A stretch of DNA of 43,503 nt, taken from contig JAPLDY010000089.1 in the NCBI GenBank assembly GCA_026391595.1, forward strand, positions 1-43,503, written 5' to 3'. Numbering within the stretch: the stretch's first letter is position 1; each line of letters starts with the position of its first letter. A model generated the notes under the pieces. That model saw only the letters and a list, made by a program, of their open reading frames with translations. It did not search any database and was not told the DNA's origin. This document shows positions 1-43,503 of this stretch, one piece after another. Source of the DNA: Bacteroidia bacterium. Its GTDB lineage: Bacteria; Bacteroidota; Bacteroidia; Bacteroidales; VadinHA17. Both the position numbers and the translations under genes were made by a program.

Positions 1-72
1 GCCCCTTACCGCCTGGACGGCTTTGAAAGATTTCCAGACATTCTTTACTTCTATGGAGTATTCGTAAGGCAT
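1..72 (-). CDS. ABC transporter ATP-binding protein, N-terminal 24 residues (runs off left edge)
   Basis: Reading leftwards from the ATG at 70-72 gives 24 open codons up to the window edge. The peptide contains IEVKNVWKSFKAVQAVRG, which has the look of the first beta strands of an ABC ATPase, just before the Walker A region (family pattern: I-x-V-x-N-V/L-x-K-x-F/Y-x-x-x-x-A-V-x-G). No catalytic motif lies inside the window, so the substrate and the transporter class cannot be told. An A/T-rich 12-base inverted repeat begins 5 bases upstream of the start codon, and the PstS-like gene is divergent. The match rests on a short peptide and could be wrong in detail, but the reading frame and family pattern are convincing. 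Confidence 0.6.
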   Translation of the reverse strand, partial: MPYEYSIEVKNVWKSFKAVQAVRG

Positions 73-77
73 TATCT

Positions 78-112
78 ATTTAAAACATTCGAATTTAAGA
101 AATGTTTTAAAT
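78..112. promoter_or_regulatory. Perfect 12-base A/T-rich inverted repeat between divergent genes
   Basis: ATTTAAAACATT at 78-89 is repeated exactly in inverse at 101-112, with an 11-base loop. It lies 5 bases upstream of the ABC ATPase start codon. It could be an operator or a hairpin in the leader of that gene. There is no adjoining GC stem plus T-run, so I do not call it a terminator. Confidence 0.4.
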
Positions 113-115
113 AAT

Positions 116-139
116 GGTACAACGGCGCAATGGTACAAC
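116..139 (-). repeat. Octamer tandem array (NTTGYRCC), 3 units
   Basis: On the minus strand the units are GTTGTACC (139-132), ATTGCGCC (131-124) and GTTGTACC (123-116). They are contiguous and share the pattern N-TTG-Y-R-CC. On the plus strand this appears as a 12-base direct repeat AATGGTACAACG with a 16-base period. A second array of the same pattern lies at 7735-7766. Confidence 0.55.
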
Positions 140-279
140 GACATAAAAATAAAGGAATTGTCATAAACACAATCTGCGATAATGGAAGGTATTGCCGTTA
201 GAAAGAATTGTTAATAATCCAAAAGCATGACATTTCACCATTGATTTTAAGCAGAATATTTTGTACCTTTAAAAGAAAA

Positions 280-1260
280 ATGGGTTTAAAAATATACTTT
301 ATCCTGCTCCTGTGCCTCTCAGTGATTTCGGGGTGCTATTCAGATAAATCAAAGAAACCTGCTGATAATAAGCAGGAACATTCTAAAACAGAATTATCCG
401 GAAATTTCACAATCACTGGAGCTTATGCTCTCCACCCGCTGGCACAAGAATGGGCTGATGATTTTATGAAACTTCATCCGGGAGTTAAAATTGAAGTCTT
501 AGCCAATGGTACCGGACAGGGTTTAAATGACCTGATTGAAAAGAAGTCTGCCCTGGCAATGATCTCCCGTCCCCTTCTGGATGAGGAAAAAGATGCAGGA
601 ATATGGGTAATTCCGGTCGCGAAAGATGGGGTTGCTCCGATAGTAAACCAGAATAATCCCTATCTGGATAGATTATTGGCACAGGGACTAAGTACCGATG
701 AATTCCAGAAGATATTCACAACCGATAAGCCTGTAAAATGGAGCGAGATTCTTGATACAACCGGAACAGAAAAAGTTATGGTATTTTCAAGGGCAGATGA
801 ATCCGGTGCAGAAGATATGATGGCCGGGTTCCTGTTTAAAAGCGCAGCCGACTTCAAAGGAGTGACAGTAACGGGCGATAATGAAATGATAAAAAGTATA
901 CAGGAGAACCCCCTTGCCATAGGTTTTTGCAATTTCTCCTTTGCTTTTGACGGACAGAGTGGTGAAAGGACAGAGAATATTCAGGTTATCCCTTTTGATC
1001 TCGACTTCGACAATAAAGTAGACAGAAAGGAGATCCCGTTCAAAAATCTTGAGCAGGCACACAGGAGTGTTTGGCTGGGCTTTTATCCCGAAATGCTTTG
1101 CAGGGAACTGACTTTCGGTTCTATGGGAAAACCTGCAGATCCTGCAGTGGTCGAATTCCTCAGATATGTTCTTTCAGATGGTCAGCAGGAAGTAAAAAAT
1201 GCGGGAATATGTCAACTTAATGATGTTTACTTAAAATATTCACTGGATAACCTTAAGTAA
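280..1260 (+). CDS. PstS-like periplasmic substrate-binding lipoprotein
   Basis: This 326-residue protein looks like a phosphate-type ABC transporter binding protein (PBP superfamily, PstS-like). It starts with a lipoprotein signal whose lipobox is V-I-S-G-C, so Cys19 is the predicted lipidated residue. The mature part begins with a typical first strand, FTITGAYALHPLAQEWADDF, and carries a later S-R-A-D-E-S-G-A segment that resembles the anion-binding loop of PstS (S-G-S/T type). I chose the ATG at 280 because it puts the signal peptide at the N-terminus; a TTG 24 codons upstream would give an implausible leader. No pstC/A/B genes are adjacent, so it may serve another anion, or be a sensor. 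It converges with upp, 8 bases from its end. Confidence 0.72.
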   Translation: MGLKIYFILLLCLSVISGCYSDKSKKPADNKQEHSKTELSGNFTITGAYALHPLAQEWADDFMKLHPGVKIEVLANGTGQGLNDLIEKKSALAMISRPLLDEEKDAGIWVIPVAKDGVAPIVNQNNPYLDRLLAQGLSTDEFQKIFTTDKPVKWSEILDTTGTEKVMVFSRADESGAEDMMAGFLFKSAADFKGVTVTGDNEMIKSIQENPLAIGFCNFSFAFDGQSGERTENIQVIPFDLDFDNKVDRKEIPFKNLEQAHRSVWLGFYPEMLCRELTFGSMGKPADPAVVEFLRYVLSDGQQEVKNAGICQLNDVYLKYSLDNLK

Positions 1261-1268
1261 CAGGCAGG

Positions 1269-1889
1269 TTATTTAGTACCGAAGAGCCTGTCGCCGGCAT
1301 CACCCAGACCCGGAACGATATAACCGTTGTCATTCAGCTTTTCGTCAAGTCCGGCAAGATATATCTGAACATCAGGATGATCTTTTCTAATTCTTTCCAC
1401 ACCTTCAGGAGCTCCTACAACACAAACAAGCTTAATTGTTTTTGCACCGTTCTCTTTGAGGAAGCTTATGGCTGCTGAGGCGCTGCCACCTGTTGCGAGC
1501 ATGGGGTCGAGGACCATGACTACTGCATCAGGAAGGTTATCAGGAAATTTGCTGTAATATGTATTTGGCTCGAGGGTATCATGATCGCGGTACATACCAA
1601 TATGTCCTACCCTTGCCGAAGGTATAAGATTTGAGATGCCGTTAACCATCCCTAAACCGGCTCTCAGGACAGGAATCAGGACGACATCTCTGGCAAGCTC
1701 CTGGGTAGAACATATACCTACAGGCGTTTCGACAGTTACGTTTTTAAGAGGCAGATCGCGTGTGATCTCAAAAGCCATCAGTCCCGCTATCTCTTCAAGA
1801 GTTTCCCTGAAATCTTTAGTATTTGTTTCTTTACGGCGGAGAAGAGTAAGCTTATGGGTTAAAAGCGGATGTTTAAGGAGGTTCAGCAT
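1269..1889 (-). CDS. upp: Uracil phosphoribosyltransferase
   Basis: The enzyme makes UMP from uracil and PRPP in pyrimidine salvage (cytosol). At 206 residues it has normal family length. The PRPP loop is seen in [18 protein letters not shown] (about residues 124-141), the conserved [10 protein letters not shown] segment is in the N-terminal half, and the C-terminal uracil-binding segment reads [14 protein letters not shown]. The ATG at 1889 follows a short leader with an exact TAnnTTTG box at 1919-1926. It is a single gene convergent with the PstS-like gene. Confidence 0.95.
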
Positions 1890-1918
1890 TGGAGAAAATG
1901 ATTTTGTTTTGAAAATAT

Positions 1919-1926
1919 CAAAGATA
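1919..1926 (-). promoter_or_regulatory. Bacteroidota-type -7 box for upp (TATCTTTG)
   Basis: TATCTTTG on the minus strand matches the TAnnTTTG -7 consensus of the Bacteroidota primary sigma factor, 29 bases before the upp start. No clear TTTG -33 box is at the expected spacing. Confidence 0.5.
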
Positions 1927-2041
1927 TTGAATTTAGGACTTGGATAATTTCAGGAATGAATAAATACAATTTTCTTTCATAACTTTATGGCAATGAACCG
2001 ATAACATCTGAAGCTTATCTCACGATAAAAATTGATAGAAT

Positions 2042-3622
2042 ATGAGTGAAATAAATAACAGGGATTCAGACACTTCCGACAGATCTGGATGTTCCTGCTG
2101 CAATGGTCATCACGCAACAATGCCTGATGAAATGACTCGTCGTAAATTCGTTCAGGTAACAGGAACAGGCGCTCTGGGTGCTGTAACCTTATCCGGACTT
2201 TCCTGGGCTCTTCTCAGCAGAGAATCTGCTACCCGGGAATTCGCGCCTGAAAGAAAACCACTGGTGGTAAAACCGATTCTTACATATGATATACCCACAC
2301 GCCGTACCCAGACAAGCTGGAGAAGCTGGGGGGGCATTCAGACTGAAAAGGCCGCAAGTGATGAGATAACACGCATAACAGAAGAACTCAGCGCCCTTAA
2401 CTCGAAAGCAGATTTCCCTGTCAGTATTCTTCCCGTCTCCGGAGTTAAAAACAACCAGGATATAAATAATATCAGCGACCTTGAATCGGCTGATATGTTT
2501 ATTATCTATGCTGCCGGAGGAGGAATGGACAGATTTGATATCCTGAATAAAATGGGAAAGGACATCATCATTTTCTGCCGTCATAAATCGGGCCCTGTCT
2601 ATCTGTGGTACGAAATAATAAGTCCGCGTTATCTCCGCCAGCATACTGATGTTCTTACAGTAAACGGCATAAATGAAAATGATATAGTAATCGACAGCCA
2701 GGATGAACTATTGTGGCGGTTAAGATCTTTGTGCGGATTGAAAAACACTATCAGCTCAAAGATACTGGCAATCGGTGGTCCGGGTGCATGGTCACAGCCT
2801 CTTGAGACAGTAATGAAGGTGGTTCAGGAGAAATACAAGCTAGATATACAGGATATTACATATGATGAACTGGGAAAGCTGATAGCGGAAGCCAGGAAAG
2901 ATGATTCCATAATAAAAACCGCAAAGAGCCGTGCAGGGGAATATCTTAATGATACCGGAATCAAACTGGAAGTAGACCGGAAATACATCGAGAACTGCTT
3001 TGTCCTCGAAGATGTATTTAAACGTCTGATGAATAAGTTCAACTGCAGGGCTATCACTGTAAACAATTGTATGGGTACGATCATGCCAATGGCTGAGACT
3101 ACAGCATGCCTGACCCTCAGTTTACTGAATGATGAAGGTTTTCTTGCTTTCTGCGAATCGGATTTTGTTGTCGTTCCATCAGGAATCCTGATGGCAAACA
3201 TCTCCGGCAAGCCGGCTTTTCTGAACGATCCAACCTATCCGCATGATAAGATTATAACCCTTGCACACTGTACTGCCCCTCGTAAAATGGACGGTAAAAA
3301 GCCGGAACCGGCAAGGATACTGACCCACTTTGAATCAGATTATGGAGCTGCTCCTAAAGTTGAAATGCTTGTAGGCCAAGTAGTTACAAATATAATGCCT
3401 GATTTTTCATTTGAAAGGAATGTAGGTTTGGCAGGGAAAATAATTGATAATCCCATGCTCGATATCTGTCGTTCACAGATTGATATCAGTTATGAATGCG
3501 ATAGCAGGAAAGTTGCAGAACAAATGCCAGGATTCCATTGGATCACGGTTTACGGTGATTATTTAAGGGAGGCAGAGTATGCTATGAAGAAGATTGGGAT
3601 CAGATTGGATATCCTTACATGA
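2042..3622 (+). CDS. Tat-exported L-fucose isomerase-like (COG2407-type) protein
   Basis: This 526-residue protein has a twin-arginine signal, TRRKFVQVTGTGALGAV (R33, R34), followed by a hydrophobic stretch to about residue 58. The C-terminal 190 residues look like the C-terminal domain of the fucose/arabinose isomerase-like family: an ACLTLSLLNDEGF segment, CESD, a following GKPAFLNDP, THFESD, and a terminal W-I-T-V-Y-G-D-Y. Family knowledge suggests sugar binding or isomerisation; the actual substrate is unknown, and cytosolic isomerases are the norm, so export is odd. If the first ATG is used, a cysteine/histidine cluster C-S-C-C-N-G-H-H (residues 17-24) precedes the Tat motif. ATGs at 2120 or 2132 would give an ordinary short Tat n-region without it. 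Confidence 0.6.
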   Translation: MSEINNRDSDTSDRSGCSCCNGHHATMPDEMTRRKFVQVTGTGALGAVTLSGLSWALLSRESATREFAPERKPLVVKPILTYDIPTRRTQTSWRSWGGIQTEKAASDEITRITEELSALNSKADFPVSILPVSGVKNNQDINNISDLESADMFIIYAAGGGMDRFDILNKMGKDIIIFCRHKSGPVYLWYEIISPRYLRQHTDVLTVNGINENDIVIDSQDELLWRLRSLCGLKNTISSKILAIGGPGAWSQPLETVMKVVQEKYKLDIQDITYDELGKLIAEARKDDSIIKTAKSRAGEYLNDTGIKLEVDRKYIENCFVLEDVFKRLMNKFNCRAITVNNCMGTIMPMAETTACLTLSLLNDEGFLAFCESDFVVVPSGILMANISGKPAFLNDPTYPHDKIITLAHCTAPRKMDGKKPEPARILTHFESDYGAAPKVEMLVGQVVTNIMPDFSFERNVGLAGKIIDNPMLDICRSQIDISYECDSRKVAEQMPGFHWITVYGDYLREAEYAMKKIGIRLDILT

Positions 3623-3642
3623 CGCGGCATATAAGATAAATT

Positions 3643-4551
3643 CTATTTCAAATCCTTCTGAACATATTCAAAAGGCATTTTGGAAATCTTCGACATCTCC
3701 CTGCCTGTTTCAAGCATATCCATGTCGTCAGATTCATAATGCCACTTTACGATAATTTCCCTGCCTTTTGACTTCGTTGCTGCCATCAGCTTGCAAAAGT
3801 CAAGGATATACTTGGCTGATGATGAATTGAAGTACTCCAGGTCGAGGTTGAAAACAGGCGGGGGAACATCCTGGTGTGACTTGACCATATACAGTGAAAA
3901 ATCATCAAACCAGTTGAGGATCTCATTGTAGAAAGCAGCAACGTCCGGAGGCCTTGATTCTCCGGAGATCTCGAAAATATTGTTTTCAGGATCAAGAACC
4001 ACCTTCGGTGAGCTGGCTGTCCGTTCAATCAGTAAATTTCTCATAATATATTTATTTACAGCAATTTGCATTGTGAAGTATGAAATGTCTCCGGCATTTT
4101 CCGGGAAGCTGAAATCAATCTTATTCCCCGATTTCAACCTCATTAAAATGAATCCCAGCCCGGCACCGTTATCATTCTTCTTCGATTTACGGTTGATCTT
4201 GTCTTCATAAAAAGAGATAAGTGCCGCTTCATCAAGGTGGTTTACCAGGTCAATCTGTGCTGCCAGTTCTTCCTTCTTATCATCTGAGACCGGATTACCC
4301 GATATGATGAGAACTTTTTCACCTCTTTTTTCCAACGAAATAAAAGGTTCAGGTAAAATTCCTGATATTTTTCTGACAGAATGTTTCGCAATATTTTCCA
4401 GGATCTCCACAAGGATTGCATAAAGCCGACGGGCAGTAGTTTTGTGCATTGCAATAAAGTCGTCTGATTTTTTCAAATCCTTAAGGAGCCTGTCAATCTT
4501 TTTGTAAGTGACCGGGCCGGTATAAGAAAAAAAGTTTTTTTCGGATGCCAA
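3643..4551 (-). CDS. Fused SiaB-like kinase and SiaC-like phosphoprotein
   Basis: Residues 1-165 resemble SiaB (DUF6272-type GHKL-fold protein kinase): an F-S-Y-T-G start, an N-box E49-I-L-E-N53, and an N-G-A-G-L-G ATP-lid at 128-133. Residues 170-302 resemble SiaC (DUF1987): LLIERTASSPKV, F-E-I-S-G-E-S-R-P, YFNSSSAK at 240-247, and MPFEYVQ near the end. In Pseudomonas SiaB phosphorylates SiaC on a threonine in the N-T-S-S-type loop and SiaA removes the phosphate; here the loop has only serines. The two domains are normally separate proteins. M170 (ATG at 4044) lies where SiaC would normally start. The start codon at 4551 is TTG; no in-frame ATG lies between it and the promoter box at 4574-4581. 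Confidence 0.75.
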   Translation of the reverse strand: MASEKNFFSYTGPVTYKKIDRLLKDLKKSDDFIAMHKTTARRLYAILVEILENIAKHSVRKISGILPEPFISLEKRGEKVLIISGNPVSDDKKEELAAQIDLVNHLDEAALISFYEDKINRKSKKNDNGAGLGFILMRLKSGNKIDFSFPENAGDISYFTMQIAVNKYIMRNLLIERTASSPKVVLDPENNIFEISGESRPPDVAAFYNEILNWFDDFSLYMVKSHQDVPPPVFNLDLEYFNSSSAKYILDFCKLMAATKSKGREIIVKWHYESDDMDMLETGREMSKISKMPFEYVQKDLK

Positions 4552-4573
4552 TTTTATCTTAACTTGTGTTAAA

Positions 4574-4581
4574 CAAAGATA
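4574..4581 (-). promoter_or_regulatory. -7 box for the siaB-siaC fusion gene (TATCTTTG)
   Basis: TATCTTTG on the minus strand fits TAnnTTTG exactly and lies 22 bases before the TTG start at 4551. This supports the TTG as the true start, since the leader is then short like those of neighbouring genes. Confidence 0.5.
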
Positions 4582-4652
4582 AGCTTTATAACAAATCAGC
4601 TTTAAGGTGAATCCCTGATATTTTATCCTGAAATGATTTTATAGATAATAAG

Positions 4653-7600
4653 ATGAGCGAAAACATACTAAATGCCCTTGTTCAGCTTTTTGCACTGGTT
4701 GCTGACATTCACGATGAGACGGTAATTACCGGAAAGGAAAAGGAAATCGTCAGATCTTTCCTGTCCCGGCACCTGAACAATGAATTGGTCGAAAAGTACA
4801 TGAAAATGTACGAGGAGAACATCAGCCTTTATAACTCCGAGAATATCTCCAAGGACAGCATCCGTGACAGGAAACGCACTTCGCTCAACGCCATGAGAAT
4901 CCTGGCGATCTGCGAAAAGATAAACGAGGAACTTCAGCAGAAGCAAAAAATCTATGTGCTTGTCCAGCTGACTGATTATATTTCCAAGGGAGAGGAGATC
5001 ACTGAAAATGAACTCGATTTCCTTCAGACGGTAGCGAATGCTTTTTATGTTACGGAAACAGAATTCATGAACATAAGAAGCTTTATAATGAATAAAATGG
5101 ATGATGTCAGGGAGAAAAGCAGACTGCTGGTAATCAATAACAGTGAGCTTTCGTCCGGAGAGATAAGACACATCACTGACGAAAACCTAATGGGAGATAT
5201 CTCTTTCCTTCAGATCCTAAGCACAAATAGTTTCATAATAAGGTATGAAGGGTCCGAAGACCTGTATCTTAACGGCCAGAATATTATTTCAGGTCAGACC
5301 TATATTTTTGACCGCGGATCAGTGCTTCGGGGCCCCGGAATCAAAACGGTCTACTATTCGGGAATTGTAAGCCTGATCTCTGAGGCAGCCTTTGATAATA
5401 AGATCACCCTTGATGCAAATGATGTCTCACTTAGATTCCGTAACAGCGAGAATGGCATACATAATCTCAATTTTCACGAAGAATCGGGTAAGCTGGTCGG
5501 CATCCTGGGCGGAAGCGGTGTAGGTAAATCAACCACGCTGAGCATCCTGAACGGCACATTGAAACCGCAGAACGGTGAAGTACTCATCAACGGATATAAT
5601 CTATATGATGAAAAGGAAAATGAAGCGCTGAGAGGAGTCATTGGATTTGTACCTCAGGATGACCTGCTTATAGATGAGCTTACTGTTTATCAGAATATCT
5701 ATTACAATGCAAAAATGTGCCTCAGTAATCTTCCGGAGAATAAGATTGTTGAGGTTGTAAATAAGACACTTGTCGATTTTGACCTTGAAGGGATAAAAGA
5801 CCTGAAGGTTGGGAATCCGCTAAAAAAGGTTATCAGCGGTGGACAAAGGAAGAGAGTCAACATTGCTCTGGAATTGCTCCGCGAACCCACTATCCTTTTT
5901 GTTGATGAGCCTACTTCAGGCCTCTCTTCAGTCGATTCGGAAGCTGTCATGAACCTGCTGAAGGAGCAGACTTATAAAGGCAAGCTGGTGATCATTAATA
6001 TCCACCAACCCGGTTCAGATATTTACAAGATGTTCGACCGCGTCATGTTCATTGACAAGGGAGGTTACCAGGTCTGGTACGGAGATCCCTCCGAAGCAAT
6101 TGTTTATTTCAAAACTATCAGTAATCATGCCAATCCCGAAGAAGATCAATGCGTGAAATGCGGCAACATAAACACCGAGCAGATACTTCAGATAATCGAA
6201 TCAAAAGTGGTTGATGAGCATGGAAGGGCTACACGTATCAGGAAAGTCTCTCCCAGAGAGTGGGCTGAGAAGTTCCGTGAAAAGTATGTCAGCAAAATAC
6301 AAAAAACCATTAAAGGAGAAGAGGCTCTTCCGGTAAATAATTACAGTATCCCCGGATTGCTTAAACAGTCAGAAATATTTTTTACCCGCGATCTTCTTTC
6401 CAAGATGGCTGATAAGCAGTATATTCTTATAAGTCTGATCGGATCGCCTTTTCTGGCTTTCCTGCTTGCATATTTTACGAGATTTTCTTCAGGATTGACA
6501 TATAAATTCGGTGATAATGAGAATATTACGGCGTACATGTTCATGTGTGTAATAACCTCAATGTTTTTCGGCCTGATGTCCAGCTCTGAGGAGATAGTCA
6601 AAGACAGGAAGATCCTGAAAAGGGAATCGTTTCTCAATCTTAGCTGGTTCAGCTATCTGAATTCCAAGGTGCTGATGATGTTCCTGCTATCGGCGATACA
6701 AACTTTCTTCTTTGTTTTGATCGGCAATCTGGTGCTGGGTCTCAAAGGGATGCTTTTGGGCTACTGGCTTGTTCTTTTTACCACATCATGCTTTGCAAAC
6801 ATTCTAGGGCTTAATATCTCGTCGGCTTTTAATTCAGTCATCACAATTTATATTCTGATACCTTTTATTATAATACCGCAGTTACTCTTCAGCGGTGTGC
6901 TCGTGAAATTCGATAAGCTTCATATTGCCAGTGCAACTCATGAATATGTACCTGTGATAGGGGACCTGATGACAGCCCGATGGTCTTTTGAAGCATTAGC
7001 TGTAGATCAGTTCAGTAATAATAAATATGAAAAGCCATATTTTAAATTTAAAATGGAGGAGAGCCAGAACGATTATTATGCATCATACCTGATCGACGCA
7101 TTGATAGAAGATCTTTGGCAATGCACCCGGATAAAGGATGATCCGGCCCGGAAGAGTGACCTGGAAGGTTATTATTTTAAATTGAACCTTAATATTGACA
7201 AATTATCTGACCTGGCAGGAGTCATTGTCCCTGCACAATGGAAATCATCCCTGAATCCCGGTAATTTCAATGCTGACGTTGCAAAGGAAGCAAAAGCGTT
7301 TCTGGAATCACTTAAAAAGCCATTTAAGCGTGCGAGGAATTCGGCAATAGCACAATCAGATATTATTACTGCCAACATTATAAAAGAAATCGGAATGGAT
7401 GGATTGGTAAAACTACAGGCGGATTACGAAAACAAATGGCTCAAGGATCTTGTACTTGCCAATGATAATTTTGAGAAGACTTATGAGACTCGCAACAAGA
7501 TCATTCAGAAATATGAACCAGGATATATGAAGGCTACATCAAAATACGGGAGAGCTCACTTTTATGCGCCAGTGAAAAAGCTTGGCAATTTTGAAATAGT

Positions 7601-7730
7601 CACTTACTGGTTCAATATGGCTGTGGTGTGGATAGTATCATTCCTTTTATATATAGCTCTTTACTATAATCTTTTGCGGAAACTGATAGATTACTTGGGA
7701 AATCTTAAGCTCAGTAAATCAGAATTTTAA
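4653..7730 (+). CDS. ABCG-like ABC exporter with N-terminal TerB-like region
   Basis: This 1025-residue half-transporter-type protein joins ATPase and membrane domains in one chain. Residues 1-150 are helical and resemble the acidic TerB/TerB-like domain (LFALVADIHDETVITGKE). After a beta-rich segment (about 190-260) comes the ATPase: Walker A GGSGVGKST (about 285-293), Q-loop VPQDD, signature ISGGQRKR (about 394), Walker B ILFVDEPTSGLS (about 413-424) and switch H in NIHQPG. Membrane segments of ABC-2 type lie at about 588-765, followed by a 200-residue soluble insert and a last segment at about 993-1013. The ABCG-type order (ATPase first, ABC-2 membrane domain after) suggests export of a lipid-like or hydrophobic substrate, but none can be named. 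It is divergent from the siaB-siaC gene across 101 bases. Confidence 0.8.
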   Translation: MSENILNALVQLFALVADIHDETVITGKEKEIVRSFLSRHLNNELVEKYMKMYEENISLYNSENISKDSIRDRKRTSLNAMRILAICEKINEELQQKQKIYVLVQLTDYISKGEEITENELDFLQTVANAFYVTETEFMNIRSFIMNKMDDVREKSRLLVINNSELSSGEIRHITDENLMGDISFLQILSTNSFIIRYEGSEDLYLNGQNIISGQTYIFDRGSVLRGPGIKTVYYSGIVSLISEAAFDNKITLDANDVSLRFRNSENGIHNLNFHEESGKLVGILGGSGVGKSTTLSILNGTLKPQNGEVLINGYNLYDEKENEALRGVIGFVPQDDLLIDELTVYQNIYYNAKMCLSNLPENKIVEVVNKTLVDFDLEGIKDLKVGNPLKKVISGGQRKRVNIALELLREPTILFVDEPTSGLSSVDSEAVMNLLKEQTYKGKLVIINIHQPGSDIYKMFDRVMFIDKGGYQVWYGDPSEAIVYFKTISNHANPEEDQCVKCGNINTEQILQIIESKVVDEHGRATRIRKVSPREWAEKFREKYVSKIQKTIKGEEALPVNNYSIPGLLKQSEIFFTRDLLSKMADKQYILISLIGSPFLAFLLAYFTRFSSGLTYKFGDNENITAYMFMCVITSMFFGLMSSSEEIVKDRKILKRESFLNLSWFSYLNSKVLMMFLLSAIQTFFFVLIGNLVLGLKGMLLGYWLVLFTTSCFANILGLNISSAFNSVITIYILIPFIIIPQLLFSGVLVKFDKLHIASATHEYVPVIGDLMTARWSFEALAVDQFSNNKYEKPYFKFKMEESQNDYYASYLIDALIEDLWQCTRIKDDPARKSDLEGYYFKLNLNIDKLSDLAGVIVPAQWKSSLNPGNFNADVAKEAKAFLESLKKPFKRARNSAIAQSDIITANIIKEIGMDGLVKLQADYENKWLKDLVLANDNFEKTYETRNKIIQKYEPGYMKATSKYGRAHFYAPVKKLGNFEIVTYWFNMAVVWIVSFLLYIALYYNLLRKLIDYLGNLKLSKSEF

Positions 7731-7734
7731 TGCC

Positions 7735-7766
7735 GTTGCACCCTTGAGCCATTGCGCCTTTGTGCC
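7735..7766 (+). repeat. Octamer tandem array (NTTGYRCC), 4 units
   Basis: GTTGCACC, CTTGAGCC, ATTGCGCC and TTTGTGCC follow one another without gaps, filling almost the whole 37-base gap between the converging exporter gene and lysS. It is the same pattern as the array at 116-139. No hairpin is formed, so it is not a conventional terminator. Confidence 0.55.
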
Positions 7767-7767
7767 T

Positions 7768-9498
7768 TTACTTCAGCCATTTTTCAACAGCTTCGGGGCT
7801 TAACCCGGCAAGACCGAGTTTGTTCTTCTTATTGTACCCATTCAGGTCGTTGGCAAGCTTCCCGGCCTTTTCGATTTCCTTCAGCTTTGTTATTGTTGTA
7901 AAGCCAAGCTTCTTTAACGGTTCCACCCATTCTTCAGGGATTCCCATATCGAGGTACTCCTGGAGCTTGCTTCCTTCAGCCTTCAGCCTTACTTCAGGTT
8001 TCATCTGAGGGAAGAAAAGAACATCCTGAATCGACTGCTGGTCAGTCATCAGCATTGCAACCCTGTCCATTCCCATTCCCATACCTGATGTTGGAGGCAT
8101 GCCATATTCCAGCGCTCTTACAAAATCGAGGTCAATGAACATTGCTTCATTATCCCCTTTTTCAGAAAGTATGATCTGATCCTGAAAACGGGCCATCTGA
8201 TCGATCGGGTCATTAAGCTCTGAATATGCATTGGCTATCTCCTTGCAATTGATGAAGAGCTCAAACCTCTCAGTCAGTCCGGGTTTGCTGCGATGCATCT
8301 TAGTCAGCGGAGAAGTCTCTGTGGGATAATCAATTATGAAAGTCGGCTGTACAAGTGTATGTTCACATCTTTCGCTGAAAATTGCATCTATAAGTTTGCC
8401 TTTTCCCATTGTAGGGTTATGCTCTACACCAAGATTGTCGCACGCCTTCCTGAGCTGACCCTCATCCATGCCTGTGATGTCAAGACCTGTATTCTCCTTT
8501 ATTGAGTCAAGCATGCTGATCCTTTTGTAGGGAGGTTTAAGGTTAATGATCTTTCCATCATAGGTCACTTCTGTTTTCCCGTGAAGATCCATTGCCACCT
8601 TACTGATTATTTCCTCGGTGAACGACATCATCCAGTTGTAATCCTTGTAGGCAATATAGATCTCCATTACGGTGAATTCCGGATTATGAGTCCGGTCCAT
8701 TCCCTCATTGCGGAAGTCCTTCGAAAATTCATAGACCCCTTCGTAGCCGCCGACAATAAGACGCTTCAGGTAAAGCTCATCGGCGATCCTGAGATACAGA
8801 GGTATATCAAGTGCATTATGATGTGTTATGAATGGCCTGGCAGTTGCTCCACCGGGAATAGGTTGAAGGACAGGTGTTTCTACTTCAAGGTATCCCTTTG
8901 AATTGAAGAGCTCGCGCATCGACTGATAGATGCGGGTCCTCTTGCGGAAGATATCGCGGACATTCGGATTGACGATAAGATCGACATATCTCTGACGATA
9001 ACGCATTTCGGGATCAGTGATTGCATCGAATATTATTCCGTCTTTCTCCTTAACTATTGGCAGAGGATGCAACGATTTGCAAAGGATCGTGAATTCTTTT
9101 ACATGAACGGTAGTTTCACCCATCTGCGTCTTAAAAACAAATCCTTTTACACCGATTATATCACCATTGTCCAGATGATGCTTGAATACGTCATTGTACA
9201 TCTTTTTATCTTCTCCGGGACATATATCATCACGGCGAAGATAGATCTGGATCCTTCCTGAAGAGTCCATGATCTCAGCGAAAGAAGCATTACCCATTAT
9301 CCGCCTGCTCATTATCCTTCCGGCAAGGGTTACATCCTGATAATTATTTTTTTCAGGCGTATAATTATCGAGTATATCTTTTGCGAATGAATTGGTTTTA
9401 TATTCAGCTGCAGGATAGGGATTTATGCCCAGCTTTTTTATCTCTTCCAGGGAATTTCTCCTGATCTGTTCCTGGTCACTCAGTAACGAGTTGCTCAT
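7768..9498 (-). CDS. lysS: Lysyl-tRNA synthetase, class II
   Basis: This cytosolic enzyme charges tRNA-Lys. The 576-residue protein has the OB-fold anticodon-binding domain first (about 55-160, with LAGRIMSRRIMGNASF) and then the class II core: motif 2 in FRNEGMDRTHNPEFTVMEIY and motif 3 in GMGMGMDRVAMLM. About 70 residues beyond motif 3 (KLQEYLDMGIPEEW to the end) form an extra helical tail, as in many Bacteroidota LysS proteins; E. coli LysS is about 505 residues. The ATG at 9498 follows a TATATTTG box by 18 bases. Confidence 0.96.
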   Translation of the reverse strand: MSNSLLSDQEQIRRNSLEEIKKLGINPYPAAEYKTNSFAKDILDNYTPEKNNYQDVTLAGRIMSRRIMGNASFAEIMDSSGRIQIYLRRDDICPGEDKKMYNDVFKHHLDNGDIIGVKGFVFKTQMGETTVHVKEFTILCKSLHPLPIVKEKDGIIFDAITDPEMRYRQRYVDLIVNPNVRDIFRKRTRIYQSMRELFNSKGYLEVETPVLQPIPGGATARPFITHHNALDIPLYLRIADELYLKRLIVGGYEGVYEFSKDFRNEGMDRTHNPEFTVMEIYIAYKDYNWMMSFTEEIISKVAMDLHGKTEVTYDGKIINLKPPYKRISMLDSIKENTGLDITGMDEGQLRKACDNLGVEHNPTMGKGKLIDAIFSERCEHTLVQPTFIIDYPTETSPLTKMHRSKPGLTERFELFINCKEIANAYSELNDPIDQMARFQDQIILSEKGDNEAMFIDLDFVRALEYGMPPTSGMGMGMDRVAMLMTDQQSIQDVLFFPQMKPEVRLKAEGSKLQEYLDMGIPEEWVEPLKKLGFTTITKLKEIEKAGKLANDLNGYNKKNKLGLAGLSPEAVEKWLK

Positions 9499-9516
9499 TG
9501 TCTTTTAAAATTTGTG

Positions 9517-9524
9517 CAAATATA
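9517..9524 (-). promoter_or_regulatory. -7 box for lysS (TATATTTG)
   Basis: TATATTTG on the minus strand fits TAnnTTTG exactly, 18 bases before the lysS ATG, leaving a leader of roughly 10-12 bases. Confidence 0.5.
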
Positions 9525-9545
9525 GAAAAATTCAGACTTCCGTTT

Positions 9546-10397
9546 TCAGCCTTTTAAAGCCCTGATCTCAGCATCGAATTTTTCGCGCAGGAGCTTTGTC
9601 ACAGGTCCGGGGATCCCATTTCCGACAGGATTTTTATCTATTGAAATAATCGGAGCAACCTCAAAGGAAGTGTTGGTAACGAATGCTTCGCTGATCTCAT
9701 TCATCCTGTTCGCTGAAACAGCGATCTCAAAAACAGATAATCCGGATTCGCGTGCAATGCGGATCACATTCTTCCTGGTAACTCCGGAAAGAATATTTTC
9801 TGATTCAGGATGAGTGAATAATTTCCCGTCAATCACAAAAAATGCATTTGAATGTGCACACTCCGTCATCATACCGTCCCTCATGAAAATGCATTCCATG
9901 GAACCAGCCTCCACAGCCTCCTGAAAGCTGAGAATATTCGGGAGAAGCGACACAGATTTAATGTCGCACCTGTTCCATCTGGGGTCCTTTCTGAGAATTG
10001 TATGTATCCCTGCAGAGATCATATCCTTTGCCGGATTGAATCCCCAGGCATTAGCAAAAACTGTGGGATCGACCGGAGGAGTCGGAAAAGCATGAGTCCT
10101 CTTTGCAGCTCCCCTGGTAACCTGAAGATAAATAAGCGAAGGCCGGTCCTTCAGCTTGTTCCTGGTTATCAGCTTTTCGGCTATGAAAGGAAAAGAATCG
10201 GCATCGGGCCACGACAAACGGGTCTCTTTCATACTCCTTTTGAGCCTTGCCATATGGCTTTCCATGTCGAAGAAGAATCCTTCGTACCATCTGACGACTT
10301 CATAAATTCCATCAGCAAAAAGAAATCCGCGATCGTCGGGGCTGATCTTTACTTTATCTTTCTGAAGGAATTTTCCGTTGAAATAAGCGTACTGCAT
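9546..10397 (-). CDS. Class IV aminotransferase, D-amino-acid transaminase-like
   Basis: This is a PLP enzyme of fold type IV, 283 residues, normal for the family. It resembles D-alanine transaminase: N-terminal DDRGFLFADGIYEVVRWYEG, the segment IYLQVTRGAAKRTHAFP, the PLP lysine in D-I-K-S, and the cofactor-contacting glutamate in M-T-E-C-A-H-S-N. Dat makes D-glutamate or D-alanine for peptidoglycan; branched-chain aminotransferase and aminodeoxychorismate lyase share the fold, so the substrate is not certain, though QVTRG and the His-Ala-Phe-Pro turn favour Dat. It lies 47 bases upstream of lysS on the same strand, but lysS has its own promoter box. Confidence 0.8.
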   Translation of the reverse strand: MQYAYFNGKFLQKDKVKISPDDRGFLFADGIYEVVRWYEGFFFDMESHMARLKRSMKETRLSWPDADSFPFIAEKLITRNKLKDRPSLIYLQVTRGAAKRTHAFPTPPVDPTVFANAWGFNPAKDMISAGIHTILRKDPRWNRCDIKSVSLLPNILSFQEAVEAGSMECIFMRDGMMTECAHSNAFFVIDGKLFTHPESENILSGVTRKNVIRIARESGLSVFEIAVSANRMNEISEAFVTNTSFEVAPIISIDKNPVGNGIPGPVTKLLREKFDAEIRALKG

Positions 10398-10430
10398 TGT
10401 TATATTTTTTAGACTTACTGCTATTTTAAA

Positions 10431-10514
10431 TGACCCCCTTTCCCGTTTCCCCCAAGGGGAGAAAGCCTGATCTTCTAAGCCTTCCCCCCTGGGGGAAGGT
10501 TGGGATGGGGGTCA
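10431..10514. repeat. GC-rich palindromic intergenic element, copy 1
   Basis: The ends are an 8-base inverted repeat, TGACCCCC (10431) and GGGGGTCA (10507-10514). Inside are TTTCCCCCAAGGGG (10446-10459) and a hairpin with 9-base arms CCTTCCCCC/GGGGGAAGG (10480-10499, loop CT). It sits just past the fucK stop and upstream of the aminotransferase. The copy at 24310-24386 is the same element in opposite orientation. It may also end fucK transcription. Confidence 0.65.
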
Positions 10515-10538
10515 ATTGATCAAAAAAGTCAAAGTACC

Positions 10539-11948
10539 TTATGGATTAAAAATTTCAAAGTTGTAATTGATAGCCTTTCTTGCTTCTTCCGGCGATGCAG
10601 CATTACCGCAAGCAGACTGGACGAATAGTGATGCTCCCAGAACAGTTGTCTCTTTCTGGTCAATAACTTTTATGGGAACGCCGGTATATTCAGCTCTGAG
10701 CTTGTTCCATAACCTGTTTTTGGAACCGCCACCCACGCAGAGTATACTCTCCGCCCTGAACCCTCCGGCATTTTCAAGAGCAGTCTTTCCTTCAACAAGC
10801 CTTTCGGAGAGAGCTTCAAGCATTGCGCGGTAAATTTCATCGCGTGTTGTTTCCATTGTGAGGCCGAGGATCTGACCGCCAGGTTTCCCCTTAAGCTCTT
10901 CATAGAATTTTGGAACAACCTGTACACCATTTGAGCCGGGAGCTACCTTTTCTGCTCCGGATATCATTGCTTCGTAAACATCATCTTTAATGTCGCTGTA
11001 AAGGTTTTTCCTTGTCCATTCAATAATTCCGGATGCAATCCATTGATTGCCAATATTATATAAGCCAGGCTTTGAATCCAGTTCTGTTGTGATTGACATA
11101 TCCAGCTGTTCCTTGCCGGATTTGTGACCTCCGGAGCGGACCATCAGGATCTCCCATGTACCTGAGCTGAGGACAGGCTGGTTCTTTTCTGCTCCTGATC
11201 CGAAAATTGCAAACTGAGTGTCATGTCCGGTTGCAACTACCGGTGTACCTTCAGGTATACCAGTTTCCGCAGCAGCCTTGGATGTTACCTTGCCCATTAT
11301 TGTCCCAGCTTCAGTAATTTCTCCGAATTTAGCCGGTGGGAAACCGATTTTCTTAAGGATGTTATCCGACATTTTTCTTGAGGAAAGGCCTGTTGCCATT
11401 GATGTGCCTGCCATTGTTGTATCATTGATCATTTCTCCGGTAAGAAAAAATGAAAATATTGATGGCATGAAGAGGAACCTGTGACTTTTTTCTATCAGGT
11501 CAGGTTTATTTTCGGCAAACCAGATCAGTTTATTAATGGTATTGAAGGTGAAAGGAAGCACGCCGCACTCCCCGTAAAGATCGGCAAGGGGGATGTATTT
11601 GCCAATATTAGCCATTATTGGAGCTGTCCTTTCACATTGCCATGATATTACAGGATAAAGCATTTTCCCGGAACTGTCGAATAATGTTCCATCGACCCCG
11701 AATGTTGTAACTGTAACGCCGGCAATTTTCCCGGGTTCAATTTTCGGGATGATCTTCTTTGAAGAAAGACACATTTGCCTCCAGATGTCACCGGCATCCC
11801 ATATCCTCCATGATGGATTGAAGGGATCAGGTTTTGTGCTGTTTGATGATGATTCCGAAGCCAGGATCTTACCCTGGCTGTCGATGGCGATAACCCTTAC
11901 ATTGGTGGCACCGCAGTCAAATACAATAACTATATTCTTTTCAGTCAT
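10539..11948 (-). CDS. fucK: L-fuculokinase
   Basis: An FGGY-family kinase that phosphorylates L-fuculose to L-fuculose 1-phosphate, step two of L-fucose breakdown. The resemblance to E. coli FucK is close along its length: VFDCGATNVRVIAID (phosphate-binding 1), VTTFGVDGTLFD, YPVISWQCERTAPIM, MAGTSMATG, TGHDTQFAIFGSGAEKNQ, VLSSGTWEILMVRSG and the C-terminal VGGGSKNRLWNKL. Rhamnulokinase is the main alternative and fits less well. The ATG at 11948 starts one base after the stop of the upstream membrane-protein gene, so the two are probably co-transcribed and perhaps coupled; an ATG six codons earlier would overlap it. fucI lies 2.3 kb upstream on the same strand. Confidence 0.9.
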   Translation of the reverse strand: MTEKNIVIVFDCGATNVRVIAIDSQGKILASESSSNSTKPDPFNPSWRIWDAGDIWRQMCLSSKKIIPKIEPGKIAGVTVTTFGVDGTLFDSSGKMLYPVISWQCERTAPIMANIGKYIPLADLYGECGVLPFTFNTINKLIWFAENKPDLIEKSHRFLFMPSIFSFFLTGEMINDTTMAGTSMATGLSSRKMSDNILKKIGFPPAKFGEITEAGTIMGKVTSKAAAETGIPEGTPVVATGHDTQFAIFGSGAEKNQPVLSSGTWEILMVRSGGHKSGKEQLDMSITTELDSKPGLYNIGNQWIASGIIEWTRKNLYSDIKDDVYEAMISGAEKVAPGSNGVQVVPKFYEELKGKPGGQILGLTMETTRDEIYRAMLEALSERLVEGKTALENAGGFRAESILCVGGGSKNRLWNKLRAEYTGVPIKVIDQKETTVLGASLFVQSACGNAASPEEARKAINYNFEIFNP

Positions 11949-11949
11949 G

Positions 11950-12408
11950 TTATATTCCCGTTCCAATATCTTTTAAAAATGCCAGCGAAGCACCTGATGC
12001 AATAAATGCAACAAAATAGAAGGCAAGGATAATTATTATCAGGATCCCCATATAAACATAATATCTTTTCAGGTATTTGAATGCCTTCTGCATCAATGTC
12101 TTATCGAGTGTTCTTATGGCGTTGCCCATATGCTTTGAAAAGCGGTACAGGTAAAGTATTGGAAGAAAATAAATTGCCGCTAAGATGATTATAAAAATTA
12201 AGAGTATCGATTCGGTAATGCCCAGTGGTGCATTTTGTGCTTTAAAAACAGAAAGGAATACACCGGCAACAAGACCTACAATTACCATGATTCCTGTTGC
12301 GATGAATCCAATAATGGCCATGAACATTGACCACTTACGGGTTATGTCAAGATCTTTCAGAGTATCCTCTTCAATTTCTATTTTTCTTATTTCAGGAGTA
12401 TTTTCCAT
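11950..12408 (-). CDS. DUF5362-type three-helix membrane protein
   Basis: This 152-residue protein has a charged, acidic N-terminus (residues 1-25) and three clear membrane helices at about 28-53, 64-92 and 118-146. It resembles the DUF5362 family of small inner-membrane proteins, by the pattern of a short N-terminal tail, a W-S-M-F-M-A-I-I-G-F-I segment and a Y-R-F-S-K-H loop after helix two. No function is known. It ends one base before the fucK start, which ties it to that operon. The ATG at 12408 has no clear promoter box. Confidence 0.6.
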   Translation of the reverse strand: MENTPEIRKIEIEEDTLKDLDITRKWSMFMAIIGFIATGIMVIVGLVAGVFLSVFKAQNAPLGITESILLIFIIILAAIYFLPILYLYRFSKHMGNAIRTLDKTLMQKAFKYLKRYYVYMGILIIIILAFYFVAFIASGASLAFLKDIGTGI

Positions 12409-12520
12409 AGACAGTTTATTGTTTTTTTGACTTGCTGATTCAAAGAATGTTTACAGGTACCAAATTATAAATTAAATGATTATCCGGATATGACGCATGC
12501 GTCATTTTTAGGGACAAAAT

Positions 12521-12726
12521 AAAGGGGCTGTCTCAAAAGGTTATTAACCACCCTGTCAGACACCAATGGCGTCTGACACCCCTCCTTCGAAAAGGAGAAG
12601 AAAGTGCAGATATATAATGTATTACCTTTCTCCTCCTCATCGGAGGAGAGCCTGTCCCGCTTTGGCGGGAAGTACCCTGACCGAAACGTCAGGGGGAGGT
12701 AGTGGGCTTTTGAGACTGCCCCCTTT
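12521..12726. repeat. MITE-like multi-hairpin element in the 348-base gene-free gap
   Basis: The ends are near-perfect inverted repeats: AAAGGGGCTGTCTCAAAAG at 12521-12539 and its inverse at 12707-12726, with two differences. Between them lie five consecutive hairpins with arms TGTCAGAC (12554/12571), CTCCTT (12582/12592), TCTCCTCC (12629/12642), TCCCGC (12655/12665) and CCCTGAC (12675/12688). There is no open frame of note. GGGGCTGTCTCAAAAG resembles the ends of several insertion-sequence families, so it may be a non-autonomous derivative; no target-site duplication is evident. The rest of the gap (12409-12520, 12727-12756) shows nothing I can name. Confidence 0.6.
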
Positions 12727-12756
12727 CATAAGTTCAAAATTTATGAGGATGTCCTG

Positions 12757-14064
12757 TTAATTAGAGTTTTTCCAGGTATATGCATGAGGCCAGGACGAAG
12801 TGCTTGTGGAGATCGAAGTGTGACAAGCCCTGCATCCGATGCTCTTTTCCGGGGTTGTGCCGCCATGAACTCCTGTAAATTCTCCTGATGCACCTTCACC
12901 TCTTGAATCGCTGTGACAATAACCACAGCTGCCTAAAGTCTTGATTTTTGTTGAACTCTGATATTGCTTTGGCTGGTAATTGTCTGAATCTTCACGTGAA
13001 GGATACATGGAATGGGGACTTCCATGACAGGCAGAGCAGTACATGCTGCCATGTCCTTTTGAATTGCGGTAAAGGGCAGATCCTGTGCTGACACCTGTAA
13101 CCCCGGTATGACATGTAACGCATGCCGGTTCAGATGCCCAGGGTGTTCTTCCACCGGTAATCGAACTTGCGACATTTGCCATATCTCCATGGCAGGTTAT
13201 GCAGTTACCGTCAGCAGCATTGTTGTTATTATGGGCAAGACTCCTGTTGCATTTTGTAGTTGTACCGGGATGGCAATCATAGCATGTAGCGCTTTTTGTG
13301 GCATGAAAACCATGGATTGCTTTGGACAGATACATCTGAGGACCAGTGGTGATCCCCAGGGCCGGGCTCGGATGGCAGCTGGCGCAAAGAACCGGTTTGT
13401 TGGTACTAAGTGAAGTTCCTTCAGCTGCATCATGCTTTGAAAGAATATTATCAAAAACAGTTGTGGAAGTTCCATGACATTTTGCGCAATTTATCTCATC
13501 CGAAGTGGGGACGGTAGCTCTTGTTGTTGCGAGAGTATTTCCGCTGCCGTCTTTAACAACGACTTCGGCAATCTGGTATGGATTCCATTTATTGCCGTCA
13601 TCAACGGGAACAACCGGAATTCCTTCAACGATAAAATGATTATCAACTGCAGTCATGGTTCCTGAAAGACCGTTTCCCTTTAGTCCTGTATTGTGGGCAA
13701 GTGTCACTCCGAATAGTTTCTGCGCATTATCCCAGAATCCTCCATAAGAGCGCTTACCATATGAAGAGGTATTGTTAAGAATGCTGTAAGATACTGTAAT
13801 TCCTGATGTTACAATTTCTGGTGCAGCACCTCTCTTGACAACCTGAACCAGAAGATTGTTGTATGGCGGAAGGATTACTGCCTTGTCATAAGTCGGATTG
13901 AGGCAATGCATTCCAAGGTCGTTCCAGGCAAATACCGAATAACTGCCAGTAACAGTTACCGTATTATTCCCGTTTACATTTCCACCATTATCTTTCGTAC
14001 ATGCATTGAATGCAAATACCAGGACTAGACAGACTATTGATAAAAACGACTTAAATGTTTTCAT
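12757..14064 (-). CDS. Octahaem c-type cytochrome lipoprotein
   Basis: This 435-residue protein has eight CxxCH haem-binding motifs in its second half: CAKCH, CASCH, CYDCH, CITCH, CVTCH, CSACH, CGYCH and CRACH. The ATG at 14064 gives a lipoprotein signal with lipobox F-N-A-C (Cys22); a GTG 11 codons upstream would bury it. Residues 40-190 are beta-rich and haem-free but begin with FAWNDLGMHC, a motif I associate with other multihaem cytochromes of environmental bacteria, with possible haem ligands in H and C. It is likely an outer-membrane or periplasmic electron carrier for respiration of extracellular or periplasmic acceptors; the partner is not visible. It lies between fucI and the fucK operon on the same strand, and a CRP/FNR-like palindrome precedes it. 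Confidence 0.85.
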   Translation of the reverse strand: MKTFKSFLSIVCLVLVFAFNACTKDNGGNVNGNNTVTVTGSYSVFAWNDLGMHCLNPTYDKAVILPPYNNLLVQVVKRGAAPEIVTSGITVSYSILNNTSSYGKRSYGGFWDNAQKLFGVTLAHNTGLKGNGLSGTMTAVDNHFIVEGIPVVPVDDGNKWNPYQIAEVVVKDGSGNTLATTRATVPTSDEINCAKCHGTSTTVFDNILSKHDAAEGTSLSTNKPVLCASCHPSPALGITTGPQMYLSKAIHGFHATKSATCYDCHPGTTTKCNRSLAHNNNNAADGNCITCHGDMANVASSITGGRTPWASEPACVTCHTGVTGVSTGSALYRNSKGHGSMYCSACHGSPHSMYPSREDSDNYQPKQYQSSTKIKTLGSCGYCHSDSRGEGASGEFTGVHGGTTPEKSIGCRACHTSISTSTSSWPHAYTWKNSN

Positions 14065-14146
14065 AGAAGAAATATTAAAAGGATAAAAATATTTCACATT
14101 TATAAAACATTAAGAATGTGTTTAAATTGTGCGAAAGTCCTGCAAA

Positions 14147-14160
14147 GTGATATATATCAC
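14147..14160 (-). promoter_or_regulatory. CRP/FNR-type palindrome upstream of the cytochrome gene
   Basis: GTGATATATATCAC is a perfect palindrome, extending by one base each side to AGTGATATATATCACT (14146-14161). The GTGA-N6-TCAC layout matches CRP/FNR-superfamily half-sites. It is centred about 90 bases before the cytochrome start codon and lies between that gene and the end of fucI. A regulator sensing oxygen, redox state or a nucleotide is plausible; I see none encoded in the window. Confidence 0.5.
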
Positions 14161-14179
14161 TATATAACATATTATACAG

Positions 14180-14192
14180 ATAATCAGATTAT
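14180..14192. promoter_or_regulatory. A/T-rich 6-1-6 palindrome upstream of the cytochrome gene
   Basis: ATAATC-A-GATTAT is a perfect 6-1-6 inverted repeat, 19 bases from the CRP/FNR-like palindrome and in the same intergenic gap. It may be a second operator; nothing else supports this. Confidence 0.3.
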
Positions 14193-14226
14193 TAGTAACA
14201 ATATGCAATTGCCGTTTCTTTGTCCT

Positions 14227-14236
14227 GCAGGCCTGC
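14227..14236. other. GCAGGCCTGC palindrome just after the fucI stop
   Basis: A 10-base perfect palindrome follows the fucI stop codon by 4 bases on the minus strand. It has no loop and no T-run, so its value as a terminator is doubtful. Confidence 0.25.
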
Positions 14237-14240
14237 TGTC

Positions 14241-16043
14241 CTATTTATATAAAGGTCCATAATTATTACATGCCCTGTAATCTGAACCCTCCTTGTCCAT
14301 GCCAAAAGCATTCCAGGAGCTGGGCCTGAAGATTTTTTCCTCAGGCACGTTATGCATGCATACCGGAATCCGCAGAAGCGATGCCAGTGAAATAAGATCT
14401 GCACCTATATGTCCATAGCTTGAAGCTGAATGATTTGCTCCCCAGTTGGCCATGACTGAATAGACGTCAGTGAACGGACCTTTACCTGTAAGCCTTGGCG
14501 TAAACCAGGTTGTCGGCCATGTCGGGTTTGTTCTGTCAGTAAGGATCTTGTTCATTTTCTCAGGAAGCTCCACTGTCCATCCTTCGGCAAGCTGGAGAAC
14601 CGGGCCAAGACCTTTTACAAGATTGACTCTTGAAATGGTTACGGGCATAATACCTTTTGTATCAAATTGTGATGAAAAACCACCTCCTCTGAAGTAGCCA
14701 ATATCGGCCGGCTCCCATCTGGTTGCCTTCAGGCATTCTGCAGCATCTTTTGATGTTATTTCCCAGAAAGGTTTGATACATGATTCTCCTTTGTTTGTCT
14801 GCCTGCCCGAAAAATCAAGTGCTGAAGCTCCTGAATTTATAAGATGAATAACTCCGTTTGCTGCCAGTCCTGCCGGTTTGACTTTTGTTACCCTTTTAAT
14901 TGCATCAGGACTCCAATATGTGCGGATGTCAGAGAACATCTGGGCTGTGTTGGTGAGAAGATAACCGAACAACATTGGTACGCCATTCATTGCATCATTC
15001 TCAGTGGCAATAAGATATGGTGGACGTAATCCGTTCCAGTCGAAGGATGAGCAGAGTATTGCTTCGAGAAAATCTCCGTTTGGCATATGGTCTGTCCACT
15101 GGCGCTGACCCTGAAAACCTGCAAGAATTGCATTATGACCATGCGATTCTTCACCGAAACCAAGCTTCTTAAGCTTAGGATTTCCTACCATCAGATCGCG
15201 GGCAATCAAAGTCATTTTTACTACAACCTCCCACTCTTCATCCTTTCGGACCCTTGATTTGGGTTTTGCATTAAGGTCTTTTCCTTCCTTACAAAATTTC
15301 TTTGTCCATGCCAGTCCTTTCTTAAATTCTTCCTTGTCATAGATGTTTTCATTAAGCCTCCTGTTGAACTCGCTCATGTCGATATATTCGTTGCGCATCC
15401 CCAGGTACTCCTGGAAGAAATCTTCCCTCACTATTGATCCTGCTATACCCATTGAAACTGAACCCATTGACAGGTATGATTTCCCTTTCATATATGCTGC
15501 TGCCAGACCTGCCTTAACAAACCTGAGGATCTTCTCCCTGACATCATCAGGAATAGAATGATTGCCGGAATCCTGAACATCATGTCCATAAATACCGAAT
15601 GCAGGAAGCCCTTTCATTGTATGTCCTGCCAGTGCTGCAGCAAGGTAAACTGCTCCCGGACGTTCAGTGCCGTTGAATCCCCAGATGGCTTTTGGTATTT
15701 CCCGATCCATGTCGATCGTTTCGCTCCCGTAGCACCAGCAGGGAGTTACTGTAAGGCTAACTCCGACGCCGTGCTTTTTGAATTTTTCGGCACATGATGC
15801 TGCTTCTGCCACTCCTCCGATGCAGGTGTCAGAAATGACACATTCAACTGATTTTCCGTTTGGATATTTAAGGGTTTTTGAAATAAGTTCTGCGGCATTT
15901 TTTGCCATCTCCATTGTCTGTTTTTCGAGAGATTCCCTTACTCCGCGCTCACGGCCGTCGATAGCCGGCCGGATACCAACTTTAGGAAAATCACCTATTA
16001 CCGTCTGGTAGGTATGGTTCATTTTGAAATCATCATTTGCCAT
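14241..16043 (-). CDS. fucI: L-fucose isomerase
   Basis: Converts L-fucose to L-fuculose, the first step of the pathway, in the cytosol with Mn2+. The 600-residue protein matches E. coli FucI closely in its C-terminal two thirds: [69 protein letters not shown] and [12 protein letters not shown] at the end. Metal and catalytic residues equivalent to E337, D361 and H528 are E348, D372 and H538. I chose the ATG at 16043 because the family starts this way ([20 protein letters not shown]) and because a promoter box lies at 16082-16089; a longer frame back to 16130 would read through the repeat. Confidence 0.95.
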
Positions 16044-16081
16044 GGTAAATATTTTTAGTCGTTTATGGATATCATTGCAAA

Positions 16082-16089
16082 CAAATATA
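16082..16089 (-). promoter_or_regulatory. -7 box for fucI (TATATTTG)
   Basis: TATATTTG on the minus strand, 38 bases before the fucI ATG and 10 bases from the edge of the decamer repeat. The -33 region of this promoter therefore falls inside the repeat arm. Confidence 0.5.
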
Positions 16090-16099
16090 ATATTTTTTT

Positions 16100-16202
16100 C
16101 TCTGTGACTCTCTGTGGTTCTCTGTGTCACTCTGTGTAAGTTTTTTTTGGTTTACAAGAACTTACACAGAGGAAATATTGAGAATCACAGAGATACACAG
16201 AG
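16100..16202. repeat. Head-to-head decamer repeat element A (gene-less)
   Basis: The left arm (16100-16140) is four decamers of the form CTCTGTGnnn followed by G, with a T-run after it. The right arm (16161-16202) reads, in inverse, CTCTGTGTAT, CTCTGTGATT, the degenerate CTCAATATTTC and CTCTGTGTAA. The spacer is 20 bases and T-rich. The transcript could fold into a long imperfect hairpin. It lies between the divergent fucI and lipA genes; their -7 boxes flank it on both sides. Confidence 0.75.
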
Positions 16203-16208
16203 AATAAT

Positions 16209-16216
16209 TACCTTTG
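16209..16216 (+). promoter_or_regulatory. -7 box for lipA (TACCTTTG)
   Basis: TACCTTTG fits TAnnTTTG, 19 bases before the lipA ATG and 6 bases after the right edge of repeat element A. Confidence 0.5.
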
Positions 16217-16235
16217 CCTTTCAATAATTTAAATC

Positions 16236-17096
16236 ATGGAACGAGGCAGGAGATTACCTGAGTGGCTTAAGATGCAACGGGCTAGTGGGGAGAATTACTC
16301 AAGGGTAAAACACCTGGTCAGAGATAATAACCTCCATACCATTTGTACCAGCGGAAACTGTCCCAATATAGGTGAATGCTGGAATGCAGGAACAGCCACT
16401 TTCATGATACTCGGAGATATCTGTACGAGGGCATGCAAATTCTGCAATACAAAAACCGGGAAACCTCTTCCTCCAGATCCTGGCGAGCCAAAAAGACTGG
16501 CTGAATCGATTAAAACACTTAAGCTCAGACATACAGTTATCACCTCTGTCGACCGCGACGATCTAAGTGATGGCGGCGCATCATTCTGGGCTGAAGTAAT
16601 TACCACAATAAAAAGTATAAACCCGGCACTGACTATTGAGACACTTATCCCGGATTTTGATGCTGTCCCTGAAAATATTCAGAAAATCATTGATGCCGGA
16701 CCTGATGTAATTTCTCATAATATCGAGACTGTCAGAAGACTCACACCTGTTATCCGTACAAAGGCAAAATATGAAAAGAGTCTTGACGTTTTAAGATATA
16801 TTTCAAAGCTAGGCAGACCCTCTAAATCGGGCTTTATGCTCGGACTGGGAGAAAATGAAGATGAAGTTTTTGAAACTATTGACGATCTCTGTAATGCCGG
16901 ATGCAGGATCCTGACTATCGGACAATATCTTAAACCCTCTCCCATGCATATGGATGTTGTTGAATATATTACCCCCGAGAAATTTGAAATGTACAGAAGA
17001 TCGGCACTGGATAAAGGATTTGATTTTGCCGAAAGCTCACCTCTCGTGCGTTCATCTTTTCATGCTGAAAAACATGTGACGCAAAGAATTTTATGA
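16236..17096 (+). CDS. lipA: Lipoyl synthase
   Basis: A radical-SAM enzyme that inserts two sulfurs into protein-bound octanoyl groups to make lipoyl cofactors. The 286 residues show both iron-sulfur clusters: the auxiliary cluster C37-x4-C42-x5-C48 (CTSGNCPNIGEC) and the radical-SAM cluster C63-x3-C67-x2-C70 (CTRACKFC). The C-terminal SSPLVRSSFHAEKH supplies the serine that ligates the auxiliary cluster. lipB follows 33 bases later and recJ overlaps lipB, so the three form one transcription unit starting at the box at 16209. Confidence 0.96.
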   Translation: MERGRRLPEWLKMQRASGENYSRVKHLVRDNNLHTICTSGNCPNIGECWNAGTATFMILGDICTRACKFCNTKTGKPLPPDPGEPKRLAESIKTLKLRHTVITSVDRDDLSDGGASFWAEVITTIKSINPALTIETLIPDFDAVPENIQKIIDAGPDVISHNIETVRRLTPVIRTKAKYEKSLDVLRYISKLGRPSKSGFMLGLGENEDEVFETIDDLCNAGCRILTIGQYLKPSPMHMDVVEYITPEKFEMYRRSALDKGFDFAESSPLVRSSFHAEKHVTQRIL

Positions 17097-17129
17097 TTAT
17101 CTTGAGACATAATAAAGCAAAGGGTTTAG

Positions 17130-17843
17130 TTGAGCTATAGTGTTATATATGAGGATATTGGGCTGAAAGATTACAAACAGACCTGGGATTACCAAACTGA
17201 GATTTTTAACAAGCTTGTTGATGCTAAAAAAAAGGCAGCGGAAACTTCAGTGTCACCGGTAAATCTTGCCGGAACATTGATCTTTGTCGAACATCCTCAC
17301 GTTTATACTCTTGGAAAAAGCGGATCAGAAAATAACCTGCTTATTGATTATATTCAACTGCAGGCTAATGATGCAAAGTTCTATAAAATTGACAGAGGCG
17401 GCGATATAACTTACCACGGTCCCGGACAAATTGTAGGCTATCCGATTTTCGACCTGGAAGTTATAAAGATTGGTCTGAAGGAGTATATCTTCCGAATTGA
17501 GGAAGCTATAATTCAAACATTAGGGGAACTCGGACTTAAAGGCACAAGACTTCCCGGAAGTACCGGTGTGTGGCTTGATCCTGAATTAAAGGGGAAAGCG
17601 AGAAAAATTTGTGCTATTGGTGTTAGAGCAAGCAAGTTTGTTACAATGCATGGTTTTGCATTCAATGTAAACACCGACCTTTCATACTTCAGCCATATAA
17701 ATCCCTGCGGATTCACTGACAAGGGAGTGACCTCCGTTGAAAAGGAATTAGGGGTCAGACAGGATATCGAAAAAGTAAAAGAAGCATTAAAGAGAAAAAT
17801 TAAAGGTATTTTTGACCTCGAATGGTTTAAGACACAAAGCTGA
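17130..17843 (+). CDS. lipB: Octanoyl-ACP:protein octanoyltransferase
   Basis: Moves octanoyl from acyl carrier protein to lipoyl domains, the substrate for LipA. The 237-residue protein shows FVEHPHVYTLGKSG (52-65), RGGDITYHGPGQ (89-100), the catalytic lysine K159 in KICAIGVRAS and the catalytic cysteine C193 in INPCG. The start must be the TTG at 17130: an in-frame TAG precedes it directly, the family N-terminus (Y-E-D-I-G-L-K-D-Y) begins seven codons in, and AAGG lies about 8 bases upstream. Confidence 0.93.
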   Translation: MSYSVIYEDIGLKDYKQTWDYQTEIFNKLVDAKKKAAETSVSPVNLAGTLIFVEHPHVYTLGKSGSENNLLIDYIQLQANDAKFYKIDRGGDITYHGPGQIVGYPIFDLEVIKIGLKEYIFRIEEAIIQTLGELGLKGTRLPGSTGVWLDPELKGKARKICAIGVRASKFVTMHGFAFNVNTDLSYFSHINPCGFTDKGVTSVEKELGVRQDIEKVKEALKRKIKGIFDLEWFKTQS

Positions 17844-19564
17844 TGGAAAAGAAATGGGTTATCAAAGAGCGCGGTGACAGCGTTGTTGTCAGACAGCTGG
17901 CTGGGGCCCTGGGAGTATCGGAGTCACTCGCTAACCTTATGGTGCAGAGAGGTATAACAACAGCTGCCGAATCCCACGCATTCTTTAATCCGAGCCTCGA
18001 ATTTCTTCATGATCCTTTCATGATGAAGGACATGAATATAGCAGTCGACAGGCTCTCCACGGCAATCAAGAAAAATGAAAAGATACTTGTCTACGGCGAT
18101 TATGATGTTGACGGAACTACTGCTGTTGCCCTGGTTTACTCATTTTTGAAGGAACAATACTCTAATGTGGAATACTATATACCCGACAGGTATAAGGAAG
18201 GCTATGGGGTCTCTTTCCAGGGAATTGATTTCGCTGAACAGAATAACTGTAAAATTATCATCACACTCGATTGCGGAATAAAGGCAGTTGAGAAGATCAG
18301 CTATGCAAAATCAAAGGGACTGGATGTGATTGTCTGTGACCATCATTACCCCGGTTATGAAATACCTAAGGCCCTTGCAGTCCTGGATCCAAAACAACCC
18401 GGATGCACATATCCTTACAAAGAGCTGTCGGGTTGCGGTGTGGGATTCAAGCTTGTTCACGCATATTCGAAGATCCATGGCATACCCTTCAGTGCAATAG
18501 CCGCATATCTTGACCTTGTTGCTGTCAGCATAGCCTCTGATATAGTTCCCATAACCGGAGAGAACAGAATATTGGCATATTTTGGACTTAAGCAGCTAAA
18601 TGAATCTCCCAGGATGGGATTAAAAGAGATCTTACGCGAAGCTGAAGTGTTCAGAGCATTGACAGTAGAAGATGTTGTCTTCAAGATCGGACCAAGAATA
18701 AATGCAGCAGGACGGATGGAAACTGGCAGCAAGGCAGTTGAACTTCTCATTTCAAATAACTCGAAACTGGCTACAGGCATCAGTAAGGAGATAAACAACT
18801 TCAATATCGAGAGGAGAACCATCGACAGGGTAATAACCACTGAAGCCATGAGAATGATCTCTGAGGATCAGAGCAATACGAATGCAAAAACGACTGTCCT
18901 GTATAATCCGGCATGGAAAAAAGGAGTGATAGGAATAGTGGCTTCGAGGCTGATTGAGACATATTACCGTCCAACGGTTATCCTAACTGAATCAAACGGT
19001 TTTGCCACAGGATCAGCAAGGTCGGTGCAGGGTTATGATCTTTACCAGGCTATCGAAGCCTGCAGCGACTTGCTGGAGAGCTTCGGAGGGCACATGTTCG
19101 CTGCGGGGCTTACACTTAAAAAGGAAAATATCAAACCTTTCATTGAACGGTTCGAGCAGTACGTAAACAGAACAATAACCGAAGACCAGTTGGTTCCGAG
19201 GATATTTATTGATACGGAACTTTCATTTTCTGAGATCAATGATGAGTTTTTCAGAGTGATGAGCCAGTTCCAGCCTTTCGGACCTGAAAATATGTCCCCG
19301 CTGTTTGTATCAAGAAATGTATTTGATACAGGATCAGGACGCATGGTAGGAGCTAACGGTGAGCATCTTAAACTGGATCTGTGCCAGGAATCATCTCCGA
19401 CGAAATCAGTTCCTGCAATTGGTTTTAACCTTGCAAATAATTTTGAATATATCAAAGCCAGAAATCCTTTCGACATCTGCTATTCGATTGAAATGAATGA
19501 GTTTCGTGGAAGTAAGAATCTTCAGCTCAATATCCGTGATATAAAGACTGCCGAGGAAAGATAG
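17843..19564 (+). CDS. recJ: Single-stranded-DNA-specific exonuclease RecJ
   Basis: 5'-3' ssDNA exonuclease of recombination and mismatch repair. The 573-residue protein has the DHH phosphoesterase motifs: YGDYDVDGTTAVALVYSFL (about 86-104), LDCGIKA, and DHH in VCDHHYPG (about 165). Later come GPRINAAGRME and the DHHA1 segment GIVASRLIETYYRPTVILT, then an OB-like C-terminal part. The ATG overlaps the lipB stop by one base, so it is translationally coupled to lipB. Confidence 0.94.
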   Translation: MEKKWVIKERGDSVVVRQLAGALGVSESLANLMVQRGITTAAESHAFFNPSLEFLHDPFMMKDMNIAVDRLSTAIKKNEKILVYGDYDVDGTTAVALVYSFLKEQYSNVEYYIPDRYKEGYGVSFQGIDFAEQNNCKIIITLDCGIKAVEKISYAKSKGLDVIVCDHHYPGYEIPKALAVLDPKQPGCTYPYKELSGCGVGFKLVHAYSKIHGIPFSAIAAYLDLVAVSIASDIVPITGENRILAYFGLKQLNESPRMGLKEILREAEVFRALTVEDVVFKIGPRINAAGRMETGSKAVELLISNNSKLATGISKEINNFNIERRTIDRVITTEAMRMISEDQSNTNAKTTVLYNPAWKKGVIGIVASRLIETYYRPTVILTESNGFATGSARSVQGYDLYQAIEACSDLLESFGGHMFAAGLTLKKENIKPFIERFEQYVNRTITEDQLVPRIFIDTELSFSEINDEFFRVMSQFQPFGPENMSPLFVSRNVFDTGSGRMVGANGEHLKLDLCQESSPTKSVPAIGFNLANNFEYIKARNPFDICYSIEMNEFRGSKNLQLNIRDIKTAEER

Positions 19565-19617
19565 AAAGCGACCGAAAGAAGAGGGGGAGATGGTGAGAAG
19601 AGGAGAGTGGGAGAAGA

Positions 19618-19682
19618 ATCCACTCCGGGGAAAGCTTGTCCCGCGAAGCTTGAGCGAAGCGGGAGGTTTGGGGTGGGTTTTT
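19618..19682. terminator. Nested inverted repeat between converging recJ and the HhH-barrel gene
   Basis: The outer arms, AATCCACTCC (from 19617) and GGGGTGGGTTTTT, pair imperfectly and end in a T-run. The inner arms are TCCCGC (19639-19644) and GCGGGA (19659-19664). Its place between converging genes fits a terminator, probably working in the recJ direction. The gene-free stretch 19565-19617 is purine-rich and otherwise featureless. Confidence 0.5.
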
Positions 19683-21630
19683 AAAACCAAATCCTGAATT
19701 GTAATTTGAATTCGTCTTTATCCTCAGTAGTATATTTATCAGTAGTTAATGAAGTAAGGGCATATTTGAGCCGGAGTTCAGCACGATTACCAAATTCCCA
19801 TTTAAGCATCATATAGCTTCTTGTTCCTTTTCCGGAGAGCGCCGGGATGCTGAAACAGTTAAGTAAATCATTCTCATAAGTGTAAAGCCTTGAATTCCAG
19901 TCATCTGTATTGAATATGCAATACCTGAACCAAAGTGTGACGGGTACCTGTGTGAAATTGTAAACCACATCCTGCAGGAAAAGCATCCCATCACTTCCTG
20001 AAGGATCAGCAACTTTGTAATCGATCCGTGTCAGGAATGAGACTCTTTCATTAAATCCGTATTTCACCTGCCCTTTCAGTGTCCGGCTCTTTATTTCCTC
20101 AATACCCGCAATGCCTGATCCATGATCGTCGTTGACCAGCGCATACCTTATATTATATGAAAGATTAAAAGTCAGGTTTTCGAGAGGATTGTATTGCAGC
20201 TTTATTTCTGTCCGTCTGGCTAGCGACGGGAAACTGGTCCTGTATTTCAGCCATGGGGAATGACTTATGTCACATCCTGCACTTATAAATAAATGTCTGG
20301 CTGCCTCAAAGATGAAGTTCCCTAAGATCCCCTGCACGTTATTGTTTGAAGAATTGCTGCCCGGACCATTACTGTGGAAGCTGGAATATCCGGGTGTGTA
20401 ATTCCTGAACAGGAAATTGACAGTTAGCCTGTCTGAGGGTTTCAATGCAGCCCCCTGGACCATGGCATAGTTATGCAGGTCATTCAGAGAGAATTCGCCG
20501 TAGAGCAATAACCTGTTTATTAAACTGCTGTAATAGCCCGAAAATAGTGTACACCTGGTCCCGGAGAAAGCGTACAGATTTTCAGGATCTTTTTTCTCCG
20601 GTATTAATGGAAGTGAAAGCCGGCTTTCCGACCAGCAGAGTCCGGCTTTCACATATCTGAAATTATAAGTAAGATTTATTCCGTATGATGTTTCTGTAAC
20701 TGCGTCTTTTTTCAGCATAAGTGAAGCCGTATTGTGCAGGCCCGTTTCGTAAAACCTCTCAGCAATAAGCATTGCAGAATCATCAATGGCAGAAGTAGTA
20801 GCATCAATTTTATTGTGAGAAATGAATAGTGTGATCCCTGCTTTTTTCAAGGAAAACTGTGCGGCAGCGCCCCTGAAGAAGTTGTTTTCGTCAGTTGAAG
20901 TGTATGGTCTTATCTCATTACGGGCGGCAAAATAACCGGGAGCCGTTAGTGAAAGGCCAGTGTGTATTCCGGTATTGATATTCATCCCCTGCCCGAATCT
21001 GGCGGAAAAATCACCGGCGATCACCCTTCTGATAAATCCTTTTCCCGTATAGGAGAGATATCCCGACAGAAAATCAGTTAAATATTCCCCCGGGTCTTTT
21101 TCAAGCGTAAATCCGCCTGTAAATCTCCCTGCAGTTAATTTGTATTTCGAAAGTAATTTGTATGAAGGACCGAGGCAGGATGTATCTTTTTCGCCTGGCT
21201 TGATAATTATGTTGGTAAGAAAAGTGCTGTGCAAACGGAAATTGTCGGTAATAAAGGTATCTTTTTGAGACAGTTCAATAAAAGGGATGATCATTTCAAC
21301 TGTCTGACGGTCGAATCCCGGGATGGAAGCTATCTCAAATACCGATACTATTTTGCCGGAAGTAGTAATATAATCGGCAAGCGCTTTAACTTGGAAGTCG
21401 GAGAGGAAAAAGAGGCGCGATATTTCTGACTCATCTGCTGAATTGATATTTACCGGATTCTCCGACAGCTCATGAAGCTGCTCCAGGTACATATTGACCG
21501 CCTCAGGATTTGATTCCTCCAGCGTAAGCTCCTCTGCAATTGATATTATTTCTTCAGAAAGATCTTTTTTCTGACAGAAAAGTAAAACAGGGAAGAGGAA
21601 TAGAAATAATATCCAGATATATCTTTTCAT
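19681..21630 (-). CDS. Helix-hairpin-helix (ComEA-like) domain fused to an outer-membrane beta-barrel
   Basis: This 649-residue protein has a signal peptide (KRYIWILFLFLFPVLLF) then a ComEA-like double helix-hairpin-helix region at about 25-120 (NINSADESEISRLFFLSDFQ, VFEIASIPGFDRQTVEMI). From about residue 125 to the end it has alternating beta strands with aromatic girdles and a C-terminal strand ending F-R-I-W-F, typical of an outer-membrane barrel. Proteins of this arrangement recur in Bacteroidota; their role is unknown, though HhH units often bind DNA. The ATG at 21630 is preceded directly by a TTG that I do not use. A PorV-like barrel lies two genes upstream. Confidence 0.7.
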   Translation of the reverse strand: MKRYIWILFLFLFPVLLFCQKKDLSEEIISIAEELTLEESNPEAVNMYLEQLHELSENPVNINSADESEISRLFFLSDFQVKALADYITTSGKIVSVFEIASIPGFDRQTVEMIIPFIELSQKDTFITDNFRLHSTFLTNIIIKPGEKDTSCLGPSYKLLSKYKLTAGRFTGGFTLEKDPGEYLTDFLSGYLSYTGKGFIRRVIAGDFSARFGQGMNINTGIHTGLSLTAPGYFAARNEIRPYTSTDENNFFRGAAAQFSLKKAGITLFISHNKIDATTSAIDDSAMLIAERFYETGLHNTASLMLKKDAVTETSYGINLTYNFRYVKAGLCWSESRLSLPLIPEKKDPENLYAFSGTRCTLFSGYYSSLINRLLLYGEFSLNDLHNYAMVQGAALKPSDRLTVNFLFRNYTPGYSSFHSNGPGSNSSNNNVQGILGNFIFEAARHLFISAGCDISHSPWLKYRTSFPSLARRTEIKLQYNPLENLTFNLSYNIRYALVNDDHGSGIAGIEEIKSRTLKGQVKYGFNERVSFLTRIDYKVADPSGSDGMLFLQDVVYNFTQVPVTLWFRYCIFNTDDWNSRLYTYENDLLNCFSIPALSGKGTRSYMMLKWEFGNRAELRLKYALTSLTTDKYTTEDKDEFKLQFRIWF

Positions 21631-21665
21631 CAAATTGACGGGTCAGTTTATATTCAAAGAAAAGA

Positions 21666-21707
21666 GTTACACAGAGGAAATCCGGAGGACCACAGAGTGA
21701 CACAGAG
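21666..21707. repeat. Decamer repeat arm, degenerate type, 3' of the GxxExxY gene
   Basis: In inverse it reads CTCTGTGTCA, CTCTGTGGTC, the degenerate CTCCGGATTTC and CTCTGTGTAA. It ends one base before the stop codon of the GxxExxY gene. Its partner arm is at 22099-22139; together they are element B. Confidence 0.75.
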
Positions 21708-21708
21708 G

Positions 21709-22080
21709 CTATAAACGGAATCTTCTGATACCATTTTTAAGCACCGTTACATTAAAGTTAATCAACAAACCAACAGATTTATTTGAGAATTTCATATATG
21801 TAAGAATCTGTGCTTCATGTACCGGATTAAATTCATCAACGACTTTCAACTCAAGAACAATTGAATTTTCAACAAGGATGTCGATCCGGTAACCACAATC
21901 CAGTCTTACATCCTTGTATACTACCGGGGTTGGCTGTTGTCTATTAATACTGAGACCTGCTTTTATCAATTCAAAAGAAAGGCATTCTTCATATGCGGAT
22001 TCAAGCAATCCGGGACCAAGTGCTTTGTGTACTTCAATTGCACATCCTATAATTCTTTGTGTTATATCATTTATTTCCAT
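21709..22080 (-). CDS. GxxExxY-family protein (PD-(D/E)xK-like fold)
   Basis: This 123-residue protein shows the name-giving motif G24-L-L-E27-S-A-Y30 and, further on, a nuclease-like core D67 (in Y-R-I-D-I-L-V) with E77-L-K79, then QILTYMK. The family is placed with PDDEXK nucleases, but no activity is established. Length is normal, and the reading frame is intact. It is enclosed on both sides by decamer repeat arms: one ends a single base after its stop codon, the other begins 19 bases before its start. No promoter box is seen, so it may be expressed from purE-side or barrel-gene transcripts. Confidence 0.85.
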   Translation of the reverse strand: MEINDITQRIIGCAIEVHKALGPGLLESAYEECLSFELIKAGLSINRQQPTPVVYKDVRLDCGYRIDILVENSIVLELKVVDEFNPVHEAQILTYMKFSNKSVGLLINFNVTVLKNGIRRFRL

Positions 22081-22098
22081 ATCAATGGTATTTGTTTT

Positions 22099-22139
22099 CT
22101 CTGTGTCACTCTGTGGTTCTCTGTGTCTCTCTGTGTAAG
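22099..22139. repeat. Decamer repeat arm, regular type, 5' of the GxxExxY gene
   Basis: CTCTGTGTCA, CTCTGTGGTT, CTCTGTGTCT, CTCTGTGTAA and a final G, then a T-run. It is nearly identical to the left arms of the two gene-less elements at 16100 and 23065. With 21666-21707 it brackets the GxxExxY gene in inverted orientation. Confidence 0.75.
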
Positions 22140-22176
22140 TTTTTAATAATTCTTTCTTTACGGTTAATGGATTTCA

Positions 22177-22995
22177 TCATTTTATCTTGAATATCAGCGA
22201 TACACTTGAGGTTATGCCAAGTTTTTCATGTGTGGCAAAGCTCAGGTCGATTTGAAGAGACTTCAGAAGATAACCCAATCCGAAGGTGAAGGATGTATTT
22301 TCGCTGCTGAAACCTCCACGAAGCCGTAGTTTCTTCACTGCTTCATATTCAAAACCTGTTCTCACGATGAGCTTCCCTCCCGGACTCATTTCAGCTTCTG
22401 CGCCGGCAAATAGCACTTTGCTTAGCACAATGCCCGCGCCAGCCCGAATTGATGAAGGCATCATTGCTTTCCTCAACGAGTTGGGAACAGGATTGAAAAT
22501 ATGCAGGCCGATGTTTACCTTTTCAGAAGGTTTGAAAAATAGCCCGGCTTCATAAGTAACTGATTGATAATTATCATAATCACCTGAAGTTTTTTCAAGG
22601 AAATAATCAATCTGGATCCCTGCTGCGAAATTCTTACCAAGTTGCATTCCACAGGCAAGACCGGCCATCGATCTCCTGAAATCAGAATACCCGAAATGTG
22701 AATAGCATGCCCCAATGGAAGTTTTTCCAGCAGGTATAACCAGCCCGGCGGTACGTGTCCCGAGTTCCCACATATTGAACCTGTTCTCGTAATTGATGCC
22801 GGCAATGTATGAAGTGTTAAATGCAAGAAGAGCCTGGTTACTGAATGAAGGCCAAAAGCCGGTTTTCATTATGCAAACCGATCCCATTCCTGCTTCACCC
22901 GCCCCGGCATAATTCAAATACGGATTACCACCGGAGGCGTTGTAAGAAAGAAAAACAGCAAATAATGAAACAATTATCCTGTGCAGCGAGTACAA
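22177..22995 (-). CDS. PorV/PorQ-like outer-membrane beta-barrel protein
   Basis: This 272-residue protein has a signal peptide (IIVSLFAVFLSYNASG) and then amphipathic strands with the FadL-like start N-Y-A-G-A-G-E-A-G-M-G-S, as in PorV/PorQ and related barrel proteins of type IX secretion; PorV and PorQ themselves help attach cargo. The small size and lack of other Por genes nearby leave the specific role open. The start is the TTG at 22995: an in-frame TAG lies 18 bases upstream, and no ATG lies before the signal peptide. It is upstream of the GxxExxY and HhH-barrel genes on the same strand. Confidence 0.55.
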   Translation of the reverse strand: MYSLHRIIVSLFAVFLSYNASGGNPYLNYAGAGEAGMGSVCIMKTGFWPSFSNQALLAFNTSYIAGINYENRFNMWELGTRTAGLVIPAGKTSIGACYSHFGYSDFRRSMAGLACGMQLGKNFAAGIQIDYFLEKTSGDYDNYQSVTYEAGLFFKPSEKVNIGLHIFNPVPNSLRKAMMPSSIRAGAGIVLSKVLFAGAEAEMSPGGKLIVRTGFEYEAVKKLRLRGGFSSENTSFTFGLGYLLKSLQIDLSFATHEKLGITSSVSLIFKIK

Positions 22996-23064
22996 GTGTT
23001 TCAGTATAAACTACTAAGATACAAAAAAAATCAATCCGGATGGCAGGATTAATCTATTTTATTC

Positions 23065-23161
23065 CTCTGTGTCACTCTGTGGTCCTCTGTGTCACTCTGT
23101 GTAAGTTTTTTATTCTTTTATTACACAGAGGAAATCCGGAGAAACACAGAGCTCCACAGAG
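23065..23161. repeat. Head-to-head decamer repeat element C (gene-less)
   Basis: The left arm (23065-23105) has four regular decamers CTCTGTGnnn plus G; the right arm (23121-23161), in inverse, reads CTCTGTGGAG, CTCTGTGTTT, the degenerate CTCCGGATTTC and CTCTGTGTAA. The spacer is 15 bases, T-rich. It lies 8 bases past the purE stop and upstream of the PorV-like gene, so its hairpin may end purE transcription. Confidence 0.75.
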
Positions 23162-23169
23162 AAGAACGA

Positions 23170-23676
23170 TTAGTTTGTCTTAAAGGGAAATTTAACCTCT
23201 TTGAGCTCCATATTTGCATCAACGATCTTCTTCTTCAGGCTCTCCTTGTATTTAACGATCTCCGCCATAATCTTTTCATCACTTGTTCCGATTATCTGTG
23301 CGGCAAGAATACCTGCATTCTGTGCAGCATCGATTCCGACAGTTGCTACAGGGACTCCGGGAGGCATCTGGATTATTGAAAGAACAGAATCGAGTCCTTC
23401 AAGTGAGGCTTTGACAGGTACACCGATAACAGGAAGGGGTGTCATTGACGCAATGACTCCCGGAAGATGGGCAGCCATTCCGGCAGCAGCAATAATCACC
23501 TTGATCCCTCTTCCGGCAGCTCCTTTTGCAAATTTCCCGACTTCATCAGGAGTCCGGTGTGCTGATAGGGCATTCATCTCAAAAGGGATCTTGAAATCAT
23601 TGAGGATCTTTGCTGCTTTTTCCATCACAGGCAGATCCGATGTGCTTCCCATAATTATGCTTACCTTGGGTTTCAT
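23170..23676 (-). CDS. purE: N5-carboxyaminoimidazole ribonucleotide mutase
   Basis: Catalyses the carboxy-shift from N5-CAIR to CAIR in purine synthesis. The 168-residue protein has the signature IIMGSTSDLPVMEKA at the N-terminus, SAHRTPDEV and AAAGMAAHLPGVIASMTPLPVIGVP, all typical of the bacterial class I enzyme. The ATG at 23676 has a TATTTTTG box 33 bases upstream. It is divergent from hpt, another purine gene. No purK is in the window. Confidence 0.95.
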   Translation of the reverse strand: MKPKVSIIMGSTSDLPVMEKAAKILNDFKIPFEMNALSAHRTPDEVGKFAKGAAGRGIKVIIAAAGMAAHLPGVIASMTPLPVIGVPVKASLEGLDSVLSIIQMPPGVPVATVGIDAAQNAGILAAQIIGTSDEKIMAEIVKYKESLKKKIVDANMELKEVKFPFKTN

Positions 23677-23709
23677 ATATATTGTATAAATTTTACTTCC
23701 TGATTAAAA

Positions 23710-23717
23710 CAAAAATA
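23710..23717 (-). promoter_or_regulatory. -7 box for purE (TATTTTTG)
   Basis: TATTTTTG on the minus strand fits TAnnTTTG, 33 bases before the purE ATG and in the 91-base gap shared with divergent hpt. Confidence 0.45.
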
Positions 23718-23767
23718 AGCTATTATTTTCATATTTTCACACCGGCTTGAAATTCAAAATATCCGGC

Positions 23768-24304
23768 ATGAAAGAGACAGTTATACTCGATAAAAAATTC
23801 AGGGAAATGATCCCCGGCGATGTCATCAGCAAAAGAATTGATGTGATGGCAGAGGAAATAAACAGAGACTATTCGGGGAAAGATGTTGTGTTCCTGGGAA
23901 TACTAAACGGAGCCTTCCTCTTTGCCGCAGAACTTTTCAAGAGGATCAACCTGAAGGCAAAAATATCATTCGTAAAGCTTGCTTCATATGAGGGAACCAA
24001 ATCATCCGGATCAGTCAAGGAGCTGATAGGATGGAATGAAGACATAAAGAATATGCATGTTGTTGTCATTGAAGATATTGTTGACACAGGCCACACACTT
24101 GAACTTATTGTGGGTGAGCTGAAAGTCAGGAAAGTGGCTGATATAAGAGTTGCCACCCTTCTCTTCAAGCCAAAAGCCTACACAAAAAAAATACCTGTCA
24201 ACTATGCCGGCTTTGAAATACCAAACGATTTTGTGGTAGGCTTCGGACTCGATTACGATGGGTATGGAAGAAACCTTCCGTCAGTTTATACCTTAATTAA
24301 ATAA
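23768..24304 (+). CDS. hpt: Hypoxanthine phosphoribosyltransferase
   Basis: Purine salvage enzyme making IMP (and GMP) from the base and PRPP. From the ATG at 23768 it has 178 residues, normal for the family, and begins KETVILDKKFREMI as homologues do; a TTG seven codons earlier is not needed. The PRPP motif is VVVIEDIVDTGHTLEL (about residues 96-111), with ILNGAFLFAAEL upstream and the C-terminal VGFGLDYDGYGRNLP. It leads into the adk-obgE group after a 145-base gap holding a palindromic element. Confidence 0.94.
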   Translation: MKETVILDKKFREMIPGDVISKRIDVMAEEINRDYSGKDVVFLGILNGAFLFAAELFKRINLKAKISFVKLASYEGTKSSGSVKELIGWNEDIKNMHVVVIEDIVDTGHTLELIVGELKVRKVADIRVATLLFKPKAYTKKIPVNYAGFEIPNDFVVGFGLDYDGYGRNLPSVYTLIK

Positions 24305-24309
24305 TATAA

Positions 24310-24386
24310 ACCCCCTTCCCGCCTTCCCCCACGGGGGAAGGAGCAGAAATAATCATTGACCCCTTGGGGGAAATAAGAAAGGGGGT
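24310..24386. repeat. GC-rich palindromic intergenic element, copy 2 (inverted)
   Basis: The ends are ACCCCCTT (24310) and AAGGGGGT (24379-24386). A hairpin with arms CCTTCCCCC/GGGGGAAGG and loop AC lies at 24322-24341, and CCCCTTGGGGGAAA at 24360-24373. Read on the minus strand, the order of parts is the same as in copy 1 at 10431-10514. It fills most of the hpt-adk gap and may act as a terminator or processing site. Confidence 0.65.
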
Positions 24387-24449
24387 AATAGAATAGAAAA
24401 ATATTTTGAAAACTTTGATACATAATCTTAAAATAATTCATTTAATATC

Positions 24450-25025
24450 ATGGTAAACTTTTTGATTTTTGGTCCTCCGGGATCGGGCAAGGGAACACAG
24501 TCAGTGAGACTTGCCGAAAAATTCAACCTGATGCATTTGTCAACAGGCGATATGCTCAGGGCAGAGATAGCTGCAGGCACTGATCTCGGTAAAAGAATGA
24601 GCTCGATAATGTCGAAAGGTGAACTTGTGCCTGATGAAGTTGTTATTGAGATGATAGCAGCAAAGATCGACGGCACCAAAGGTAAGGCAGGCTTCCTCTT
24701 CGACGGCTTCCCCAGGACAGTTGCCCAGACAGAAGAGCTTGAGAAAATGCTTAATAAAAGGGAGATGAAGATAGACAGCATGCTGGTCCTCGATGTCGAT
24801 CATAATGAGCTGGTCAAGAGACTGATGCTTAGGGCAGAGCAGTCCGGTAGGCCTGACGACAAAGATCCGGCAGTTGTTGAAAACCGGATCGATGTTTACA
24901 AAGCCAAAACCGAACCAATAATCGATTATTGCCGCAAGAGAGGCATATATCAGCCTGTTAACGGCATGGGAACCATTGATGATATCTTCGGGAGACTTTC
25001 AAAGCTTATGAAGAAATATTTATAA
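24450..25025 (+). CDS. adk: Adenylate kinase
   Basis: Interconverts ATP plus AMP with two ADP. The 191-residue protein has the P-loop [12 protein letters not shown] (about 7-18), the AMP-binding LSTGDMLR and the DGFPRT motif. The LID is short ([17 protein letters not shown]) with no zinc cysteines, as in other short-form kinases of this phylum. The stop overlaps the obgE start by one base. Confidence 0.96.
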
Positions 25026-26014
25026 TGCCAGGATCCAATTTCGTTGACTATATAAAGATCTTCTGCCGTTCAGGCAATGGGGGAGCCGGATCGGCACATC
25101 TTCGCAGGGAAAAATCTATGCCTAAAGGCGGTCCCGACGGCGGCGATGGAGGAAGAGGTGGGCATATAATCCTGCGTGGCAATGATCAGATGTGGACATT
25201 GATTCACCTGAGGTACCAGAGGCATATTTTTGCCGACAATGGAGGATCAGGAGGAAAGCAACAGTCCACTGGCGCCGACGGAAAGGATGTGATCATTGAA
25301 GTTCCTCTTGGAACAGTTGCCAAAACCGCGGAAAATGAAGAGGTCATCTTTGAAATAACAGCAAACGGCGAGGAGAAGATCCTGACCAAAGGCGGAAGGG
25401 GAGGACAGGGCAATGTCCATTTTAAATCTTCGACCAACCGGACTCCACGTTACGCACAGCCAGGCGAAGATTGTGAGCAAAACTGGTATATCCTGGAGCT
25501 GAAAATTCTTGCTGATGTAGGACTTGTAGGTTTTCCCAATGCAGGAAAGTCAACACTCCTCTCAGTAGTATCAGCAGCAAAGCCAAAAATCGCTGATTAC
25601 CCATTCACCACTCTCGTTCCCAATCTTGGAATCGTAAGCTACCGTGATAACAAATCATTTGTGATGGCTGACATACCAGGGATAATTGAAGGAGCACATG
25701 AAGGGAAGGGTTTAGGCATCAGATTTTTAAGACATATTGAGCGAAATTCCATACTTCTTTTCCTGGTACCTGCCGACAGCAGTAATATCAGGGAGGAATA
25801 TGAAATTCTTCTCAATGAGCTCAAAATGTACAATCCACAGCTGCTTGACAAGAAGCGCGTACTGGCCATCTCTAAATCTGACCTCCTTGACGAGGAACTT
25901 ATGGGAGAGACCAGGAAGGATCTTCCCGATGTGCCAAGGGTCTTCATTTCATCTATTACCGGACTGGGTATCTCAACGCTAAAGGATATGCTCTGGAAAG
26001 TCATGACTAGTTGA
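25025..26014 (+). CDS. obgE: Obg-family GTPase (ribosome assembly)
   Basis: A GTPase acting on late 50S ribosome assembly. The 329 residues have the glycine-rich Obg fold ([28 protein letters not shown]) at about 1-155 and a G domain with G1 [10 protein letters not shown]3 DIPG, G4 SKSD and G5 SSITG. There is no third C-terminal (OCT) domain, a common shorter form. Its ATG overlaps the adk stop by one base. Confidence 0.95.
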
Positions 26015-26027
26015 TAATATTCCCTGT

Positions 26028-26594
26028 ATGATTGGACACCTTGACCAGCATCTTTTCCTTTTTATTAATTCACTGAACTCTCCCTTCTGGGACAAGGTGA
26101 TGTATGCCATAAGCGGAAGGGTAATCTGGGTGCCTCTTTACCTTGCTATTCTAATATTGATAGGGATTAAATACAAAAAGAAATTCCCGGTCATCCTCTT
26201 ATTTATAATCCTGGCTGTAGTGCTTGCAGACCAGGGCTCTGTTCAGCTGTTCAAGAACATATTTCACCGGCTAAGACCATGCCATGAGCCATCCCTTGAG
26301 GGGCTGGTCCATCTTGTGAATGGGAAATGCGGCGGACTTTACGGTTTTGTTTCGTCACATGCTGCAAATTCATTCAATGTGGCGCTGCTGAGCCTGATGT
26401 TCATCAGAAAAAGATGGTTTACAATAAGCATACTTATCTGGGCTTCAGTGATAGGATACAGCAGGATATACCTCGGAGCGCATTACCCCGGTGATGTTAT
26501 CTGCGGAGCAATGCTGGGTTCGCTGATCGGATGGGGGGTATATAAGTTGTATGAATTGACTGATAAAAAAATTTATGTTTTGCCTCAATCTTAA
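26028..26594 (+). CDS. PAP2-family membrane phosphatase
   Basis: This 188-residue protein has several membrane helices and the three PAP2 motifs: KNIFHRLRPC (K-x6-R-P), FVSSHAANS (in place of P-S-G-H) and YSRIYLGAHYPGDV (S-R-x5-H-x3-D). The family dephosphorylates lipid phosphates such as undecaprenyl diphosphate or phosphatidylglycerol phosphate; the substrate here is not known. It lies 13 bases after obgE and overlaps lplA by 20 bases. Confidence 0.88.
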   Translation: MIGHLDQHLFLFINSLNSPFWDKVMYAISGRVIWVPLYLAILILIGIKYKKKFPVILLFIILAVVLADQGSVQLFKNIFHRLRPCHEPSLEGLVHLVNGKCGGLYGFVSSHAANSFNVALLSLMFIRKRWFTISILIWASVIGYSRIYLGAHYPGDVICGAMLGSLIGWGVYKLYELTDKKIYVLPQS

Positions 26595-27510
26595 ATCCAC
26601 TGATCCCTTTTTCAACCTCGCAGTTGATGAGTACCTACTCAAACACAGAAAGGAGGACTTTTTCGTCCTTTCCGTCAACAACCCTTCAGTAATTATAGGT
26701 AAACACCAGGTTGCCCACAGGGAGGCAGATACAGTTTTTGTAACAGATAACAATATTCCTGTCATACGAAGGATTTCAGGCGGAGGCGCAGTTTTTCATG
26801 ACGAGGGAAACCTGAACTTCTCGTTTATCTTTCAGAGTGTTCAGGGCAGACAGGTCGATTTCAGGAAATATACTCTTCCTGTCATCGGATTTCTTTCAAC
26901 CCTGGGAGTGGATGCAAAGTTTGAAGGGAAGAACGACCTGAAGGTGGACGGGCTTAAAATTTCAGGTAACGCAGAACATGTTTTCCGTCAGAGAGTGCTG
27001 CACCATGGCACACTTCTTTTTGATTCAAAGATGGAGATCCTCAGTAAATCATTGAGAAAGGATACTTCTGCCTATTTAACCCGGGCTGTCAGCTCAAATC
27101 CTTCATCAGTCGTTAACCTGAAGGAAAGAATTCCCGGAATGAATATGAGTGAATTCACTTCATCGATGTTTCAGTTTTTTAGTGAAAGGGAGAAAGAAAA
27201 TGAATTGATACAATTAACACCTGAAGAGAAATCAGTAATAGATTCGCTTGCAGAATCGAAATACAGGAGATGGGATTGGAACTATGCCTATGGTCCGGAA
27301 TATCAGATAAATAAGGAATTTGAGATTGATGGCATTAAACATCATTGTTCGTTGAAAGTTACTGATGGTATAATAAGAGAATGCAACCTGGAAGGTTCAG
27401 CTGCCATGTCCTCAACATCAAAAAAACTGATTGGTTGCAGACATATGCCAGAGGATATTGAGGAGATGCTTAACATAAGAAAAGCTATTTTTGTGCCATG
27501 GATGTTTTAA
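26575..27510 (+). CDS. lplA: Lipoate-protein ligase
   Basis: Attaches free lipoate to lipoyl domains using ATP (salvage). The 311-residue protein begins CLNLKSTDPFFNLAVDEYLL, has the lipoyl-adenylate site RRISGGGAVFHDEGNLNFSF and the catalytic lysine in DLKVDGLKISGNAEH, and ends with a C-terminal accessory domain. The window also encodes the de novo route (lipA, lipB), so this organism can do both. It overlaps the PAP2 gene and plsC on either side. Confidence 0.92.
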   Translation: MFCLNLKSTDPFFNLAVDEYLLKHRKEDFFVLSVNNPSVIIGKHQVAHREADTVFVTDNNIPVIRRISGGGAVFHDEGNLNFSFIFQSVQGRQVDFRKYTLPVIGFLSTLGVDAKFEGKNDLKVDGLKISGNAEHVFRQRVLHHGTLLFDSKMEILSKSLRKDTSAYLTRAVSSNPSSVVNLKERIPGMNMSEFTSSMFQFFSEREKENELIQLTPEEKSVIDSLAESKYRRWDWNYAYGPEYQINKEFEIDGIKHHCSLKVTDGIIRECNLEGSAAMSSTSKKLIGCRHMPEDIEEMLNIRKAIFVPWMF

Positions 27511-28241
27511 AATCAATAGTAGTATGGCTGATAGGGATAACGCTTATCGTTGTCTTGTTCCCGGTAACATTAATTGCCTGGCTACTGGCACTGCCTTTCG
27601 ACAGGAAAAGGAAAGTGACGCATGCCATGCTCATATTCCAGGGGCTCTTTTTATCATACACGGTTCCGATATGGAAAATAAAGATTGAGGGCAGGAAAAA
27701 GGCAGTGAAAGGGACTACTTATGTTATCATCTGCAATCATATGTCGATCCTTGATATTCTCCTTGTGATGTGCTTGCGTTACCGTTTCAAGTGGATCTCA
27801 AAAATAGAAAACGACAAGTTACCTATTATTGGCTGGTACCTGAAACTGGCTGATTATATTACAGTTAACAGAGGAGATAAGGAGAGCAAGGAGAAAATGA
27901 TGGAGGGATCTTATAAATGTCTTAAAGAAGGGTCTTCTATTATGCTCTTCCCGGAGGGCACGCGGTCCACTGACAACCAGATAGGCTTCTTCAAGAGGGG
28001 AGCATTCCAGCTTGCCCTCGCTGCACAAGTACCGGTACTTCCTGTTCTCATTGATGGGACAGGTGGTATTCTGCCGAAGCATGGTTTTATTTTCGGAGGA
28101 TTTCACAGGATCACAATAAAAGTTCTCGATCCTGTGCCGCCTGAATCGTTCGGCACAAAAAATTGCGATGAACTTGCTGCAAATTTTCAGATGATTATGA
28201 CAGATGCCCTGAAAGAGGTCAGGGCAGAAAGCAACAAATAA
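27498..28241 (+). CDS. plsC: 1-acyl-sn-glycerol-3-phosphate acyltransferase
   Basis: Makes phosphatidic acid from lysophosphatidic acid at the inner membrane. The 247-residue protein has an N-terminal membrane helix (about 7-30), the catalytic H-x4-D in CNHMSILDIL (about 76-82) and the glycerol-3-phosphate-binding FPEGTRS (about 152). It overlaps the lplA end by 13 bases and the next gene by one base. Confidence 0.9.
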   Translation: MDVLKSIVVWLIGITLIVVLFPVTLIAWLLALPFDRKRKVTHAMLIFQGLFLSYTVPIWKIKIEGRKKAVKGTTYVIICNHMSILDILLVMCLRYRFKWISKIENDKLPIIGWYLKLADYITVNRGDKESKEKMMEGSYKCLKEGSSIMLFPEGTRSTDNQIGFFKRGAFQLALAAQVPVLPVLIDGTGGILPKHGFIFGGFHRITIKVLDPVPPESFGTKNCDELAANFQMIMTDALKEVRAESNK

Positions 28242-29017
28242 TGCCGCACACTTCATCATACCGCCGGATCCTTCACAGGATGGGCTATTACAATTATCAG
28301 CAGGGACTGATCTACCGTCATCTTAATCAGCTTGACGGTTGGGACAACCACCTCGCACATTGCAGGGAATTCATCATAAAGGCACTCGATGAAGTGAGAC
28401 CGTCAAGGATAACCGTTCTGGGCAGCGGATGGTTAATGGAGCTTCCTCTCGCTGAGATGGCCGAACGGACTAAAAAGATATGCCTGATCGATATTGTACA
28501 TCCCCCTGAAGTCTTCGAACAGACTTCATCAATGAAGAACGTTGAGATCTCTGACCAGGATGTTTCAGGCGGATTGATTGAGGAGGTTTGGAACAAAGCA
28601 GGCAACAGAACTTTTTTCAACAGGTTGCAATCTCTGGATAAAATAGTGATCCCAGCGTATGATCCTGTTGAAGATCCGGGAATGGTTATTTCACTAAATA
28701 TCCTTACCCAGCTGGAGATACTTCCTGAAAAACTATTAAGAAAAAAATCGAAAGCAACGGAACAAGAATTTTTTGGTTTCAGAAAAGAAGTACAGGAAAA
28801 ACATATCAGTTTTCTGAGGAAGCATCCATCAATTCTGATCTCAGATGTGAAGGAAGTTGTTTATGCCTCTGATAGTACTTTGACTGAAAACAGCACCCTG
28901 CTTGCAGAGCTGCCTCATGGTAAATTGACTGAAGAATGGATATGGGATTTTGATCTTATGCACGAAGACTTCAACAGGAAAAAGTCACAGTTCAGGGTCG
29001 TTGCTGTTCTTTTCTGA
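28241..29017 (+). CDS. Unknown protein with Rossmann/methyltransferase-like motif
   Basis: I do not recognise a named family. The 258-residue protein is soluble, with no signal or membrane segment. At about 56-85 it has VLGSGWLMELPLAEMA followed by ICLIDIVHPP, which resembles the nucleotide- or SAM-binding beta-alpha-beta unit of Rossmann-fold methyltransferases (G-x-G-x-x, then an acidic residue at the end of strand two). It lacks an obvious catalytic motif after that. The ATG overlaps the plsC stop by one base, so it is the last gene of the adk-obgE-plsC run; that suggests a link with lipid or envelope metabolism, but only by position. Confidence 0.6.
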   Translation: MPHTSSYRRILHRMGYYNYQQGLIYRHLNQLDGWDNHLAHCREFIIKALDEVRPSRITVLGSGWLMELPLAEMAERTKKICLIDIVHPPEVFEQTSSMKNVEISDQDVSGGLIEEVWNKAGNRTFFNRLQSLDKIVIPAYDPVEDPGMVISLNILTQLEILPEKLLRKKSKATEQEFFGFRKEVQEKHISFLRKHPSILISDVKEVVYASDSTLTENSTLLAELPHGKLTEEWIWDFDLMHEDFNRKKSQFRVVAVLF

Positions 29018-29092
29018 ATTCCATTTATTAACATTTTACTGACAGGGTAATTGTCAATCAATCAGAAAAATATTCTGTCCGATCTCTTTTTG

Positions 29093-29106
29093 TCACTTTT
29101 AAGTGA
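29093..29106. terminator. A/T-rich hairpin after the adk-plsC operon
   Basis: TCACTT (29093) and AAGTGA (29101) flank two bases, with TTTTTG before and TTAAAAA after, giving a near-palindrome of about 27 bases. It lies 76 bases after the last gene of the operon and 81 bases before parE. The stem is weak; it could be an operator for parE instead. Confidence 0.3.
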
Positions 29107-29161
29107 TTAAAAATACGTCAAATTGTTGAAAAATCGCCGGGTAGCGACCATTGTAAATACT

Positions 29162-29169
29162 TATATTTG
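29162..29169 (+). promoter_or_regulatory. -7 box for parE (TATATTTG)
   Basis: TATATTTG fits TAnnTTTG, 17 bases before the parE ATG. It probably drives parE-parC-aroK. Confidence 0.5.
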
Positions 29170-29186
29170 CGCAAAATTTTTTCAAG

Positions 29187-31034
29187 ATGACTGTTGTTGG
29201 ATATTCTGAGGAACATATAAAAACCCTTGAGTGGAGAGAACATATCCGCCTCAGACCCGGCATGTACATTGGAAAGCTGGGCGATGGATCTTCTCAGGAT
29301 GACGGCGTATACGTCCTTCTGAAAGAGGTGATGGACAATGCTGTCGACGAGTACATGATGGGTTTCGGCAAGAAAATAGATGTGTCGATTAACGGTAGGG
29401 AAGTAAGGGTTCGTGATTATGGCCGCGGGATACCGCTGGGCAAGGTCCTTGATGCGGTTTCCAGAATGAACACCGGTGCAAAGTACGACTCAAAAGCATT
29501 CAAAAAATCTGTCGGTCTTAACGGTGTCGGAGTAAAAGCAGTCAATGCCCTCTCATCGAAGTTTGTTATCAGATCAATACGCGATGGTCAGATCAAAATC
29601 AGCGAGTTTGAACATGGGGTCACAATAAAGGATCACCAGCTTAAACCCACTAATGAGGAGAATGGTGTCGAAGTGATCTTCCAGCCGGATGAAACTATGT
29701 TCGGGAACTATTTCTATATCTCGGAATACGTAGACTCTTTGCTGAAAAACTACGTATACCTGAACTCGGGACTGGTGATTAATTTCAACGGCAACAAGTT
29801 CTTTTCAAGGAATGGCCTGGCCGACCTTCTGAACGAGAACATGAGCAAGGAGGGACTTTATCCCCTTATTCACCTGAAGGGCGAAGACATAGAATTAGCT
29901 TTCACTCATGGACTTCAGTATGGCGAAGATTATTACAGCTTCGTAAACGGCCAGAATACGACACAGGGAGGTACTCACCTTGCAGCTTTCAAGGAAGCTC
30001 TTGTAAGGACGATAAAGGATTTTTACAAGAAAGACTATGACTCTGCCGATATCAGATCGTCGATAATCGCCGCTATAAGCATTAAAGTGGAAGAACCGAT
30101 ATTCGAGTCTCAGACCAAGACAAAACTGGGCTCAAAGGATATGGGCCCCGAGGGGCCTTCTGTGAGAAACTTCATCTCTGAATTCATTAAAAAGGCACTC
30201 GACGATTATCTTCATAAGAATCAGGAAACAGCAAGGATCATGCTCCAGAAGATCCAGGATTCCGAGAAGGAGAGGAAAGCTATATCATCGATCCAGAAGC
30301 TGGCAAGAGAGAGGGCAAAAAAGGTGAGCCTTCATAACAAGAAGCTGAGAGACTGCAGGATACATTATAACACCAATGATACAAGGAAGCTCGATTCAAC
30401 GATCTTCATTACCGAGGGCGATTCGGCCAGTGGATCAATAACAAAGTCGCGCGACGTTGAGACTCAGGCTGTATTCAGCCTCCGGGGAAAGCCGCTCAAC
30501 ACATATGGTCTTACAAAAAAGATCGTCTATGAGAATGAGGAGTTTAATCTTCTTCAGGCAGCACTGAACATTGAGGAAGATATAGAAAACCTGCGTTATA
30601 ATAACGTCATCATGGCAACAGATGCCGATGTCGATGGGATGCATATCAGGCTGCTTCTCCTTACTTTCTTCCTGCAATTCTTTCCAGATCTGGTAAAAAA
30701 GGGGCATGTCTATATTCTCCAGACTCCTCTTTTCAGGGTCAGGAATAAGAAGGAGACAAGGTATTGCTATTCGCATGATGAGAAGACCAAAGCCATCAAG
30801 GCACTTGGCCCGAACCCTGAAATTACAAGGTTCAAGGGATTGGGCGAGATATCTCCGGACGAATTCCAGCACTTTATAGGTAAAGATATGCGGCTGGAGC
30901 CGGTGAGGATGAAAAAGCAGGATACAATCAACGGGTACCTTGAATTTTATATGGGAAAAAATACACCTGAGAGGCAGGATTTTATTATTGATAACCTGCG
31001 GATAGAAGAAGATAAGGTTGAGGAAGAAGTGTAA
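29187..31034 (+). CDS. parE: DNA topoisomerase IV subunit B
   Basis: ATPase subunit of the chromosome-decatenating type IIA topoisomerase. The 615-residue protein has the GHKL ATPase N-box [13 protein letters not shown] (E47, N51), RPGMYIG before it and [13 protein letters not shown] after it. The TOPRIM domain has [12 protein letters not shown] and the metal-binding [14 protein letters not shown], and the end has RFKGLGEI. The length and lack of the large GyrB insert fit ParE. parC follows 21 bases later. Confidence 0.93.
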
Positions 31035-31055
31035 TTAACAGAATAGCAGGCGTGT

Positions 31056-33674
31056 ATGATACTTATTGAGGATTACGAACCAGAAGCAGGGAATACCCAG
31101 GGCGGCGAAAATATTCCCGAAGGACCTGTTGCGCTTCATTCCGTGACAGCCCTTTCGGGGATGTACCAGGACTGGTTCCTTGATTATGCATCATATGTGA
31201 TACTTGAACGTGCTGTGCCTGCACTCCACGACGGTCTTAAACCCGTTCAGCGCCGTATCCTTCATTCAATGAAGCGTATGGATGACGGCAGGTACAACAA
31301 GGTCGCAAATATCATAGGACATACGATGCAGTTCCATCCACACGGAGATGCATCAATTGGCGATGCCCTGGTTCAGATCGGAGAAAGGGATCTGCTTATT
31401 GATACCCAGGGTAACTGGGGTAATATTCTTACGGGCGATGGCGCAGCAGCACCACGATATATAGAGGCCAGGCTTTCAAAATTCGCCCTCGATGTTGTCT
31501 TCAATCCAAAAACAACGGAATGGAAGCTCTCCTATGACGGTCGCAACAAGGAGCCTGTAACTCTTCCGGTTAAATTTCCTTTGCTGCTTTCAATGGGAGT
31601 TGAGGGAATAGCGGTGGGTCTTGCTTCAAAGATTCTTCCTCATAATTTCAATGAGCTCATTGACGCCACAATCGATTATCTCCAGGGAAAGGAATTCACG
31701 GTTTATCCTGATTTCCCGACAGCCGGGATGATTGATGTTTCGAGATACAACGACGGTCAGCGCGGAGGCGTGGTTAAGGTAAGGGCGAAGATCGAAAAAG
31801 TTGACAAGAAAGAGCTGATAATCACCGAGATACCATTCGGAAAAACCACATCATCACTCATTGAATCAATAATAAGGGCAAACGAAAAGGGGAAGATCAA
31901 GATCAAAAAGATTGACGACAATACTGCCGCCAATGTTGAGATTGTTATACAGCTGATGCCGGGTGTATCTCCTGATATGACAATAGATGCCCTTTATGCA
32001 TTTACCGATTGCGAGTATTCAATTTCTCCCAACACTTGTATCATAACCGACAACAAACCCTCATTCATGGGGGTTAGCGATATTCTGAGGCATTCTTCCG
32101 ACAGAACGGTTGAACTTTTAAAGGCAGAGCTTGAGATAAGGAAAAATGAACTTCAGGAAGAGTGGCACATGTCATCCCTCGAAAAGATCTTCATCGAGGA
32201 GAGGATATATCGCGACATTGAGGAAAGCGAAACATGGGAAGCTGTTATCACTGCCATTGACAAGGGACTCAAACCTTTCAAAAAAAGATTGTTGAGGGAA
32301 GTTACCCGTGAGGATATAATTCAGCTTACAGAAATTAAGATCAAGAGGATCTCAAAATACGATTCCAAAAAAACAGATGAGCATATCAGGGGTCTTGAAA
32401 TCGAGCTGGAAGAAGTGAAAAACCACCTGAAGAATATTATCCCCTTCACAATAAATTACTTCAAGCAGATAAAGAAAAAATACGGGAAGGGAAAAGAAAG
32501 GAAGACCGAGATCAGGAGCTTCGACACCATTCAGGCTGCAAAGGTTGTGGCAAACAATGCCAAGCTGTATGCCAACTTCAAGGAAGGATTCCTCGGAACC
32601 GGATTGAAGAAAGATGAATTTGTATGCGATTGTTCCGACATGGATGATATTATCGTAATTCGCAAAGACGGTGTTTATCTGATTACAAAAGTTGCAGATA
32701 AAGTCTTTGTCGGGAACGATATAATCCATGCCGGTGTATTCCTTAAAAACGACGAACGTACCATCTATAACGTTGTTTACCAGGATGGTAAGGATGGGCC
32801 GCTGCTTGCAAAGAGATGTGCGATCACCGGACTCACACGCGACAAGGAATATAACCTTACAAGGAGCAAGGCAGGTTCAAAGATCGTATACTTCAGTGTC
32901 AATCCAAACGGAGAAGCTGAGGTTATTAAAGTTTATCACAAGCCAAAGGCCAGACTTAAAAAGCTGGAATTCGAATTCGATTTTGGTCAGCTTAACATCA
33001 AGGGAAAATCGTCGATGGGGAATATCCTTACCAAGAACCCTGTTCATAAGATAGCACTGAAGGAGAAAGGCCTTTCTACACTTGGTGGAAGGAAGATCTG
33101 GTTCGACGATGCAGTTTTCAGGCTGAATGTCGACGGGAGAGGCAACTATCTTGGAGAATTCAGTGCTGACGACAAAATACTTGTCATTACCAAAAACGGG
33201 TACTTCCGGCACACAGGCTTCGACCTCACCAACCATTTCGAAGAAAATATCCTCATAATTGAAAAATTCAGATCCGGGAAAGTTTATTCAGTGGTTTACT
33301 GGGATGCCGAGCAGAAATTCTATTACCTGAAGAGATTCGTGATCGAGGAATCGGAGAAGCCGCAATGTTTTATAAATGAAGATCCTGAATCAAAGCTTAT
33401 CAGCATCACTGAAGTTGAGTATCCGCGGTTAGAGATAAAATTCGGAGGCAAGCACAAAAACCGTGACAATGAGATCATTGAAGTTGCAGAATTCATCGGA
33501 GTTAAAAGTTATAAGGCCAAAGGCAAGAGACTTACCAGCTTCATGGTTGACAATATCCATGAGATCGAACCTGTTGTAATGACTGAAAGCAGACCTCCTC
33601 AGGGACCTGATGACGATGAGGAGCCACCTCCTTCATCAAATAATGATCCTGCCCAGATGAAACTGGAACTGTAA
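31056..33674 (+). CDS. parC: DNA topoisomerase IV subunit A
   Basis: DNA-cleaving subunit of topoisomerase IV. The 872-residue protein has RAVPALHDGLKPVQRRILHS, HPHGDASIGDALVQ, and the catalytic Arg134-Tyr135 in A-A-A-P-R-Y-I-E-A-R-L-S. The second half (about 530-840) is the DNA-wrapping propeller domain. The residue equal to E. coli GyrA Ser83 is Ala99. The tail is rich in proline and acidic residues and ends MKLEL. It overlaps aroK by one base. Confidence 0.92.
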   Translation: MILIEDYEPEAGNTQGGENIPEGPVALHSVTALSGMYQDWFLDYASYVILERAVPALHDGLKPVQRRILHSMKRMDDGRYNKVANIIGHTMQFHPHGDASIGDALVQIGERDLLIDTQGNWGNILTGDGAAAPRYIEARLSKFALDVVFNPKTTEWKLSYDGRNKEPVTLPVKFPLLLSMGVEGIAVGLASKILPHNFNELIDATIDYLQGKEFTVYPDFPTAGMIDVSRYNDGQRGGVVKVRAKIEKVDKKELIITEIPFGKTTSSLIESIIRANEKGKIKIKKIDDNTAANVEIVIQLMPGVSPDMTIDALYAFTDCEYSISPNTCIITDNKPSFMGVSDILRHSSDRTVELLKAELEIRKNELQEEWHMSSLEKIFIEERIYRDIEESETWEAVITAIDKGLKPFKKRLLREVTREDIIQLTEIKIKRISKYDSKKTDEHIRGLEIELEEVKNHLKNIIPFTINYFKQIKKKYGKGKERKTEIRSFDTIQAAKVVANNAKLYANFKEGFLGTGLKKDEFVCDCSDMDDIIVIRKDGVYLITKVADKVFVGNDIIHAGVFLKNDERTIYNVVYQDGKDGPLLAKRCAITGLTRDKEYNLTRSKAGSKIVYFSVNPNGEAEVIKVYHKPKARLKKLEFEFDFGQLNIKGKSSMGNILTKNPVHKIALKEKGLSTLGGRKIWFDDAVFRLNVDGRGNYLGEFSADDKILVITKNGYFRHTGFDLTNHFEENILIIEKFRSGKVYSVVYWDAEQKFYYLKRFVIEESEKPQCFINEDPESKLISITEVEYPRLEIKFGGKHKNRDNEIIEVAEFIGVKSYKAKGKRLTSFMVDNIHEIEPVVMTESRPPQGPDDDEEPPPSSNNDPAQMKLEL

Positions 33675-34198
33675 TGCCGGGAAAAAACAAGATATATTTA
33701 ATCGGTTTCATGGGCAGCGGAAAGTCGACTGCAGGAAAAAAGCTTGCAACTCTGCTCGGCTGGTCATTCATCGATATTGACAGGAAGATCGAAGAGAATG
33801 CAGGAAAAACAATTCCACAGATATTTTCACAAGACGGCGAAGAGGTTTTCAGAAAGATTGAATCGGACGTTCTGAAGAGTATAAAATCGCAGGAAGAGAC
33901 AATAGTTTCTACTGGCGGGGGAACGCCGTGCCATGGTAACAATATGGATTATATGCTCGAAAGCGGACTGACGATCTATCTGAAAATGACACCGGAACAG
34001 CTTACGTACAGATTGCTGGAATCGACCGGGAATAGACCTCTGATAAAAAATGTATCTGATGAACAACTGCCTGAATTCATAGAAAAAGTACTTAGTGTAA
34101 GAGAAAAATCCTACAACCGAGCCGACATAATCGTTGAAGGTATAAATCTGGATATCAGTCGTTTACTGACACTGATAAAAACCCATTCAGCGACCTGA
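33674..34198 (+). CDS. aroK: Shikimate kinase
   Basis: Phosphorylates shikimate in the aromatic amino acid pathway. The 174-residue protein has the P-loop IGFMGSGKSTAGKKLA (about 9-24), DIDRKIEENAGKTI (shikimate- and Mg-binding D-x-D) and STGGGTPCH (Walker-B-like loop), with the LID near NRPL. The ATG overlaps the parC stop by one base. Confidence 0.93.
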   Translation: MPGKNKIYLIGFMGSGKSTAGKKLATLLGWSFIDIDRKIEENAGKTIPQIFSQDGEEVFRKIESDVLKSIKSQEETIVSTGGGTPCHGNNMDYMLESGLTIYLKMTPEQLTYRLLESTGNRPLIKNVSDEQLPEFIEKVLSVREKSYNRADIIVEGINLDISRLLTLIKTHSAT

Positions 34199-34250
34199 TC
34201 TTTTCTTTCGCCAGTCGCTCCGCAATTCATAAGATCACCACATTTAATCA

Positions 34251-34284
34251 TTTCGTCAAAAAACATGAGCGATTTTGACGGAAA
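34251..34284. promoter_or_regulatory. Inverted repeat overlapping the promoter of the nSTAND operon
   Basis: TTTCGTCAAAA (34251-34261) pairs with TTTTGACGGAAA (34273-34284) with one extra base. The right arm contains the TTTG taken as the -33 box of the next gene, so it could be an operator. It lies 53 bases past the aroK stop and has no T-run, which argues against a terminator. Confidence 0.4.
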
Positions 34285-34306
34285 TAAGATTAAATTCTTA
34301 ATTTTA
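34274..34306 (+). promoter_or_regulatory. Promoter of the TLC/SiaA/nSTAND operon
   Basis: TTTG at 34274-34277 and TAATTTTA at 34299-34306, 21 bases apart, fit the Bacteroidota -33 TTTG and -7 TAnnTTTG (7 of 8 with the last base differing). A transcript from here would start about 20 bases before the ATG at 34334. Confidence 0.45.
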
Positions 34307-34333
34307 GTGAGGATTTATAAACGGGGGAAAAGT

Positions 34334-37300
34334 ATGAGAGAGAGATTGTTCAAACTCATGGGTATAGAGCTTGGTGAGGAATCTATGATTTCCTTGCTGC
34401 TCACCCAGTCTGTCTTTCTCGGAATTTTCTTCGGATCCTTTGATATCAGCGCACACTCTTTCTTCCTTTCAGTTTTTGACGAGAAAATGATGGCCAGGGG
34501 ATATGTACTCTCAGGCATGGCCGGAATTATTCTCACATCGCTATATACGTGGCTTCAGACCAAGATTCATTTCAGGAATTTTGCCACTGCCAACCTTTTC
34601 TTTGTTACAGTCCTGACTTTAGTCCTCTGGATACTGCTTATGATGAGTCCGGCCAGATGGGTCATCTGGCTGGTATTTATAATGCTCGGGCCGCTTAACA
34701 TCCTTGCCATGCTGGGTTTCTGGGGAACGGTAAGCCGTCTGTTCACTCTCCGACAGGGCAAAAGACTGTTCGGCCTGGTTGATGCCGGCCTGATAATTGG
34801 GATAATATTAAGCTGCTATGCAATTCCGATTCTCCTCTCAGTCAATTTCAAGCCTCATAATATTATGCTGATAAGCGCGGGAGCTATATTTATCGGGAGC
34901 ATCCTTCAGATAGTAATAGGCTTGCGCTTCAACCTTGATCACGGAAAAAACGAAAAGGATACTAAACCTGAATCCCGAAAGGAAAAACGATCCTTCCTCA
35001 CAGTTTTCCGTAATGATTCCTATATAAGGACCATGGCACTCTTCATCGCCCTTTCTGTGATGACCGCCTTCTTTGTCCAGTATTCTTTCATGGCTGTCAC
35101 AAGAGAGCAATATCCTGCAGAGGACGACTTGGCTCGTTTTCTCGGGTTGTTTACAGGCAGCATGATGATATTCACCCTGCTTATCAAAGTACTCGTCTTC
35201 TCATATCTTATCAAAAACTATGGATTGCGGACCTGCCTGGCCCTCTCTCCGATACTTATCACAGCATTTTCAGTGATTGCAGTTATAATCGGGCTGATAA
35301 AAGGTTATACACCTGCTGCAGGTCTCGGTTTCATGCTGTTCTTTATGCTTCTGGCACTCAGCCGTCTGTTTTCGAAATCGCTTAAGGATTCAATAGAGTC
35401 GCCATCATTTAAAGTTATTTATCAGACAATAGATGAAAAGATCCGGTATGAAGTTCAGTCCGGAATGGATGGCACTGTAAATGAGATTGCAGCTTTGACT
35501 TCGGGACTTTTACTTGCAGGAATGGGGATACTGAGCTTTGTGAAGCTCATTCATTTCTCCATAGTTCTTATACTGATTGCAGTATTATGGATTTTAATTG
35601 CATTTAAACTGTATGCAGGATACAGAAACTCGATAAGGAAAGCTCTTGAGACAGAAGGCGATAAAGACCAAAAGTCTCAAGCTCAGTCAGAAGTGCTGGA
35701 TTATAATAACAGCTTCTCAACAGCACTTGCATTCAAAACCGATTATTTCAGCCTGATTTCAGGAAACTATAATTCCCTGAAGGATGAGACGTCAAGTTAT
35801 TATAATAAGCTGATTGAAGAAGCTGATCAGGAAAAGGACATCAATCTCCTTCCGGTACTGAAAAAGATTGCTTCAGATGCGTCGCTGGATGAAGCGATCC
35901 GTCATAGATCAGAGAAAGCAGCTGAAAGTCTGGAACTGATTTCCTCCGGATATCAGCAAAAGGATGATAAGCTGGACGGCGCACGGAAGATGCTTTTTGA
36001 TTCAAGAATGCCGCAAACTACCCAGATTTTGAGGCTCCTGAGAGATAATTCTCCTGATTCGAAGAGACTGGCTATTTACATTATAGGTAAATTTAAAATG
36101 ACAGACATGTTGTCTGAAGTATCAGAATGTCTTAACATTCCGGTACTTGAAAGCCAGGCTGTAAGTGTCCTGAAAAGCTTCGGGAAGGAGGCCGATGAAG
36201 AACTTCGCCGCTTTTACCTTCTCTCCTCCGGTAATATAAATATAAGCAAGAGAATTCTTAGACTTCTTGGAGAGAATTCCAGCAGGGAAAACCAGGGTTT
36301 CCTGTTTGCCAGGTTATGGTCAAATTCTCGTCAGATACGGGAAGTTGCCCTAAAACAACTAATTAATTGCGGATTCATTCCCACCGAAGAAGAGAAGGAT
36401 CGTCTTCACCAGATGATCTCGGATGTCATCGGAATAATGGTCTGGAACCTCTCGGCAAAGATCTCCCTTAAAAGGGAAAACAACACCTTCCTTCTCGAAG
36501 CCCTGAGCAAGGAGATCTCGAGATGGAACAGATTTCTCTTCAGCGTCCTGTCAATTACCTATGACACCGGTTCAATAAGCAGGATAAGGGAAAATCTTGA
36601 AGGCGGAACGGTTGAAAGCGTCAATTATGCCCTTGAGATGATCGACATGGTTATAGATGATTCGATCAAACCAAAAATAATCCCTCTGCTTGATGTGATA
36701 CCTGACGAGGAAAAGGTGAAACACCTGTTCCAGTTCTTCCCGGGAGAAATTCCGGAATACGGGAGACTCATGGAGGATATCATCAACCGTGACTATAATC
36801 TTCTGGGGATCTGGATAAGAGCCTGTGTATTAAGAAGCATCAGGAAGATTGATTCTGAGAGCCTTACTGAATCAATTATTGCACTGCTCTTCAGTCCTGA
36901 GATAATTCTCCAGGAAGAATCAGCTCGGATCCTTGCAGGATCGGGCAATGGTCTTTACGAAAGAGTCATTTCAAGGATCCCTGACGATACAAAGAAAAGG
37001 CTTAAGAGAATCACGGCAGGCGATGCTGTGCAGGAAGCGTTTGTTTATGATAAAGTAAAGTTTCTGTCATCCTGTTTCATAGAACCCGACGAAGAAGAAC
37101 TGATATTCCTGGGCGGATCCATGATCTTTACCAGGAAAATCAGCGGGGAAAACCTGCCGGCACAGGGCGGATATATTTTATGGACAGGGAATAATGATAA
37201 TGTCAGGATAATTTATAAACCGGATGAGCATGCAGAGATAGCTCCTAAGCCCCTGCCATCTGAACTCTTTTATATTTTGCCTTTACCGGCTGTTGAAGAG

Positions 37301-37366
37301 TATTGCAACCATTTCCCGGGGAAAGCTGACAGAATATTAAATTATATAGAAAAAATAGAAAGATAA
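34334..37366 (+). CDS. TLC (ATP:ADP antiporter)-like membrane protein with HEAT-repeat C-terminal half
   Basis: This 1010-residue protein has about 12 membrane helices in its first 435 residues. The segment FWGTVSRLFTLRQGKRLFGLVDAG (about 130-152) resembles the nucleotide-transporter (TLC/Npt) family pattern F-W-x-x-x-x-x-L-F-x-x-x-Q-G-K-R-L-F. The rest is soluble; about 540-880 is alpha-helical and repeat-like (SKRLAIYIIGKFKM, SRQIREVALKQLINCGF), fitting HEAT repeats. The last 100 residues look beta-rich. The ATG at 34334 follows a short leader; an ATG at 34265 would sit before the promoter. It heads a probable operon; whether it transports nucleotides or senses something is unknown. Confidence 0.65.
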   Translation: MRERLFKLMGIELGEESMISLLLTQSVFLGIFFGSFDISAHSFFLSVFDEKMMARGYVLSGMAGIILTSLYTWLQTKIHFRNFATANLFFVTVLTLVLWILLMMSPARWVIWLVFIMLGPLNILAMLGFWGTVSRLFTLRQGKRLFGLVDAGLIIGIILSCYAIPILLSVNFKPHNIMLISAGAIFIGSILQIVIGLRFNLDHGKNEKDTKPESRKEKRSFLTVFRNDSYIRTMALFIALSVMTAFFVQYSFMAVTREQYPAEDDLARFLGLFTGSMMIFTLLIKVLVFSYLIKNYGLRTCLALSPILITAFSVIAVIIGLIKGYTPAAGLGFMLFFMLLALSRLFSKSLKDSIESPSFKVIYQTIDEKIRYEVQSGMDGTVNEIAALTSGLLLAGMGILSFVKLIHFSIVLILIAVLWILIAFKLYAGYRNSIRKALETEGDKDQKSQAQSEVLDYNNSFSTALAFKTDYFSLISGNYNSLKDETSSYYNKLIEEADQEKDINLLPVLKKIASDASLDEAIRHRSEKAAESLELISSGYQQKDDKLDGARKMLFDSRMPQTTQILRLLRDNSPDSKRLAIYIIGKFKMTDMLSEVSECLNIPVLESQAVSVLKSFGKEADEELRRFYLLSSGNINISKRILRLLGENSSRENQGFLFARLWSNSRQIREVALKQLINCGFIPTEEEKDRLHQMISDVIGIMVWNLSAKISLKRENNTFLLEALSKEISRWNRFLFSVLSITYDTGSISRIRENLEGGTVESVNYALEMIDMVIDDSIKPKIIPLLDVIPDEEKVKHLFQFFPGEIPEYGRLMEDIINRDYNLLGIWIRACVLRSIRKIDSESLTESIIALLFSPEIILQEESARILAGSGNGLYERVISRIPDDTKKRLKRITAGDAVQEAFVYDKVKFLSSCFIEPDEEELIFLGGSMIFTRKISGENLPAQGGYILWTGNNDNVRIIYKPDEHAEIAPKPLPSELFYILPLPAVEEYCNHFPGKADRILNYIEKIER

Positions 37367-37376
37367 CAGTATCCTT

Positions 37377-39341
37377 ATGGCACAGGGAAGAGTTACGACA
37401 ATTTTTAAACAGCTGATATTTAATATAGTATTACCAACACTGATGGCATTGCTCGTCCTTGCCGCCTTTAATTTTTATCGGACACGGCGAATCCTTACCA
37501 CACAGACCGAGGAGAAAAATAAGCTGCTGTCGAATGAAATCACTAAGATCCTCAAATTACAGGATGTTGCATTTAAGCTTATTGATGAGGAGGTAGACAA
37601 CCGGCTGAAGAATTTCAGCAATACACTGGTAAATAATTATTTTGCCAATACTGATAATCTTAAGAAGCTTAACCTCAGGGCGATTGCAGGTGAGTTGAAA
37701 ATGGACTCAGTTAATGAGGATATTTATATCATCAGAAGGGACGGTGTGGTTATCAACACTACTTTTCAGCAGGATTTTGAGAGTAACCTTTATGACTTTG
37801 GCGAAAAATTCCAGAATTATCTGCTCGATATTTTCAGGAATAAAGATTTTGTGACAGACCTCTTCGCCATAGAGGCAAAGACTAAACGGCCAAAGAAGTA
37901 TACCTACCAGCCGACGAAAGACAGGAAATACATCATTGAGCTTGGCGCATACTCCAAGAAAGCTGATGAAATAATTAGTTTCATAGAGGAGACCAAAAGC
38001 GAGATCAAGAATGAATCGGAAGGGATTATTGATGTTGAATTATTCCTGATGGCTGATGAACCGTTTAGTATGAACAAGGATGTATTAGAAGTGCCTGAGC
38101 ATGAAAAGATTCTCCTGGCTGCCTTTCAGAACAGGGATACTGTATTGGTTGTACGCAACAAAGATTCGTGGTACCAATACCAATATATCTATGCATCGCG
38201 GTCAGCATCAAATCTTTACAAGGGATCAGTAATCAGGATCATTTCAGATGTTACCCAGCAGAAAGCCCTTTTCAGAAGGGAAGCATTGTTTTTCATTGTG
38301 ATCTTTGGCATCACTTTGTTTATCGTTGCCTACCTGATCTATCGAAAGACAAGGGTGATAACGCTTCCTATTAAAAACCTTGTTGAGAATGTCGACAGGA
38401 TTACAAATGGGAACCTTCGCGAACGGGCAGAGGTTACAGGCAACAATGAGGTTACAAGGCTCTCCGAAAAATTCAATATGATGATCGCCCAGCTGGAGAG
38501 CTATTACTATGAACTGGAGGAGAAAGTAAAGGAGAGAACGATAAAGATTGAGAAGCAAAAAGAAGAGATAGAAGAACAGAAAAAACAGCTGATGGACAGT
38601 ATCCATTATGCCCGGAGGATTCAAAATGCCATACTGCCCTCCTTTAATATGATTAGTGACTATCTTCAGAATTATTTCATTTTTTATCTGCCCAAAGACA
38701 TTGTAAGCGGTGATTTCTACTGGGTCCATGAGGCTGAAGGATTATTCATGATAGCCGCCGTTGACTGCACAGGCCATGGTGTACCAGGAGCTTTCATGTC
38801 GATAGTGGGATTCAATCAGCTTAACCATGTTGTTAATGTCAAGAAGGCCAGGTCAGCAAGCATTATTCTAGATGAGCTGAATAAAGGAGTGATAACCACT
38901 CTCAATGAAAATAAGAGTTCCGGCTCAATAAAAGATGGGATGGACATGGCACTCTGCATCCTGGATATAAAATCAAAGAAGGCTGAGTTTGCTGGCGCCA
39001 ATAATCCTTTATACATGATAAGGAAGGGCAATCTGATTAAATACAAGGGCGACAGATTCCCTATCGGAGCCTTCGAAGGTTCTGAACCTCAGCTTTTCAA
39101 AAATAACGAGATCGAACTTACTTCGGGAGATTGTCTCTACCTGTTCTCTGACGGATATGCTGACCAGTTTGGCGGTCCTGAATGCAAGAAGTTCATGGCA
39201 AAAAGATTTGAGGAATTGCTGGTGGAGATTCACAGTGAACCGATGGAAGTCCAGAAAGAGCTGCTTCTTTCAAGGCTGAATGAGTGGAAAGGACGTAACG
39301 AGCAGGTAGATGATATCCTTGTAATAGGCATCAGAATTTAG
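37377..39341 (+). CDS. SiaA-like membrane PP2C/SpoIIE phosphatase with HAMP domain
   Basis: The 654-residue protein has TM1 (about 11-31), a periplasmic region of about 270 residues (Cache-like by position), TM2 (about 303-323), a HAMP domain (about 323-378), a charged coiled coil (about 378-410) and a SpoIIE/PP2C phosphatase domain: GDFYW (about 445), DCTGHGVPGAFMS (about 463-475) and FSDGYADQFGG (about 590-600), with metal-binding aspartates. This is the layout of SiaA, which removes phosphate from SiaC in Pseudomonas. A SiaC-like domain is encoded at 3643-4551 and is a possible substrate. It follows the TLC/HEAT gene by 10 bases. Confidence 0.8.
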   Translation: MAQGRVTTIFKQLIFNIVLPTLMALLVLAAFNFYRTRRILTTQTEEKNKLLSNEITKILKLQDVAFKLIDEEVDNRLKNFSNTLVNNYFANTDNLKKLNLRAIAGELKMDSVNEDIYIIRRDGVVINTTFQQDFESNLYDFGEKFQNYLLDIFRNKDFVTDLFAIEAKTKRPKKYTYQPTKDRKYIIELGAYSKKADEIISFIEETKSEIKNESEGIIDVELFLMADEPFSMNKDVLEVPEHEKILLAAFQNRDTVLVVRNKDSWYQYQYIYASRSASNLYKGSVIRIISDVTQQKALFRREALFFIVIFGITLFIVAYLIYRKTRVITLPIKNLVENVDRITNGNLRERAEVTGNNEVTRLSEKFNMMIAQLESYYYELEEKVKERTIKIEKQKEEIEEQKKQLMDSIHYARRIQNAILPSFNMISDYLQNYFIFYLPKDIVSGDFYWVHEAEGLFMIAAVDCTGHGVPGAFMSIVGFNQLNHVVNVKKARSASIILDELNKGVITTLNENKSSGSIKDGMDMALCILDIKSKKAEFAGANNPLYMIRKGNLIKYKGDRFPIGAFEGSEPQLFKNNEIELTSGDCLYLFSDGYADQFGGPECKKFMAKRFEELLVEIHSEPMEVQKELLLSRLNEWKGRNEQVDDILVIGIRI

Positions 39342-39365
39342 TGAGCCAATATATTATTTTCGATT

Positions 39366-42300
39366 ATGGGATCAAAAAGTGAGACCCTGAAATTCAACCC
39401 TTTCCCAGGGCTAAGGCCTTTTGCTTCGGAAGAGAGCGACCTTTTCTTTGGACGCGAAACAGAGAGCCGGGAGGTGATGAGCAAGTTGCTCTCAAACCGT
39501 TTTATTACCGTTATAGGAGCCTCGGGAACAGGAAAATCTTCATTGATATATTGCGGCGTTCTGCCAAAGATCAGGGATTTTGAAAAGAGTGACTCTTCGT
39601 TCTGGAGGATGATAATGTTCAGACCTGGGAACGATCCTTTTGGTAACCTCGGAATAGCCATCGCTGAACATATTGCTGAAACAGGCATGCAAAAGGTTTC
39701 TCTTGAGACTGTTCTCCTCGACATGCATCTGAATGCTGACGGTATCACCCAGGCAATAAAAAAATATCTAATAAAAACTAATGAAAAAGTACTGCTGGTT
39801 GTCGACCAGTTTGAGGAAATCTTCAGATACAGCACTCTGAGTGCAGGAGGCGACAAGGGAGCACAGGCTTCAGAGTTCGTGGGAAAGATAGTCAGCGCGG
39901 TAAACCAGTCGGATGCCAATATTTTCACAATAGTGACGATGCGGTCCGATTTTATTGGAGAATGTGCACATTACCAGGGTCTTACACAACTTATTAATAC
40001 CAGCAACTACCTTGTTCCGCATATGAACAGGGAAAACTACAGGCAGACTATTGAAGGACCTGTAAAATATGCCGGCGCCACCATTGACCAGAAACTTGTT
40101 GATACAATACTTGATGATATAGGTGATAGGACCGACCAGCTTCCCGTTCTTCAGCATGCTTTGATGAGGACCTGGACGTACTGGCAGGAACTGGATGATC
40201 CGTCACGTCCCCTCAGTCATACTGATTATGATTCTGTAGGAACAATGAGTGATGCGATGTCGCGCCACGCAAATGAAGCGTATGAGGAGCTCACACCCCG
40301 GGGCAAGGAGATTTGCGAGAAGATGTTCAAGACAATAACCGAAAAGGGTACAGATAATAAGGGCATACGGCATCCATCGAGCGTTAACACGTTGAAATCG
40401 GTTATTCAGTGCACATCAGAGGAACTTTTTGATGTGGTTGAAAAATTCAGGATCCCTTCAAGATCTTTCGTTATACCAAGACAAGATATCTCACTGACAG
40501 ATGAATCGATAATCGATCTGTCGCATGAGAGCCTGATGAGGCTCTGGGACCGTTTAAAAGACTGGGTTGACGATGAGGCCGCCTCTGTTCAGATGTATCA
40601 CCGGTTATCTGAGGCATCGGCTATGTACCAGCAGGGAAAGACTAGCCTGCTGAGGCCGCCCGACCTTCAGCTTGCAATAAACTGGCGCGACCAGCAGAAA
40701 CCAACTCTTACATGGGCAGAGAGATATAACCCGGCCTTCGAAAGAGCAATGGTTTACCTGCGTACCAGTGAAAAAGAATATCTCGATGAGGAAGAGAGCA
40801 AAATAAGACTGCAGAAGCGGCAGATAAGAAGAACAAAGATCATTGCAATGATCCTCGGAACAGCCGCAATTATTTCCGGTGGATTTATGCTCTTTGCATT
40901 CGTCCAAAAAATTGCTGCCGACAAGGCTACACAGCAGGCAGAATATAATTTTAATGAGGCTGAACTTCAAAAACAATATGCAATAGTTCAGAAAGACTCT
41001 GCTCAGATAGCCCGTGAACGTGCCGACTCAAATGCATTCGTAGCAGAATTAAGAAGGAAAGAAGCCAATGATCAGAGATTAGTTGCTGAATATCAGAAGA
41101 CACGGGCAATCAACAATGAAAAAATAGCACAGGAACAGAGAAGTTATGCATTAGTGCAGAAGGATTCTGCACAGCGTGCAAGAGAAAGAGCACTGCTAAG
41201 TGCAGAACAGGAAAAATTGGCGAAGATAAATGCACAGCGCCTGAGGATGTTATCCATAGGCAAAGCTATGGCTGTCAAATCATTGCAGGTTCAGGGACAG
41301 AAGGATCTCCAGACTTTGCTAGCATACCAGGCTTACCTTTTCAACACCAGAAATGGCGGGATTGAAAACGACGCTGATATTTACAACGGACTTTATAATG
41401 TTGCCAAGGAATATGGCAATGTAAATTATAAAACCTTCAAGCATAAAGGAATAAGAAGCATTGCATTCGTCCCGGGGAAAAGAGAATTTTATACTTCGGG
41501 TTATGACAACCAGGTCCTTAAGTGGTCGCTGGAAGGAACCAACCAGACATTCCAGGTTGTTTATTCCGGCAACGACGTAATAGAGGTCCTGGCAGTAAGC
41601 CCGGATGCATCATGGCTGGCCTGCGGAAGCGACAACTCTTCAATCCGCATGATCCCTTTAAAAAGTAACAATGCACAATATACACTTGCCGGACATACAG
41701 GGACCATCAAATCTCTGATCTTCTCTTTTGACGGCAAATACCTTTATTCTGCAGCTCTCGACGGGAAGGTTTTAAAATGGGATATGTCAACCCGTACAAG
41801 TACCGATATTACTACAGGTGCGATGAAGATAACTTCTATAGATATTTCATCAAACGGGAAATTAATTGCAGGACTTAACCCTGAAGGAAATGTGATACTC
41901 TGGAACCCTGAGTCCGGTACAGACAATTACAGGCTGCCTACCGAGCTTAAGGAAATTAAAGTCATTCGTTTCAAACCTGATGAAAATACTCTTGCGATAG
42001 GAGATAGTAAAGGCAATATAGAATTATGGGATATTAACACAAGACAGAGAATTTCTGTGGTCAAGGCTCATACCGCACAGGTGAATGATATCAGGTTCAA
42101 CCCTCTCCTGAAACAGATGGCCACAGCAAGCAATGATAATACTCTCAGGATCTATAATAATCTGGCGGATCTTACCGAGCCACCCATCATCCTGAATGAA
42201 GATGATAAATTTGTGCTGGCGATCCAGTTCAGTCCAGATGGGCAGTTGATCGTTTCCGGGACATATGGTGAAGAACAAAACCTTGTAAGCCGCCCGGCGC

Positions 42301-42449
42301 ATGTAAGTCTTCTTGCAAAAGATGTTTGTACACTGGTCCAGAGGAATTTGTATGAGGAAGAATGGAAAACGTATGTTGCCAGGGATATCCCGTGGGAGAA
42401 GACGTGTGAAAACAAAGGCTTGGATTTTAAAGTAAATATTGTCAGATAA
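39366..42449 (+). CDS. nSTAND1 NTPase with membrane anchor, coiled coil and WD40 repeats
   Basis: This 1027-residue protein starts with the nSTAND1 hallmark NPFPGLRPF (11-19) and FFGRE (27-31), Walker A GASGTGKS (51-58) and a Walker B-like LLVVDQFEE (about 142-150). The winged-helix-type end of the STAND module has LSHESLMRLWDRL (about 382). A single membrane helix lies at about 490-513, then a coiled coil with two near-copies of a module, YAIVQKDSAQIARERADS (about 538) and YALVQKDSAQRARERALL (about 594). From about 690 to 1000 are WD40 repeats (SGYDNQVLKWSLEG, SAALDGKVLKWDMS, ASNDNTLRIYNN). STAND proteins are signal-triggered switches; the ligand is unknown. It follows the phosphatase gene by 24 bases. 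Confidence 0.85.
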   Translation: MGSKSETLKFNPFPGLRPFASEESDLFFGRETESREVMSKLLSNRFITVIGASGTGKSSLIYCGVLPKIRDFEKSDSSFWRMIMFRPGNDPFGNLGIAIAEHIAETGMQKVSLETVLLDMHLNADGITQAIKKYLIKTNEKVLLVVDQFEEIFRYSTLSAGGDKGAQASEFVGKIVSAVNQSDANIFTIVTMRSDFIGECAHYQGLTQLINTSNYLVPHMNRENYRQTIEGPVKYAGATIDQKLVDTILDDIGDRTDQLPVLQHALMRTWTYWQELDDPSRPLSHTDYDSVGTMSDAMSRHANEAYEELTPRGKEICEKMFKTITEKGTDNKGIRHPSSVNTLKSVIQCTSEELFDVVEKFRIPSRSFVIPRQDISLTDESIIDLSHESLMRLWDRLKDWVDDEAASVQMYHRLSEASAMYQQGKTSLLRPPDLQLAINWRDQQKPTLTWAERYNPAFERAMVYLRTSEKEYLDEEESKIRLQKRQIRRTKIIAMILGTAAIISGGFMLFAFVQKIAADKATQQAEYNFNEAELQKQYAIVQKDSAQIARERADSNAFVAELRRKEANDQRLVAEYQKTRAINNEKIAQEQRSYALVQKDSAQRARERALLSAEQEKLAKINAQRLRMLSIGKAMAVKSLQVQGQKDLQTLLAYQAYLFNTRNGGIENDADIYNGLYNVAKEYGNVNYKTFKHKGIRSIAFVPGKREFYTSGYDNQVLKWSLEGTNQTFQVVYSGNDVIEVLAVSPDASWLACGSDNSSIRMIPLKSNNAQYTLAGHTGTIKSLIFSFDGKYLYSAALDGKVLKWDMSTRTSTDITTGAMKITSIDISSNGKLIAGLNPEGNVILWNPESGTDNYRLPTELKEIKVIRFKPDENTLAIGDSKGNIELWDINTRQRISVVKAHTAQVNDIRFNPLLKQMATASNDNTLRIYNNLADLTEPPIILNEDDKFVLAIQFSPDGQLIVSGTYGEEQNLVSRPAHVSLLAKDVCTLVQRNLYEEEWKTYVARDIPWEKTCENKGLDFKVNIVR

Positions 42450-42462
42450 AGGTTTCCGTGAA

Positions 42463-43503
42463 ATGAAAACCAGATCTTATTTTTTTATAAGGCTGCTCCT
42501 AGCGCTGCTCCTTATTTCTGCACCGCTTATTGTATTGCCGCAGGAGACAAGCAGCTGCGCGGAGAACCTCCGGAACGCCCAGTCGCTTTTTGACAGGGGC
42601 CAGGTCGAAAGAGTTCCTGGAATGCTGAGTGAATGTCTCAGATCTGGATTTAAGAGGGAAGAGGAACTTGCTGCATATAAGCTGATTATCCAGACATATC
42701 TCTTTCAGGATAAATATGAACAGGCTGATTCGGCTATGCTGGCATTCCTGAAAAAGAATCCTGAATATCAGCTCAGCCCGACAGATCATTCCAGCTTTGT
42801 TCACCTCTACAACAATTTCGAAGTAAAACCGGTTATCCAGATTGTATTTCACATAGGTACAAATATGCCTTTTATGACTTTTGTCGATACGAAGTCGGTT
42901 TCGGCAGAAGAGGTTCCCGGAGAATATAACAATAGAGCCCTGAACCTGTTTGTTTCGCTTGAAGCAAAATTCGCAATTAATTCCAGACTGGAAGTGAACA
43001 TTGAAGGAGGCTACTCTCAGTTATCATTTTCAAACAATGAGAGTTTCCTTGGTTTCGCAGCAGTAAGCTACAGTGAAATTCAACACAGGATTGAAATTCC
43101 GGTTACTGCTACATATAATATTATAACCTTTAATAGGCTCACAGCTTATGCACGTGCCGGAGCAGGAGCCGCTTTTAACCTTTCTACAAATGCGCAAAAA
43201 GTTTCATTTGACCGCAACAGCACAATCAACTTCACAGAACTTACGGGCTCTGATATAAACAGGAGTGATTCGAGAATTAAAATGGACCTGTTAGGACAGG
43301 CTGGCGGAGGTATAAAATATAAAATACCAAGGGGTTATCTGAATTTAGAAATCAGAATGAACCTTGGGATATATAATCAGGTCATTCGGGGAGGGAATTC
43401 CGCTGAACTGCTTGAGGGATATCGTTATAAAGATGATGACTTCAATCTGAATGATCTGAATTTCAGCATTGGTTACACTCAGATTTTCTACAAACCTTCA
43501 AAA
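42463..43503 (+). CDS. TPR-like/outer-membrane beta-barrel protein, truncated by window end
   Basis: The reading frame is open from the ATG at 42463 through the last base (347 codons), with no stop in the window. The N-terminus is a signal peptide (FFIRLLLALLLISAPLIVLP). Residues 33-115 form a helical, TPR-like region (NAQSLFDRGQVERVPGML, KYEQADSAMLAFLKKNPEYQ). From about 127 onwards there are alternating beta strands with glycine turns, as in PorT-like outer-membrane barrels (ITFNRLTAYARAGAGAAFNL). It begins 13 bases after the nSTAND gene, so it is probably co-transcribed, and may be its outer-membrane partner. The family is not certain. Confidence 0.65.
   Translation, partial: MKTRSYFFIRLLLALLLISAPLIVLPQETSSCAENLRNAQSLFDRGQVERVPGMLSECLRSGFKREEELAAYKLIIQTYLFQDKYEQADSAMLAFLKKNPEYQLSPTDHSSFVHLYNNFEVKPVIQIVFHIGTNMPFMTFVDTKSVSAEEVPGEYNNRALNLFVSLEAKFAINSRLEVNIEGGYSQLSFSNNESFLGFAAVSYSEIQHRIEIPVTATYNIITFNRLTAYARAGAGAAFNLSTNAQKVSFDRNSTINFTELTGSDINRSDSRIKMDLLGQAGGGIKYKIPRGYLNLEIRMNLGIYNQVIRGGNSAELLEGYRYKDDDFNLNDLNFSIGYTQIFYKPSK

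Follow-up and report, generated by a model that had tools for sequence, protein, structure and literature searches.

The window analysed here, a 43,503-nucleotide stretch of a contig from a Bacteroidia bacterium, contains a small GxxExxY gene lying between two inverted arrays of a short repeat. This arrangement raises the question of whether the arrays, hereafter called arms, belong to the gene and what the unit they form might do. GxxExxY is a widespread family for which we found no assigned function, and cognate repeats would give it a role that can be tested.

The element in the window

The two arms consist of tandem CTCTGTGnnn units with GTAAG or GTAAC ends and are placed in inverted orientation around the gene, giving an element of approximately 430-480 bp (Table 1). 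The pattern CTCTGTGN3CTCTGTG had 13 matches in the window (≤2 mismatches), compared to 0.20 expected from 100 shuffles. The initial annotation had located the arms, the gene and two gene-less arm pairs correctly. Its distance of a single base between the downstream arm and the stop codon was also right, but 18 bases rather than 19 separate the other arm from the ATG, and the 11-base degenerate unit reads CTC-N4-TTTC and not CTC-N5-TTTC. Judged from their sequence, the ORFs flanking the first gene-less pair are presumably fucose isomerase-like and lipA-like.

Table 1. Coordinates of the gene, the arms and related features in the window.
Feature	Position	Strand	Remarks
Degenerate arm	21666..21707	-	CTCTGTGTCACTCTGTGGTCCTCCGGATTTCCTCTGTGTAAC when read along the minus strand; lies downstream of the gene; from the sequence
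GxxExxY gene, 123 aa	21709..22080	-	PF13366 / TIGR04256; PD-(D/E)xK nuclease fold, predicted from profiles and model
Regular arm	22099..22139	+	Built of four CTCTGTGnnn units; lies upstream of the gene
Candidate remnant of an older CTTTGCG-type arm	22140..22180		TTTACGGTTAATGG; by eye; nesting is clearer in relative L267
Gene-less convergent arm pair	16100..16202		Between fucose isomerase-like and lipA-like ORFs
Gene-less convergent arm pair	23065..23161		Between the 272-aa ORF and a purE-like ORF; presence varies in relatives

The GxxExxY protein

The window protein scored 152.7 bits with the TIGR04256 profile (cut-off 35) and 146.7 bits with PF13366 (cut-off 22). PF13366 was its sole Pfam match; the Pfam search returned no transposase family and no HUH Y1 tyrosine enzyme domain. 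The predicted structure (pLDDT 94.6) begins with a helix spanning residues 3-21 of the model, and its top structural matches were mostly nucleases of the PD-(D/E)xK fold. Residues E27, D67, E77, K79 and Q91 were invariant across 39 aligned sequences, so that the window protein combines, by model and alignment, the PD-(D/E)xK fold with the catalytic E/D...ExK residues. The GxxExxY genes are under purifying selection (median dN/dS 0.10 over 143 pairs).

A search for sequence relatives in the PDB gave a single match with an E-value of 0.22, and PHROGs gave a weak match only. No phage carriage was seen in four single-protein scans of viral contigs, in which the queries reached close relatives only. 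Eight plasmid records carried a GxxExxY gene; among the three that were read, two had clear inverted arrays and one (L302) was less clean.

Arms elsewhere in the window genome

In the 3.64-Mb genome from which the window derives, CTCTGTGN3CTCTGTG was found 95 times (≤1 mismatch) and the reversed pattern twice. A census covering the window and 23 fetched regions, which together include every contig with an exact match, resolved into 30 clusters: the two arms of the gene copy, 27 gene-less pairs (18 convergent and 9 divergent) and a solitary array. The gene-less pairs thus occur in two layouts, and the 9 divergent ones are arranged like the gene copy itself, only a few bases forming the loop between their arms. 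The order described earlier for gene-less copies, a regular arm followed by a degenerate one, applies to both pairs in the window but fails genome-wide, as 9 of the 27 pairs are divergent. A gene-less state therefore need not be a circular permutation of the gene copy, and the argument that joining the ends of the gene copy into a circle would produce the gene-less layout was rejected for this genome. Nor is the spacing of units fixed at 10 bp, being mostly 8-11 in relatives and 9 in those arms of Planctomycetota that were inspected, so the suggestion that all units face the same side of the helix is not general.

The window genome has one other PF13366 gene (C256:212-556). This gene, too, lies between arms of the same orientation, but theirs are CTTTGTG/CTTAGTG-type units, which suggests that the type of arm depends on the protein rather than on the host genome.

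Repeats flanking GxxExxY genes in other genomes

We collected 196 unique GxxExxY genes from family-genome matches as listed, automatic Bacteroidota loci, 20 picked regions (mostly of multi-copy genomes) and the 80 closest relatives. Clades too distant for the single-protein contig scan are represented through PF13366 matches in the genomes drawn. Flanks of 150 bp were available for 184 genes, of which 175, from 126 genome labels, remained after a filter of 100-160 aa; related loci are not independent, and p values of the flank tests are therefore nominal. In a test free of any motif, the reverse-complemented upstream flank was compared with the downstream flank, the control being 105 neighbour genes, at most one from each locus. 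The median inverted-repeat score was 34 for the 175 loci versus 16 for the neighbour genes (Mann-Whitney U, nominal p 4.5e-34), and 131/175 loci exceeded the control 95th percentile. When direct repeats were also counted, 146/175 loci and 10/105 neighbour genes lay above the control 95th percentiles, leaving 29 loci with neither kind of repeat above control. Two CTYNGYG units within 45 bp downstream of the gene were found in the expected orientation at 75 loci and in the opposite one at 12; the corresponding upstream counts were 64 and 9 of the 175.

The record titles of the relatives name Bacteroidota, Ignavibacteria, Calditrichota, Planctomycetota, Acidobacteria, Nitrospiraceae, Nitrospinota and proteobacterial groups. 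Inspection by eye of the flanks of 53 loci, among them most of the non-Bacteroidota loci, showed arms at many but not all. The design of a gene between arms was also present in Bacteroides finegoldii and Bernardetia. In the loci where distances could be taken (n = 134), the arms lay at a median of 5 bp after the stop codon and 20 bp before the start codon; some left arms of Planctomycetota, 27 bp long, adjoin the ATG directly. On one Nitrospinota contig (L228), the nearest arms are oppositely oriented, and upstream and downstream flank are long direct repeats of each other (score 229).

The association of arms and gene is real and general: GxxExxY relatives in several phyla carry arms, and in this respect the link passes the check that the initial annotation had set for it. 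That the pattern is chance or low-complexity sequence, as short and repetitive units might suggest, has practically no probability left in view of the shuffle, reversed-pattern and neighbour-gene controls, which all speak against it.

Co-occurrence of repeats and gene

Among 148 Bacteroidota genomes drawn, 75 contained PF13366 and 21 contained CTCTGTGN3CTCTGTG; the reversed pattern was found in none. All 21 genomes with CTCTGTG pairs held a PF13366 gene (20/20 without the window genome, Fisher p 2.5e-7), so that also at the level of whole genomes the arms are not distributed at random relative to the gene. Another type, CTTTGCGN3CTTTGCG, was accompanied by PF13366 in 13 of 16 genomes (p 0.008), the reversed pattern occurring in 4 genomes. 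The three exceptions (G126, G184 and G188) had one match each and no detected gene, and repeats were likewise present with no PF13366 gene detected in G032 and G055; these repeat-without-gene genomes are mostly draft assemblies. In 23 other genomes of the window genus, a triple CTNNGTG pattern and PF13366 were both present in 10, the gene only in 3, the pattern only in 2 and neither in 8 (p 0.01). The triple pattern was absent from the other 55 genomes of the family drawn, several of which have PF13366 genes with other arm types.

Another transposase, for instance of the Y1/RAYT type, might move the arms with the GxxExxY gene as a passenger. The window genome has one full copy of Y1_Tnp and one fragment, and Y1_Tnp, present in 106 of the 148 genomes, correlates with CTCTGTG pairs (19/20, p 0.007). 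This association is weaker than that of PF13366 and is missing for CTTTGCG (p 0.27), the presence of Y1_Tnp correlates with that of PF13366 itself (p 0.0025), and in the whole-genome pattern search neither contig with a Y1_Tnp match in the window genome had a CTCTGTG-pair match. A passenger gene would also leave the protein-specific repeats unexplained, and we consider this reading highly improbable.

In three places, CTCTGTG pairs recurred as direct tandem repeats, with approximately 113-137 bp per repeat (G202:C1:1681125-1681541, G094:C24:31701-32191 and G201:C19:42532-42779).

Empty and filled orthologous sites

The intergenic gap that holds the element in the window, bounded by a 650-aa and a 272-aa ORF, was compared in 35 species including that of the window, one further region (L298) being dropped at a contig edge. 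Ten sites were empty, with up to approximately 75 bp and no arms. A GxxExxY gene was present at 14 sites, 11 with CTCTGTG and 3 with CTTTGCG arms, and 8 sites had arms without an intact gene, either as arms only or in decayed form. L284, with a gap of about 160 bp and no arms, was not classed. The remaining two sites (L294 and L274; window counterpart 21634-22176) might have been taken for GxxExxY genes with odd arms, a reading that was rejected: no GxxExxY gene was found there, and the gene present is a 23S_rRNA_IVP (PF05635, 119 aa) within its own inverted TTGTTC/TTCATTC arrays. The design of a small gene with cognate arms may thus extend beyond GxxExxY.

Remnants of the gene were sought by tblastn in the nine gaps that were arms-only or, as in L284, arm-free, and matches to GxxExxY were obtained in five. 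Two were clear (L287, 87% over 31 aa; L283, 65% over 23 aa); the three weak ones (L272, L275 and L284) may be due to chance. Some CTCTGTG elements, as in L267, appeared by eye to lie inside the remnants of CTTTGCG arms, and from such nesting newer elements may replace older ones.

The gap between the fucI and lipA genes, which in the window contains a gene-less pair, was compared in 10 relatives. A window-like CTCTGTG pair was present in two (L256 and L257), an ATCAGCG-type pair in G026 (L253), and no arms in L254, L255, L258 and L263; the arms of L259 and L261 were split by other inserts, and L262 was not classed. Gene-less pairs thus also differ between species in presence and type. Both gaps provide the pairs of empty and filled sites expected for the proposed element. 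Inspection by eye of the orthologous gaps and of the Schlesneria pairs described below revealed neither a target-site duplication nor exact insertion points, the intergenic DNA being too diverged between species.

A homing-type process would read these sites differently: the nuclease would cut the gene-less palindrome and host recombination would copy the gene in, the arms being the target and not the transposed unit. The divergent gene-less pairs, with the layout of the gene copy and a short loop, would be suitable targets, and the apparent nesting of a window-type element in older arm remnants at the same site in L267 is in line with this. The 10 of 35 orthologous sites without both gene and arms indicate, however, that the arms come or go with the gene, and a gene copy that retains both arms would stay a target unless the joint of the arms matters. 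We regard homing as unlikely, and favour movement of arms and gene as one unit.

Two further features were observed in the relatives. Dispersed repeats with C/G runs split arm pairs (L259 and L261) or fill a neighbouring gap in several of them. In the gap before the purE-like ORF (22996-23169 in the window; L292, L297, L269 and others), several gene-less pairs stood, by eye, directly after a terminator-like hairpin with a T-run.

Derivatives and cassette arrays in Planctomycetota

The Schlesneria genome (L220, G261) contained 32 arm-pattern matches (≤2 mismatches), mostly identical to CTTCGTGctCTTCGTGtcCTTCGTGGT, and five Planctomycetota copies had identical 27-bp arms. Three divergent pairs 56 bp apart (L327, L328 and L333) retain the first and last bases of the gene, and two pairs approximately 150-170 bp apart (L326 and L335) retain more of its sequence. 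Judged from these retained ends, the Schlesneria arm pairs are internal deletions of the gene-bearing form. Flanking sequence is common to L327, L328, L333 and L336, and these may have multiplied within a larger repeat.

An attC-like palindrome of approximately 108 bp, GCCGAAC...GTTCGGC, had 41 matches in Schlesneria and 25 in SZAS-6 (L230, G262), often spaced 450-600 bp apart. From their sequence, these are apparently integron cassette arrays that carry GxxExxY elements as cassettes. Two SZAS-6 copies (L343 and L344) are 99.3% identical over 428 bp. Their identity was at first considered a sign of self-mobility, a view withdrawn since attC-like arrays surround both copies, which are most simply cassette duplications.

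Elements within attC-like arrays in two genomes could point to the gene as a circular cassette that is excised with its ends joined. The repeated boundary in these arrays is, however, the attC-like site and not the arm, and the window genome has gene-less pairs in both layouts; we therefore give such a cassette very little probability.

Arms follow the protein

The type of repeat unit differs between protein clades. Over 15143 pairs of genes from different genomes, protein identity correlated with arm similarity (r 0.485; best of 500 permutations 0.089), and the fraction of pairs with similar arms (score ≥28) rose from 2.6% at 30-40% protein identity to 34.7% at 60-70% and 74.5% at 70-80%. Gene pairs within one genome at 30-40% identity shared arms in 2.9% of 34 cases, like pairs from different genomes. 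At 68 loci with both a sibling in the same genome and a closer protein elsewhere, the arms were nearer to those of the distant relative in 53 and to those of the sibling in 14. Arm similarity follows protein similarity and not the host genome, which shows the arms to be passed on together with the gene; the correlation of arms with protein could by itself reflect such joint inheritance.

Covariation of single residues with single bases was examined in 88 loci. Among the 181 unique genes for which 110 bp of flank was available on each side, these were the ones with at least two CTYNGYG units per arm, clades with other units being excluded; regions L345-L362 contributed only to the gene scan for this set. 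Left and right arms agreed at unit bases 3, 4 and 6 in 95, 78 and 98% of the 88 loci (expected 50, 46 and 72%). Residue 7 of the protein was Thr in 38 loci, 37 of which had C at unit base 3. With Ser at this residue, base 3 was T in 29 loci and C in 7, and with Ala, Phe, Gly or Ile it was T in 13 of 13; one locus was gapped here.

The effect of residue 7 on base 3 in an identity-matched comparison was 0.541, against a mean of 0.002 (s.d. 0.079) over 94 columns and a next best value of 0.187. In a tree-aware test of correlated change, with the tree built without residues 2-8, the likelihood ratio was 40.2, the next of 100 columns reaching 17.9 (95th percentile 14.2, median 4.7); the baseline of this test is inflated, as three control pairings gave ratios of 10.6 to 18.5. 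Parsimony required at least 11 changes of the residue-7 class and at least 15 of base 3, so that one ancestral event is insufficient. The pairing of residue 4 with base 4 (Asn with T, Asp with C) had the highest value of all 94 columns when protein identity was matched (0.576), and contacts of Asn with adenine and of Asp with cytosine are common. It was no outlier in the tree test (likelihood ratio 17.4, others reaching 18.5), and a reading of base 4 by residue 4 is accordingly suggestive only; residue 7 with base 4 also gave a raised ratio of 18.5. No clear residue was found for base 6 in the covariation test of the 88 loci.

The pairing of residue 7 with base 3 suggests that the protein recognises the unit directly, and the target is more likely DNA than RNA, as gene-less copies occur in both layouts. 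Covariation is compatible with any DNA-binding role, including one in which the arms are operators or terminators for autoregulation of the protein that travel with the gene by recombination, gene-less copies having spread otherwise. The closeness of arms to start and stop codons would fit such a role. It accords poorly with 27 gene-less pairs in one genome, with their variation in presence and type at one orthologous site, with the internal-deletion derivatives and with the conserved nuclease site, and regulation as the function of the arms appears improbable to us.

A proposed two-part element

We put at roughly 60% the probability that gene and arms form a REP/RAYT-like two-part selfish element, whose protein reads its own arms, cuts, and spreads both arm-gene-arm copies and gene-less pairs. 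The minimal element would consist of a repeat arm, the nuclease gene and an inverted repeat arm. The protein would recognise the repeat units of its own arms, with residue 7 and perhaps residue 4 of the N-terminal helix reading the variable bases, and its PD-(D/E)xK active site would make DNA breaks that let arm-gene-arm copies insert into or leave intergenic DNA. Gene-less pairs would be inserted and lost likewise, with the protein acting in trans. Binding, cleavage and the driving of movement by this protein and not by another enzyme are what we infer: the fold of the model and the conserved residues suggest cutting, and the site polymorphism points to movement.

With the link to GxxExxY, a group of repeats scattered through intergenic DNA is accounted for, and the clades are a naturally occurring set of protein/DNA specificity pairs for which a recognition residue is predicted. 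Should the nuclease be what moves the arms, the unit would be a mobile element whose enzyme class, PD-(D/E)xK, is not known to work alone in transposition. Tentatively, a new class of transposable element can be envisaged, possible but not the outcome we would count on: a lone nuclease of approximately 120 residues with a residue-to-base code for 7-bp units would move itself and gene-less pairs, would have diversified into protein/repeat pairs in several phyla, and would share its design with the unrelated 23S_rRNA_IVP.

Relation to known systems

Insertion sequences and their MITEs have inverted ends around one gene and internally deleted derivatives. The present elements resemble them in the terminal inverted repeats that bracket the gene, the internal deletions and the empty and filled orthologous sites, but differ in that the encoded protein matches no Pfam transposase family, no target duplication was found and the arms are arrays. 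Free-standing homing endonuclease genes, which include PD-(D/E)xK ones such as I-Ssp6803I, are likewise solitary small nuclease genes of patchy distribution, but are unlike the elements described here, which have arms on both sides, gene-less arm pairs and empty sites without arms. Compared to the Cas4, RecB and lambda-exonuclease nucleases, the GxxExxY protein is shorter and has cognate repeats.

REP or BIME repeats together with RAYT (TnpAREP) genes form the REPtrons (PMC8266576, PMC3733652, PMC2817692, PMC3116915). The likeness lies in a small gene between inverted short repeats, in dispersed intergenic gene-less pairs and in a repeat type that matches the helper; in the window genome, too, inverted repeats flank the gene and also occur without it. 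In REPtrons the helper is a HUH tyrosine enzyme and the repeats are GTAG-tagged hairpins, whereas here the helper is a PD-(D/E)xK protein and the arms are tandem 7-mers with mostly 8-11 bp spacing. The REP/RAYT-like system with a PD-(D/E)xK helper proposed in the initial annotation is upheld in that the arms belong to the gene (146/175 loci, 21/21 genomes, empty and filled sites); its circle and phasing arguments had to be given up.

The open-access full text contained no account linking GxxExxY to cognate repeats; GxxExxY is mentioned in two papers, in passing only, and PF13366 in one, and longer repeat strings appeared only in unrelated animal papers. Within the open-access literature searched, the element of gene plus arms is undescribed. 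For the 7-mer CTCTGTG, the one paper found concerns capsule loci of Bacteroides fragilis (PMC3090145). Families of short intergenic repeats, with short direct repeats and palindromes, are also described as multicopy sequences of Geobacter bemidjiensis, in passages that, unlike the window system, name no helper gene (PMC2996986); going by these passages, the Geobacter sequences may include relatives of the repeats described here.
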